Shown here one piece after another: positions 1 to 39,785 of a stretch of DNA of 39,785 nucleotides. The notes under the pieces were generated by a model. It worked only from the letters and a program-made list of their open reading frames with translations. It did no database searches and was not told the DNA's origin. Both the position numbers and the translations under genes were made by a program. Position 1 is the stretch's first letter. Each line of letters opens with the position of its first letter. Location of the stretch: the NCBI GenBank assembly GCA_003611875.1, contig RAYY01000039.1, forward strand, positions 1 to 39,785. The letters run 5' to 3'. The stretch comes from a bacterium D16-56 (GTDB lineage: Bacteria; Bacillota; Clostridia; Lachnospirales; Lachnospiraceae).

Positions 1-90
1 TTTGGTCGGAGGGTGCAGCAGTTGCTGCAGAAGGTTCGGATGTGTTCAATATGTGGTTTTGAGGGTATATGTATAGTATCCTAATAAGTT
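1..90. other. Window start, no gene seen
   Basis: No open frame, RNA gene or clear promoter could be recognised here. It is presumably the leader or spacer in front of the tRNA array. An upstream rRNA or tRNA gene may lie outside the window, but nothing visible proves it. Confidence 0.4.
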
Positions 91-164
91 GGCCCGGTGG
101 CTCAGCTGGTTAGAGCGCCGCCCTGTCACGGCGGAGGTCGTGGGTTCGAATCCCATCCGGGTCG
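91..164 (+). tRNA. tRNA-Asp (GTC)
   Basis: Cloverleaf with a seven-pair acceptor stem (91-97 with 157-163, one G-U), discriminator G164, a GGTTCGAATCC T-arm and anticodon GTC at 125-127 in a seven-base loop. No CCA is encoded. First gene of the array. Confidence 0.97.
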
Positions 165-202
165 CTGAAATGTATAAATTGCACATTTCAAATTAAAAAT
201 AT

Positions 203-275
203 GGGGTCTTAGCTCAGCTGGGAGAGCATCTGCCTTACAAGCAGAGGGTCACAGGTTCGAGCCCTGTAGGCCCCA
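203..275 (+). tRNA. tRNA-Val (TAC)
   Basis: Acceptor 203-209 pairs with 268-274, discriminator A275. Anticodon TAC lies at 236-238 between the TCTGC and GCAGA arms, and the T-arm carries GGTTCGAGCC. The 38-base spacer before it contains a 7-bp inverted repeat (GAAATGT/ACATTTC), possibly a processing hairpin. Confidence 0.97.
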
Positions 276-299
276 TTTTTTAAATCAAATTAGGTCTTC

Positions 300-372
300 G
301 CCGATATGGCTCAATTGGCAGAGCAGCTGATTTGTAATCAGCAGGTTATCGGTTCGAGTCCGATTATCGGCT
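300..372 (+). tRNA. tRNA-Thr (TGT)
   Basis: Acceptor GCCGATA (300-306) pairs fully with 365-371, discriminator T372. Anticodon TGT is at 333-335. An open frame running across this tRNA and the next one is an artefact of tRNA sequence. Confidence 0.96.
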
Positions 373-418
373 TACGGGTATACGTTCTGTATATTCGGTA
401 TATAATAGTATCATATAA

Positions 419-500
419 GGGAGAGTTCCCGAGTGGCCAAAGGGGACAGACTGTAAATCTGCTGGCAATGCCTTCAGTGGTTCGAATCCACTCTCTCCCA
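419..500 (+). tRNA. tRNA-Tyr (GTA)
   Basis: Class II tRNA with a long variable arm. Acceptor GGGAGAG (419-425) pairs fully with 493-499, discriminator A500. Anticodon GTA is at 453-455. The outermost anticodon-stem pair appears to be an A-C mismatch. Confidence 0.96.
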
Positions 501-530
501 TTTAAATAACTATATATTTGTTAATATTGT

Positions 531-604
<74 letters not shown>

Positions 605-610
605 TTTTGT

Positions 611-683
<73 letters not shown>

Positions 684-686
684 TAT

Positions 687-759
687 GGGCGTGTAGCTCA
701 GGCGGTAGAGCACTTGACTTTTAATCAAGTTGTCCGGGGTTCGAATCCCCGCACGCTCA
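687..759 (+). tRNA. tRNA-Lys (TTT)
   Basis: Acceptor 687-693 pairs with 752-758 (one G-U), discriminator A759. Anticodon TTT sits in the loop between CTTGA and TCAAG. Last gene of the array, only three bases after tRNA-Phe. Confidence 0.97.
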
Positions 760-765
760 GGAAAT

Positions 766-802
766 GTCGGTCTTCCTTAAAAGATAGAGGATCGGCTTTT
801 TT
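766..802 (+). terminator. Terminator of the tRNA array
   Basis: A ten-pair stem (GTCGGTCTTC with GAGGATCGGC, several G-U pairs) is followed at once by six T. It begins seven bases after tRNA-Lys. Confidence 0.8.
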
Positions 803-842
803 ATATTAAGAATTTTTTAGATTTTATATTTGATATATTTCA

Positions 843-878
843 GATCGGGTAAAGGTTAACTTGAATCCGGTCTTTTTT
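843..878 (+). terminator. Second terminator-like hairpin
   Basis: GATCGGG (843-849) pairs with TCCGGTC (866-872), followed by TTTTTT. Its stem resembles the preceding terminator, so it may back it up. Confidence 0.5.
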
Positions 879-951
879 ATTGGATTGATATCATGTAATG
901 GGATAAAAATCATCAGCCTTGAATATAAAGTTTGTTAAAAATTGGAAAATT

Positions 952-980
952 TTGGTATTCTTATATATACAGGATAATAT
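952..980 (+). promoter_or_regulatory. Putative promoter of the Xre-type gene
   Basis: TTGGTA (952-957), a 17-base spacer and TAATAT (975-980) precede the small regulator by about 55 bases. The match to the sigma-A consensus is partial. Confidence 0.4.
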
Positions 981-1036
981 ATAGTCCTGTTATATTTCCA
1001 ATATAGAATAAACTTATGGAGAAAGGGTGGATGGTT

Positions 1037-1276
1037 ATGAATATACGTGAGGCAACCAGCTTCAGGATTGCCGAATTATGCCGACAAAAAAATTTAAGTG
1101 GTTACTCTGTAAGTTATAGAGCGGGAATGCCGTCTTCTACATATAAGAGTATTATTAATGGCAAAAGCAAAAATCCAGGTATTGTAAATATCAATAAGAT
1201 TGCAGATGGATTGGGTGTTACAATTCGGGAATTTTATGATTCGGAGTTGTTCGATGAATTGGAGCCGGACGAGTAG
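1037..1276 (+). CDS. Small Xre/Cro-type HTH regulator
   Basis: A 79-residue protein that is essentially one helix-turn-helix domain of the lambda-repressor (Xre/HTH_3) type. The stretch SVSYRAGMPSSTYKSIINGK fits helices 2-3, and KNPGIVNINKIADGLGVTIREFY is the usual end of the fold; a short acidic tail follows. Its role is presumably transcriptional regulation; the target is unknown. The start at 1037 was chosen because GAAAGGGTGG lies at 1021-1030, which would be inside the gene if the upstream ATG at 1016 were used; 1031 is an alternative. It stands alone between two terminators and could regulate itself. It is not obviously part of a phage or toxin pair. Confidence 0.85.
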   Translation: MNIREATSFRIAELCRQKNLSGYSVSYRAGMPSSTYKSIINGKSKNPGIVNINKIADGLGVTIREFYDSELFDELEPDE

Positions 1277-1277
1277 T

Positions 1278-1315
1278 AAAAACAGAGGATGTCTATGAGA
1301 TATCCTCTGTTTTTA
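1278..1315 (+). terminator. Terminator after the Xre-type gene
   Basis: AACAGAGGAT pairs with ATCCTCTGTT around a short loop and is followed by a T run. A-rich 5' flank, so it may also work from the other strand. Confidence 0.85.
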
Positions 1316-1405
1316 TTTCACAAAATATTATGTACTATTGTCAATAATGTATAGTATTTTATAAACCAGAAAGATAATTTTGGAGAAGTAATTTTAAATT
1401 ATATA

Positions 1406-1423
1406 TTGACAATTATTTAACAA
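1406..1423. promoter_or_regulatory. Putative Rex operator over the adhE -35 box
   Basis: The 18 bases TTGACAATTATTTAACAA match the clostridial Rex consensus TTGTTAA-N4-TTAACAA at 12 of 14 fixed positions, and the downstream half is perfect. Rex is the NADH-sensing repressor known to control adhE in clostridia. Here the site coincides with the -35 element, so binding would block RNA polymerase. The function is inferred from consensus and position only. Confidence 0.6.
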
Positions 1424-1434
1424 GGAAGTATAAT
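1406..1434 (+). promoter_or_regulatory. Consensus promoter of adhE
   Basis: Perfect TTGACA (1406-1411) and perfect TATAAT (1429-1434) with a 17-base spacer. Transcription would start near 1441, giving an untranslated leader of about 75 bases before adhE. Confidence 0.9.
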
Positions 1435-1515
1435 GCAATCATAGCAAGATTGTTAAAAAAATATCGATAACAAATATCGGTAAAATGATCTCAAAAAAAT
1501 GTGGAGGAGAGAGTA

Positions 1516-4134
1516 ATGGCAAAGAAAGAACAAAGTGTTCCTGCAGTCGTTAACAGCGTTGACAGCGTTGAAGCATTGGAAGCAAAAATGCAGGCAATGA
1601 GAGAGGCCCAGAAGGTATTTGCAACCTTTTCTCAGGAACAAGTAGATAAGATTTTCTATGAGGCAGCTTCCGCAGCCAATAAGCTGAGGATTCCTCTAGC
1701 TAAGATGGCGGTAAAGGAAACCGGCATGGGCGTTGTTGAGGATAAGGTAATTAAGAATAATTATGCTGCAGAGTATATCTATAATGCATATAAGGATACG
1801 AAAACCTGCGGAGTGGTGGAAGAGGATAAAGCATTTGGAATTAAGAAGCTGGCAGAGCCGATTGGATTGGTGGCAGCGGTGATTCCTACTACAAATCCCA
1901 CTTCCACGGCAATTTTCAAATGTTTAATCTGTCTGAAAACAAGAAATGCGATTATTATTTCTCCCCATCCGAGAGCTAAGAATTGTACGATTGAAGCAGC
2001 CAAAGTCATTTTGGAAGCAGCCGTCAAGGCTGGCGCTCCAGAGGGAATCATTGGTTGGATTGATGTACCGTCTCTGGATATGACAAATTTGGTAATGAAG
2101 GAAGCTGATATTATTCTGGCTACCGGAGGCCCAGGAATGGTGCGTGCTGCTTATTCTTCTGGTAAGCCTGCTTTGGGTGTTGGTGCTGGTAATACGCCGG
2201 TTATTATTGATGATACGGCAGATGTTAAGATGGCAGTCAGCTCTATCATTCACTCTAAGACCTTTGATAATGGAATGATCTGTGCTTCGGAGCAGTCAGT
2301 AACCGTTCTTGCCTCTATTTATGATGAGGTAAAGAAGGAGTTTGAATATCGGGGATGCTATTTCTTACAGCCGAATGAGATTGAGAAGGTAAGAAAGACA
2401 ATTTTGATTAATGGTTCTTTGAATGCAAAGATTGTCGGGCAGTCTGCTTATACGATTGCAAAGCTAGCTGGTGTAGATGTACCCAAGGATACAAAGATTA
2501 TTATTGGTGAAGTGGAATCTGTTGATATTCGTGAGGAGTTTGCCCATGAAAAGCTGTCTCCTGTTCTGGCTATGTATAAGGCTGAGACCTTTGATGAGGC
2601 TTTAGCTAAGGCAGAGAGACTGGTGGCAGACGGCGGTTATGGACATACGGCTTCTTTGTATATTAATGTAAATGAGCATGAAAAAATCTTAAAGCATGCG
2701 GAAGCTATGAAGACCTGCCGTATTTTGACAAATACTCCGTCTTCTCATGGTGGTATCGGTGATCTTTACAACTTTAAGCTGGTTCCGTCTCTGACCTTGG
2801 GCTGTGGTTCTTGGGGAGGCAACTCAGTATCCGAGAATGTAGGGGTAAAGCATTTGCTGAATATCAAGACTGTGGCGGAGAGGAGAGAGAATATGCTGTG
2901 GTTCCGTGCGCCTGAGAAAGTGTACTTTAAGAAGGGATGTATGCCAGTAGCTTTAAATGAATTAAAGGAGGTATTGGGCAAGAAGAGGGCATTTATTGTC
3001 ACAGACTCTTTCCTGTATATGAATGGGTATACAAAGCCGATTACAGATAAGCTGGATGAACTTGGGATTGTTTATCAGTGTTTCTCAAATGTACAGCCGG
3101 ATCCTACTTTGGCCAATGCTCAGGAGGGCGCTAAGGCTATGACAGCGTTCCAGCCGGATGTAATTATTGCATTAGGCGGCGGATCTGCCATGGATGCAGG
3201 TAAGATTATGTGGGTAATGTATGAGCATCCAGAAGTAGATTTTCAGGATATGGCCATGAGGTTTATTGATATCAGGAAGCGTGTGTATACATTCCCGAAG
3301 ATGGGTGAAAAGGCTTACTTTGTGGCAATTCCTACATCCTCTGGTACTGGTTCTGAGGTGACTCCATTTGCGGTTATTACTGATCAGGAGACAGGGGTAA
3401 AGTATCCGTTGGCTGATTATCAGCTTTTGCCTAACATGGCGATTGTGGATACCGATAATATGATGAGTCAGCCTAAAGGCTTGACCAGCGCATCCGGCGT
3501 AGATGTATTAACTCACGCTCTGGAGGCTTATGCTTCTGTGATGGCTACGGATTATACAGATGGCCTGGCATTAAAGGCAATGAAGAATGTGTTTGAATAT
3601 CTGCCAACCTGTTATAATGACGGCTCTAATGTTGAGGCTCGTTCTAAGATGGCAGACGCTTCTTGTCTGGCTGGTATGGCTTTTGCCAATGCCTTTTTAG
3701 GTGTATGTCACTCCATGGCTCATAAGCTGGGAGCATTCCACCATCTGCCACATGGTATTGCCAATGCATTGTTGATTTCTCTGGTGGTGGAGTTTAATGC
3801 TGAGGAGTGTCCGCGGAAGATGGGAACCTTTTCTCAGTATCAATATCCTCATACCCGCGCCAGATATGCAGAGTGTGCCCGGTTTGTGGGAATCCAGGCA
3901 GATAATGATGAAGATGCAGTTAAGAAGCTGATTGAGAAGATTGAAGATCTGAAAGCAGCTGTAGGCGTTAAGAAGTCAATTGCAGAGTACGGTGTGGATG
4001 AGAAGTATTTCTTGGATACTCTTGATAATATGGTAGAGCAGGCATTTGATGATCAGTGTACCGGAGCCAATCCGCGCTATCCTCTTATGAGTGAGATTAA
4101 AGAAATGTATCTGCGTGCTTATTACGGAAAATAA
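1516..4134 (+). CDS. adhE: Bifunctional aldehyde-alcohol dehydrogenase AdhE
   Basis: An 872-residue cytoplasmic fermentation enzyme. It reduces acetyl-CoA to acetaldehyde and then to ethanol, reoxidising two NADH. Residues 1 to about 440 form the CoA-acylating aldehyde dehydrogenase, with catalytic Cys256 in NGMICASEQS and LGVGAGNTP before it. Residues about 450-870 form the iron-dependent alcohol dehydrogenase, with GGGSAMDAGK from residue 554 for NAD binding and metal-ligand histidines in HSMAHKLGAFHHLPHG. The length is normal for AdhE, which forms spirosomes in other bacteria. The start was set at ATG 1516, seven bases after GGAGGAG, rather than at an upstream in-frame GTG. The gene is monocistronic, with a consensus promoter, a Rex-like site and its own terminator. 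Confidence 0.97.
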   Translation: MAKKEQSVPAVVNSVDSVEALEAKMQAMREAQKVFATFSQEQVDKIFYEAASAANKLRIPLAKMAVKETGMGVVEDKVIKNNYAAEYIYNAYKDTKTCGVVEEDKAFGIKKLAEPIGLVAAVIPTTNPTSTAIFKCLICLKTRNAIIISPHPRAKNCTIEAAKVILEAAVKAGAPEGIIGWIDVPSLDMTNLVMKEADIILATGGPGMVRAAYSSGKPALGVGAGNTPVIIDDTADVKMAVSSIIHSKTFDNGMICASEQSVTVLASIYDEVKKEFEYRGCYFLQPNEIEKVRKTILINGSLNAKIVGQSAYTIAKLAGVDVPKDTKIIIGEVESVDIREEFAHEKLSPVLAMYKAETFDEALAKAERLVADGGYGHTASLYINVNEHEKILKHAEAMKTCRILTNTPSSHGGIGDLYNFKLVPSLTLGCGSWGGNSVSENVGVKHLLNIKTVAERRENMLWFRAPEKVYFKKGCMPVALNELKEVLGKKRAFIVTDSFLYMNGYTKPITDKLDELGIVYQCFSNVQPDPTLANAQEGAKAMTAFQPDVIIALGGGSAMDAGKIMWVMYEHPEVDFQDMAMRFIDIRKRVYTFPKMGEKAYFVAIPTSSGTGSEVTPFAVITDQETGVKYPLADYQLLPNMAIVDTDNMMSQPKGLTSASGVDVLTHALEAYASVMATDYTDGLALKAMKNVFEYLPTCYNDGSNVEARSKMADASCLAGMAFANAFLGVCHSMAHKLGAFHHLPHGIANALLISLVVEFNAEECPRKMGTFSQYQYPHTRARYAECARFVGIQADNDEDAVKKLIEKIEDLKAAVGVKKSIAEYGVDEKYFLDTLDNMVEQAFDDQCTGANPRYPLMSEIKEMYLRAYYGK

Positions 4135-4150
4135 GAAAAGCTTTATAAAA

Positions 4151-4192
4151 AATGCCCTTTAAATCAAAATTGGATTTAAAGGGTATTTTTAT
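4151..4192 (+). terminator. adhE terminator
   Basis: A hairpin with ATGCCCTTTAAATC pairing with GATTTAAAGGGTAT is followed by a T-rich run, about 15 bases after the adhE stop. Confidence 0.9.
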
Positions 4193-4322
4193 TTTGTTAG
4201 AAATAGGGATGGACAGAATTACTTTAGTGTGCTAATATGTTAGCGTGACGCAGAAATAAATAAAATATATTTTTGTGAATCGTTTTTAATTATTTGTGGA
4301 AAAAGAGGAGGAGCAGAAAATT

Positions 4323-5237
4323 ATGAAAAAAGTAGGAAGTATGTTGTTAATGGGAGCAATGGTAATATCACTGGCTGGATGTGGTGGCCAAAGTGCAGAA
4401 AGTACAACAGCCGCAGAGACTAAGGCGGAAAGCGGAGAAACCACAGCAGCAGATTCTTCAGACGATCTTAAAGAATCTGAGAGTGAGAAGGAGGATCAAA
4501 AAGCAGAAGAAGATGGGAAGGAAGCAGCCGGTGAAAACGGTACATTTATAGTAGGATTTGACCAGGATTTCCCGCCTATGGGATTTGTGGGGAATGACGG
4601 GGAGTACACGGGATTTGATCTGGAGCTGGCTGAAGAGGTGGCAAACCGTCTGGGAATGGAGTTTGTGCCGCAGCCGATTGCCTGGGATGCCAAGGATATG
4701 GAGTTAAATTCCGGGACCATTGATTGTATCTGGAATGGATTTACCATGAATGGACGTGAGGATGATTATACCTGGAGCGAGCCATATATGGATAACAGCC
4801 AAGTATTTGTGGTAGCATCGGATTCGGGGATAACCAGCTTTGCTGACCTTGCAGGTAAGATTGTGGAGGTTCAGGCTGATTCCTCGGCGGAGACAGCCTT
4901 GAAGGACAATACAGAGCTTGCAGGGACTTTCGGAACGCTGCAGACTACACCAGATTACAATACGGCATTTATGGATCTGGAGATGGGAGCAGTAGATGCG
5001 ATTGCCATGGATGTGATTGTGGCCGGATATCAGATTGAACAGAGGGGTGACAATGATTCTTATTTGATTTTGGAGGAAACCTTGGCCTCTGAGGAGTATG
5101 GTATCGGATTTAAGAAGGGAAATGAGGAGCTGCGGGATAAGGTACAGACTACATTAGAGGAAATGGCCGCAGACGGAACTTTAAAGACGATTTCGGATAA
5201 GTGGTTTGGCAGGGATGTTACTACGATTGGGAAATAG
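4323..5237 (+). CDS. Polar amino acid ABC transporter substrate-binding lipoprotein
   Basis: A 304-residue family 3 solute-binding protein. The signal peptide ends in a lipobox, LAGC, with Cys20 as the lipid-anchored residue. A low-complexity acidic Ala/Glu/Ser linker (about residues 23-75) should hold the domain off the membrane. The binding domain starts at FIVGFDQDFPPMGF and continues through YTGFDLELAEEVANRLG and YTWSEPYMDN, all typical of the family. The start at 4323 follows GAGGAGGAG with nine bases spacing; an upstream GTG frame would put the signal peptide internally. The permease and ATPase follow in the same direction, so it delivers an amino acid to that pair. The ligand cannot be read from the sequence. 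Confidence 0.93.
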   Translation: MKKVGSMLLMGAMVISLAGCGGQSAESTTAAETKAESGETTAADSSDDLKESESEKEDQKAEEDGKEAAGENGTFIVGFDQDFPPMGFVGNDGEYTGFDLELAEEVANRLGMEFVPQPIAWDAKDMELNSGTIDCIWNGFTMNGREDDYTWSEPYMDNSQVFVVASDSGITSFADLAGKIVEVQADSSAETALKDNTELAGTFGTLQTTPDYNTAFMDLEMGAVDAIAMDVIVAGYQIEQRGDNDSYLILEETLASEEYGIGFKKGNEELRDKVQTTLEEMAADGTLKTISDKWFGRDVTTIGK

Positions 5238-5312
5238 TGTGGACGAGGAAAGGAAACTTTCATGCGCCCGACCAGCAGACGCAAAGTAAATGAAAAGTAA
5301 GGAGCAGGGAAA

Positions 5313-5963
5313 ATGTCAGTCAATATGATGGTATCGCAGTTAGTAGGAGGAATGTTTGTCAGTATTCAGATTTTTGTGGTAACTCTGATATTTTCCTTGC
5401 CTCTTGGCTTGATTGTAGCTTTTGGGAGAATGTCTAAGAATCCTTTGCTGCAGGGCATTGTGAAGGTATATATTTCCATTATGAGGGGAACGCCTTTGAT
5501 GCTGCAGTTAATGGTAGTGTATTTTGGTCCTTATTATCTCTTTGGAATTAGGATTACCAACAGTTATCGGCTTTGGGCTGCATTGATTGGGTTTGTGATT
5601 AATTATGCGGCTTATTTTGCGGAGATTTACCGCAGTGGGATTCAATCCATGCCAGTGGGACAGTATGAGGCGGCAAAGCTGTTGGGATATGGAAAAATGC
5701 AGACATTTTTTAAGATTATTTTGCCTCAGGTGATTAAGAGGATTCTTCCTTCGGTGACAAATGAGGTAATTACTCTGGTGAAGGATACTTCTCTTGCTTT
5801 TACTATTAGTGTGCTGGAAATGTTTGCTATTGCCAAGGCATTGGCATCTTCTCAGACCAGTCTGGTTCCCTTTGCTGCAGCCGGTATATTTTATTATGTG
5901 TTTAATCTTGTGGTAGCACTTGGTATGGAATTTGCAGAGAAAAAGCTGGCGTATTATCAATAA
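5313..5963 (+). CDS. Amino acid ABC transporter permease (HisM/GlnP type)
   Basis: A 216-residue membrane protein with about five hydrophobic segments, the usual size for this family. Hallmarks are RGTPLMLQLMVVYFGPYY near residue 60 and the ATPase-contact loop YRSGIQSMPVGQYEAAKLLGYG (the EAA motif). It forms the membrane channel of the amino acid importer encoded around it, probably as a homodimer. The ATG follows AAGGAG at a good distance. A 75-base gap separates it from the binding-protein gene. Confidence 0.93.
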   Translation: MSVNMMVSQLVGGMFVSIQIFVVTLIFSLPLGLIVAFGRMSKNPLLQGIVKVYISIMRGTPLMLQLMVVYFGPYYLFGIRITNSYRLWAALIGFVINYAAYFAEIYRSGIQSMPVGQYEAAKLLGYGKMQTFFKIILPQVIKRILPSVTNEVITLVKDTSLAFTISVLEMFAIAKALASSQTSLVPFAAAGIFYYVFNLVVALGMEFAEKKLAYYQ

Positions 5964-6064
5964 AAGGTTGATTTGCCGCAGCCATTTAAGGGTAATGGAA
6001 GGGCTGTGATTTGTCAGGAAGAATGACTGAAACAGAAGATGCAGTGGGAAGGGCGGATATAGTT

Positions 6065-6832
6065 ATGAAGCTGTTGGAAATGAATCATGTGGGAAAATCC
6101 TTTGATGGGATTTTGGTGATTAAGGATATCTCATTGTCCGTGGGAGAGGGGGAAATTGTTTCTATAATCGGTCCGTCCGGATCGGGAAAGTCCACACTTC
6201 TGCGATGTGCCACTATGTTGGAGACTATGGATAGTGGTGAGTTGATTTATATGGGAGAAAGAGCTGCCTGGAGAGATCAGACTGGGAAAATGGCTTATGC
6301 TTCAAAAAAGGATTTGAGAAGGATTCGGGAGAATTATGGATTAGTATTTCAGAATTTTAATCTGTTTCCTCATTTTTCCGTGATGAGGAATATTACGGAT
6401 GCTCCCATTTCTGTGCAGAAGAGGGACAGAAATGAGGTGTATCGGACGGGAAGAGAGCTGTTAAAGAAGATGGGGCTGGAGGATAAAGAGAATGCTTATC
6501 CTTGTCAGCTTTCAGGAGGACAGTGTCAGCGGGTAGCTATTGCCCGGGCATTGGCATTGAATCCAAAAATCTTGTTTTTTGATGAACCTACATCCGCTTT
6601 GGATCCAGAACTTACAGGAGAAGTTTTGAAGGTGATTAAATCTTTGGCAGATTTGGATATAGCCATGGTGATTGTGACTCATGAGATGGCTTTTGCCAGG
6701 GATATTTCGGATCGAGTGATCTTTATGGCAGATGGGGTAATTGTGGAGGAGGGAACACCGGATATGGTGTTTGCTTCGGATAATGAAAGGACACGGAGTT
6801 TTTTAGGGAGATATGGAGAGATGTTGAAGTAA
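6065..6832 (+). CDS. Amino acid ABC transporter ATP-binding protein (GlnQ type)
   Basis: A 255-residue ATPase of the polar amino acid importer class. It shows Walker [10 protein letters not shown] (residues 36-44), a Q-loop at [10 protein letters not shown], the signature LSGGQ, Walker [13 protein letters not shown] and the switch histidine in VIVTHEM. It powers import together with the preceding permease and lipoprotein. A small insertion ([18 protein letters not shown]) between Walker A and the Q-loop lengthens it slightly. Frames open upstream to 6011, but ATG 6065 has AAGGGCGG before it and gives the family's usual N-terminus, [13 protein letters not shown]. It ends the operon. Confidence 0.94.
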
Positions 6833-6847
6833 ACCTGGTAAACTTTC

Positions 6848-6875
6848 TTGCATATAGATGAAATTCTGTTATAAT
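6848..6875 (+). promoter_or_regulatory. Putative promoter of the orphan lipoprotein gene
   Basis: TTGCAT (6848-6853), a 16-base spacer and a perfect TATAAT (6870-6875) lie about 35 bases before the lipoprotein start. The gene is therefore probably transcribed apart from the ABC operon. Confidence 0.65.
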
Positions 6876-6909
6876 GAATTACACAGGGTTTAAAGAGGAG
6901 AAGTTATAC

Positions 6910-7614
6910 ATGAAGAAAAGGTTTATTTTCTTTGCAATACTATCTGTTTTTGTAATATTTTCTGGAGTTGGATGTGAAAGAAAAAGTGATGATCCTTTAG
7001 AGAATTATGAGAAGCTTAAAAAGATGGCGGATGATATAGACTGGGAAGAAGTTAAAAGTGAGCATCAGGAGAGAGAATTGGATAAATTTATAAAGGAAGA
7101 ATTAGAAAAGGAGTCAGAGAAAGAACAGGTTTTTGATATTGTTCCTTATGATATACGTTTTACTTTTTCCTATGATTGGACGGAAGAAACAGACGGTTCT
7201 CCATATGATCTCCGGATGAAAAGAGAGGGTAAATATTATTGCTGTATATTTGGATTTAAAGATATTGACTTGTCTAACGGTATGACTCCGGATGATATTT
7301 ATGAATTTCAGAAGGAGGATATTTTTGAAGTAAGGGATTTTGTGGAATTAGTAAAGGAAGAACCGGTATGGGAGGATGAGAATAAAAAGATTTATAGGGA
7401 ATTGTACTCAGGAGAATTTAATAAAGTTAAGAATTATTATTATTGCTGTATGATTGATTTTAAGGAACCGGCAGAAGGCTTTGCATGGGTTATTTTTTCA
7501 GGAGTTCCATCCTGGGTTGAAAATGATCTGGAGGAATTAGATCAGATATTAATGACAGCAGAGGATACAGGTACTTTTATGGATGAAAGTTTGGTTAGTG
7601 AAAATGAGGTATGA
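6910..7614 (+). CDS. Putative lipoprotein, unknown function
   Basis: A 234-residue protein that I do not recognise. A signal peptide rich in Phe and Ile runs to a lipobox at SGVGC (Cys22), so it is probably anchored on the outer face of the membrane. A charged, helix-prone region rich in Glu and Lys follows (residues 25-75), then a globular part with many aromatic and acidic residues and pairs of Cys in KYYCCIFGF and YYYCCMIDF. The repeated YYCC/FGF-like pattern suggests two related beta segments. The start at 6910 follows AAAGAGGAG; an upstream ATG at 6874 would bury the signal. It has its own promoter and ends at a shared terminator. Confidence 0.75.
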   Translation: MKKRFIFFAILSVFVIFSGVGCERKSDDPLENYEKLKKMADDIDWEEVKSEHQERELDKFIKEELEKESEKEQVFDIVPYDIRFTFSYDWTEETDGSPYDLRMKREGKYYCCIFGFKDIDLSNGMTPDDIYEFQKEDIFEVRDFVELVKEEPVWEDENKKIYRELYSGEFNKVKNYYYCCMIDFKEPAEGFAWVIFSGVPSWVENDLEELDQILMTAEDTGTFMDESLVSENEV

Positions 7615-7625
7615 ATTTTTAATTG

Positions 7626-7682
7626 AAAAACAGCTTATATCTGGCTATGAATAAGGCTATGGCAGATATAAGCTGTTTTTTA
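7626..7682. terminator. Bidirectional terminator between convergent genes
   Basis: An 18-pair perfect stem (AAAAACAGCTTATATCTG at 7626-7643 with its complement at 7663-7680) is flanked by A and T runs, so it can end the lipoprotein gene on the plus strand and the MATE gene on the minus strand. Confidence 0.9.
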
Positions 7683-7686
7683 CATT

Positions 7687-9057
7687 TTATGCATTGCTGG
7701 GCTGAGAGCTAATAACGGCTTGTTGATATTCAATTTTTTTGAACAGTCCCAAACACAAAAATACAGACAGGACAATGGAAAGATAATCGGCAAAGGGCTG
7801 GGCATAAATAACACCATCTAGTCCAAAGCATTTATTCAGGATAAACACGGACGGAATGAAGACTAAGCCCTGACGGCATATGGTCAGTATCAGGGAAGGA
7901 AGGGCCTTTCCCATGCCCTGAATGGTGTTAATACATAAAAACAGAATCCCAATCACCGGGCCGGATATCTGAAGGGCAATCACCATCTGGATACCGTAAG
8001 CAATGACTTCAGGGTCATTAATAAAAGCTTGAATCAAGAATTGTCTGGCAATGACCATGGCAATGGTCAGGATGGTTCCCATGGCTATAGCACAGATTCC
8101 GGTGAATTTAAAAACCTTCATCAGCCTTTCTTTATTTTTGGCGCCATAGTTGTATCCGATTAAGGGCTGGATGCCGGCACACAGACCTATCTGTAAAAGA
8201 ACAACCAGCATATTGGATTTCATGGCAACACCCATAGCTGCAACAGGGGTGTCACCGTAGCCTGCCAGTGCCAGATTCAGAATAATGTTGGCACAGCTCA
8301 TAAGAATATTATTGAGAGAGGCAGGAATACCAATGGAGGTGACGCTTAAAGCGATCTGATTGCCCATGGAGAAATCCTTCAGGTGAATGGAAAGACTGGA
8401 TTTCTTCATGAGGAAATATCCAATGTAAAAGGCGCTGGCAGCAATATTGCCAATTACGGTGGCAATGGCAGCGCCGGCTACCCCCCAGCCAAAGACAAGA
8501 ATCATAATCGGATCCAGGACAATATTGGTGATCGTACCAATCAGGTTTCCGATCATGGATTCCTTGGAGGCGCCCTCACCCCGCAAAATATTGCCGAATG
8601 CAGTGCCGAACATGATAAATGGACCGCCAAATGCAATGTAGGTCAAATATTCTCTGGCATAGTCTATGGTATTTTCACTGGCACCGATCATCTTTAAGAT
8701 AAATTCCATACCAATAAGAAATGAAGCAGCCATGATAATACCCAGTCCTAGGGAGCCATAGCAGCAAAAGGATGAGATCTGTCTTGCCCTCTCGGTCTTT
8801 TTTTCGCCCAGAGCTCGGGAAATAGCGGAGCTTCCGCCGATGCCGAACAGGTTTCCCAGTGCCATGAATACCATGAATACAGGGGTAGCCAGGGATACGG
8901 CAGCTACCTGCATAGGATCGCCGGTCTGGCCGATGAAAAAGGTGTCAGCCATATTATAAATAACGACTACCAGCATGGATATCATAGTGGGAATCGCCAT
9001 AGTAGCTACGGCCTTGGGAATGGGTGCGTCTTCAAACAGGTATTTGTTGGTGTTCAT
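7687..9057 (-). CDS. MATE-family multidrug efflux transporter
   Basis: A 456-residue polytopic membrane protein with about twelve hydrophobic segments, matching the MATE (NorM/MepA/DinF) family. Typical sequences are AIPTMISMLVVVIYNMADTFFIG at the start, the GIGGSSAISRALGEK loop after helix 2 and a second homologous half with QPLIGYNYGAKN. It would export cationic drugs or metabolites using Na+ or H+. AGGAGG lies just before the start. A MarR regulator is encoded upstream in the same direction with a 121-base gap. This arrangement and a shared operator suggest drug- or metabolite-induced derepression, as known for MepR-MepA of staphylococci. Confidence 0.94.
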   Translation of the reverse strand: MNTNKYLFEDAPIPKAVATMAIPTMISMLVVVIYNMADTFFIGQTGDPMQVAAVSLATPVFMVFMALGNLFGIGGSSAISRALGEKKTERARQISSFCCYGSLGLGIIMAASFLIGMEFILKMIGASENTIDYAREYLTYIAFGGPFIMFGTAFGNILRGEGASKESMIGNLIGTITNIVLDPIMILVFGWGVAGAAIATVIGNIAASAFYIGYFLMKKSSLSIHLKDFSMGNQIALSVTSIGIPASLNNILMSCANIILNLALAGYGDTPVAAMGVAMKSNMLVVLLQIGLCAGIQPLIGYNYGAKNKERLMKVFKFTGICAIAMGTILTIAMVIARQFLIQAFINDPEVIAYGIQMVIALQISGPVIGILFLCINTIQGMGKALPSLILTICRQGLVFIPSVFILNKCFGLDGVIYAQPFADYLSIVLSVFLCLGLFKKIEYQQAVISSQPSNA

Positions 9058-9078
9058 AATGATGTCCTCCTATTTTAA

Positions 9079-9094
9079 TGTTAGTATACTTACA
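9079..9094. promoter_or_regulatory. Putative MarR operator before the MATE gene
   Basis: TGTTAGTATACTTACA is a near-perfect palindrome and matches, with one difference, the site at 9636-9651 upstream of the MarR gene. It sits about 20 bases before the MATE start codon. Confidence 0.6.
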
Positions 9095-9178
9095 ATTTGA
9101 GAAAAAGAAATACCAACAGGGATGCTTGTTGGCATGTAATTATATTTTTATTTGACAGTTGGGTAGTTAGGTGTGCAT

Positions 9179-9607
9179 CTATCGAATGTTTTCTTCCAAC
9201 TGTCTGAGAAGCCGTCTCAAGAGCTGCAGGTTTTCCGGAGAGATGTTGGATTGAAAAATATCTTCAAACCGGTGGAGACGGTCTTTCATGCGCTTATGTG
9301 CTTTTATTCCCTTTTCTGTGATAATCAGCTTTTTCATTCGGGCATCATCCGGGGCGGATATACGTTGAATGTAACCGTTTTTTTCCATGAGCTGCAGCAT
9401 GTGGCTGGCAGTGGAGCGGCGAATGGAAAAATTTTTTTCAATGTCCCGCTGCATGATATCCTGATCTTGATTCAGGGTCAGATAGTTTAGAACCCAGCTT
9501 TGATGGGCAGTCAAAGTCTCCTCCTCTTCCGAGACCATCTGATTGATCTTACGGCTGATGAGGTTGGATAAGGTGCGGATCTGAAAGCCTATATGGTCGG
9601 TGGGCAT
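9179..9607 (-). CDS. MarR-family transcriptional regulator
   Basis: A 142-residue winged-helix regulator. The recognition helix region is IEKNFSIRRSTASHMLQLMEKNGYIQRI, followed by the wing DDARMKKLIITEKG, both classic MarR features. Helices at the two ends would form the dimer interface. It probably represses itself and the downstream MATE gene and lets go on ligand binding. The ATG at 9607 was chosen because it gives the standard N-terminus and has GAAAGGA upstream; an in-frame extension to 9679 would run through the putative operator. Palindromes at 9079 and 9636 support local regulation. Confidence 0.92.
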   Translation of the reverse strand: MPTDHIGFQIRTLSNLISRKINQMVSEEEETLTAHQSWVLNYLTLNQDQDIMQRDIEKNFSIRRSTASHMLQLMEKNGYIQRISAPDDARMKKLIITEKGIKAHKRMKDRLHRFEDIFQSNISPENLQLLRRLLRQLEENIR

Positions 9608-9635
9608 GGATTTAAAATCCTTTCGAAGAAATAAA

Positions 9636-9651
9636 TGTAAGTATGCTAACA
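9636..9651. promoter_or_regulatory. Putative MarR operator before the marR-like gene
   Basis: TGTAAGTATGCTAACA is a near palindrome that reads on the other strand as the 9079-9094 site with one substitution. It lies about 30 bases upstream of the MarR start. Confidence 0.6.
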
Positions 9652-9832
9652 GTTTAATACTGGGTAAAGAAATTGTCAATGTTAATTTTTTATATTTTAA
9701 AAAGGTGAAAGTGTTTTTTGAAATTTGTAAGCTTATAACAAAGTTAAGAAAAATATAAATTTTTCATTGATATTTGAAAAGTTCTGTATATAACAGAAAA
9801 AAACTTGTCATACAATATTGGTAAAGAAAATT

Positions 9833-10036
9833 ATGACTCAAAAGATGAATGTCACGGAACAGGGTTGTCTGGATATGGAAAAGGTTTTATAGTACAGGAG
9901 AATTGTGGAGCCGGAGGCAAGATATCTGGCAGGGATTCATTTGACGGATGAGTTGCCGGAGGAGCTGGAGATATCTTTCTATACTATGCGGAAGAATGCT
10001 GACCGTGCCAGACAGATCAGCCAGGGAAGTGGATGA
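9833..10036 (+). pseudogene. Possible remnant of a GntR/FCD regulator
   Basis: One frame reads MTQKMNVTEQGCLDMEKVL, an in-frame TAG at 9890, then YRRIVEPEARYLAG and about 32 more residues to TGA. The pattern (DMEKV, then YRRIVEPEA) resembles the beginning of the FCD ligand domain of FadR-type GntR regulators. Neither the DNA-binding domain before it nor the rest of the FCD domain after it is present. I therefore read it as a decayed fragment about 67 codons long. The family assignment is from memory of the motif and is uncertain. The flanks (9680-9832 and 10037-10190) are AT-rich and otherwise show nothing clear. Confidence 0.4.
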
Positions 10037-10197
10037 AGGCTGCTAAAATGATTACAGTGCAGGAATTTTTCAGAAATTTCTTTAAGGCAATTCCGGCTTT
10101 AAAAACAGGTGCATTTTTAGAAGATTTTTGTTAAAATAGATTTGTTTCAATATGGATGACAGAGCGATGAAAAGTACGAACGAAAGGGGATTATGTG

Positions 10198-11085
10198 ATG
10201 GATGACCCGGTACAATGCTACCGTATCAGTTCTAATTTCCGAATGCTGGGAAGGCTGCCCATTGAGGATGTGGAGCTTTATCTGACCGTATGTGGTACAG
10301 AGCGCTGTACGCCGGATAAATCCTATGGACCGATTGTGCGAAGGGATTATCATGTCCATTTCGTTCTGTCGGGCAGAGGGACTCTGGAAATGGACGGAAG
10401 GGTATACCAGCCTCACAGGGGGCAGATATTTGTGACAGTGCCAGGTGTTGATCTTTTTTACTATTCGGATCCGCAGGATCCATGGCATTATGCGTGGGTT
10501 TCTTTTAACGGGTCCAAGGCGTCTCTTTATCTGGAGAAGGCGGGGATCACGGCAGATCATCCGGTTCGTGACTGTTATTTGGAGCCGGAGGAGTTTTTGG
10601 GGATTATTGAGGAGATTCTGAATCATCATGAGATTACCGTGGCCAATGAACTGACAAGAACAGCGCTTTTGTATCAAATTCTTGCTATGCTGGTAAATTC
10701 CCATAATCAGAATCTTGAGAGGCAGAATAAGCCCTTGCCTCATGATTATTCGCCGGATGTGTATGTGGACAATGCTCTTGGCTATATTCATAATCATTAT
10801 GCCCATGCAAAGGTCAGTGATATTGCTTCCTATATTGGGATTACCCGCTCTTATCTGACTCATATTTTTAAACAGAGGATGGAGATCTCTCCCCAGGAGT
10901 ATCTTTTAAGCTATCGGCTGGAGCAGGGCAGCAGGCTTCTTAGGACTACCGGAATGTCGATCCAGGAGATTGCAGAGGCTATTGGATATGAGAATCCTCT
11001 GACATTTTCCAAGATGTTTAAGAATGCTTATGGGGTTAGTCCAAAGCATTACCGGCTGAAGGTATTGGAGAAGAAGGAAGGTTGA
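10198..11085 (+). CDS. AraC-family regulator with cupin sensor domain
   Basis: A 295-residue transcription factor. The N-terminal half (to about residue 140) is an AraC-type cupin, recognisable from YHVHFVLSGRGTLEMDGRVYQPHRGQIFVTVPG. The C-terminal 100 residues are two helix-turn-helix motifs: AKVSDIASYIGITRSYLTHIFK, then MSIQEIAEAIGYENPLTFSKMFK with the final GVSPKHYR. Such proteins usually sense a sugar and activate glycoside genes. The nearest candidates are the sugar-binding lipoprotein gene and the GH27 gene convergent to it. The ATG at 10198 follows AAAGGGGA by about eight bases; a GTG at 10195 is possible. Confidence 0.92.
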   Translation: MDDPVQCYRISSNFRMLGRLPIEDVELYLTVCGTERCTPDKSYGPIVRRDYHVHFVLSGRGTLEMDGRVYQPHRGQIFVTVPGVDLFYYSDPQDPWHYAWVSFNGSKASLYLEKAGITADHPVRDCYLEPEEFLGIIEEILNHHEITVANELTRTALLYQILAMLVNSHNQNLERQNKPLPHDYSPDVYVDNALGYIHNHYAHAKVSDIASYIGITRSYLTHIFKQRMEISPQEYLLSYRLEQGSRLLRTTGMSIQEIAEAIGYENPLTFSKMFKNAYGVSPKHYRLKVLEKKEG

Positions 11086-11282
11086 AGGTTCCGATAAATT
11101 TATCGCGATAAAAATGGAATCTCAAAAGCACCATGAAATAAGACTTAGAGATTCCGAGAGGCTATGAATGCGAAAAAGAAGGAATAGAGTTTAAATACCA
11201 CAATATGGAATGCCAGATCCTGGTATTTTGTATTGTAGTATTTAAACTCTATTAGGGGGGTTATGTGGTTTTTTACGTTTTT
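11086..11282. other. Intergenic region with three inverted repeats
   Basis: Between convergent genes lie a 14-base perfect palindrome CGATAAATTTATCG (11092-11105), an 8-bp inverted repeat GGAATCTC/GAGATTCC (11116-11123 and 11148-11155), and the long hairpin at 11183-11253 listed separately. No open frame is convincing. Confidence 0.6.
11183..11253 (+). repeat. 34-bp near-perfect hairpin
   Basis: Arm 11183-11216 pairs with 11220-11253 around a three-base ATC loop: 33 of 34 positions pair (29 Watson-Crick, four G-U) with a single C-A mismatch. The four wobble pairs are allowed only in plus-strand RNA. No T run follows the hairpin, so it is not an ordinary terminator. It may still end transcription between the converging genes, or be a small RNA or the remnant of a miniature repeat element. 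Confidence 0.7.
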
Positions 11283-12566
11283 TTATTCTTCTGCCATTTT
11301 TTCATTCATAAAGCTGGCAATTTCTTTGCAGGCTTCTTCCATAGTAATTTCAGCGGTGTAAGCCCGTACCATTACCTGTTGAGAATAATCCTCCCAGATT
11401 TTGGTGTTGGCAGTGTAGGGGCGGATGATCATGTCCTCTGTCATATCCAGATATGCCTGCAGGTTAAAGTCAGGGGCACAGTCTACCCATTTGTCAGAGG
11501 TTCCCATATAAGCGGACATGGTGACACCGATTTCGGCCTGTTTTCTCTGAGCTTCTTCGCTTCCTAAATATTCCAGAAGCTTCCAGGCATTTTCTGTGTT
11601 AGAGCCTTCTGCACAAGCTGCCCATCCCAAACCATTGTAGATGGTTTTTCTTGTTCCGTCATTTGCCATGGGAAGAACGGCTACATCGGCGTTAGCTGCA
11701 ATGTATTCATTTTCGGCAAATGCATTGACCATCCAGGAGCCCTGCAGGGTCATGGCAGAACGGCCGGAGCTGAAAAGGACATCAGTGGTATTTTCTCCCA
11801 TCATCTGTTGGGTGGGCATGCAGACAGTCACCAGGTTATCATACCACCAGTTCATGGCGGCGATCGTCTCGGGAGCGTCCCAACCAGATGCGGATTTATC
11901 CTCATTAAGAATGTAGCCGCCCATGTCGTAGATCAAGTTATAGTAACCGTCCTGATTGTAGGAAGCAGGAGAAGCAAATCCATATTGGCTATTGTCTTTA
12001 TCGGTCAGCTTTGCTGCAGCTTCGGCGAAGGTATCCCATGTCCAGGTTTCGTCCGGATAGGAGATGCCTGCCTCATCAAACATGGTCTTGTTGTACCAGA
12101 GAGCAATGGTGTCATAATCTTTGGGGATAGCATAGGTTTTTCCATCGTATTGATATAATCCCAGAATATCTTCATAATAATTCTCTGGATTAATTACGTC
12201 ACTTTGAGAAATCCGGTCAGTCAAATCGAGAAGTATATCATTGCGCATAAACATCTGACTATAATTGGAGTGCATCCAGAATACGTCCGGCAGGGTTCCT
12301 CCCTGGGCGCCTGCCTCCAGAAGAGTCCAGTATTGATCCCAGGGAACAACCTGGATTTCTACGGCAATACCGGTTTCTTTGGTGAAATCATCCATAATAG
12401 ACTTTAGTCCCGGAAGCTGATTATTATCCCAGATGGATACAGAAAGGGCGTTGCTGTTTGTGTTACCGGCATTTTCGGAATTTCCGCCGGCGCTGCCGCC
12501 GCAGGCAGCCAGGGAAGTACACAGAGCAGCGGCTAAAATTGTGGATAGTACTCGATTTTTTTTCAT
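11283..12566 (-). CDS. Sugar ABC transporter substrate-binding lipoprotein (orphan)
   Basis: A 427-residue family 1 extracellular solute-binding protein. The signal peptide ends in LAAC (Cys22), followed by a short Gly/Asn/Ser linker. The body has the usual features: ALSVSIWDNNQLPGLKSIMDDF, VVPWDQYWTLLEAG, DVFWMHSNYSQMF and ALWYNKTMFDEAGI. It should bind an oligosaccharide for an ABC importer, but no permease or ATPase gene is next to it. It must use a transporter encoded elsewhere or act as a sensor. AGGAGG precedes the start. It lies downstream of the GH27 gene on the same strand, suggesting an alpha-galactoside ligand. This is inference from position only. Confidence 0.92.
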   Translation of the reverse strand: MKKNRVLSTILAAALCTSLAACGGSAGGNSENAGNTNSNALSVSIWDNNQLPGLKSIMDDFTKETGIAVEIQVVPWDQYWTLLEAGAQGGTLPDVFWMHSNYSQMFMRNDILLDLTDRISQSDVINPENYYEDILGLYQYDGKTYAIPKDYDTIALWYNKTMFDEAGISYPDETWTWDTFAEAAAKLTDKDNSQYGFASPASYNQDGYYNLIYDMGGYILNEDKSASGWDAPETIAAMNWWYDNLVTVCMPTQQMMGENTTDVLFSSGRSAMTLQGSWMVNAFAENEYIAANADVAVLPMANDGTRKTIYNGLGWAACAEGSNTENAWKLLEYLGSEEAQRKQAEIGVTMSAYMGTSDKWVDCAPDFNLQAYLDMTEDMIIRPYTANTKIWEDYSQQVMVRAYTAEITMEEACKEIASFMNEKMAEE

Positions 12567-12608
12567 GGTTACGTCCTCCTCGTTTTAAGGTATTTGCCTT
12601 CTTTTTTC

Positions 12609-12628
12609 ACCTGCTTTTGCAGCAGGTC
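12609..12628 (-). promoter_or_regulatory. Small hairpin in the leader of the binding-protein gene
   Basis: ACCTGCT pairs with AGCAGGT around a short loop, about 45 bases before the lipoprotein start. It could be a leader RNA structure. No consensus promoter could be assigned with confidence in 12567-12700. Confidence 0.35.
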
Positions 12629-12725
12629 TATTGTTTTCTGATAAGTGGATTTTAGCATAAGAGGGTAAGGAAAAACATAATCGAATGTGTTTTGAATATG
12701 GAGTAAAAGGCTTTTCTGTATATAT

Positions 12726-12759
12726 CAGGCCAGGAAACAGATAGCTGATTCCTGGCCTG
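12726..12759. terminator. Strong hairpin after the GH27 unit
   Basis: CAGGCCAGGAA (12726-12736) pairs perfectly with TTCCTGGCCTG (12749-12759), with an inner CAG/CTG extension. It stands about 100 bases beyond the end of the small Cys-rich gene on the minus strand. The T-rich flank is on the plus-strand side, so its efficiency as a minus-strand terminator is unclear. Confidence 0.5.
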
Positions 12760-12857
12760 GTGAGTTTTGTTTATCTGTAAGTTATTTCAGTAAGTTATTT
12801 CAGGACCGTTCCTAAGGTTATTTTCAATGATGGATCAGGAGTCCATGGTACAATATT

Positions 12858-13058
12858 TCATTGAATAAATAAAGTACAGCCGATTTCTTTAAAATATTGA
12901 ATTTTGGCTTCAATATCTTCTTTTTTTACGTCAAAAGCTTCTGCAAGACAATCTATACAATAGTAAATTGTAGTACCGCGGTTAATGAGCTTTTTGGTCA
13001 TGGCGATCTCATCAGGAATCAGCAGTTTTTCGCATTTTCTGCAGCGGCACATCAGCAT
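12858..13058 (-). CDS. Small Cys-rich zinc-ribbon-like protein
   Basis: A 66-residue protein (64 if the second ATG, at 13052, is used). Two cysteine pairs, CRKC near the start and CIDC near residue 34, look like a four-Cys zinc-binding knuckle. A helical charged tail follows (FDVKKEDIEAKIQYFKEIGCTLF). I do not recognise a named family, though the composition suggests a metal-binding regulatory or adaptor protein. The stop codon of the alpha-galactosidase gene overlaps its start: TGA and ATG share one base at 13052 (TGATG). It is therefore probably translated by coupling with that enzyme. Confidence 0.75.
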   Translation of the reverse strand: MLMCRCRKCEKLLIPDEIAMTKKLINRGTTIYYCIDCLAEAFDVKKEDIEAKIQYFKEIGCTLFIQ

Positions 13059-14236
13059 TTTACCAATCTGCAGCGGAACAGGCGGCAGTCGTGGCCAGGC
13101 ACAGAAATCACATGATAATCCCGTTTCACCCCAATGTGTTCGCCTGTGAATACGTCCGTCATGTCAAAGCCATAGCCGGAGGCGTAAGGCAGACCCACAT
13201 CTGCAAAGATGCAGTGCATTTCCTGCTCCTCCTCGTGAAGATTGTAATAGGCAATGGCAAATTCCTGGTTGGAAAGATGTTTGATAAAGGTAAGCAGCTT
13301 ATCCTTTACCATGCGCAGCGGTTCTACGGCTTCATCAGAATCATCTTCCGGAACCATAACGCTTCTTTTTCCTACCAGATAAGGAGGACGGCATTCAATA
13401 TCCTGGTTGATGGCAATCAGCTCTTTATTTAAGAGAAGATCTTCCATCTGGGACGGCATATTACGAATGTCAGATCCCATAATCAGGGGAGTGCCAGAAA
13501 GGCACCACAGGGAGAACTGCATCCGGTATTCACTGTCTGTGCAGGGTTTTCCGATAGCTACGTTACCCTGATTGTACATGCCTACTGTCAGCATGTCCAT
13601 ATCGTTGAAGCAATAGGGACCAGACTGGCACAGGTGCTCTAATTGGGACTGGAAAATACCCATAAAGGAACGGAAGTTGTCAAAAATATCGCCGGTGGAG
13701 CGATAGGTGTGGGCGCCAATGGAACGCATCCAGTTCCAGGAATTTTCTGAGCCCCAGTTGCAGGCAGCAAATAGAATGTCTCTTCCTGTAGCTTTTAGAG
13801 CCATGCTCATAGTCTGGTAGCGGTTGATACAGTCAGCGTTTTTGGGAAAGTTGCAGTAGTCGTATTTCAGGTAATCAATACCCCACTGGGCAAACAGGGC
13901 AGCATCCTGAAATTCATGGTCATAGCTGGAGGGATATCCGGCGCAGGTCAGGATGCCGGCGCAGGAATACATGCCGAATTTCAGCCCTTTGCTGTGTACA
14001 TAGTCAGCCAGAGCTTTCATTCCGCTTGGGAATTTCTCTGGATCAGGAACCAGGTTTCCGGATGCATCTCTTTCTTTTAAAGACCAGCAGTCATCAATAA
14101 TCAGGTATTCATATCCGGCATCACGATATCCTTTTTCAATCATGGTATCGGCAATCTGACGGATCAGGGATTCGTTGATATCTTTTCCAAAGGTATTCCA
14201 GGAATTCCAGCCCATAGGCGGTTTTATTGCGGTCAT
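13052..14236 (-). CDS. Alpha-galactosidase, GH27
   Basis: A 394-residue retaining glycosidase that removes terminal alpha-1,6-galactose from melibiose, raffinose-type sugars or galactomannan pieces. The start PPMGWNSWNTFG and YEYLIIDDCW are GH27 signatures. The nucleophile is Asp126 in YLKYDYC and the acid/base is probably Asp214 in CFNDMDML. A beta-sandwich C-terminal domain follows the barrel. No signal peptide is seen, so it should act in the cytoplasm on imported sugar. AGGAGG precedes the ATG. A different-family alpha-galactosidase (GH36) is encoded 13 kb away, which suggests different substrates or regulation. Confidence 0.95.
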   Translation of the reverse strand: MTAIKPPMGWNSWNTFGKDINESLIRQIADTMIEKGYRDAGYEYLIIDDCWSLKERDASGNLVPDPEKFPSGMKALADYVHSKGLKFGMYSCAGILTCAGYPSSYDHEFQDAALFAQWGIDYLKYDYCNFPKNADCINRYQTMSMALKATGRDILFAACNWGSENSWNWMRSIGAHTYRSTGDIFDNFRSFMGIFQSQLEHLCQSGPYCFNDMDMLTVGMYNQGNVAIGKPCTDSEYRMQFSLWCLSGTPLIMGSDIRNMPSQMEDLLLNKELIAINQDIECRPPYLVGKRSVMVPEDDSDEAVEPLRMVKDKLLTFIKHLSNQEFAIAYYNLHEEEQEMHCIFADVGLPYASGYGFDMTDVFTGEHIGVKRDYHVISVPGHDCRLFRCRLVKC

Positions 14237-14274
14237 TGTTATATCCTCCTTGTGAATAGGTTATAAATGATTTT

Positions 14275-14303
14275 ATCATACTTGGCAGATGGTAACTTGT
14301 ACA
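14275..14303 (-). promoter_or_regulatory. Putative GH27 promoter
   Basis: On the minus strand TGTACA (14298-14303), 17 bases and TATGAT (14275-14280) lie about 40 bases before the GH27 start. TATGATAAAAT is mirrored on the plus strand at 14323-14333, an 11-bp inverted repeat that may mark two divergent -10 boxes, the other one serving the aldolase gene. Confidence 0.4.
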
Positions 14304-14412
14304 TAGAATATTGTTTGATTTTTATGATAAAATGTGTGGTGGTTTTTCGGCAGTTATGTTACAATGATGCAATCTTAGTAAAAGATGAAAAGTAAAAAGA
14401 AAGGGGAATATT

Positions 14413-15438
14413 GTGATTTCATTTGAAAGCGATTATACAACCGGCGCTTATCCAAAGCTTCTGCAGCGTCTTACAGAGACAAATATGGAGGTGCTGTCTG
14501 GATATGGAAATGATGTTTATTGTGAATCAGCACGTAAAAAAATACAGAAGGAGTGCGCATGTCCTGAGGCGGATGTGTTTTTTTTGGCAGGCGGGACCCA
14601 GACCAATGCAGTAGTGATTTCTTCCATGCTGCGGGAATATGAAGGTGTAATTGCTGCTAAAACCGGACATGTGAGTCTTCATGAGGCTGGAGCTGTTGAA
14701 ATTACAGGTCATAAGGTTCTGGAGCTTTCTCAGGTGGATGGTAAGCTGGAGGCGCCTGTTATTAAGCAGTTTTTAGAGCAGTTCTATCAGGATGAAAATT
14801 ATGAGCATATGGTGTTTCCTGGGATGGTTTATGTTTCTTATCCTACAGAATATGGAACCTTGTATACGAAGAAGGAATTAACAGAGATCTCAAAGGTGTG
14901 CAATGAATATCAGATTCCGTTGTTTCTGGATGGCGCCAGGCTTGGATATGGTTTGATGAGCAAAGAGGCAGATCTTTCTCTTGAAGATATTGCCAGGCTT
15001 TGTGATGTGTTCTATATTGGAGGAACCAAGGTTGGCGCACTTTGTGGGGAAGCTGTGGTATTTACAAAAAATAATATGCCAAAGCATTTTGTAAATCATG
15101 TAAAGCGTCATGGTGCGCTGATGGCAAAGGGGCGGTTATTGGGGGTTCAGTTTGATGCGCTGTTTACGGACGGGCTTTATTTTGAAATCAGCAAACATGC
15201 TATTAATATGGCAGAAGATATGAAAGCAGTCTTTAAGGAGAAGGGGTATCGGTTTTATTTGGAATCTCCCACAAATCAGCAGTTTTTTATTATAGAAAAT
15301 GAAAAACTAAAGAAGCTGCGGGAAAAGGTAAGGTTTGGATTTTGGGAAAAGTATGATGAGCTGCAAACAGTGGTACGGTTTGCTACAAGCTGGTCCACAA
15401 CAGAAGATGATCTCAAGTGGCTGAAGGAGATTTTATAA
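14413..15438 (+). CDS. Low-specificity threonine aldolase-like PLP enzyme
   Basis: A 341-residue aminotransferase-fold enzyme of the beta-eliminating lyase / threonine aldolase family. It should split L-threonine or allo-threonine into glycine and acetaldehyde. The PLP lysine is in FYIGGTKVGAL, the cofactor aspartate in PLFLDGARLGYGL, and the N-terminus FESDYTTGAYPKLLQ is typical. The start is GTG at 14413, five bases after AAGGGGAA. It is followed 15 bases later by ddh in the same direction, suggesting one amino-acid unit. Other PLP lyases in this fold are possible. Confidence 0.88.
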   Translation: MISFESDYTTGAYPKLLQRLTETNMEVLSGYGNDVYCESARKKIQKECACPEADVFFLAGGTQTNAVVISSMLREYEGVIAAKTGHVSLHEAGAVEITGHKVLELSQVDGKLEAPVIKQFLEQFYQDENYEHMVFPGMVYVSYPTEYGTLYTKKELTEISKVCNEYQIPLFLDGARLGYGLMSKEADLSLEDIARLCDVFYIGGTKVGALCGEAVVFTKNNMPKHFVNHVKRHGALMAKGRLLGVQFDALFTDGLYFEISKHAINMAEDMKAVFKEKGYRFYLESPTNQQFFIIENEKLKKLREKVRFGFWEKYDELQTVVRFATSWSTTEDDLKWLKEIL

Positions 15439-15453
15439 AGAATGGAGGACAAT

Positions 15454-16440
15454 ATGACAATCAGAATTGGAATTTCAGGCTATGGAAATCTGGGGAGAGG
15501 CGTGGAGTGTGCAATTAAGCATAATCCGGATATGGAGCTTGCGGCTGTGTTTACCAGGAGGGATCCGGCTAGCCTGTCTGTATTGACAGAGGGAGTAAAG
15601 GTATACAGTTTAGCAGATGCTCCTGAAAAAAAGAGTGAAATTGATGTGATGATTCTTTGTGGCGGAAGCGCTACGGATCTGCCGGAGCAGACACCGGATC
15701 TGGCTAGGTATTTTAATGTAGTGGATAGTTTTGATACCCATGCTAAAATTCCGGAGCATTTTGAGTCTGTCGATAAGGCGGCAGGGGAGAGCGGTCATGT
15801 GGGGATTATTTCTGTTGGATGGGATCCGGGAATGTTTTCTTTGAATCGGCTTTATGCCAGCGCTATTCTGCCAAGAGGGAAGGATTATACTTTTTGGGGA
15901 AAGGGGGTCAGCCAGGGACATTCCGATGCGATCCGCCGCATTGAAGGGGTAAGAGATGCCAGGCAGTATACGATTCCTGTGGACAGTGCTTTGGAAGCAG
16001 TGAGAGGCGGCAGCAATCCGGAACTGTCTGTTAGGGAAAAGCATACCAGAGAGTGTTTTGTGGTGGCAGAGGATGGTGCAGACTTGGAGAAGATTCGGAA
16101 GACGATCGTCAATATGCCGAATTATTTTTCAGATTATGATACAACCGTACATTTTATCAGTGAGGAGGAGCTGAAACATGACCATGCAGGGATTCCTCAT
16201 GGAGGATTTGTGATCCGCAGCGGAAAAACCGGATGGAAGGATGAGCATAATCATGTAATCGAGTACAGCCTGAAGCTGGATTCAAATCCGGAATTTACGT
16301 CTTCTGTGCTGGTGGCTTATGCACGGGCTGCGTACCGTTTAAATAAGGAAGGACAGAGTGGCTGCAGGTCGGTTTTTGATATTGCTCCGGCTTATTTGAG
16401 TGTGTTGGATGGAGCAGAGTTAAGAAAAAGGCTGCTTTAA
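15454..16440 (+). CDS. ddh: Meso-diaminopimelate dehydrogenase
   Basis: A 328-residue NADPH-dependent enzyme that makes meso-diaminopimelate directly from tetrahydrodipicolinate, giving both lysine and the peptidoglycan cross-link residue. The nucleotide fold begins with IRIGISGYGNLGRGVE, characteristic of Ddh. DPGMFSLNRLYA and WGKGVSQGHSDAIRRIEGV are conserved active-site regions. The length matches the family's roughly 326 residues. ATG 15454 is chosen because TGGAGGA precedes it; the in-frame ATG at 15442 lies upstream of that site. It is the second gene of a two-gene unit. Confidence 0.95.
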   Translation: MTIRIGISGYGNLGRGVECAIKHNPDMELAAVFTRRDPASLSVLTEGVKVYSLADAPEKKSEIDVMILCGGSATDLPEQTPDLARYFNVVDSFDTHAKIPEHFESVDKAAGESGHVGIISVGWDPGMFSLNRLYASAILPRGKDYTFWGKGVSQGHSDAIRRIEGVRDARQYTIPVDSALEAVRGGSNPELSVREKHTRECFVVAEDGADLEKIRKTIVNMPNYFSDYDTTVHFISEEELKHDHAGIPHGGFVIRSGKTGWKDEHNHVIEYSLKLDSNPEFTSSVLVAYARAAYRLNKEGQSGCRSVFDIAPAYLSVLDGAELRKRLL

Positions 16441-16454
16441 AAATGTAAAAGATT

Positions 16455-16505
16455 AAATCTGATAGGAGGGATTGGCTATTGTCCATACCCTCCTATCAGA
16501 TTTTT
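16455..16505. terminator. Bidirectional terminator, overlapping the AraC gene end
   Basis: A 16-pair perfect stem (AAATCTGATAGGAGGG at 16455-16470 with 16488-16503) is flanked by A and T runs. It serves ddh on the plus strand, and the second arm covers the last codons of the converging AraC gene. Confidence 0.88.
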
Positions 16506-17315
16506 ATGTGTTTTCCGGTATCCAGATGGTGTCATCCCGGTTACGGATTTAAATACCCGGTTAAAATGGGTCAGATTAGAAAAACCGGTTTCACTGCAGA
16601 TTTCCGTAATATTCTTGTTGGTTTCCATAAACTTTCTCTGTGCATTCATAATTCTGGTGATATTTACATATTGGATCACTGTGCTGCTGGTGTGGCGTTT
16701 AAATTCGCGGCACAGATAATAAGGGCTGATATAAAAATGACGGGCAAGCTGTTCTAAACTGATATCCTCCTGATAGTGACCATGAATATAGCTGATTACC
16801 TGGCTTATCCGGTTATAATCTTCTTTTTTGGTTGGATCCTGTCGGCGGATTTGGAGGATAATAAAAAACAACATCATATTTAAAATTGTATGGCAGTAAC
16901 GATTTTTTAATTCGGAAATATGATATTGCTCATAAAGCAGAGTTTCCAGCATACTGTGCAGAATCTGACGTGTACGAGGTTCCGGATGGTACAGGCCATT
17001 GCCGTTGTCTAATGCATTCTGCAGATCTTGAGAATCTACCTCGTCTCTGTGGAAATACAGAACCAGCCTGCGAAATGGCACATTCTCATCACCATAGGAA
17101 CGGTGCAGAATATAGGGGGAGAATAAAATCAGCTCACCGGGATGCATGGTGTACATATCATCTTGAAGCATGTGATATCTTTCTCCGTCTTCTAAAAAGT
17201 AGATCTCATAATAATTGTGATAATGAGATTTCATCATATTGTCATTGACTCCGCTGATGCGCTCACAGGCAAGTGTACTGCCTTGTGCCATTCTGATTCC
17301 TGCCTGATCGATCAT
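16476..17315 (-). CDS. AraC-family regulator, divergent from GH31
   Basis: A 279-residue regulator. The N-terminal cupin shows SHYHNYYEIYFLEDGERYHML and MHPGELILFSPYILHRS. The C-terminal two-motif DNA-binding domain begins at ISLEQLARHFYISPYYLCREFK and ends with NLTHFNRVFKSVTGMTPSGYRK. It is encoded divergently from the GH31-TRAP operon across a 212-base gap and is the obvious candidate for its sugar-responsive activator. The start was moved to ATG 17315. The upstream ATG at 17336 would place the AAGGAGG ribosome site inside the coding sequence. Confidence 0.92.
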   Translation of the reverse strand: MIDQAGIRMAQGSTLACERISGVNDNMMKSHYHNYYEIYFLEDGERYHMLQDDMYTMHPGELILFSPYILHRSYGDENVPFRRLVLYFHRDEVDSQDLQNALDNGNGLYHPEPRTRQILHSMLETLLYEQYHISELKNRYCHTILNMMLFFIILQIRRQDPTKKEDYNRISQVISYIHGHYQEDISLEQLARHFYISPYYLCREFKRHTSSTVIQYVNITRIMNAQRKFMETNKNITEICSETGFSNLTHFNRVFKSVTGMTPSGYRKTHKNLIGGYGQ

Positions 17316-17527
17316 TCTTTCCTGCCTCCTTTTCATTATTATAAATCCGTTGGAAAATAGCTGCTTTTCTCTATTTGTTTATTATAGTATTTATCTATAA
17401 AAATAGCAAGATATGTATAATTTTATAAGATAAAAAGCAATATTCGTCTGGTTTTGATGTTGATATTTTATTATTATAAAAGTACAAAAACCGGTTTGAG
17501 TAAAATAACAATTAAGGAGGCAACGGT
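17316..17527. promoter_or_regulatory. Divergent promoter region of AraC and GH31
   Basis: A very AT-rich 212-base gap that must hold promoters for both divergent genes. TATAAT-like boxes are frequent, and the plus-strand stretch TTGATG...TATTAT near 17455-17480 is one candidate. I cannot assign the exact elements. AAGGAGG at 17515-17521 is the GH31 ribosome site. Confidence 0.5.
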
Positions 17528-20029
17528 ATGAAAATCTGTACAACAGCACAGACAGTACGTGAAAAGGATCATTATTATTCCATTGAAACCAATAGTGTGG
17601 AGATTCGTGTCTGGTTTCTGACAGATTTTATTGTAAGGATTCGAGCAGGATTTGACGGAGATTTTGCGGAAGAATCTTATAGCCTGGTTATGACTGCATG
17701 GGAAGACCGCATGGATGATTTTATGAAAAATTATCGGAAAAGGGTTGAAACGGCCAAGGCTGTGCTGACAGACGGAGATCGTGAGGCTGTGATTCAAGGA
17801 CGTGAGCTGAAGGTAGTGGTGGAAAAGGATCCTTTCCGTATTTGTGTTTTTGACAGGGAGGGGACCCAGCTTCATGGAGATATTGTGGATCTTGCTTATC
17901 AGGAAGACAGCAATCATCGTCGTATCCATACCAGTGAGATTTCTTCAGAGGATTGTTTTTATGGATTTGGGGAAAAAAGCGGAGAGTTTAATAAGGCTCA
18001 GAAATTTATGGGAATGAGTCCAAAGGATGCTATGGGATATAACCCGAAGGAGACGGATTCTTTGTATAAGCATATTCCTTTTTACATTAAGCTGAATCGC
18101 AGTACCAAAAAGGCAGTAGGATATTTTTATCACAATACGTATGAATGTGATTTTGATATGGGACGTGAAAAAAGTAATTATTGGAGGATGCACAGCCGTT
18201 ACCGCACAGACGGAGGGGATATTGACTTGTTTTTGATCTCAGGTCCGTCTATCCGTCAGATTGTGGAGCGTTATACGGATTTGACAGGAAAATCTGTTAT
18301 GCTGCCTCGCTGTGCGTTAGGATATCTGGGTTCTTCTATGTATTATCCTGAATTGGACCAGGATTGTGACGACGCAATCACAGAGTTTATTGATACGACC
18401 AAGGAAGAAGGGATTCCGGTAGATGGATTTCAGCTTTCCTCCGGATATTGTACGGTAGAAACTGATAAAGGAATCAAACGCTGTGTATTTACCTGGAACA
18501 AAAAACGTTTTAAGGATCCCAGGGATTTCTTCGCCCAGATGAAAAAAAGGGGAATTACCGTGACGCCTAATGTAAAGCCGGGGATTTTATTGATTCATCC
18601 CATGCTGGAGGAGATGAAGAAAAAGAGAATGTTTGTCAAAGCCAGCGACAGTGAGGAACCCGGGGTGGGAACCTGGTGGGGAGGAAAGGGTGTTTTTGCA
18701 GATTTCACTAACCCAAAAACCAGGGAAAACTGGAAGGCGCTTTTAAGAGAACATGTATTGGAATATGGTACAAGCTCTGTGTGGAATGATAACTGTGAGT
18801 ATGACAGCATGGTGGATAAGGACTGCCGCTGTGATTTTGAGGGAAAGGGCGGTACCATCGGACAATTAAAGTCTGTCATGTCTAATATTATGTGTCATAT
18901 TACGGATGAGGCTATTCATGAGACTTTTGAAAATACCCGTCCTTATATTGTCTGTCGGTCCGGACATTGTGGTATCCAGCGATATGCCCAAACTTGGGCA
19001 GGGGATAATCTGACCTGCTGGGATGCGCTGAAATATAATATTGCTACGATTCTGGGAATGAGTCTGTCAGGGGTAGCTAACCAGGGCTGTGATATCGGTG
19101 GATTTTATGGTCCGGCTCCGGAGGGAGAGTTATTTTTACGGTGGATACAAAATGGAATTTTCCAGCCTAGATTCTCGATTCATTCGACCAACACAGACAA
19201 TACAGTGACAGAACCATGGATGTATGGTGATTTGAAGGAGGATATCCGTCATGCCATAGAGTTTCGGTATCAGTTAAGCCCCTATTTATACTCCCTGACA
19301 GCTCGTGCTCATGAGAAGGGGCTTCCGATTATGGAACCAATGTGCAGTGCATTTCAGAATGATCCGAAATGCTACGAGGAGGGTGTAGATTTTATGTTTG
19401 GAGATTCTCTTCTGGTAGCGAATGTGGTGGAAAAGGGTGCCCGAACCCGTAAGCTTTATCTGCCGGAGGGGGATGATTTTTATGATTATGATACCAGAGA
19501 AGGCTTAGAAGGCGGACAGACCATAGAGATTCCGGTAACTTTGTCCAGCATTCCTATGTATATCCGCAGCGGAGCGATCATTCCTATGGCAGGAAATAAG
19601 CTGGATAATCTGACTACCCAGCAGGCAACCTCCCTTGTGCTGTTGTGTGCGGCAGATAAGGATAATAGCTTTACACTTTATGAGGATGATGGCGCAACCA
19701 TGGACTATGAAAAGGGGGAATATTTAAAGACCCATATTAGTATGACAGTGGGAGAGCGTACTTATTTGGATTTTAAACAAGAGGGGAACTATAAAACAGC
19801 AATAGATTCTATGTATATTGATATGATTCACAGAGAAAAATCTCCATACTGGGTAACAGTGGATGGCCAGCAGATTCCTCATTTCCTGCACAGGCGTAAG
19901 TTTGAAGATGCTGAGTGTGGATGGTATTACAGTCAGAGACTGAAATCAGTACAGATTAAATATAAAAATCCCGGAAAGGATTATCAGGTTTTGGTTTCCT
20001 TTGAGCAGTTTGATCTAATTGGAATGTGA
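17528..20029 (+). CDS. GH31 alpha-glycosidase
   Basis: An 833-residue family 31 glycosidase, most likely an alpha-glucosidase or alpha-xylosidase. An N-terminal beta domain includes EDCFYGFGEKSGEFNK. The barrel carries the nucleophile, probably Asp421 in SVWNDNCEYD, and the acid/base, Asp493 in TWAGDNLTCW. GVANQGCDIGGFYG and FQPRFSIHST further support GH31, and a C-terminal beta domain follows. The WNDNCE form differs from the common WNDMNE, so the subfamily and substrate are open. No signal peptide, hence cytoplasmic. The start follows TTAAGGAGG. The last codons overlap the upstream region of dctP, placing it in one operon with a TRAP transporter. Confidence 0.92.
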   Translation: MKICTTAQTVREKDHYYSIETNSVEIRVWFLTDFIVRIRAGFDGDFAEESYSLVMTAWEDRMDDFMKNYRKRVETAKAVLTDGDREAVIQGRELKVVVEKDPFRICVFDREGTQLHGDIVDLAYQEDSNHRRIHTSEISSEDCFYGFGEKSGEFNKAQKFMGMSPKDAMGYNPKETDSLYKHIPFYIKLNRSTKKAVGYFYHNTYECDFDMGREKSNYWRMHSRYRTDGGDIDLFLISGPSIRQIVERYTDLTGKSVMLPRCALGYLGSSMYYPELDQDCDDAITEFIDTTKEEGIPVDGFQLSSGYCTVETDKGIKRCVFTWNKKRFKDPRDFFAQMKKRGITVTPNVKPGILLIHPMLEEMKKKRMFVKASDSEEPGVGTWWGGKGVFADFTNPKTRENWKALLREHVLEYGTSSVWNDNCEYDSMVDKDCRCDFEGKGGTIGQLKSVMSNIMCHITDEAIHETFENTRPYIVCRSGHCGIQRYAQTWAGDNLTCWDALKYNIATILGMSLSGVANQGCDIGGFYGPAPEGELFLRWIQNGIFQPRFSIHSTNTDNTVTEPWMYGDLKEDIRHAIEFRYQLSPYLYSLTARAHEKGLPIMEPMCSAFQNDPKCYEEGVDFMFGDSLLVANVVEKGARTRKLYLPEGDDFYDYDTREGLEGGQTIEIPVTLSSIPMYIRSGAIIPMAGNKLDNLTTQQATSLVLLCAADKDNSFTLYEDDGATMDYEKGEYLKTHISMTVGERTYLDFKQEGNYKTAIDSMYIDMIHREKSPYWVTVDGQQIPHFLHRRKFEDAECGWYYSQRLKSVQIKYKNPGKDYQVLVSFEQFDLIGM

Positions 20030-20046
20030 GAAAGGGGGATACACTC

Positions 20047-21069
20047 ATGAAAAAGATTGCAGCAGTTATGATTGCATTGGGTATGGCCGCTATGTCCGTT
20101 ACCGGATGCTCACAGTCCGGGGCCGGCAGCAGTGCGGCTGCTACTCCGGAGAATCCCATGGTTCTGACATTGGCTCATGGTTTGAGTGAGACACATACCG
20201 TACATATTGCCATGACAGAATTTGCAGAGCAGGTGGAGGAAAAGACAGGGGGACGGATTCAGGTGAGGATTCTTCCCAATGGACAGTTAGGCTCGGAAAA
20301 TGAAAATATGGAGCAATTAATGGCAGGGGTTATTTCCATGACAAAGGTATCGGCGCCGGGACTTGCCACTTACAATGAAGCTTATCATGCTTTTGGACTG
20401 CCCTATATTTTTGACGATACGGAAAATTTTTATCATGTGATGGATTCTGGACAGATGCAGGACTTTTTTCTGTCCTCATCAAAGGATGGGTTTGTGACCC
20501 TGACTTATTATACATCGGGAGCCCGGTCCTTTTATACCAAGAATAAGGCAATCCGCACACCGGAGGATTTAAAAGGATTGAAGATTCGGGTACAGGATAT
20601 GAAATCTCAAACAGATATGATGCAGGCTTTGGGGGGAATCCCGGTAGCAATGTCTTATGGAGATGTGTACACCTCTCTTCAGACAGGGATTATTGACGGT
20701 ACAGAAAATAATGAAACGGCGCTGACTACGGGAAAGCATGGGGAGATCTGTAAGGTGTATTCTACGGATCAGCATGCCATGATCCCGGATGTAATGGTTA
20801 TGAGCGCCAAGGTCTGGCAGAATATCAGTCCAGAAGATCAGCAGATTATTCTGGAGGCGGCTCATGCGTCTACGGAAAGTCATAAAATTGCTTGGGATGC
20901 AGCGATTGATGAGGCGATTGCCGAAGCATCCTCTCAGATGAACGTAGAATTTGTGAATGATGTGGATAAGGAAGCGTTCCGTCAGGCTACCAGTGGTATG
21001 ATCGGGGACTATTGCGCTCAGTATCCGGGGGTAAAGACACTGCTTGATATCATTGATTCTGTAGAATAA
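20047..21069 (+). CDS. dctP: TRAP transporter substrate-binding lipoprotein DctP
   Basis: A 340-residue periplasmic-type binding protein of the DctP family. The signal peptide ends in SVTGC (Cys21), so it is lipid-anchored. Family hallmarks include LTLAHGLSETHTVHIAMTEFAEQVEEKTGG, RILPNGQLGSENENMEQL, and LKGLKIRVQDMKSQTDMMQALGGIPVAMSYGDVYTSLQTGIIDG. The arginine in KIRVQ is the one that usually grips a substrate carboxylate, so an acidic ligand such as a sugar acid is expected. ATG 20047 follows AAAGGGGG; the GH31 stop lies just before. It works with the DctQ and DctM genes after it. Confidence 0.94.
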   Translation: MKKIAAVMIALGMAAMSVTGCSQSGAGSSAAATPENPMVLTLAHGLSETHTVHIAMTEFAEQVEEKTGGRIQVRILPNGQLGSENENMEQLMAGVISMTKVSAPGLATYNEAYHAFGLPYIFDDTENFYHVMDSGQMQDFFLSSSKDGFVTLTYYTSGARSFYTKNKAIRTPEDLKGLKIRVQDMKSQTDMMQALGGIPVAMSYGDVYTSLQTGIIDGTENNETALTTGKHGEICKVYSTDQHAMIPDVMVMSAKVWQNISPEDQQIILEAAHASTESHKIAWDAAIDEAIAEASSQMNVEFVNDVDKEAFRQATSGMIGDYCAQYPGVKTLLDIIDSVE

Positions 21070-21083
21070 GGGGGAGGTTTCTA

Positions 21084-21587
21084 ATGAAAGAATTATTTAC
21101 AGTTGTAAAAAAAGGAATGACGAAGCTTCTTGCTGCTATTGCGACTTTGCTGTTATCGATCATGACTCTTCTGGTGCTGTATCAGGTATTTACCCGGTAT
21201 GTTTTAAACAGCCCTGCAGCATTTACAGAAGAGTTGGTGCGTTATTTTCTGATCTGGACCGGATTTATCGGAGCTGCTTATGCTTTTATTACCAGGGAGC
21301 ATATGTGTCTGGTGCTGGTACGTGACAGCCTGAGTCCGGGAAGACGCCGGATTTTGATGATTTTTATTGACGTGCTGATTTTGATTTTTGCAATTTTTGT
21401 CATTACCATCGGCGGTTTTAAGCTTGCCATGAGTGCTCAGAAGGTGTTTTCTGCACTTTTGGGGATTCCAAGAAGCTTGGTATATGCTATGGCGCCTATT
21501 TCCGGCTTGTTTATTATTGCGGCACAAATCATTAATATTTATGAGGATGTGACAGGTATTACGATCGAGGGAGGGAATGAAGAATGA
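21084..21587 (+). CDS. dctQ: TRAP transporter small membrane subunit DctQ
   Basis: A 167-residue protein with four hydrophobic segments, the DctQ pattern. LLVLYQVFTRYVLNSPAAFTEELVRYFLIWTGFIGAAYAF is a family hallmark. It bridges the binding protein and the DctM channel. GGGGGAGG precedes the start, and its end overlaps the start of dctM by four bases (ATGA), indicating coupled translation. Confidence 0.93.
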   Translation: MKELFTVVKKGMTKLLAAIATLLLSIMTLLVLYQVFTRYVLNSPAAFTEELVRYFLIWTGFIGAAYAFITREHMCLVLVRDSLSPGRRRILMIFIDVLILIFAIFVITIGGFKLAMSAQKVFSALLGIPRSLVYAMAPISGLFIIAAQIINIYEDVTGITIEGGNEE

Positions 21588-22885
21588 GTATTGGAATGAC
21601 GACCCTGGTTTTGTTTGCAGTGTTTGCAGTATTGCTGTTTATCGGCTGCCCGATCTCTGTAAGCATTGTGATTTCCTCTATTGTGACAGCGATTTCTTCT
21701 CTGTCCTGGGATCAGATCACGTTTATTACCATGCAGAAAATGAACAGCGGCGTGGAAAGCTTTTCCCTGTTGGCGATTCCGTTGTTTATTCTGGCAGGAA
21801 ATATTATGAACAACGGGGGAATCGCGAGACGTCTGGTTAATTTTGCAAAGCTGTTTGTAGGATGGATTCCAGGCTCTCTTGCCCAGGCTAATGTGGTGGG
21901 AAATATGCTGTTTGGTGCATTGTCTGGTTCTTCCGTGGCAGCAGCGTCAGCCATGGGCGGCTGTATCTATCCGATTCAGAAGGATGAGGGATATGACCCG
22001 GCATTTGCCACAGCAGTTAATATAGCATCGGCTCCTACAGGGCTGCTGATTCCGCCAACCAGTGCATTTATTGTGTATTCGACAGTGGCAGGCGGTGTGT
22101 CTATCTCCACATTATTTATGGCAGGCTATGTTCCAGGCATCCTGATGGGTCTTGGTTCCATGATTGTAGCCTTCTTCTATGCAAAAAAGCACAGCTATCC
22201 AACTACCGGCATTCCGGCAGCAGGGGAATTTGTGAAGGTGACTCTGGAGGCGTTTCCCAGCCTGCTTTTGATTGTGATTGTAATCGGAGGTATTGTAGGA
22301 GGAATTTTCACAGCTACCGAGGGAGCAGGCATCTGTGTGCTGTATTGTCTGATTTTGTCCCTTTGCTATAAGAGCCTTACGGTAAAATCATTTATGAAGA
22401 TTTTGGTGAGCAGTGCATGTACCAGCGGCATTATCCTGTTTCTGATTTCAGCATCCTCCGCCATGTCTTTTGTTATGGCATATTCGGGGATTCCGGCAGC
22501 AATCAGCGCGGGGATCATGTCAATCTCTACCAATAAATATGTGGTATTTCTGCTTATGAATGTGATTCTGATGGTTGTAGGGATGTTTATGGACATTACG
22601 CCGGCAATTTTGATCTTTACGCCGATTTTCCTTCCTATTGCACAGAGTCTTGGCATGTCGGAAATTCAGTTTGGAGTAATGCTGATCTTTAATATGTGTC
22701 TGGGGAATATTACTCCTCCTGTAGGGTCCGTATTGTTTGTGGGCTGCGGAATCAGTAAGCTTCGAATTGAGGATGTGACGAAAATGATGCTTCCTTATTT
22801 TGTGGTTCTGTTTTTACTGCTTTTGGCAGTAACTTATGTTCCGGTTCTTTCTCTGGGAATTCCGGGGCTGATGGGATTGCTCTAA
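21584..22885 (+). CDS. dctM: TRAP transporter large membrane subunit DctM
   Basis: A 433-residue membrane protein with about twelve segments and two hairpin-like re-entrant loops. Signatures are LLAIPLFILAGNIMNNGGIARRLV, FGALSGSSVAAASAMG and LGNITPPVGSVLFVGC. It is the Na+-driven channel subunit of a TRAP importer. The transporter shares an operon with a GH31 enzyme, which is not the usual partner. Imported cargo might therefore be an alpha-glycoside of an acidic sugar. The operon closes with a strong terminator. Confidence 0.95.
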   Translation: MSIGMTTLVLFAVFAVLLFIGCPISVSIVISSIVTAISSLSWDQITFITMQKMNSGVESFSLLAIPLFILAGNIMNNGGIARRLVNFAKLFVGWIPGSLAQANVVGNMLFGALSGSSVAAASAMGGCIYPIQKDEGYDPAFATAVNIASAPTGLLIPPTSAFIVYSTVAGGVSISTLFMAGYVPGILMGLGSMIVAFFYAKKHSYPTTGIPAAGEFVKVTLEAFPSLLLIVIVIGGIVGGIFTATEGAGICVLYCLILSLCYKSLTVKSFMKILVSSACTSGIILFLISASSAMSFVMAYSGIPAAISAGIMSISTNKYVVFLLMNVILMVVGMFMDITPAILIFTPIFLPIAQSLGMSEIQFGVMLIFNMCLGNITPPVGSVLFVGCGISKLRIEDVTKMMLPYFVVLFLLLLAVTYVPVLSLGIPGLMGLL

Positions 22886-22901
22886 TTTTTCCGTATATAC
22901 C

Positions 22902-22936
22902 CCTGCCAGGGTCACAGGATCCTGGCAGGATTTTTT
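22902..22936 (+). terminator. Terminator of the GH31-TRAP operon
   Basis: CCTGCCAGG (22902-22910) pairs with CCTGGCAGG (22921-22929), then A and six T. Confidence 0.92.
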
Positions 22937-22944
22937 GATTTTCC

Positions 22945-22972
22945 TTGAAAAAATAAGAGTTTTATGTATAAT
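22945..22972 (+). promoter_or_regulatory. Putative promoter of the ABC-F gene
   Basis: TTGAAA (22945-22950), 16 bases, and perfect TATAAT (22967-22972), about 50 bases before the ATG. Confidence 0.65.
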
Positions 22973-23022
22973 AGAATGAGTGATGGAAACACATGAAAAT
23001 ATAGGAAAACAGAGGGTTTGAT

Positions 23023-24660
23023 ATGATTAGTGCAAACAATGTCACATTAAGGGTAGGAAAAAAAGCCTTGTTTGAGGATGTGAATATTAAATTCACGGAA
23101 GGCAACTGCTATGGCTTGATTGGAGCTAACGGAGCCGGTAAGTCTACATTTTTAAAAATCCTCTCCGGGCAGCTGGAGCCAACCAACGGAGATGTGGTAA
23201 TCTCCCAGGGGCAGCGTCTGTCCTTCCTTCAGCAGGATCATTTTAAATATGATGAGTTTCCGGTGCTGGATACAGTAATTATGGGGAATCCGCGGCTGTA
23301 TCAGGTGATGAAGGAAAAAGATGCCATCTATATGAAAGAGGATTTTACGGATGAGGATGGAATCAAGGCGGCTGACCTGGAGGCAGAGTTTGCGGAGATG
23401 AACGGCTGGGAGGCAGAGTCAGATGCAGCTAATCTTCTGAACGGATTGGGAGTAGATACGGAATTTCATTACACGGTTATGAGTGAGCTGACAGGCGCTC
23501 TTAAAGTAAAGGTTCTGCTGGCTCAGGCATTGTTTGGAAATCCGGATATATTGCTTTTGGACGAGCCCACCAACCATTTGGATTTGGATGCGATTGCATG
23601 GCTGGAGGAGTTTCTGATTAATTTTGAGAATACCGTGATTGTGGTTTCTCATGACCGTTATTTTTTAAACAAGGTATGTACCAATATTGCGGATATTGAT
23701 TACGGGAAGATTCAGCTTTATGCAGGCAACTATGATTTCTGGTATGAGTCCAGTCAGCTTATGGTTAAGCAGATGAAGGAGGCCAACCGCAAGAAAGAAG
23801 AAAAGATCAAGGAGCTGCAGGAATTTATCCAGCGTTTTTCGGCCAATGCTTCTAAATCCAAGCAGGCTACCTCCAGAAAACGTGCGCTGGAAAAGATCGA
23901 ACTGGATGACATTAAGCCGTCCAGCAGAAAATATCCTTATATTGATTTCAGACCTTTCCGTGAGATTGGAAATGAGGTGCTCAGTGTCGAGAATCTTTCT
24001 AAGACAATAGACGGTGTTAAGGTTCTGGATGGTCTGACCTTTACCCTGGGAAGAGAGGATAAGGTGGCTCTGGTAGGACCCAATGAGCAGGCAAAGACAG
24101 TGCTGTTTAAGATTCTTGCTGGTGAGATGGAGCCGGATGAGGGATCCTATAAGTGGGGACTGACTACTACCCAGTCTTATTTTCCGAAGGATAACAGCGC
24201 GGAATTTGACAATGATGATACGATTGTGGATTGGCTGACCCAGTATTCTCCAGAAAAGGATGCCACCTATGTGCGGGGATTTTTAGGACGGATGCTGTTT
24301 GCCGGTGAGGATGGGGTGAAGAAGGTGCGGGTGCTTTCCGGAGGTGAAAAAGTGCGCTGTATGCTTTCTAAGCTTATGATTTCCGGCGCTAATGTATTGA
24401 TGCTGGATGAACCGACGGATCATCTGGATATGGAGGCCATTACAGCGTTAAATACCGGGATGGTAAAGTTTTCTGGTGTATTGATTTTCTCGTCTCGTGA
24501 TCATCAGATCGTACAGACTACAGCCAATCGGATTATGGAGATTGTGGGCGGTAAGCTGATTGATAAGATTACCTCTTATGATGAATATCTGGCTAATGAC
24601 GAGATGGCAAGAAAGCGTTTTGTGTTCTCTGTGTCAGAGAAACAGGCAGAGGATAATTAA
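23023..24660 (+). CDS. ABC-F family ATPase (YkpA/YbiT type)
   Basis: A 545-residue soluble protein with two ABC domains and no membrane part. ABC-F proteins act on the ribosome, modulating translation or protecting against antibiotics. Domain 1 has Walker A GANGAGKST and Walker B ILLLDEPTNHLD; the linker (about residues 240-305) is rich in Lys and Glu. Domain 2 has an intact signature, LSGGEKVR, and LMLDEPTDHLD. Domain 1's signature reads LTGALKVKV, and domain 2's Walker A reads GPNEQAKT instead of GxxGxGKT. From memory, similar degeneration is normal for the YkpA/YbiT subgroup. No leader peptide or erm-like feature suggests a resistance role. Confidence 0.92.
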   Translation: MISANNVTLRVGKKALFEDVNIKFTEGNCYGLIGANGAGKSTFLKILSGQLEPTNGDVVISQGQRLSFLQQDHFKYDEFPVLDTVIMGNPRLYQVMKEKDAIYMKEDFTDEDGIKAADLEAEFAEMNGWEAESDAANLLNGLGVDTEFHYTVMSELTGALKVKVLLAQALFGNPDILLLDEPTNHLDLDAIAWLEEFLINFENTVIVVSHDRYFLNKVCTNIADIDYGKIQLYAGNYDFWYESSQLMVKQMKEANRKKEEKIKELQEFIQRFSANASKSKQATSRKRALEKIELDDIKPSSRKYPYIDFRPFREIGNEVLSVENLSKTIDGVKVLDGLTFTLGREDKVALVGPNEQAKTVLFKILAGEMEPDEGSYKWGLTTTQSYFPKDNSAEFDNDDTIVDWLTQYSPEKDATYVRGFLGRMLFAGEDGVKKVRVLSGGEKVRCMLSKLMISGANVLMLDEPTDHLDMEAITALNTGMVKFSGVLIFSSRDHQIVQTTANRIMEIVGGKLIDKITSYDEYLANDEMARKRFVFSVSEKQAEDN

Positions 24661-24697
24661 AGACTATAGATAATATAAAAGCAAAGGTACAAAAGTA

Positions 24698-24731
24698 AAA
24701 AGCTGGGCATATGAAATGCTCAGCTTTTTAC
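24698..24731 (+). terminator. ABC-F terminator
   Basis: AAAAGCTGGGCAT pairs with ATGCTCAGCTTTT around a short loop. It may also serve the converging HPr-like gene, which ends at 24763. Confidence 0.85.
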
Positions 24732-24762
24732 AATGCTTGAAAAGGGGATCTGTATGCGTTCA

Positions 24763-25008
24763 TTAGCCTTGAAAAATCCTTTCTATTTTTTGCTGTGCAG
24801 CTAATTCGTCGGATCCATTGAAAAAAAACATCAGTGATTTTGCTCGTGCCGACATGTCTCGAATCATTTCATCGTAGCTTTTTACATTTACGTCTTTGTC
24901 ATCACAATGAATGTAAATGTCGCAGTCAAATGTACGTGCGGTGTGGATAAGAAATGAAATCGGTACCGGAGTGCGGCGGCGGCAAGTGTCAATTTGCCTT
25001 CTGATCAT
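24763..25008 (-). CDS. HPr-like protein lacking the phosphorylation His
   Basis: An 81-residue protein with the size and pattern of the PTS phosphocarrier HPr: FLIHTARTFDCDIYIHCDDKDVNVKS aligns with the HPr core, and NGSDELAAQQKIERIF with the last helix. Where HPr has the catalytic LHARP, this protein has RTPVP, so His15 and Arg17 are replaced (T and V). The regulatory Ser46 region, VNVKS, is kept. It cannot carry phosphate as HPr does and may be a regulatory paralogue acting like Crh. AAGGAGG precedes the start. It stands alone, divergent from gdhA. The alignment is mine by eye. Confidence 0.75.
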   Translation of the reverse strand: MIRRQIDTCRRRTPVPISFLIHTARTFDCDIYIHCDDKDVNVKSYDEMIRDMSARAKSLMFFFNGSDELAAQQKIERIFQG

Positions 25009-25345
25009 ACCCTACCAACCTCCTTTTTAATAAGGGAAACACTTGAAACTTAAGCAAATCAACTAGTGAAAGAACTAAACTGCACCAAGATAGTGCAGTA
25101 ATAAATATGAGATTAGTATAACATAAAAAAGAATAGAATACAATAATAAAATAGATAATTATAGATAAATTTTTTTTTAGTTCAGATATATATTATTCTA
25201 TATTTAAATTTTATGAAAATAATTATAAAATGACCGGTTTAAGTAAATATATAATGTAATGATCATTATTTTATATAAAATATTGTGGATTCACTTTAGA
25301 TTCTTAAGATATCACGAAAGATATTAAGGCAAGAGATATTACTTC
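25009..25345. other. AT-rich divergent intergenic region
   Basis: No gene. It holds a 7-bp inverted repeat ACTGCAC/GTGCAGT (25079-25099), about 70 bases upstream of the HPr-like gene, and copies of AGATAT at 25307, 25319 and 25334 (a fourth at 25380) flanking the gdhA promoter. These could be operator half-sites. The rest is plain AT-rich sequence. Confidence 0.45.
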
Positions 25346-25374
25346 TTGACTTTAACTTGCTAAATTGCTATAAT
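25346..25374 (+). promoter_or_regulatory. gdhA promoter
   Basis: TTGACT (25346-25351), a 17-base spacer, and perfect TATAAT (25369-25374). The start of transcription is expected near 25381, giving a leader of about 75 bases. Confidence 0.85.
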
Positions 25375-25388
25375 TTCTAAGATATGTT

Positions 25389-25418
25389 GAAGAATGATAC
25401 TTCTGCCAATTTGGGCAG
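25389..25418 (+). promoter_or_regulatory. Tandem small hairpins in the gdhA leader
   Basis: GAAG/CTTC with a seven-base loop and CTGCC/GGCAG with a six-base AATTTG loop lie next to each other at the 5' end of the transcript, sharing one base. They resemble, but do not clearly satisfy, the dual-hexaloop pattern of ANTAR targets. No terminator follows. Confidence 0.35.
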
Positions 25419-25426
25419 GGGAATGA

Positions 25427-26791
<1,365 letters not shown>

Positions 26792-26812
26792 AGCTTTGAA
26801 GAACGAATAAGA

Positions 26813-26852
26813 AGTAAAAACGGGCATCCATTGATGGGTGCCCGTTTTTACT
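26813..26852. terminator. Bidirectional terminator between gdhA and GH36
   Basis: AGTAAAAACGGGCA pairs with TGCCCGTTTTTACT, with an inner CCA/TGG extension; A and T flanks allow use from both strands. Confidence 0.93.
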
Positions 26853-29046
26853 ACCTGTTAGATTTTTTGACCAGATGGAACTGAAATGCAGAATATTCTG
26901 GTACTTCCCGGTTGATGGGAAGTCCGGCATTCATCAAGGCAGACCCAGAATGAAGCTCTTTGCTGCCGTTGACAGAGTACATGGCATTGGGATCTAATCC
27001 TTTTGCATGAATATATTCCTGGGGACCATTGCAGGTTAAGTTGGTGACTACTACGCTTAAGAGTGACTCCTTCTTATCTTTGGTTACATGCTGCCAGGCA
27101 GTCATATTTCCCGCCTTAAAGGGATTGGTCAGGCGGTAAAAATCCCCTTTAAAGGTAATATGGTAATACTTTCGAAACAGGTCACTTTGCTTTTTGCAGA
27201 TTTTGTGTTCTTTTTTGGAAAGATGGGTAGCATCTAATTCATATCCAAAGGTGCCGCACATGGCCACCACAGCCTTGGTCTCCAATGGGACAAATTTTCC
27301 GCTGTCGGAAATGTGAGCGCCCATGGTGCAGGTCGGATAGACGAAGGAGGTGCCATAGTGAAGCTTCAGCCGGTCAATGGGATTATTGTTGTCACTGACC
27401 CAGTATTGGGGATAATAGTGAAGCATAGCCGGATCGTACCGTCCGCCGCCGCCGCTGCAGCCTTCAAAAAGAATATCCGGATGGGTCAGAATAATCTCAT
27501 TCATCACCCGGTAAAGTCCCAGGATATAGCGGTGATAGACTTCTCCCTGTTTTTCTCCTGGCAGATCATTGGACCAGATATCAGAGAGAGAGCGGTTAAT
27601 ATCCCATTTTACATAGTAGATGTTGGCATCATCCAGGATGGCGTTGATTTTTTCGATCAGATAGTCCTGAACCTCTTTACGGCTCATATCTAAGGCCATC
27701 TGGTTTCGGCTGCGCACAGCATGTCTGCCGGGAATCTGCATGGCCCAGTCAGGGTGAGCCCGGTAAAGGTCACTGTCCTCTGAAACCATTTCTGGTTCAA
27801 ACCAAATACCAAATTTCATATCCAGGTTATTAATCTGTTCTACCAATTTATGGAGTCCGCATTTAATTTTGTTTTCATTGACAAACCAATCTCCTAAACC
27901 GCTGTTGTCGTCATCTCTTTTGCCGAACCAGCCGTCATCCATAACCAGCAGGTCAACTCCCATATCTTTGGCAGCCTTGGCGATTTCCACCAACTTTACA
28001 TCATCAAAGTCCATGAAAGCGGCTTCCCAGCTATTGATCAGAACCGGGCGCTGTACCTCGCTTACAAATTTGCTCCGGCAAAGATTGGTGCGGTAGAAAT
28101 CGTGGTAAATATGACTCAGTCCAGTAAAACCATGGCTGGTGAATGCCATCACAGCTTCAGGTCCTTCAAAGATTTCTCCAGGCTTCAGCTCATAATAGAA
28201 TTGTTTTGGGTTAATACCCATTACCAGGCGAAGCTGGTCATATTGGTCTAATTCAGCTTCTGCCAAGAAATTGCCGCTATACATCAGAGAAAAACCGTAG
28301 CATTTGCCATGGTCCTCAGATGCTTCCCTGTCACAGAGAATCACAAAGGGATTCTGCTGATGGCTGGAAGAACCGCGGACACTGCCAATGGTATGGATAT
28401 GGTGGGTCATGGGCTGGCGTTCTACCTGCCGTTCCTGGCCATAACGTCCCGGAAGACTTACCAGATCAAAATCTGCTCCATTTAAAAAGTCCAGGCAGAC
28501 AGACATGATCTTTCTTAGGTGAATCGGCTTGTCTCCGTCATTTACTACCTTTATGGCGCGGGTAATAATATCAGCTTCTTCAAATACGCCATAGAGCAGA
28601 ATAACCTTTATATTGCTCACTGCGTCAAAAAGGGTAACTTCCAGAGTGTCTGCAGTGTCTGTTTCATTGGCAAACACACAGGGAAGAGTATTTAGTTGAT
28701 ACTTTCCTTTGGAAATCTTATAATCTTTCGTTTTGCCATGGTAAGAGTAGCTTCCGTCACTGTTGACTACTTCAATGCTGGCTGTGCGGAAATCTCCCTG
28801 CTGTTGGGTGGAAAATTCCTGGGGCTGGGCATCCAGAGAGAAGGTACGGGCGTTCCGGGATTCATATGGATTGCCGGAAAAGCCTCTGTCGTACTGCATA
28901 ACCTGATAATTCATATCTTCATCCAGAATGGATGGTCCATAGTACAGGTGAAGCAGATAATCCAGATTGCCGATCTTCATCTGGTATGATGTGTTTTTGG
29001 TGTGAAGAGTGATTGTTTTTGTGTTTTCATTAAATATAATCGCCAT
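26851..29046 (-). CDS. Alpha-galactosidase, GH36
   Basis: A 731-residue cytoplasmic alpha-galactosidase of the AgaN/RafA type acting on raffinose, stachyose and melibiose. An N-terminal beta-supersandwich precedes the barrel. The nucleophile is Asp482 in YYVKWDINRS and the acid/base Asp552 in QYWVSDNNNP. VMDDGWFGKRDDD and CSGGGGRYDPAML are family signatures. The length fits the tetrameric bacterial group. The start at 29046 was chosen because AAAGGAG precedes it and the upstream frame to 29268 lacks conservation and a ribosome site. It is a single gene; no sugar permease or regulator is adjacent. Confidence 0.96.
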   Translation of the reverse strand: MAIIFNENTKTITLHTKNTSYQMKIGNLDYLLHLYYGPSILDEDMNYQVMQYDRGFSGNPYESRNARTFSLDAQPQEFSTQQQGDFRTASIEVVNSDGSYSYHGKTKDYKISKGKYQLNTLPCVFANETDTADTLEVTLFDAVSNIKVILLYGVFEEADIITRAIKVVNDGDKPIHLRKIMSVCLDFLNGADFDLVSLPGRYGQERQVERQPMTHHIHTIGSVRGSSSHQQNPFVILCDREASEDHGKCYGFSLMYSGNFLAEAELDQYDQLRLVMGINPKQFYYELKPGEIFEGPEAVMAFTSHGFTGLSHIYHDFYRTNLCRSKFVSEVQRPVLINSWEAAFMDFDDVKLVEIAKAAKDMGVDLLVMDDGWFGKRDDDNSGLGDWFVNENKIKCGLHKLVEQINNLDMKFGIWFEPEMVSEDSDLYRAHPDWAMQIPGRHAVRSRNQMALDMSRKEVQDYLIEKINAILDDANIYYVKWDINRSLSDIWSNDLPGEKQGEVYHRYILGLYRVMNEIILTHPDILFEGCSGGGGRYDPAMLHYYPQYWVSDNNNPIDRLKLHYGTSFVYPTCTMGAHISDSGKFVPLETKAVVAMCGTFGYELDATHLSKKEHKICKKQSDLFRKYYHITFKGDFYRLTNPFKAGNMTAWQHVTKDKKESLLSVVVTNLTCNGPQEYIHAKGLDPNAMYSVNGSKELHSGSALMNAGLPINREVPEYSAFQFHLVKKSNR

Positions 29047-29175
29047 GAGACACTCCTTTTGTGTTTGAGGGAAAGGGTCAAATCCTTTCTCTTGACACCG
29101 ATGTATTTGTTTGTAGAATAGCATATACCTGTGAGCCAAGTGAGAGTACCATTCCCAATCATTTGGCAAATAAGT

Positions 29176-29196
29176 ATACTCTTGAGTATTGAGTAT
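29176..29196. promoter_or_regulatory. Possible operator upstream of GH36
   Basis: ATACTC-TT-GAGTAT is a perfect palindrome (29176-29189), and a third GAGTAT half follows at 29191-29196. It lies about 130 bases before the GH36 start, in a plausible place for a sugar-responsive regulator. No matching copy was noticed elsewhere in the window. Confidence 0.35.
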
Positions 29197-29302
29197 AGCA
29201 TATTTTCCAAGAAATTCCTTTATATTAATGAGAGATAAAACAGGAAAAATGTTAAGCTCTGGGATCATGGATAAAAGGCTTAGGAGGATAGAAATTACAG
29301 GA

Positions 29303-29331
29303 TTGTAAATTTATATTAAAAATGATATACT
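29303..29331 (+). promoter_or_regulatory. Putative promoter of the binding-protein/chemoreceptor unit
   Basis: TTGTAA (29303-29308), 17 bases, TATACT (29326-29331), about 50 bases before the start. Confidence 0.6.
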
Positions 29332-29379
29332 AACGTTACTTTTTTACAGAGATATAAAAAATAAAGAGGTATCGGGAAA

Positions 29380-30624
29380 ATGAAAAAAGGAGTCGGAATA
29401 TTGTCTGCGGCAGCATTGTGTATGCTGCTGATGGCAGGATGCCAGAATGGGGGCAGATCTAAGAGGGAAGAAATGCCAGAGGATAACAGACCTGAGAATG
29501 TAAATCTGGTTGTCTGGGGGTCTGAGGAGGATGAGGAGCTTTTAAAACAGATTATTGACGGTTTTAAAAGACAGTATCAGGAAGAAGCTGATTTTCAGAT
29601 TGTAATCCAGGCGCAGGGAGAGGCAAAATGCAAGGATGTGCTTCTTGAGGATCTGGAAAATGGAGCTGATGTATTTACCTTTGCTGATGATCAGGTAAAT
29701 GCTTTGGCAGCAGCAGGAGGATTGGAGCCTGTGAAGGAGGATGCTGCTATACGATCGGAAAATCTGGAGGCAGCAGTGAAGGCAGCTTCTGTGCAGGATA
29801 AGATCTATGCATATCCGCTGACAGCAGATAATGGCTATTTTATGTACTATAACAAGAAATATTTTTCAGAACAGGATGTGGAGACGCTGGATCGGATGCT
29901 GGAGGTTGCCGAGGAGAATGAGAAGGTGATCACAATGGATTGGTCTTCTGCCTGGTATGTTTATTCCTTTTTTGGAAATACCGGTATGGAGATCGGATTA
30001 AATACAGACGGAATTACGAATTTTTGCACCTGGAACCAGACAGAGGGAAGTATTCGTGGGATCGATGTGGCTCAGGCAATGGGAAGAATAGCAAGGAGCC
30101 CGGCCTTTTCTAGCAGGACAGATGAACAGTTTTTGGCCGGGGTACAGGATGGAACGGTAATAGCAGGAGTCAGCGGAGTATGGAATGCGGTTGCAGTAGA
30201 GGAAGCCTGGGGAAAGGATTTTGGAGCTGCAAAGCTGCCTACCTATACCTGTCGGGGCAAGCAGGTACAAATGGCGTCTTTTTCTGGATGTAAGCTGGTA
30301 GGGGTGAATGCCTATTCTGAGCATTATGAGTGGGCGTCCAGGCTGGCAGAATGGATTGCAAATGAGGAAAATCAAAAGCTTCGATTCCAGATGCGGGGAC
30401 AGGGACCATCTAATATAAGAGCCTCTCAGTCAGAAGAAATGCAAAAGGCACCTGCTATTATGGCTCTTTTGGAGCAGTCAAAATATGCTCAGCTTCAGCG
30501 AGTAGGAGGAAAGTTCTGGGATCCAGTGGCAAAATTTGCAGGAATCATAGCAGAAGGAAATCCAGACAATGAGAATCTTCAGGAATTGCTGGATAAAATG
30601 GTGCAGGATGTAACAGCCAGATAG
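29380..30624 (+). CDS. Sugar-type substrate-binding lipoprotein next to a chemoreceptor
   Basis: A 414-residue family 1 solute-binding protein. The signal peptide ends in LMAGC (Cys21), so it is membrane-anchored. The body begins NVNLVVWGSEEDEELLKQIIDGF, continues with DVFTFADDQVNALAAAGGLEPV, and includes the crossover YAYPLTADNGYFMYYNKKYF. No transporter genes accompany it. Instead a methyl-accepting chemotaxis protein gene starts 33 bases later on the same strand. The pair may form a sensing unit in which the loaded binding protein signals through the receptor. The ligand is unknown, probably a sugar. Confidence 0.9.
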   Translation: MKKGVGILSAAALCMLLMAGCQNGGRSKREEMPEDNRPENVNLVVWGSEEDEELLKQIIDGFKRQYQEEADFQIVIQAQGEAKCKDVLLEDLENGADVFTFADDQVNALAAAGGLEPVKEDAAIRSENLEAAVKAASVQDKIYAYPLTADNGYFMYYNKKYFSEQDVETLDRMLEVAEENEKVITMDWSSAWYVYSFFGNTGMEIGLNTDGITNFCTWNQTEGSIRGIDVAQAMGRIARSPAFSSRTDEQFLAGVQDGTVIAGVSGVWNAVAVEEAWGKDFGAAKLPTYTCRGKQVQMASFSGCKLVGVNAYSEHYEWASRLAEWIANEENQKLRFQMRGQGPSNIRASQSEEMQKAPAIMALLEQSKYAQLQRVGGKFWDPVAKFAGIIAEGNPDNENLQELLDKMVQDVTAR

Positions 30625-30657
30625 GCAGAAGTATAGGGGTTTTGGAGGATAAGAGAA

Positions 30658-32245
30658 ATGAAGAACAGGCTGAGTATTCAGCAGCGTTTAATATTGCCTA
30701 TTGTTTTATTGGGAGTTGTAGCATTGATTTCGAATATGATTGCAATTTTTAGTATTCATAATGTAAATGCTAATGCGGCGAATATAGTAGATAATTATAT
30801 GGTGGGACAGTCAAGGCTGGAAGAAATCCGCCGTTCCATTTTAAACATACATAAGGTTGCACTGTCTCATATTGTGGCGGCAGATTATGAGACAATGGTC
30901 AAAGAGGTAGCTCAGATCAAGGCAGAGGAAAAAAAAGCTGGAGGCAGACCTGGAGGAATTTGCTGCTTATATAAGAAAAAGTGAGGAAGGAACTTTTTCA
31001 CAGCTTTTGGAAAATTATGATTCCTTTAAGCATGCTTTGATTGATCTGGTATGCGCCAGTGCAGACAGCAAAACCCAAGAGGCATATGGATTTGCAAATG
31101 GGGATGTGGCGGCATATGGAGCAGCAGTGGAGGAGAATATAGATCAGTTGGATCAATCTATCCGCACACAGACAGAGGCTGCCCGAAAAAGATTAATGAT
31201 TGTATATGGAATTTCCATTGGGATCGGTATCCTTTCGAGTATTATCGGTGTGGTGCTGGTGCTGTTTGCAATTCGCATTATCCTCAGATATGTGGTTAAG
31301 CCGATGAAAGGTATGCTGCTTTCCCTTCAGGGCAGCTCTAAGCGTATTGACGGTGTGACAGGGGAGGTGCTGAAGCGGACAAAAACATCGAATCAGAGTG
31401 CAAAGGACCTGGCTTCTCTAGTCAAGGAATTATCCTCTGCCATTCAGCAGGTAGCAAGCAATGTTGCTTTAATCAATACCAGCGCTGCAGGTGTGAAGAA
31501 GGATGTAAATAATATGGCAGAGGAATGCGGAATTATCACAAATTATTCTTCTGAAATGAGAATGCGGGCAGATGAAATGGAGCATTCGGCAAAGGAAAAT
31601 GTAAAAGTTATTGAAGCAAAGGTAACAGAAATTCTTTCTTTGCTGGATGATGCGATTAAAAAGAGCAGCAGTGTGGATCAGGTAAATATTCTTACAAAGG
31701 ATATTTTAAATATTGTATCTACTACAAATCTGATTGCGCTGAATGCTTCCATGGAGGCAGCTCGGGCGGGAACCGCAGGAAAGGGTTTCTCTGTGGTGGC
31801 TAATGAGATTCGTCAGTTGGCAGATTCCTGCGGTGAGACAGCAGGACGTATTCAGAATGTCAACGAGGTAGTTACCGGGGCGGTGCATAATCTTTCCAGG
31901 CAATCGCAGGAGCTGGTGGATTACCTGAAGGAATCGGTATTGACAGAATTTCAGTCCTTTGTGGCATCGGGGAAACAGTATAAAGATGATTCAGTTTATG
32001 TGGGCAGAGCTATGGATGCGTTTTATGAAAGGACAGAACATTTGAGAAGCAGTATGGAGGAAATCGCCAATTCTATTGGCAGTATCAGTAAGGCTATGGA
32101 TGAAGGCGCTGCAGGAATTACAGGAGCAGCAGACAGCACTAAAAATCTGGAACAGGATATGGCAAATATTACAGGAAAAATGGATGTGAATAAAGAGATT
32201 GTGGAGGAGCTGAAAAAACAGATGGAAGTATTTGTAGATTTATAG
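30658..32245 (+). pseudogene. Methyl-accepting chemotaxis protein, frameshifted at an A8 tract
   Basis: Two adjoining frames together make one chemoreceptor of about 528 residues. The first frame (30658-30984) gives a transmembrane segment (LILPIVLLGVVALISNMIAIF) and part of a four-helix sensor. It shifts at the run of eight A at 30929-30936. With seven A the reading would continue as EEKKLEADLEEFAAYIRKSEEG into the second frame (annotated from 31007), which supplies the second membrane segment, a HAMP-like stretch after VVKPM, and the signalling tip NLIALNASMEAARAGTAGKGFSVVANEIRQLA. The sequence is otherwise intact, so the cause may be a base-call error, phase variation by slippage, or recent inactivation. 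Confidence 0.85.
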
Positions 32246-32286
32246 AGCTTGTAAATTTATAGAGAAAGAATGAAAAAATTATTGCA

Positions 32287-32310
32287 TTTGTCACTGCAGA
32301 ATATGACAAA
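32287..32310. repeat. Perfect 7-bp inverted repeat before the terminator
   Basis: TTTGTCA (32287-32293) and TGACAAA (32304-32310) flank ten bases. It could be a regulator site for the operon starting at 32381 or simply an extra hairpin in front of the chemoreceptor terminator. Confidence 0.35.
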
Positions 32311-32313
32311 CGG

Positions 32314-32338
32314 CCTCTGTGAAAACAGAGGTTTTTTT
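32314..32338 (+). terminator. Terminator of the chemoreceptor unit
   Basis: CCTCTGT-GAAA-ACAGAGG followed by seven T. It separates the chemoreceptor unit from the five-gene cluster downstream. Confidence 0.93.
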
Positions 32339-32380
32339 ATATAATAAAGATAGAATCAAAATGGAAGAGGGGATATGAGA

Positions 32381-33610
32381 ATGGAAAATATACGAGGATT
32401 CAGGAGAATTTTATGGTATGGGATTCCTGCTTATGGACATGTATATTCGAATCTTTATCTGGCTAAGTATTTGGTGGAAAAAGGGTTTTATGTAATTTAT
32501 TATTCTATGGAGGAGTTTCGTTGGGATATTGAGGCTCATGGATGTGAGTGCCGTGTTTATCCTATCGGGGAAAAGGAGCTTGATCTGACAGACGGACAGA
32601 AAATTATAAAATTATATCGATTGATTTTACAGTATACAGAAAATATGATGCCGTTTCTTTTAGAGGAGGCGGTGCAAGAACAGCCTTGCGGGGTGATTTT
32701 TGAATCTTTGGCCTTATGGGGAAGAATCGTGGGCCAATTGCTTCACGTACCATCTTTTAGTTTTTATAGCATTGCATCCATTGGACGGGTGGCAGGAAAA
32801 GGATATATGGAGTACATGAGGGGATTTTCTGCAGACTTTTTATCTTATGCGGGAGAACTTCCTCAGGCATGGAGGATCAGGAACAGGATCGCCAGGAAAT
32901 GGAACGGCAGGAAGCTGGGGATGATTTCTGTTTTGATGGGGAACGGAGATTGGAATCTGATGGGATATTCTCGATTGTTTCAGCCTGGAGGAAAACAATT
33001 TGGAGAGAAATACCGGTTTTTGGGTCCTTTGGCACTTTACAGGCAGGAAACCGGAAATAATGACTTTGTTTATCCGCAGGGGAGTATGATCTATATTTCG
33101 CTTGGAACTATTTTCAATCAGGATGAAAGGCTGATCAGGGAGGTTGTGAAACAGTTTGGGAGTAAAAAGAGGAATATAACAGGGGAGCACAAGGATGAGG
33201 AATATTCGGTGGTTATGGTTTGGAATAGAATGGATGAGGAAAAAAAGACAGAGTTTCCGGATAACTTTATTGTGAGAAGGTTTGTGAATCAGAAAGAAGT
33301 AATGAGACAGGCATGTTTATTTATCAGCGCAGGAGGAATGAATAGTATTCATGAGGCATTGTATTATGGGGTACCTTGTCTGATGTGTCCTCAGCAGGGA
33401 GAACAGCTTTTAAATGCAAGGAGATTTGAAAAATTGGGATTTGGAAAAATTTTAAGAAATCCTGACAGACTGCGTAAGGAGGCAGAGGCAGTAATGAGGC
33501 TTAGGGAAAAATGGGATGAAAAGAAAAGGATGGAAATGACGAAGGCTTGTTTGGAGGAAATGGATGTTATATGGGAATGGATGAGAGGAGTGTCAGGGGA
33601 TGAAGCATAA
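32381..33610 (+). CDS. GT1-like glycosyltransferase (MGT/UGT fold), gene 1 of cluster
   Basis: A 409-residue GT-B enzyme related to macrolide and UDP-glucuronosyl transferases. The N-terminal acceptor domain starts with ILWYGIPAYGHVYSNLYLAKYLVEKGF, whose His in GHV is the usual catalytic base. The donor domain includes MIYISLGTIF and ACLFISAGGMNSIHEALYYGVPCLMCPQQGEQLLNA. The family usually has THGGMNS; here the His that touches the donor diphosphate is Ala. It would add a sugar to a small hydrophobic acceptor. ATG 32381 is eight bases after GAGGGG; 32375 is an alternative. The end overlaps the next gene by 11 bases. Confidence 0.88.
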   Translation: MENIRGFRRILWYGIPAYGHVYSNLYLAKYLVEKGFYVIYYSMEEFRWDIEAHGCECRVYPIGEKELDLTDGQKIIKLYRLILQYTENMMPFLLEEAVQEQPCGVIFESLALWGRIVGQLLHVPSFSFYSIASIGRVAGKGYMEYMRGFSADFLSYAGELPQAWRIRNRIARKWNGRKLGMISVLMGNGDWNLMGYSRLFQPGGKQFGEKYRFLGPLALYRQETGNNDFVYPQGSMIYISLGTIFNQDERLIREVVKQFGSKKRNITGEHKDEEYSVVMVWNRMDEEKKTEFPDNFIVRRFVNQKEVMRQACLFISAGGMNSIHEALYYGVPCLMCPQQGEQLLNARRFEKLGFGKILRNPDRLRKEAEAVMRLREKWDEKKRMEMTKACLEEMDVIWEWMRGVSGDEA

Positions 33611-34598
33611 GGTTTTAATTACAGGGGCAACAGGGTTTCTTGGAGAGTATTTGATCCGCAGGCTGACAGGAAAATATCGTGTTCTTGCATTAGGAAGAAA
33701 TCGTGAAAAGGGGAGACAGCTTGAGAAGCTGGGGGCTGAGTTCTGTCCAGGGGATTTTACAGATAAAAAAAGCTGTGGACATTATTTTTCTGAAGTGAAT
33801 TATGTGGTGCATGCAGGTGCTTTGTCTACTGTTTGGGGAAAATGGGAGGAATTTTATAAAACGAACGTGCTGGGAACGGATTTGGTGGCAGGGCTTTGTT
33901 TTGAAAACAGGGTACAGAGAATGGTGTATATTTCTTCTCCTAGTATTTATACCAGAAAGGAAGACCAATACAAGATTCGGGAGGAACAGGCGCCGGAAAA
34001 AAATGATTTGAATTATTATATTCAGTCTAAGCTGATGGCAGAAAAGGAAGTGGAAAAATGGGGAAAACGGGGACTGGAAACCGTAATTTTGCGGCCTCGT
34101 GGATTGATTGGAATCGGGGATACCAGTCTGGTTCCGCGGATTCTGCATGTAAATGACAGTATTGGGATTCCTTTATTTCGGGGCGGGAGGAATCTGGTGG
34201 ATCTGACCAGTGTGGAAAATGTGGCTTTGGCCTGTGAATTGTCTCTGACCGTAAAGGGGGCACAGGGAAAAATTTTTAATATTACGAATGGTGAACCGGC
34301 AGAGTTTGGAATGCTTTTAGAGCAATTTCTTAAGGCGGCAAACAAAGTGCCGCATTATCGAAAAATACCCTTTTGTGCAGCCTATAAGGCAGCAGCCGGA
34401 TTGGAGTGGATCTATCGAAGGTTTGATTTGGCAGGTGAGCCGGCCCTGACACGTTATACGGTTTGTACCTTGGGATTTGCTCAGACTATGGATATAAGCC
34501 GTGCCAGGGAAATTCTAGGATATTCGCCGGAAAAGACCTTGGAGGAATCTATAGAGGAATATGGAAAATGGTGGTGTGAAAGGTATGGGAAGGATTGA
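33600..34598 (+). CDS. NAD(P)-dependent SDR, OleD/3-beta-HSD-like, gene 2 of cluster
   Basis: A 332-residue extended short-chain dehydrogenase. The nucleotide motif TGATGFLG lies at residues 8-15. The catalytic pair is in YYIQSKLMAE (Tyr-x3-Lys), preceded by VYISSPSIY. The sequence style VVHAGALSTVWGKWEEFYKTNVLGT and RPRGLIGIGDTSLVPRIL resembles 3-beta-hydroxysteroid dehydrogenase and OleD-type enzymes, which act on 2-alkyl-3-oxoalkanoates. I infer that it reduces a beta-keto acyl intermediate made by the ketosynthase at the end of the operon. The start follows AGGAG. It overlaps the genes on both sides. Confidence 0.88.
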   Translation: MKHKVLITGATGFLGEYLIRRLTGKYRVLALGRNREKGRQLEKLGAEFCPGDFTDKKSCGHYFSEVNYVVHAGALSTVWGKWEEFYKTNVLGTDLVAGLCFENRVQRMVYISSPSIYTRKEDQYKIREEQAPEKNDLNYYIQSKLMAEKEVEKWGKRGLETVILRPRGLIGIGDTSLVPRILHVNDSIGIPLFRGGRNLVDLTSVENVALACELSLTVKGAQGKIFNITNGEPAEFGMLLEQFLKAANKVPHYRKIPFCAAYKAAAGLEWIYRRFDLAGEPALTRYTVCTLGFAQTMDISRAREILGYSPEKTLEESIEEYGKWWCERYGKD

Positions 34599-35430
34599 GA
34601 AGGTAGTCTTGTACCATTGTGGCTTCTGCGTCAATAATCTTGCATTAATATTTCGGAAAATGCCGTGGAAAAGCAGACGGTTTCCGGCTTTGGCCGTATT
34701 GATTCAGCATAAGACGTTGGGAAATATTTTATATGATACAGGATATTCGGAGCACATAGTAAACAAGGGTATGCAGAAAAAGGCAGGATTTTGGGAGAGG
34801 ATCGTCTTAAAGCTTTATGGGCTGTTAAATCCGGTGTCTGTAGAAAGAGATGATATGATTGATAAAAAGCTGGGACAGGATGGAATCGATTCTGAGAGTG
34901 TGAATACAATTATTTTGTCTCATGGCCATCCGGATCATGTTGGTGGGCTTTCTCGATTTTCAGGATATGAGCTGGTGACTTCAGAGGAGGTAATGGAAGC
35001 GATAAGAAAGCCGAAAACAGGAGGCTTGGTGTTCTCAAGTCAGATACCTGAGATAAAGGAAAGCAAGGTTCGCCAGATGTCAGGCCAAGGAATGAAGGAA
35101 CATTTTTTATGTCGGTATTTTGATAGAATTTATGATTTATTTGGGGATGGGAGCGTGATTGGGGTGATATTGGATGGACATTGCAAGGGACAGATGGGGA
35201 TTTGGATTCCCGATGTCAGTCTGTTTTTTGCGGCGGATGCTTGCTGGGGCAAGGATTTGGTTCATGTTGTGGGGAGAATGAGATTCGTGCCTCGGATGAT
35301 TCAGGAAAATTTTAAAGATTATCAGGATACGCTTGGCCGTATTGTCTGGATGAAAAAGGAGAATCCGGAAATTCAGGTTGTATTTTCTCATCAGACAGGA
35401 AGGGAGAGGGTGTATGAAGGAGCAGATTAA
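34585..35430 (+). CDS. MBL-fold metallohydrolase, gene 3 of cluster
   Basis: A 281-residue metallo-beta-lactamase-fold protein. The metal site motif HGHPDH is at residues 113-118 in IILSHGHPDHVGGL. Further ligands are likely His in ILDGHCKGQ, Asp in FFAADACWG, and His in VVFSHQTGR, so both metals can bind. The opening KVVLYHCGFCVNN is Cys-rich. It may hydrolyse a lactone or thioester, as quorum-quenching lactonases of this fold do, and so occupy the place of OleB in a related pathway. ATG 34585 overlaps the SDR gene by 14 bases; an in-frame ATG at 34561 is also possible, and neither has an ideal ribosome site. Confidence 0.87.
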   Translation: MGRIEKVVLYHCGFCVNNLALIFRKMPWKSRRFPALAVLIQHKTLGNILYDTGYSEHIVNKGMQKKAGFWERIVLKLYGLLNPVSVERDDMIDKKLGQDGIDSESVNTIILSHGHPDHVGGLSRFSGYELVTSEEVMEAIRKPKTGGLVFSSQIPEIKESKVRQMSGQGMKEHFLCRYFDRIYDLFGDGSVIGVILDGHCKGQMGIWIPDVSLFFAADACWGKDLVHVVGRMRFVPRMIQENFKDYQDTLGRIVWMKKENPEIQVVFSHQTGRERVYEGAD

Positions 35431-36766
35431 GGTATTGAAATATTATCTTTATTATAAGTATTTTCTGCGTTTAAGAAGCAGAAGATGTCTGGTCAGGCGG
35501 CAGGCACGGAGAATCAAAAAACATCTTCAGTATGTATCAAGTTGTTCCGTGCTGTATCGGGGAAAAAGGAAATTGCGGGATTATCCGATTGTGGATAAGG
35601 AATTTATGATGGAACATTTTCAAGAGATAAATACCGTAGGAATTGGGAGGGAGGAGGCAGAGGAATTTGCAGTGAGGGCAGAACGAGAGAGGAATTTTCT
35701 ACCGAAGCTGCGGGGGGTTACAGTAGGATTAAGTTCCGGAACATCAGGAAAGCGCGGGATATTTCTGGTGTCTGATGAGGAGAGGGTGCGCTGGGCCGGA
35801 TATATTCTTGCAAAATTTTTGCCGGTGAGAATTTGGGAGAAATGCTCTATTGGATTTTTTATGAGAGCAGACAGCAATTTGTATCAGTCAATAGGTTCCA
35901 ATCGAATCGCTTTTCATTTTTTTGATATTTATCAGGATTTGGAGAAACATAAAAAACGTTTGGAGAAAATCTATCCTGATATTTTGGTGGGCCAGCCGTC
36001 AGTTTTGTTGGAAATTGGTAAAGACATGGAGATGGACAAATTAAAAATCAGTCCAAGGATCGTGATTTCCATTGCAGAGGTACTGGAAAGGGAGGACGAA
36101 AAACGCCTGAAAAGGATGTTCGGTTTGAAGATGATTCACCAGGTTTATCAATGTACGGAAGGATTTTTGGCTTCTACCTGCCGCTGTGGTACGCTTCACC
36201 TGAATGAGGAGATTGTACATATTGAGAAGGAGTATCTGGATAAAAAAAGGTTTATACCAATCGTGACAGATTTTGAGAGACGTGCACAGCCGATTATCCG
36301 GTATCGGCTGAATGATATTTTGGTGGAGAAAAAGGGAAGATGCTGCTGTAAAAGTCCTTGTTTAGCTCTTGAAAAGATTGAGGGCAGGGAGGATGACATC
36401 TTTATTTTCCGGGGAAAAGACGGGAAGGAAAAATTGGTATTTCCGGATTTTATTCGAAGATGTGTGTTGTTTGCTGAAAGTGAGAAAAAAGTGAAGAAGG
36501 AAAAATGGTGGGAGAATCGTGAAAATGTGGTATATGATTATCGGGTGGTTCAGAAAGAAGACGGGGGGTTGATTTTTTATGGAGATTTTACAGAGAGTGA
36601 AAAGGGACAAATCAGGCAGGAGCTGAAAAAATTGGCAGAGGATCGGGAATTTGTAATGCCGCAGGTAGTTTTTGAGAAATATGAATGTGAAAAGGGGAGA
36701 AAAATGAAACGGGTGGAAAGAAAAGGAAGCGTGGCATGCAAAACTCACAAAGCAGGAGTGATGTGA
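35414..36766 (+). CDS. Adenylate-forming enzyme (F390 synthetase/CapK-like), gene 4 of cluster
   Basis: A 450-residue member of the phenylacetate-CoA ligase / F390 synthetase / CapK branch of the ANL superfamily. The phosphate loop reads VGLSSGTSGKRGIFLVS near residue 111, and VYQCTEGFLASTCRCGTLHLNEE matches the adenine-binding region. RYRLNDI and a Cys-rich patch CCCKSPC follow. It should activate a carboxylate as an acyl-AMP, then pass it to CoA, a carrier protein or an internal hydroxyl. No acyl carrier protein gene is seen nearby. ATG 35414 is preceded by GGAAGGGAGAGG, and the gene overlaps the hydrolase gene by 17 bases. Confidence 0.85.
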   Translation: MKEQIKVLKYYLYYKYFLRLRSRRCLVRRQARRIKKHLQYVSSCSVLYRGKRKLRDYPIVDKEFMMEHFQEINTVGIGREEAEEFAVRAERERNFLPKLRGVTVGLSSGTSGKRGIFLVSDEERVRWAGYILAKFLPVRIWEKCSIGFFMRADSNLYQSIGSNRIAFHFFDIYQDLEKHKKRLEKIYPDILVGQPSVLLEIGKDMEMDKLKISPRIVISIAEVLEREDEKRLKRMFGLKMIHQVYQCTEGFLASTCRCGTLHLNEEIVHIEKEYLDKKRFIPIVTDFERRAQPIIRYRLNDILVEKKGRCCCKSPCLALEKIEGREDDIFIFRGKDGKEKLVFPDFIRRCVLFAESEKKVKKEKWWENRENVVYDYRVVQKEDGGLIFYGDFTESEKGQIRQELKKLAEDREFVMPQVVFEKYECEKGRKMKRVERKGSVACKTHKAGVM

Positions 36767-36821
36767 AGCATATACAGCATGGAGGAAATTATGAACTTGG
36801 TTTTGGAAAAGGAGAGTGAAG

Positions 36822-37775
36822 ATGAGAGTGGAACAGAAGACAAAAAGGGTAAAAATAGCAGGGATGGGAAGGGCTCTTGCAGGAGAAAAAATAAATTTTG
36901 GACATCAGACCAGATACAGGCTTTTACCTGGACAGACTATTTTGGAGCTTGGGGTGGAGGCGGCTGATCAGGCATTGAAGAAATCAGGGATGAGAATAGA
37001 GGATATGGATTGTATTGTATGTGCCATGGCAACCCCGCTGCAGGCCATTCCCTGCAATGCAGCGCTGATTCATGAAAAAATGGCGAAGGGATCGTCAATT
37101 TCAGCTATAGATATCAACACAACCTGCACCAGTTTTATTTCTGCTGTGGATATCTTTTCTTGTCTTGTGGATATTGGAAGGTATGAGAACATATTAATAT
37201 TGTCTGGAGATACAGCTTCTGCGGCATTAAATATGGAGCAGAGGGAAAGCTATGAGCTGTTTTCAGATGGGGCGGCTGCCTGTGTACTGACAAGGGCAGA
37301 AAAGGGTGATTTATCGGAAATTCTCTACAGCCGTCAGGAAACTTGGTCAGAAGGAGCCCACGATACGGAGATCCGCGGCGGCTGCGGGCTAATGCCGGCA
37401 TTTTGTATGAATGAAGGGAACAGGGATGATTATTATTTTGATATGAAGGGGCATAGAATTTTGAAGCTGTGTGCAAAAAAGCTGCCGGATTTTGTGGATC
37501 GTTGTCTGGAAGATGCCCGAATTTCACGCGATGATATTCATGTGGTGATACCGCATCAGGCCAGCAGGGCATTGGGGATTATTATGCCAAGGCTGGGGTT
37601 TCCGAGAGGAAAGTATATAGATCGGGTGGAGCAGTATGGAAATATGGTTTCTGCGTCTGTGCCATTTGCATTGTGTGAAGCGGAGGAAACGGGTCGGGTA
37701 AGGCGAGGGGATCTGGTGCTGCTTATGGGAACAGCAGCAGGACTTACGGCAAATTTTCTCTTGATGCGGTATTAG
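36822..37775 (+). CDS. FabH-like ketosynthase III, gene 5 of cluster
   Basis: A 317-residue thiolase-fold enzyme of the KAS III type. The catalytic triad is intact: Cys102 in INTTCTSFI, His245 in VIPHQAS and Asn274 in YGNMVSAS, the same arrangement and nearly the same numbering as E. coli FabH. The C-terminus LLMGTAAGLTANFLLMRY fits the family. It condenses an acyl thioester with a second acyl unit to give a beta-keto product. Its place at the end of an operon without other fatty-acid genes argues for a dedicated role rather than housekeeping synthesis. ATG 36822 follows AAAAGGAG by seven bases. The gap from gene 4 is 55 bases. Confidence 0.9.
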   Translation: MRVEQKTKRVKIAGMGRALAGEKINFGHQTRYRLLPGQTILELGVEAADQALKKSGMRIEDMDCIVCAMATPLQAIPCNAALIHEKMAKGSSISAIDINTTCTSFISAVDIFSCLVDIGRYENILILSGDTASAALNMEQRESYELFSDGAAACVLTRAEKGDLSEILYSRQETWSEGAHDTEIRGGCGLMPAFCMNEGNRDDYYFDMKGHRILKLCAKKLPDFVDRCLEDARISRDDIHVVIPHQASRALGIIMPRLGFPRGKYIDRVEQYGNMVSASVPFALCEAEETGRVRRGDLVLLMGTAAGLTANFLLMRY

Positions 37776-37833
37776 TATAACCTGTTTTAAATACCTTTCC
37801 GTTTCAGCAAGGAATTATTGAGCGGTAAAGCTC

Positions 37834-37862
37834 TTGTAAATTTCCTCTGCCTATAGTATGAT
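37834..37862 (+). promoter_or_regulatory. Promoter of the His/Cys-rich miniprotein gene
   Basis: TTGTAA (37834-37839), 17 bases, TATGAT (37857-37862). The transcript would start near 37869, leaving only a very short leader that begins with the ribosome site. Confidence 0.6.
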
Positions 37863-37885
37863 AGGGTCAGAAGGAGGTGATGAAG

Positions 37886-38137
37886 ATGAGAAGACGTGTA
37901 ATGACTGTGATGACAGCAGCATTTCTTGCAATGATGTGTGCTGTTCCGGCATTCGCTCATTGTCATGGAGGCAGCAGAAGGTCCTATCACCATGAGAATG
38001 TGTGCCAATCTCATTGTGAGGACGGATATGTATGTGGAGTAGACGGACATTACTGTGAAGATCATCGTGATGGGGATGTTTGCCAGGGGTATGAAGCGTG
38101 TGCCTCAGTATGCAGCAGCCATCATCATGGAAGATAA
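37886..38137 (+). CDS. Secreted His/Cys-rich miniprotein
   Basis: An 83-residue precursor that I do not recognise as a named family. The signal peptide, MRRRVMTVMTAAFLAMMCAV, would be cleaved after PAFA. The mature part has 59 residues with ten His and eight Cys, including HCHGG at the start and SSHHHGR at the end. Such composition points to metal binding (zinc, copper or nickel) or a disulphide-knotted peptide outside the cell. ATG 37886 is eight bases from AAGGAGG; the frame also opens at 37877 and 37880. It has its own promoter. Confidence 0.75.
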   Translation: MRRRVMTVMTAAFLAMMCAVPAFAHCHGGSRRSYHHENVCQSHCEDGYVCGVDGHYCEDHRDGDVCQGYEACASVCSSHHHGR

Positions 38138-38351
38138 TCATTTGCATAATATTCGACTTTACCGCCCTGACAGGGCAGTGCGGGCGGATTCTCCAAAACA
38201 CAGGGAATCCGCCTGTTCACGGTTTAGAGTGTGTTTTATGCAGAGCATAGGAATAATATTACACACGCTTCAGGGCTATACAAAAATAACTTTACGATCC
38301 TGCACAGGATTTATGCAGGATTGTAAGGGACAATTGGTGAGGTGATAATAA
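38138..38351 (+). other. Structured intergenic/leader region before the DUF3881-like gene
   Basis: A chain of possible hairpins: an 11-bp stem at 38183-38213 (GGCGGATTCTC with GGGAATCCGCC), and ATCCTGCA/TGCAGGAT at 38297-38304 and 38314-38321. No T run follows the first stem closely, so it is a weak terminator at best. The ribosome site GAGGTGATAA for the next gene begins near 38339. Confidence 0.5.
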
Positions 38352-39230
38352 GTGCATAAGTTTTTGTGCAGTGTCGGATTTGGAGGATATCAGAAAAAAA
38401 AGGAGATTACTAAGCTGTTAGATGAATTGGAGAAGACTGTGGGAAAGCGCAGAAGAATCCAGATTGAGCCAGACAGCAATCTTTGCGAAATTCGCGCTGA
38501 GGTAGCGCCAGGTATGGGGATTACAATGGTAGGAGAGACGGATGAGGATGGAATTTTCAGACGTGAATATTATTATCCTTATCTGACGGCTGATGATGTG
38601 TCGTCAGAGGTGGAATGCAGTATCCAGCGTCATGCAGAGAAGGAAACCTTTGCGGGTCTGCTTGATGAGACGCGGGTAGGCATTTCTTTGATATTTTATT
38701 TGGATAATGGGTTTGAATATTTGGAACGGAGTCTGGATAAAGCATCTCAAAAGGTAAATGCAGTGAAGCTTACCGGACTTTCGGTGGAGGGAAAGATTCT
38801 TCTTCCTCTTCACAAAACGAGAAAACAGATCGAAAAGGCTCAAGTGGCGGCAAAGGACCGTAGCAATCTTTTGGAGGCGGCCCGCAATGGGGATGAGGAT
38901 GCTATGGAAACATTGACCATTGAGGATATTGACATGTATTCTCAAATTTCCAGGCGTGTAATGAAGGAAGATATTTACTCTATTGTGGATTCCAGCTTTA
39001 TGCCTAGTGGGATTGAATGCGATCATTATACTGTGATTGGAGAGATTATTCGGGTGGAGGAAAAGCTGAATCGGATCAGTGATGAGATGGTTTACAATCT
39101 GACCTTAAATTGTAATGATATGGTGTTTCATGTGGGAATTGCACAGAAAAATCTGCTGGGAGAGCCAATAATCGGGAGAAGATTTAAGGGGCAGATTTGG
39201 ATGCAGGGTGTAGCTGTGTTTGAGGAGTAA
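38352..39230 (+). CDS. DUF3881-like protein, function unknown
   Basis: A 292-residue soluble protein that I recognise as the DUF3881 type common in Lachnospiraceae. It starts MHKFLCSVGFGGYQKKKEI and is predicted cytoplasmic, with a mixed alpha/beta make-up, a stretch RSNLLEAARNGDEDAMETLTIEDIDMYSQISRR in the middle and IECDHYTVIGEIIRVEE with a C-terminal beta part. The family has no established function known to me. The start codon is GTG, preceded by GAGGTGAT. Its steady presence in related genomes makes it useful as a taxonomic hint. Confidence 0.8.
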   Translation: MHKFLCSVGFGGYQKKKEITKLLDELEKTVGKRRRIQIEPDSNLCEIRAEVAPGMGITMVGETDEDGIFRREYYYPYLTADDVSSEVECSIQRHAEKETFAGLLDETRVGISLIFYLDNGFEYLERSLDKASQKVNAVKLTGLSVEGKILLPLHKTRKQIEKAQVAAKDRSNLLEAARNGDEDAMETLTIEDIDMYSQISRRVMKEDIYSIVDSSFMPSGIECDHYTVIGEIIRVEEKLNRISDEMVYNLTLNCNDMVFHVGIAQKNLLGEPIIGRRFKGQIWMQGVAVFEE

Positions 39231-39248
39231 GGAAAATAGAAATTCTGC

Positions 39249-39277
39249 TTGACGGCAGAGCGTTTTACTAATATAAT
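39249..39277 (+). promoter_or_regulatory. Promoter of tRNA-Arg
   Basis: TTGACG (39249-39254), 17 bases and perfect TATAAT (39272-39277). A leader of about 60 bases follows with the inverted repeat AGGATTCC/GGAATCCT, probably removed in processing. Confidence 0.85.
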
Positions 39278-39345
39278 AAGAGAGGATTCCAGGGATGAAG
39301 GTGGGAACAGCCGGAATCCTTGGATGATTTATTTTAGGTCTGCAG

Positions 39346-39419
39346 GTTTCCGTAGCTCAGATGGATAGAGCGACCGCCTCCTAAGCGGTAGGTCGGGTGT
39401 TCGAGTCACCTCGGGAACG
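39346..39419 (+). tRNA. tRNA-Arg (CCT)
   Basis: Acceptor GTTTCCG (39346-39352) pairs with 39412-39418 (one T-G), discriminator G39419. The anticodon loop CTCCTAA gives CCT, and the T-arm reads GGTGTTCGAGTCACC. Single-gene unit with its own promoter and terminator; tRNA-Arg 3' ends are frequent integration sites. Confidence 0.96.
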
Positions 39420-39429
39420 CTGGGAACAT

Positions 39430-39467
39430 AGCCGAAAGCCTTGATTTTAGAGGGTTTTCGGCTTTCT
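39430..39467 (+). terminator. tRNA-Arg terminator
   Basis: AGCCGAAA pairs with TTTCGGCT across a short loop, with CC/GG inside, then a short T-rich tail. Confidence 0.85.
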
Positions 39468-39492
39468 TCATTTCAGCACCAAAACTCGGATT

Positions 39493-39641
39493 TGCTAATA
39501 TGCTAATACATTTGAAAATAGAACCTGCATGCTAATACGAGTTAAATGGTCGGATGTTCAAATAATCCGGCCTGTTTTTCTGCTAATAAAACTCCCATTT
39601 TGAAGCTTCTCAAACACCAGATTTTTTCTTTTTTGCTAATA
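39493..39641 (+). repeat. Five TGCTAATA direct repeats beside tRNA-Arg
   Basis: Copies of TGCTAATA start at 39493, 39501, 39530, 39581 and 39634, all in the same orientation, the first two in tandem. Four read TGCTAATA followed by C or T. Direct repeats of this kind next to a tRNA 3' end are typical arm-type sites for a tyrosine integrase. No integrase gene lies in the window. Confidence 0.6.
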
Positions 39642-39724
39642 CGGTATTTTTATCCGTTCATTTGTAAGCGTCAAATAAGAACGTGTAGTGAAATATATGG
39701 CGTTCTCCTGTAAAATCAGGGTTA

Positions 39725-39758
39725 GAGTTTTTAGGGTTCACTCCAAAAACTCTAAATC
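39725..39758 (+). promoter_or_regulatory. Leader hairpin before a gene at the window edge
   Basis: TTAGAGTTTTT pairs with AAAAACTCTAA around about a dozen bases. It stands just before AAAGGAGAA and an ATG, so it may be a control hairpin in the leader of that gene. Confidence 0.45.
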
Positions 39759-39777
39759 CAGATAAAGGAGAATACCT

Positions 39778-39785
39778 ATGGACAT
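39778..39785 (+). CDS. Start of a truncated gene at the window end
   Basis: ATG at 39778 follows AAAGGAGAA by a good distance. Only two and a half codons are visible, so nothing can be said of the product. If the TGCTAATA repeats mark an integrated element, this would be its first gene. Confidence 0.4.

Follow-up and report, generated by a model that had tools for sequence, protein, structure and literature searches.

A conserved four-enzyme operon with an exchangeable fifth gene, a candidate pathway for a glycosylated acyl product, in Lachnospiraceae and other bacteria

The window, by which we mean the whole stretch of DNA analysed (39,785 nucleotides; contig RAYY01000039.1 of the Lachnospiraceae bacterium D16-56), contains a run of five plus-strand ORFs. 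These encode a GT1 glycosyltransferase (GT1), an SDR, an MBL-fold hydrolase (MBL), an adenylating enzyme (ANL), and a KSIII-type ketosynthase (KS). On re-check, their shared direction, the overlaps of GT1/SDR, SDR/MBL, and MBL/ANL (11, 14, and 17 bp), and the ANL─KS spacing (55 bp) matched the initial annotation exactly. The ATG at 32381 is a plausible GT1 start, because it lies in frame and at a better distance from a GA-rich stretch than the ATG at 32375. The terminator previously noted ahead of the operon corresponds to a terminator-like stem; the scan of the region returned 6 sites versus 3.7 expected (sd 2.6), and on its own is therefore weak evidence. The ORF beyond this stem appeared chemoreceptor-like when judged by eye. 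A promoter scan gave 11 candidates versus 11.3 expected, with no excess, and a search of positions 29200-39785 for regulatory RNAs detected only a tRNA at gathering thresholds.

Table 1. Features of the operon and its upstream boundary (positions in the window).
Feature	Position	Strand	Basis and remarks
Terminator-like stem-loop with T tract	32312..32333	+	9-pair stem; separates the operon from the upstream ORF
GT1 glycosyltransferase, MGT-like	32381..33610	+	Pfam/NCBIfam; in-frame alternative ATG 32375
Extended SDR (NAD-dependent epimerase / 3beta-HSD type)	33600..34598	+	Pfam, NCBIfam, tree, Y-x3-K
MBL-fold hydrolase, lactonase branch	34585..35430	+	Pfam Lactamase_B, profile matches, metal ligands; ATG start
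PaaK-type adenylate-forming enzyme (ANL), TIGR02304	35414..36766	+	NCBIfam; ATG start
KSIII-type ketosynthase, MxnB/CorB-containing clade	36822..37775	+	Profiles, trees; ATG start, in-frame alternative GTG 36816

Related loci were chosen by the ANL alone, and the core genes were counted by tblastn. SDR, MBL, ANL, and KS were all present, on one strand, and within 6 kb in 92 of the 97 loci examined. The set was full in 65 of the 66 loci whose flanks each extend 4.5 kb or more; at the sole exception, KS-SDR-MBL lies 15-18 kb off on the same plasmid. Since loci picked by the ANL alone hold the same four families, the grouping is more than chance. Nineteen ANL relatives scoring under the TIGR02304 cut-off (L020-L038) had no core partner within about 1.5 kb. 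At 66 loci, the pairwise distances of the four core proteins correlated with r = 0.84-0.92, versus at most 0.16 after shuffling, in a comparison among these four proteins alone; simple vertical inheritance may explain part of this parallelism. Within the window's genus, the KS occurs in 9 of 24 genomes, and TIGR02304 scores over its cut-off in the identical nine. The carriers include gut Lachnospiraceae, oral streptococci, Enterococcus, Acholeplasma, Fusobacterium, Paenibacillus, and E. coli, the last with the cluster in 672 of 5426 complete genomes (about one in eight).

SDR-MBL-ANL-KS is thus a conserved unit across phyla and a genuine biosynthetic operon. The suggested check, whether the five genes stay together, gave a positive answer for these four, in several phyla, and a negative one for the fifth, which is exchangeable. 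Homologues scattered without a shared neighborhood, named beforehand as the finding that would speak against an operon, are not what the well-flanked loci contain. That the genes are chance neighbors with no common pathway is scarcely credible: the varied partner genes were all we found in its favor, and it is contradicted by the conserved four-gene grouping, the matching presence and absence, and the parallel trees.

The fifth position is exchangeable. Over 85 loci, we counted GT1 in 35, ATP-grasp in 25, GNAT in 15 (ATP-grasp and GNAT forming one of the alternatives), and GT21 in 5, with two of these types at some loci. GT2 lies near the core at L079, and a DUF3419 gene, which we take to encode a head-group enzyme, accompanies the core in Rhizobium. 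The E. coli core is accompanied by PAP2, FA_hydroxylase, and FA_desaturase. The queried partner types were absent from 17 of the 85 loci; some of these are incomplete, and E. coli has the other tailoring genes just named. No tailoring partner was recognized at the S. sanguinis locus L100. Judged by family, the partners look like head-group or lipid-tailoring enzymes. The GT1 of the window scored over the Pfam cut-offs of Glyco_tran_28_C, EryCIII-like_C, and UDPGT, and under that of TIGR01426, the macrolide glycosyltransferase MGT (197 bits; cut-off 260). Its nearest solved sequences are 7vm0, 8h5d, 10zg, and YjiC.

The ANL is a member of TIGR02304, 'F390 synthetase-related protein' (472.7 bits; cut-off 251.9). 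At 1e-3 it matched no Pfam family, and only NCBIfam names it; its nearest solved sequences are phenylacetate-CoA ligases. The P-loop S-S-G-T was kept in 83/83 sequences, and the other catalytic motifs described earlier as intact were equally conserved: Cys102-His245-Asn274 of the KS in 40/40 aligned sequences, Tyr-x3-Lys of the SDR in 70/70, and the seven dinuclear metal ligands of the MBL (HxHxDH, His, Asp, His) in 38/38. A literature search with the family name returned no papers, and the F390 terms gave no description of the cluster among the listings and passages. The only lead was a passage of PMC2649909 that mentions an 'F390 synthetase' within a D. psychrophila FASII gene cluster. No description of the cluster was found in the literature searched, among the matches listed.

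The KS scored about 173-174 bits against the curated FabH model TIGR00747 (cut-off 292.1), as compared with 392 for the genome's own FabH, which is a separate protein over the cut-off and is found, with FabF, on another contig (FabH at C116). The KS also fell outside the FabH group in trees. These observations ruled out the housekeeping FabH for the window's KS, which is distinct from the genome's own copy. Its profile favored MxnB/CorB (264 and 254 bits) and FabH 2ebd (234); further matches included the PQS biosynthetic enzyme 3h76 (136) and PqsC (111). The core KS proteins grouped with MxnB/CorB in a quick tree (56 rows; support 95). In a careful tree (52 rows), they formed one clade apart from FabH and the OleA-like rows (97/95), MxnB and CorB being its only outside members and OleA being represented by two OleA-like rows, labeled from their OleC- and OleD-like neighbor genes. 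According to PMC4578411, a glutamate of OleA/PpyS (E117/E105) deprotonates the bound acyl chain, and V94 is reported at the corresponding position. Among the 36 core rows, this column holds I in 32 and L in the other 4; it holds E in both OleA-like rows and V in MxnB/CorB.

Passages of PMC5724707, which identify 4V2P as MxnB and 3S23 as OleA, describe MxnB as joining two carrier-bound beta-ketoacyl chains to form a pyrone. The shared clade and the shared lack of the glutamate are consistent with a two-chain lactone or pyrone signal, in which the KS would join two beta-ketoacyl chains, or a beta-ketoacyl and an acyl chain, into a pyrone, butenolide, or similar compound. The SDR would reduce it, the MBL, which belongs to the lactonase branch, would open or tune it, and GT1 would glycosylate it. 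We consider this unlikely. MxnB/CorB lie on a long branch (about 1.1), weakly supported (75/65) in its position beside the Paracoccus KS, and their reaction may therefore be a derived one; the operon also lacks a source of the two-chain substrate. Furthermore, at five loci the KS seems to replace FabH within a fatty-acid operon (see below), which points to ordinary chain-starting chemistry.

The best curated model for the SDR was OleD (NF042422; 194 bits, versus 119 for HpnA), below a cut-off of 580 that is strict, being passed by 0/149 genomes of an Actinomycetota sample. The SDR aligned with an OleD-like protein at 31% over a 288-column stretch. In the SDR tree, a branch with support 99 split 34 core SDRs from 8 OleD-like rows, which places the core SDR in its own clade outside the OleD-like one. 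Together with the match of enzyme classes to OleA/OleD/OleC and the lactonase-branch MBL, this resemblance could suggest an Ole-like route, in which the KS would form a 2-alkyl-3-keto acid, the SDR would reduce it, the ANL would close a beta-lactone, and the MBL would replace OleB. The glutamate of OleA/PpyS, absent from every core row, argues against it. BLASTP found no alignment between the window ANL and the OleC-like ligase of L162, and NCBIfam returned no OleC model for the window ANL. The L162 ligase scored 496 on NF045786 (cut-off 900) and is for this reason OleC-like rather than a certified OleC; the reference loci L162 and L165 both lie under the curated OleC and OleD cut-offs, and are consequently Ole-like by neighborhood. 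Membership in the Ole pathway was rejected on the OleA glutamate, the OleC family, the OleD cut-off and clade, and OleB, and we regard an Ole-like beta-lactone as improbable. Of the kinship proposed initially, the SDR part stood, at a score below the cut-off; the ketosynthase and ligase parts did not. The accompanying remark that OleB is missing and an MBL present was correct: none of the five proteins matched an alpha/beta hydrolase model, and one matched Lactamase_B.

The best profile matches of this MBL were GcL and other AHL lactonases (86 bits), with PqsE at 26. It scored 48 bits against the AHL lactonase AttM, far from the cut-off of 390. In AHL lactonases, a Tyr three residues past the bridging Asp has a functional role. 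This Tyr is not kept in the core MBLs, where the position holds Trp in 37/38 and Tyr in 1/38. Because the relatives of the MBL are lactonases, we consider a lactone intermediate and thioester cleavage equally likely. The enzyme classes also match those of PqsA, PqsD/PqsBC, and PqsE, and the KS profile picked up 3h76 and PqsC. In a Pqs-like scheme, the ANL would form an aryl- or acyl-CoA, the KSIII would extend it with malonyl, and the MBL would be a PqsE-type thioesterase. This scheme is highly improbable, given that the KS profile favors MxnB/CorB and FabH 2ebd, that the MBL profile disfavors a PqsE-type thioesterase, and that the Pqs scheme is not known to include an OleD-like SDR.

The earlier statement that no carrier protein gene is nearby held for the window's operon, where visual inspection of the ORFs of at least 80 aa revealed none that was ACP-like; it did not extend to the relatives. 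In 5 of the 85 loci, the KS is followed at 5-27 bp by an ACP-like gene, and each of these loci also has one or more other acc or fab genes. The ACP of L064 was confirmed by Pfam, and the other four were recognized by similarity to it (43-77 bits). A 76-aa ORF after an Enterococcus KS (L080), considered as a possible ACP, had no Pfam match. The fatty-acid run at L159 extends to GT1, UDP-galactopyranose mutase, and an IagA/BgsA-type glycolipid glycosyltransferase. In the five ACP-linked genomes, nothing but the cluster KS matched the FabH model. A FabH over the cut-off, other than the cluster KS, was found in 0/5 of these genomes versus 26/29 other cluster genomes (Fisher p 2e-4), the 34 genomes being hand-picked, with several kin and many MAGs of uncertain completeness (G101, 0.9 Mb; G558, 0.7 Mb). 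The only FabF found in G099 and G558 is inside the same cluster. The cluster KS thus appears to stand in for FabH in these five relatives. This could mean that ordinary fatty-acid synthesis is supplied with an unusual primer by the ANL and KS, the outcome being a modified membrane fatty acid instead of a separate metabolite. As a general account, this is quite unlikely, since most of the other tested genomes carry FabH over the cut-off, the window's own genome has FabH and FabF elsewhere, and such a role would not account for the swapping of glycosyltransferase, ATP-grasp, and GNAT genes.

We infer the reactions, step order, substrate, and product given below from several observations: the set of genes and how it is conserved and inherited together, the intact active-site motifs, the partner exchange, and the ACP and fatty-acid link in some relatives. 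The operon would constitute a compact, specialized pathway for building an acyl-derived, lipid-like molecule and then glycosylating it, a reading to which we give a probability of roughly 45%. Our best guess for the product is a glycosylated hydroxy-acyl compound, and the best reading of the family is an ACP-linked hydroxy-acyl pathway with interchangeable head-group enzymes. The TIGR02304 enzyme would adenylate a carboxylic acid and pass the acyl group to a thiol (ACP or CoA). The KS would load the acyl group on Cys102 and condense it with malonyl-ACP or beta-ketoacyl-ACP, generating a beta-keto thioester. The SDR would reduce the keto group to a hydroxyl, and the MBL would open a lactone or cleave the thioester to release a free hydroxy acid. 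Finally, GT1 would add a sugar at the hydroxyl or carboxyl, and in other bacteria alternative head-group enzymes would act instead. Among the observations that count against this hydroxy-acyl model, the window's operon shows no ACP gene, the only characterized members of the KS clade make alpha-pyrones from two chains rather than hydroxy acids, and the 17 loci mentioned above carry no queried partner type.

More tentatively, the core may make an undescribed acyl backbone across phyla, whose hydroxyl or carboxyl receives sugars (GT1, GT21, GT2) or amino-acid-like groups (ATP-grasp/GNAT, DUF3419); this possible modular lipid class would lie outside the usual glycerolipids. Human-associated bacteria, among them Lachnospiraceae, oral streptococci, and many E. 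coli, thus carry a conserved group of enzymes to which no product has been assigned. If the product is a lipid or signal, the compound has probably been overlooked in well-studied organisms.

Among known systems, MxnB/CorB, the stand-alone ketosynthases of myxopyronin and corallopyronin, are the nearest characterized relatives of the KS by both profile and tree, and likewise lack the glutamate base. They differ in that MxnB serves a type I PKS pathway, according to passages of PMC5724707, and in that an 18-residue N-terminal deletion occurs in the window KS and in neither MxnB nor CorB. MxnB/CorB can now be placed beside, or within, a wider operon family, which suggests where these pyrone-forming ketosynthases came from. 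FabH has the same Cys-His-Asn triad and size, whereas the window KS belongs to a separate clade below the FabH cut-off. The Ole pathway to long-chain olefins and beta-lactones likewise combines a thiolase-fold condensing enzyme, an OleD-related SDR, and an adenylating enzyme in one operon. In contrast to it, the window has a PaaK/TIGR02304 ANL, a separate SDR clade, and an added MBL and exchangeable gene, and lacks the glutamate and OleB. PqsABCDE, for alkylquinolones, similarly unites ANL, KSIII, and MBL in one operon, but the window's MBL is of the lactonase branch, its operon includes an SDR, and its KS is nearer MxnB/CorB. The ANL belongs to TIGR02304 by the curated cut-off, and the family name is uninformative on function. 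In the two-chain condensation of mycolate synthesis (FadD32, Pks13, CmrA), an acid is activated, chains are joined, and an SDR reduces the beta-keto product, much as proposed for the window's enzyme set; the joining enzyme there is Pks13, and in the window it would be a stand-alone KSIII.

The ORFs bore out the operon proposed in the initial annotation: five genes on the + strand, three overlaps (11, 14 and 17 bp) and a 55 bp gap. Pfam and NCBIfam likewise returned the anticipated families, namely a GT1 glycosyltransferase, an extended SDR, an MBL, a TIGR02304 adenylating enzyme (ANL) and a KSIII-type ketosynthase (KS), and the expected preceding terminator was found as a terminator-like stem-loop. 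No ACP-like ORF was apparent at 28–39.8 kb of the window (ORF list, ≥80 aa). The split of the upstream chemoreceptor-like gene reflects a real frameshift, phase variation or an assembly error.

Features flanking the operon in the window
Feature	Position	Details
Chemoreceptor-like gene (by eye)	30658-32245	Upstream; split in two ORFs, 108 + 412 aa, different frames
Run of eight A	30929-30936	Within the split gene
Terminator-like stem-loop	32312-32333	Before the operon
DUF3881 protein	38352-39230	Downstream; 372 bits; family of unknown function; ORF of equal length at the same position in locus L040 (comparison by length only)

Loci were chosen by ANL similarity, independently of partner genes. 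Genome contigs were scanned with an alignment of five ANL proteins, all from clusters found earlier, yielding at least 80 loci; 561 of 593 pattern stretches encoded a relative. We examined 97 loci: 80 from the scan, 6 from a plasmid collection and 11 over the TIGR02304 cut-off, the last drawn from 99 relatives and including the window itself. The SDR, MBL, ANL and KS genes stay together: in 92/97 loci all four share a strand and their midpoints fall no more than 6 kb from ANL, and the full core was present in 65 of the 66 loci with at least 4.5 kb of flank on both sides. Four of the five misses were short of flank (L009, L051, L052, L055); the fifth, P. amygdali plasmid pMPPla107 (L188), carries KS-SDR-MBL at 274–277 kb and ANL at 292.5 kb. 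On the Pseudomonas sp. Leaf58 megaplasmid (L196), the core is stretched over about 10 kb. Mostly hypothetical genes separate the core genes on both Pseudomonas megaplasmids. Within flanks of ~1.5 kb, none of 19 below-cut-off ANL relatives (L020-L038) had an SDR, MBL or KS match, and all 11 over-cut-off loci with similar flanks (L009-L019) had at least two partners. A Priestia megaterium plasmid (L194) carries a related KS without other core genes nearby; the genes after this KS encode an acyl carrier protein and a transporter of the MMPL family.

The patristic distances of KS, SDR, MBL and ANL correlated with r of 0.84–0.92 over 66 loci, against a shuffled maximum of 0.16 (1000 shuffles per pair; 20/86 loci left out for odd ORF lengths), although some correlation would be expected from vertical descent alone. 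In the window's genus, KS occurred in 9/24 genomes, the same nine that passed TIGR02304. Only 6/299 genomes of a wider phylum sample passed, the window's own among them, and the operon is thus widespread but sparse. Near-identical DNA of the E. coli cluster was present in 672/5426 complete genomes. In the two records examined (L006, L119), this cluster follows narI, between narGHJI and purU, and contains PAP2, FA_hydroxylase and FA_desaturase genes; in EC958 it lies beside tRNA-Tyr. A targeted search of the open-access literature found no description of it.

The order SDR-MBL-ANL-KS was found in most clostridia and in streptococci, enterococci, Fusobacterium, Acholeplasma, Jonesia and one Campylobacteraceae MAG. 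KS-first layouts occurred in Bacillaceae, Paenibacillaceae, Marinisporobacter, E. coli, Paracoccus, Rhizobium, Shinella, Ketogulonicigenium, Paraburkholderia and one Pseudomonas. Counting genes on the same strand no more than 2.5 kb from the core, with Pfam identities taken from representatives, the partners in 85 loci were GT1 (35), ATP-grasp (25), GNAT (15) and GT21 (5), some loci having two; 17/85 had none of these queried types. Partners that differ between lineages, such as a Rieske-domain protein in Shinella (L195) and DUF3419, a family linked to betaine-lipid head groups, in Rhizobium (L191), may be clues to the product.

In 5/85 loci, an ACP-like gene lies 5–27 bp after the core, adjoining KS (L064 by Pfam; L067, L075, L078 and L079 by similarity to L064's). 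At L064, followed further as L159, genes for BCCP, biotin carboxylase, carboxyltransferase, a 312-aa ORF and an over-cut-off FabF come next, and further on GT1, UDP-galactopyranose mutase and an IagA/BgsA-type glycosyltransferase. At L067, carboxyltransferase, FabD and FabF genes follow, the latter two below equivalog cut-offs. Apart from the cluster KS, a FabH over cut-off was found in 0/5 ACP-linked genomes versus 26/29 other cluster genomes (Fisher p 2e-4; exceptions G561, G568, G571), and in 0/3 versus 26/27 with bins <1.3 Mb removed (p 1e-3). FabF matches exceeded one in G100 and G557. Because the genomes were hand-picked, with completeness not given and several being close kin, the association of missing FabH with the ACP-linked cluster is only suggestive. 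One contig binned as Saccharibacteria (L075) carries the cluster with ACP-, BCCP- and biotin-carboxylase-like genes; its 0.9 Mb bin (G101) has no FabF match, and the contig is possibly mis-binned.

We read the operon, with a probability of about 0.45, as a hydroxy-acyl pathway linked to ACP, in which the head-group step can be exchanged. The analysis establishes the enzyme classes, how widely they are conserved and, for some relatives, the tie to ACP; as to reactions, substrates and product, we infer that the core would build an ACP-linked hydroxy-acyl unit and that the partner enzyme would add a head group to it.

The proposed kinship of the SDR with OleD held in that OleD was the top curated model, at one third of the cut-off score, but not in the midpoint-rooted tree, where 34 core SDRs grouped away from OleD-like rows. 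The ANL is a TIGR02304 member, with PaaK-type ligases nearest among solved structures. The window's GT1 resembles MGT/YjiC enzymes and has Ala before GG in the sugar-nucleotide motif, a position normally held by a conserved His; across this GT1 and 27 relatives (n=28), the residue is A in 16, H in 5, V in 5 and T in 2.

Against solved relatives, the core KS profile scored 264 bits with MxnB (4v2p), 254 with CorB (4yuc) and 234 with FabH (2ebd), and less with the PQS enzyme 3h76 (136) and OleA (3s23 group, 101); PMC5724707 identifies 4V2P as MxnB and 3S23 as OleA. In a careful tree of 52 rows, 36 core KSs and MxnB/CorB formed one clade (97/95), distinct from FabH, with 12 FabH and 2 OleA-like rows outside; the position of MxnB/CorB inside it was weak (75/65). 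PMC4578411 placed these two within the FabH clade. The catalytic triad, earlier judged intact, was invariant in 40/40. Twenty-five core KSs, including the window's, form one clade lacking 18 residues between G16 and R31, a stretch of 16 residues there versus 34 in 11 other core rows, 13 FabH, MxnB and CorB. In FabH, CoA-contacting residues lie in this stretch; given its deletion, these KSs may not accept a free CoA primer as FabH does.

The MBL metal-binding motif was intact as annotated, with all seven ligands in 38/38. The nearest matches of the MBL were acyl-homoserine-lactone (AHL) lactonases at 86 bits, followed by 4-pyridoxolactonase at 73; PqsE came far lower (26). This lactonase likeness and the KS kinship with MxnB/CorB make a two-chain lactone or pyrone route the main, if rather improbable, rival to the ACP-linked hydroxy-acyl reading.

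Our searches of an open-access library listed no description of the cluster; the families are already known, and their combination and breadth appear undescribed. At the column where AHL lactonases have a Tyr, the core MBL almost always has Trp (37/38; Tyr in 1/38). The suggested OleA likeness of the KS failed at the E117 column, which is E in 2/2 OleA-like rows, whereas all 36 core rows have I or L; MxnB and CorB have V, and FabH has F, M or T (13/13). PMC4578411 describes the same glutamate as one that PpyS requires and MxnB/CorB lack.
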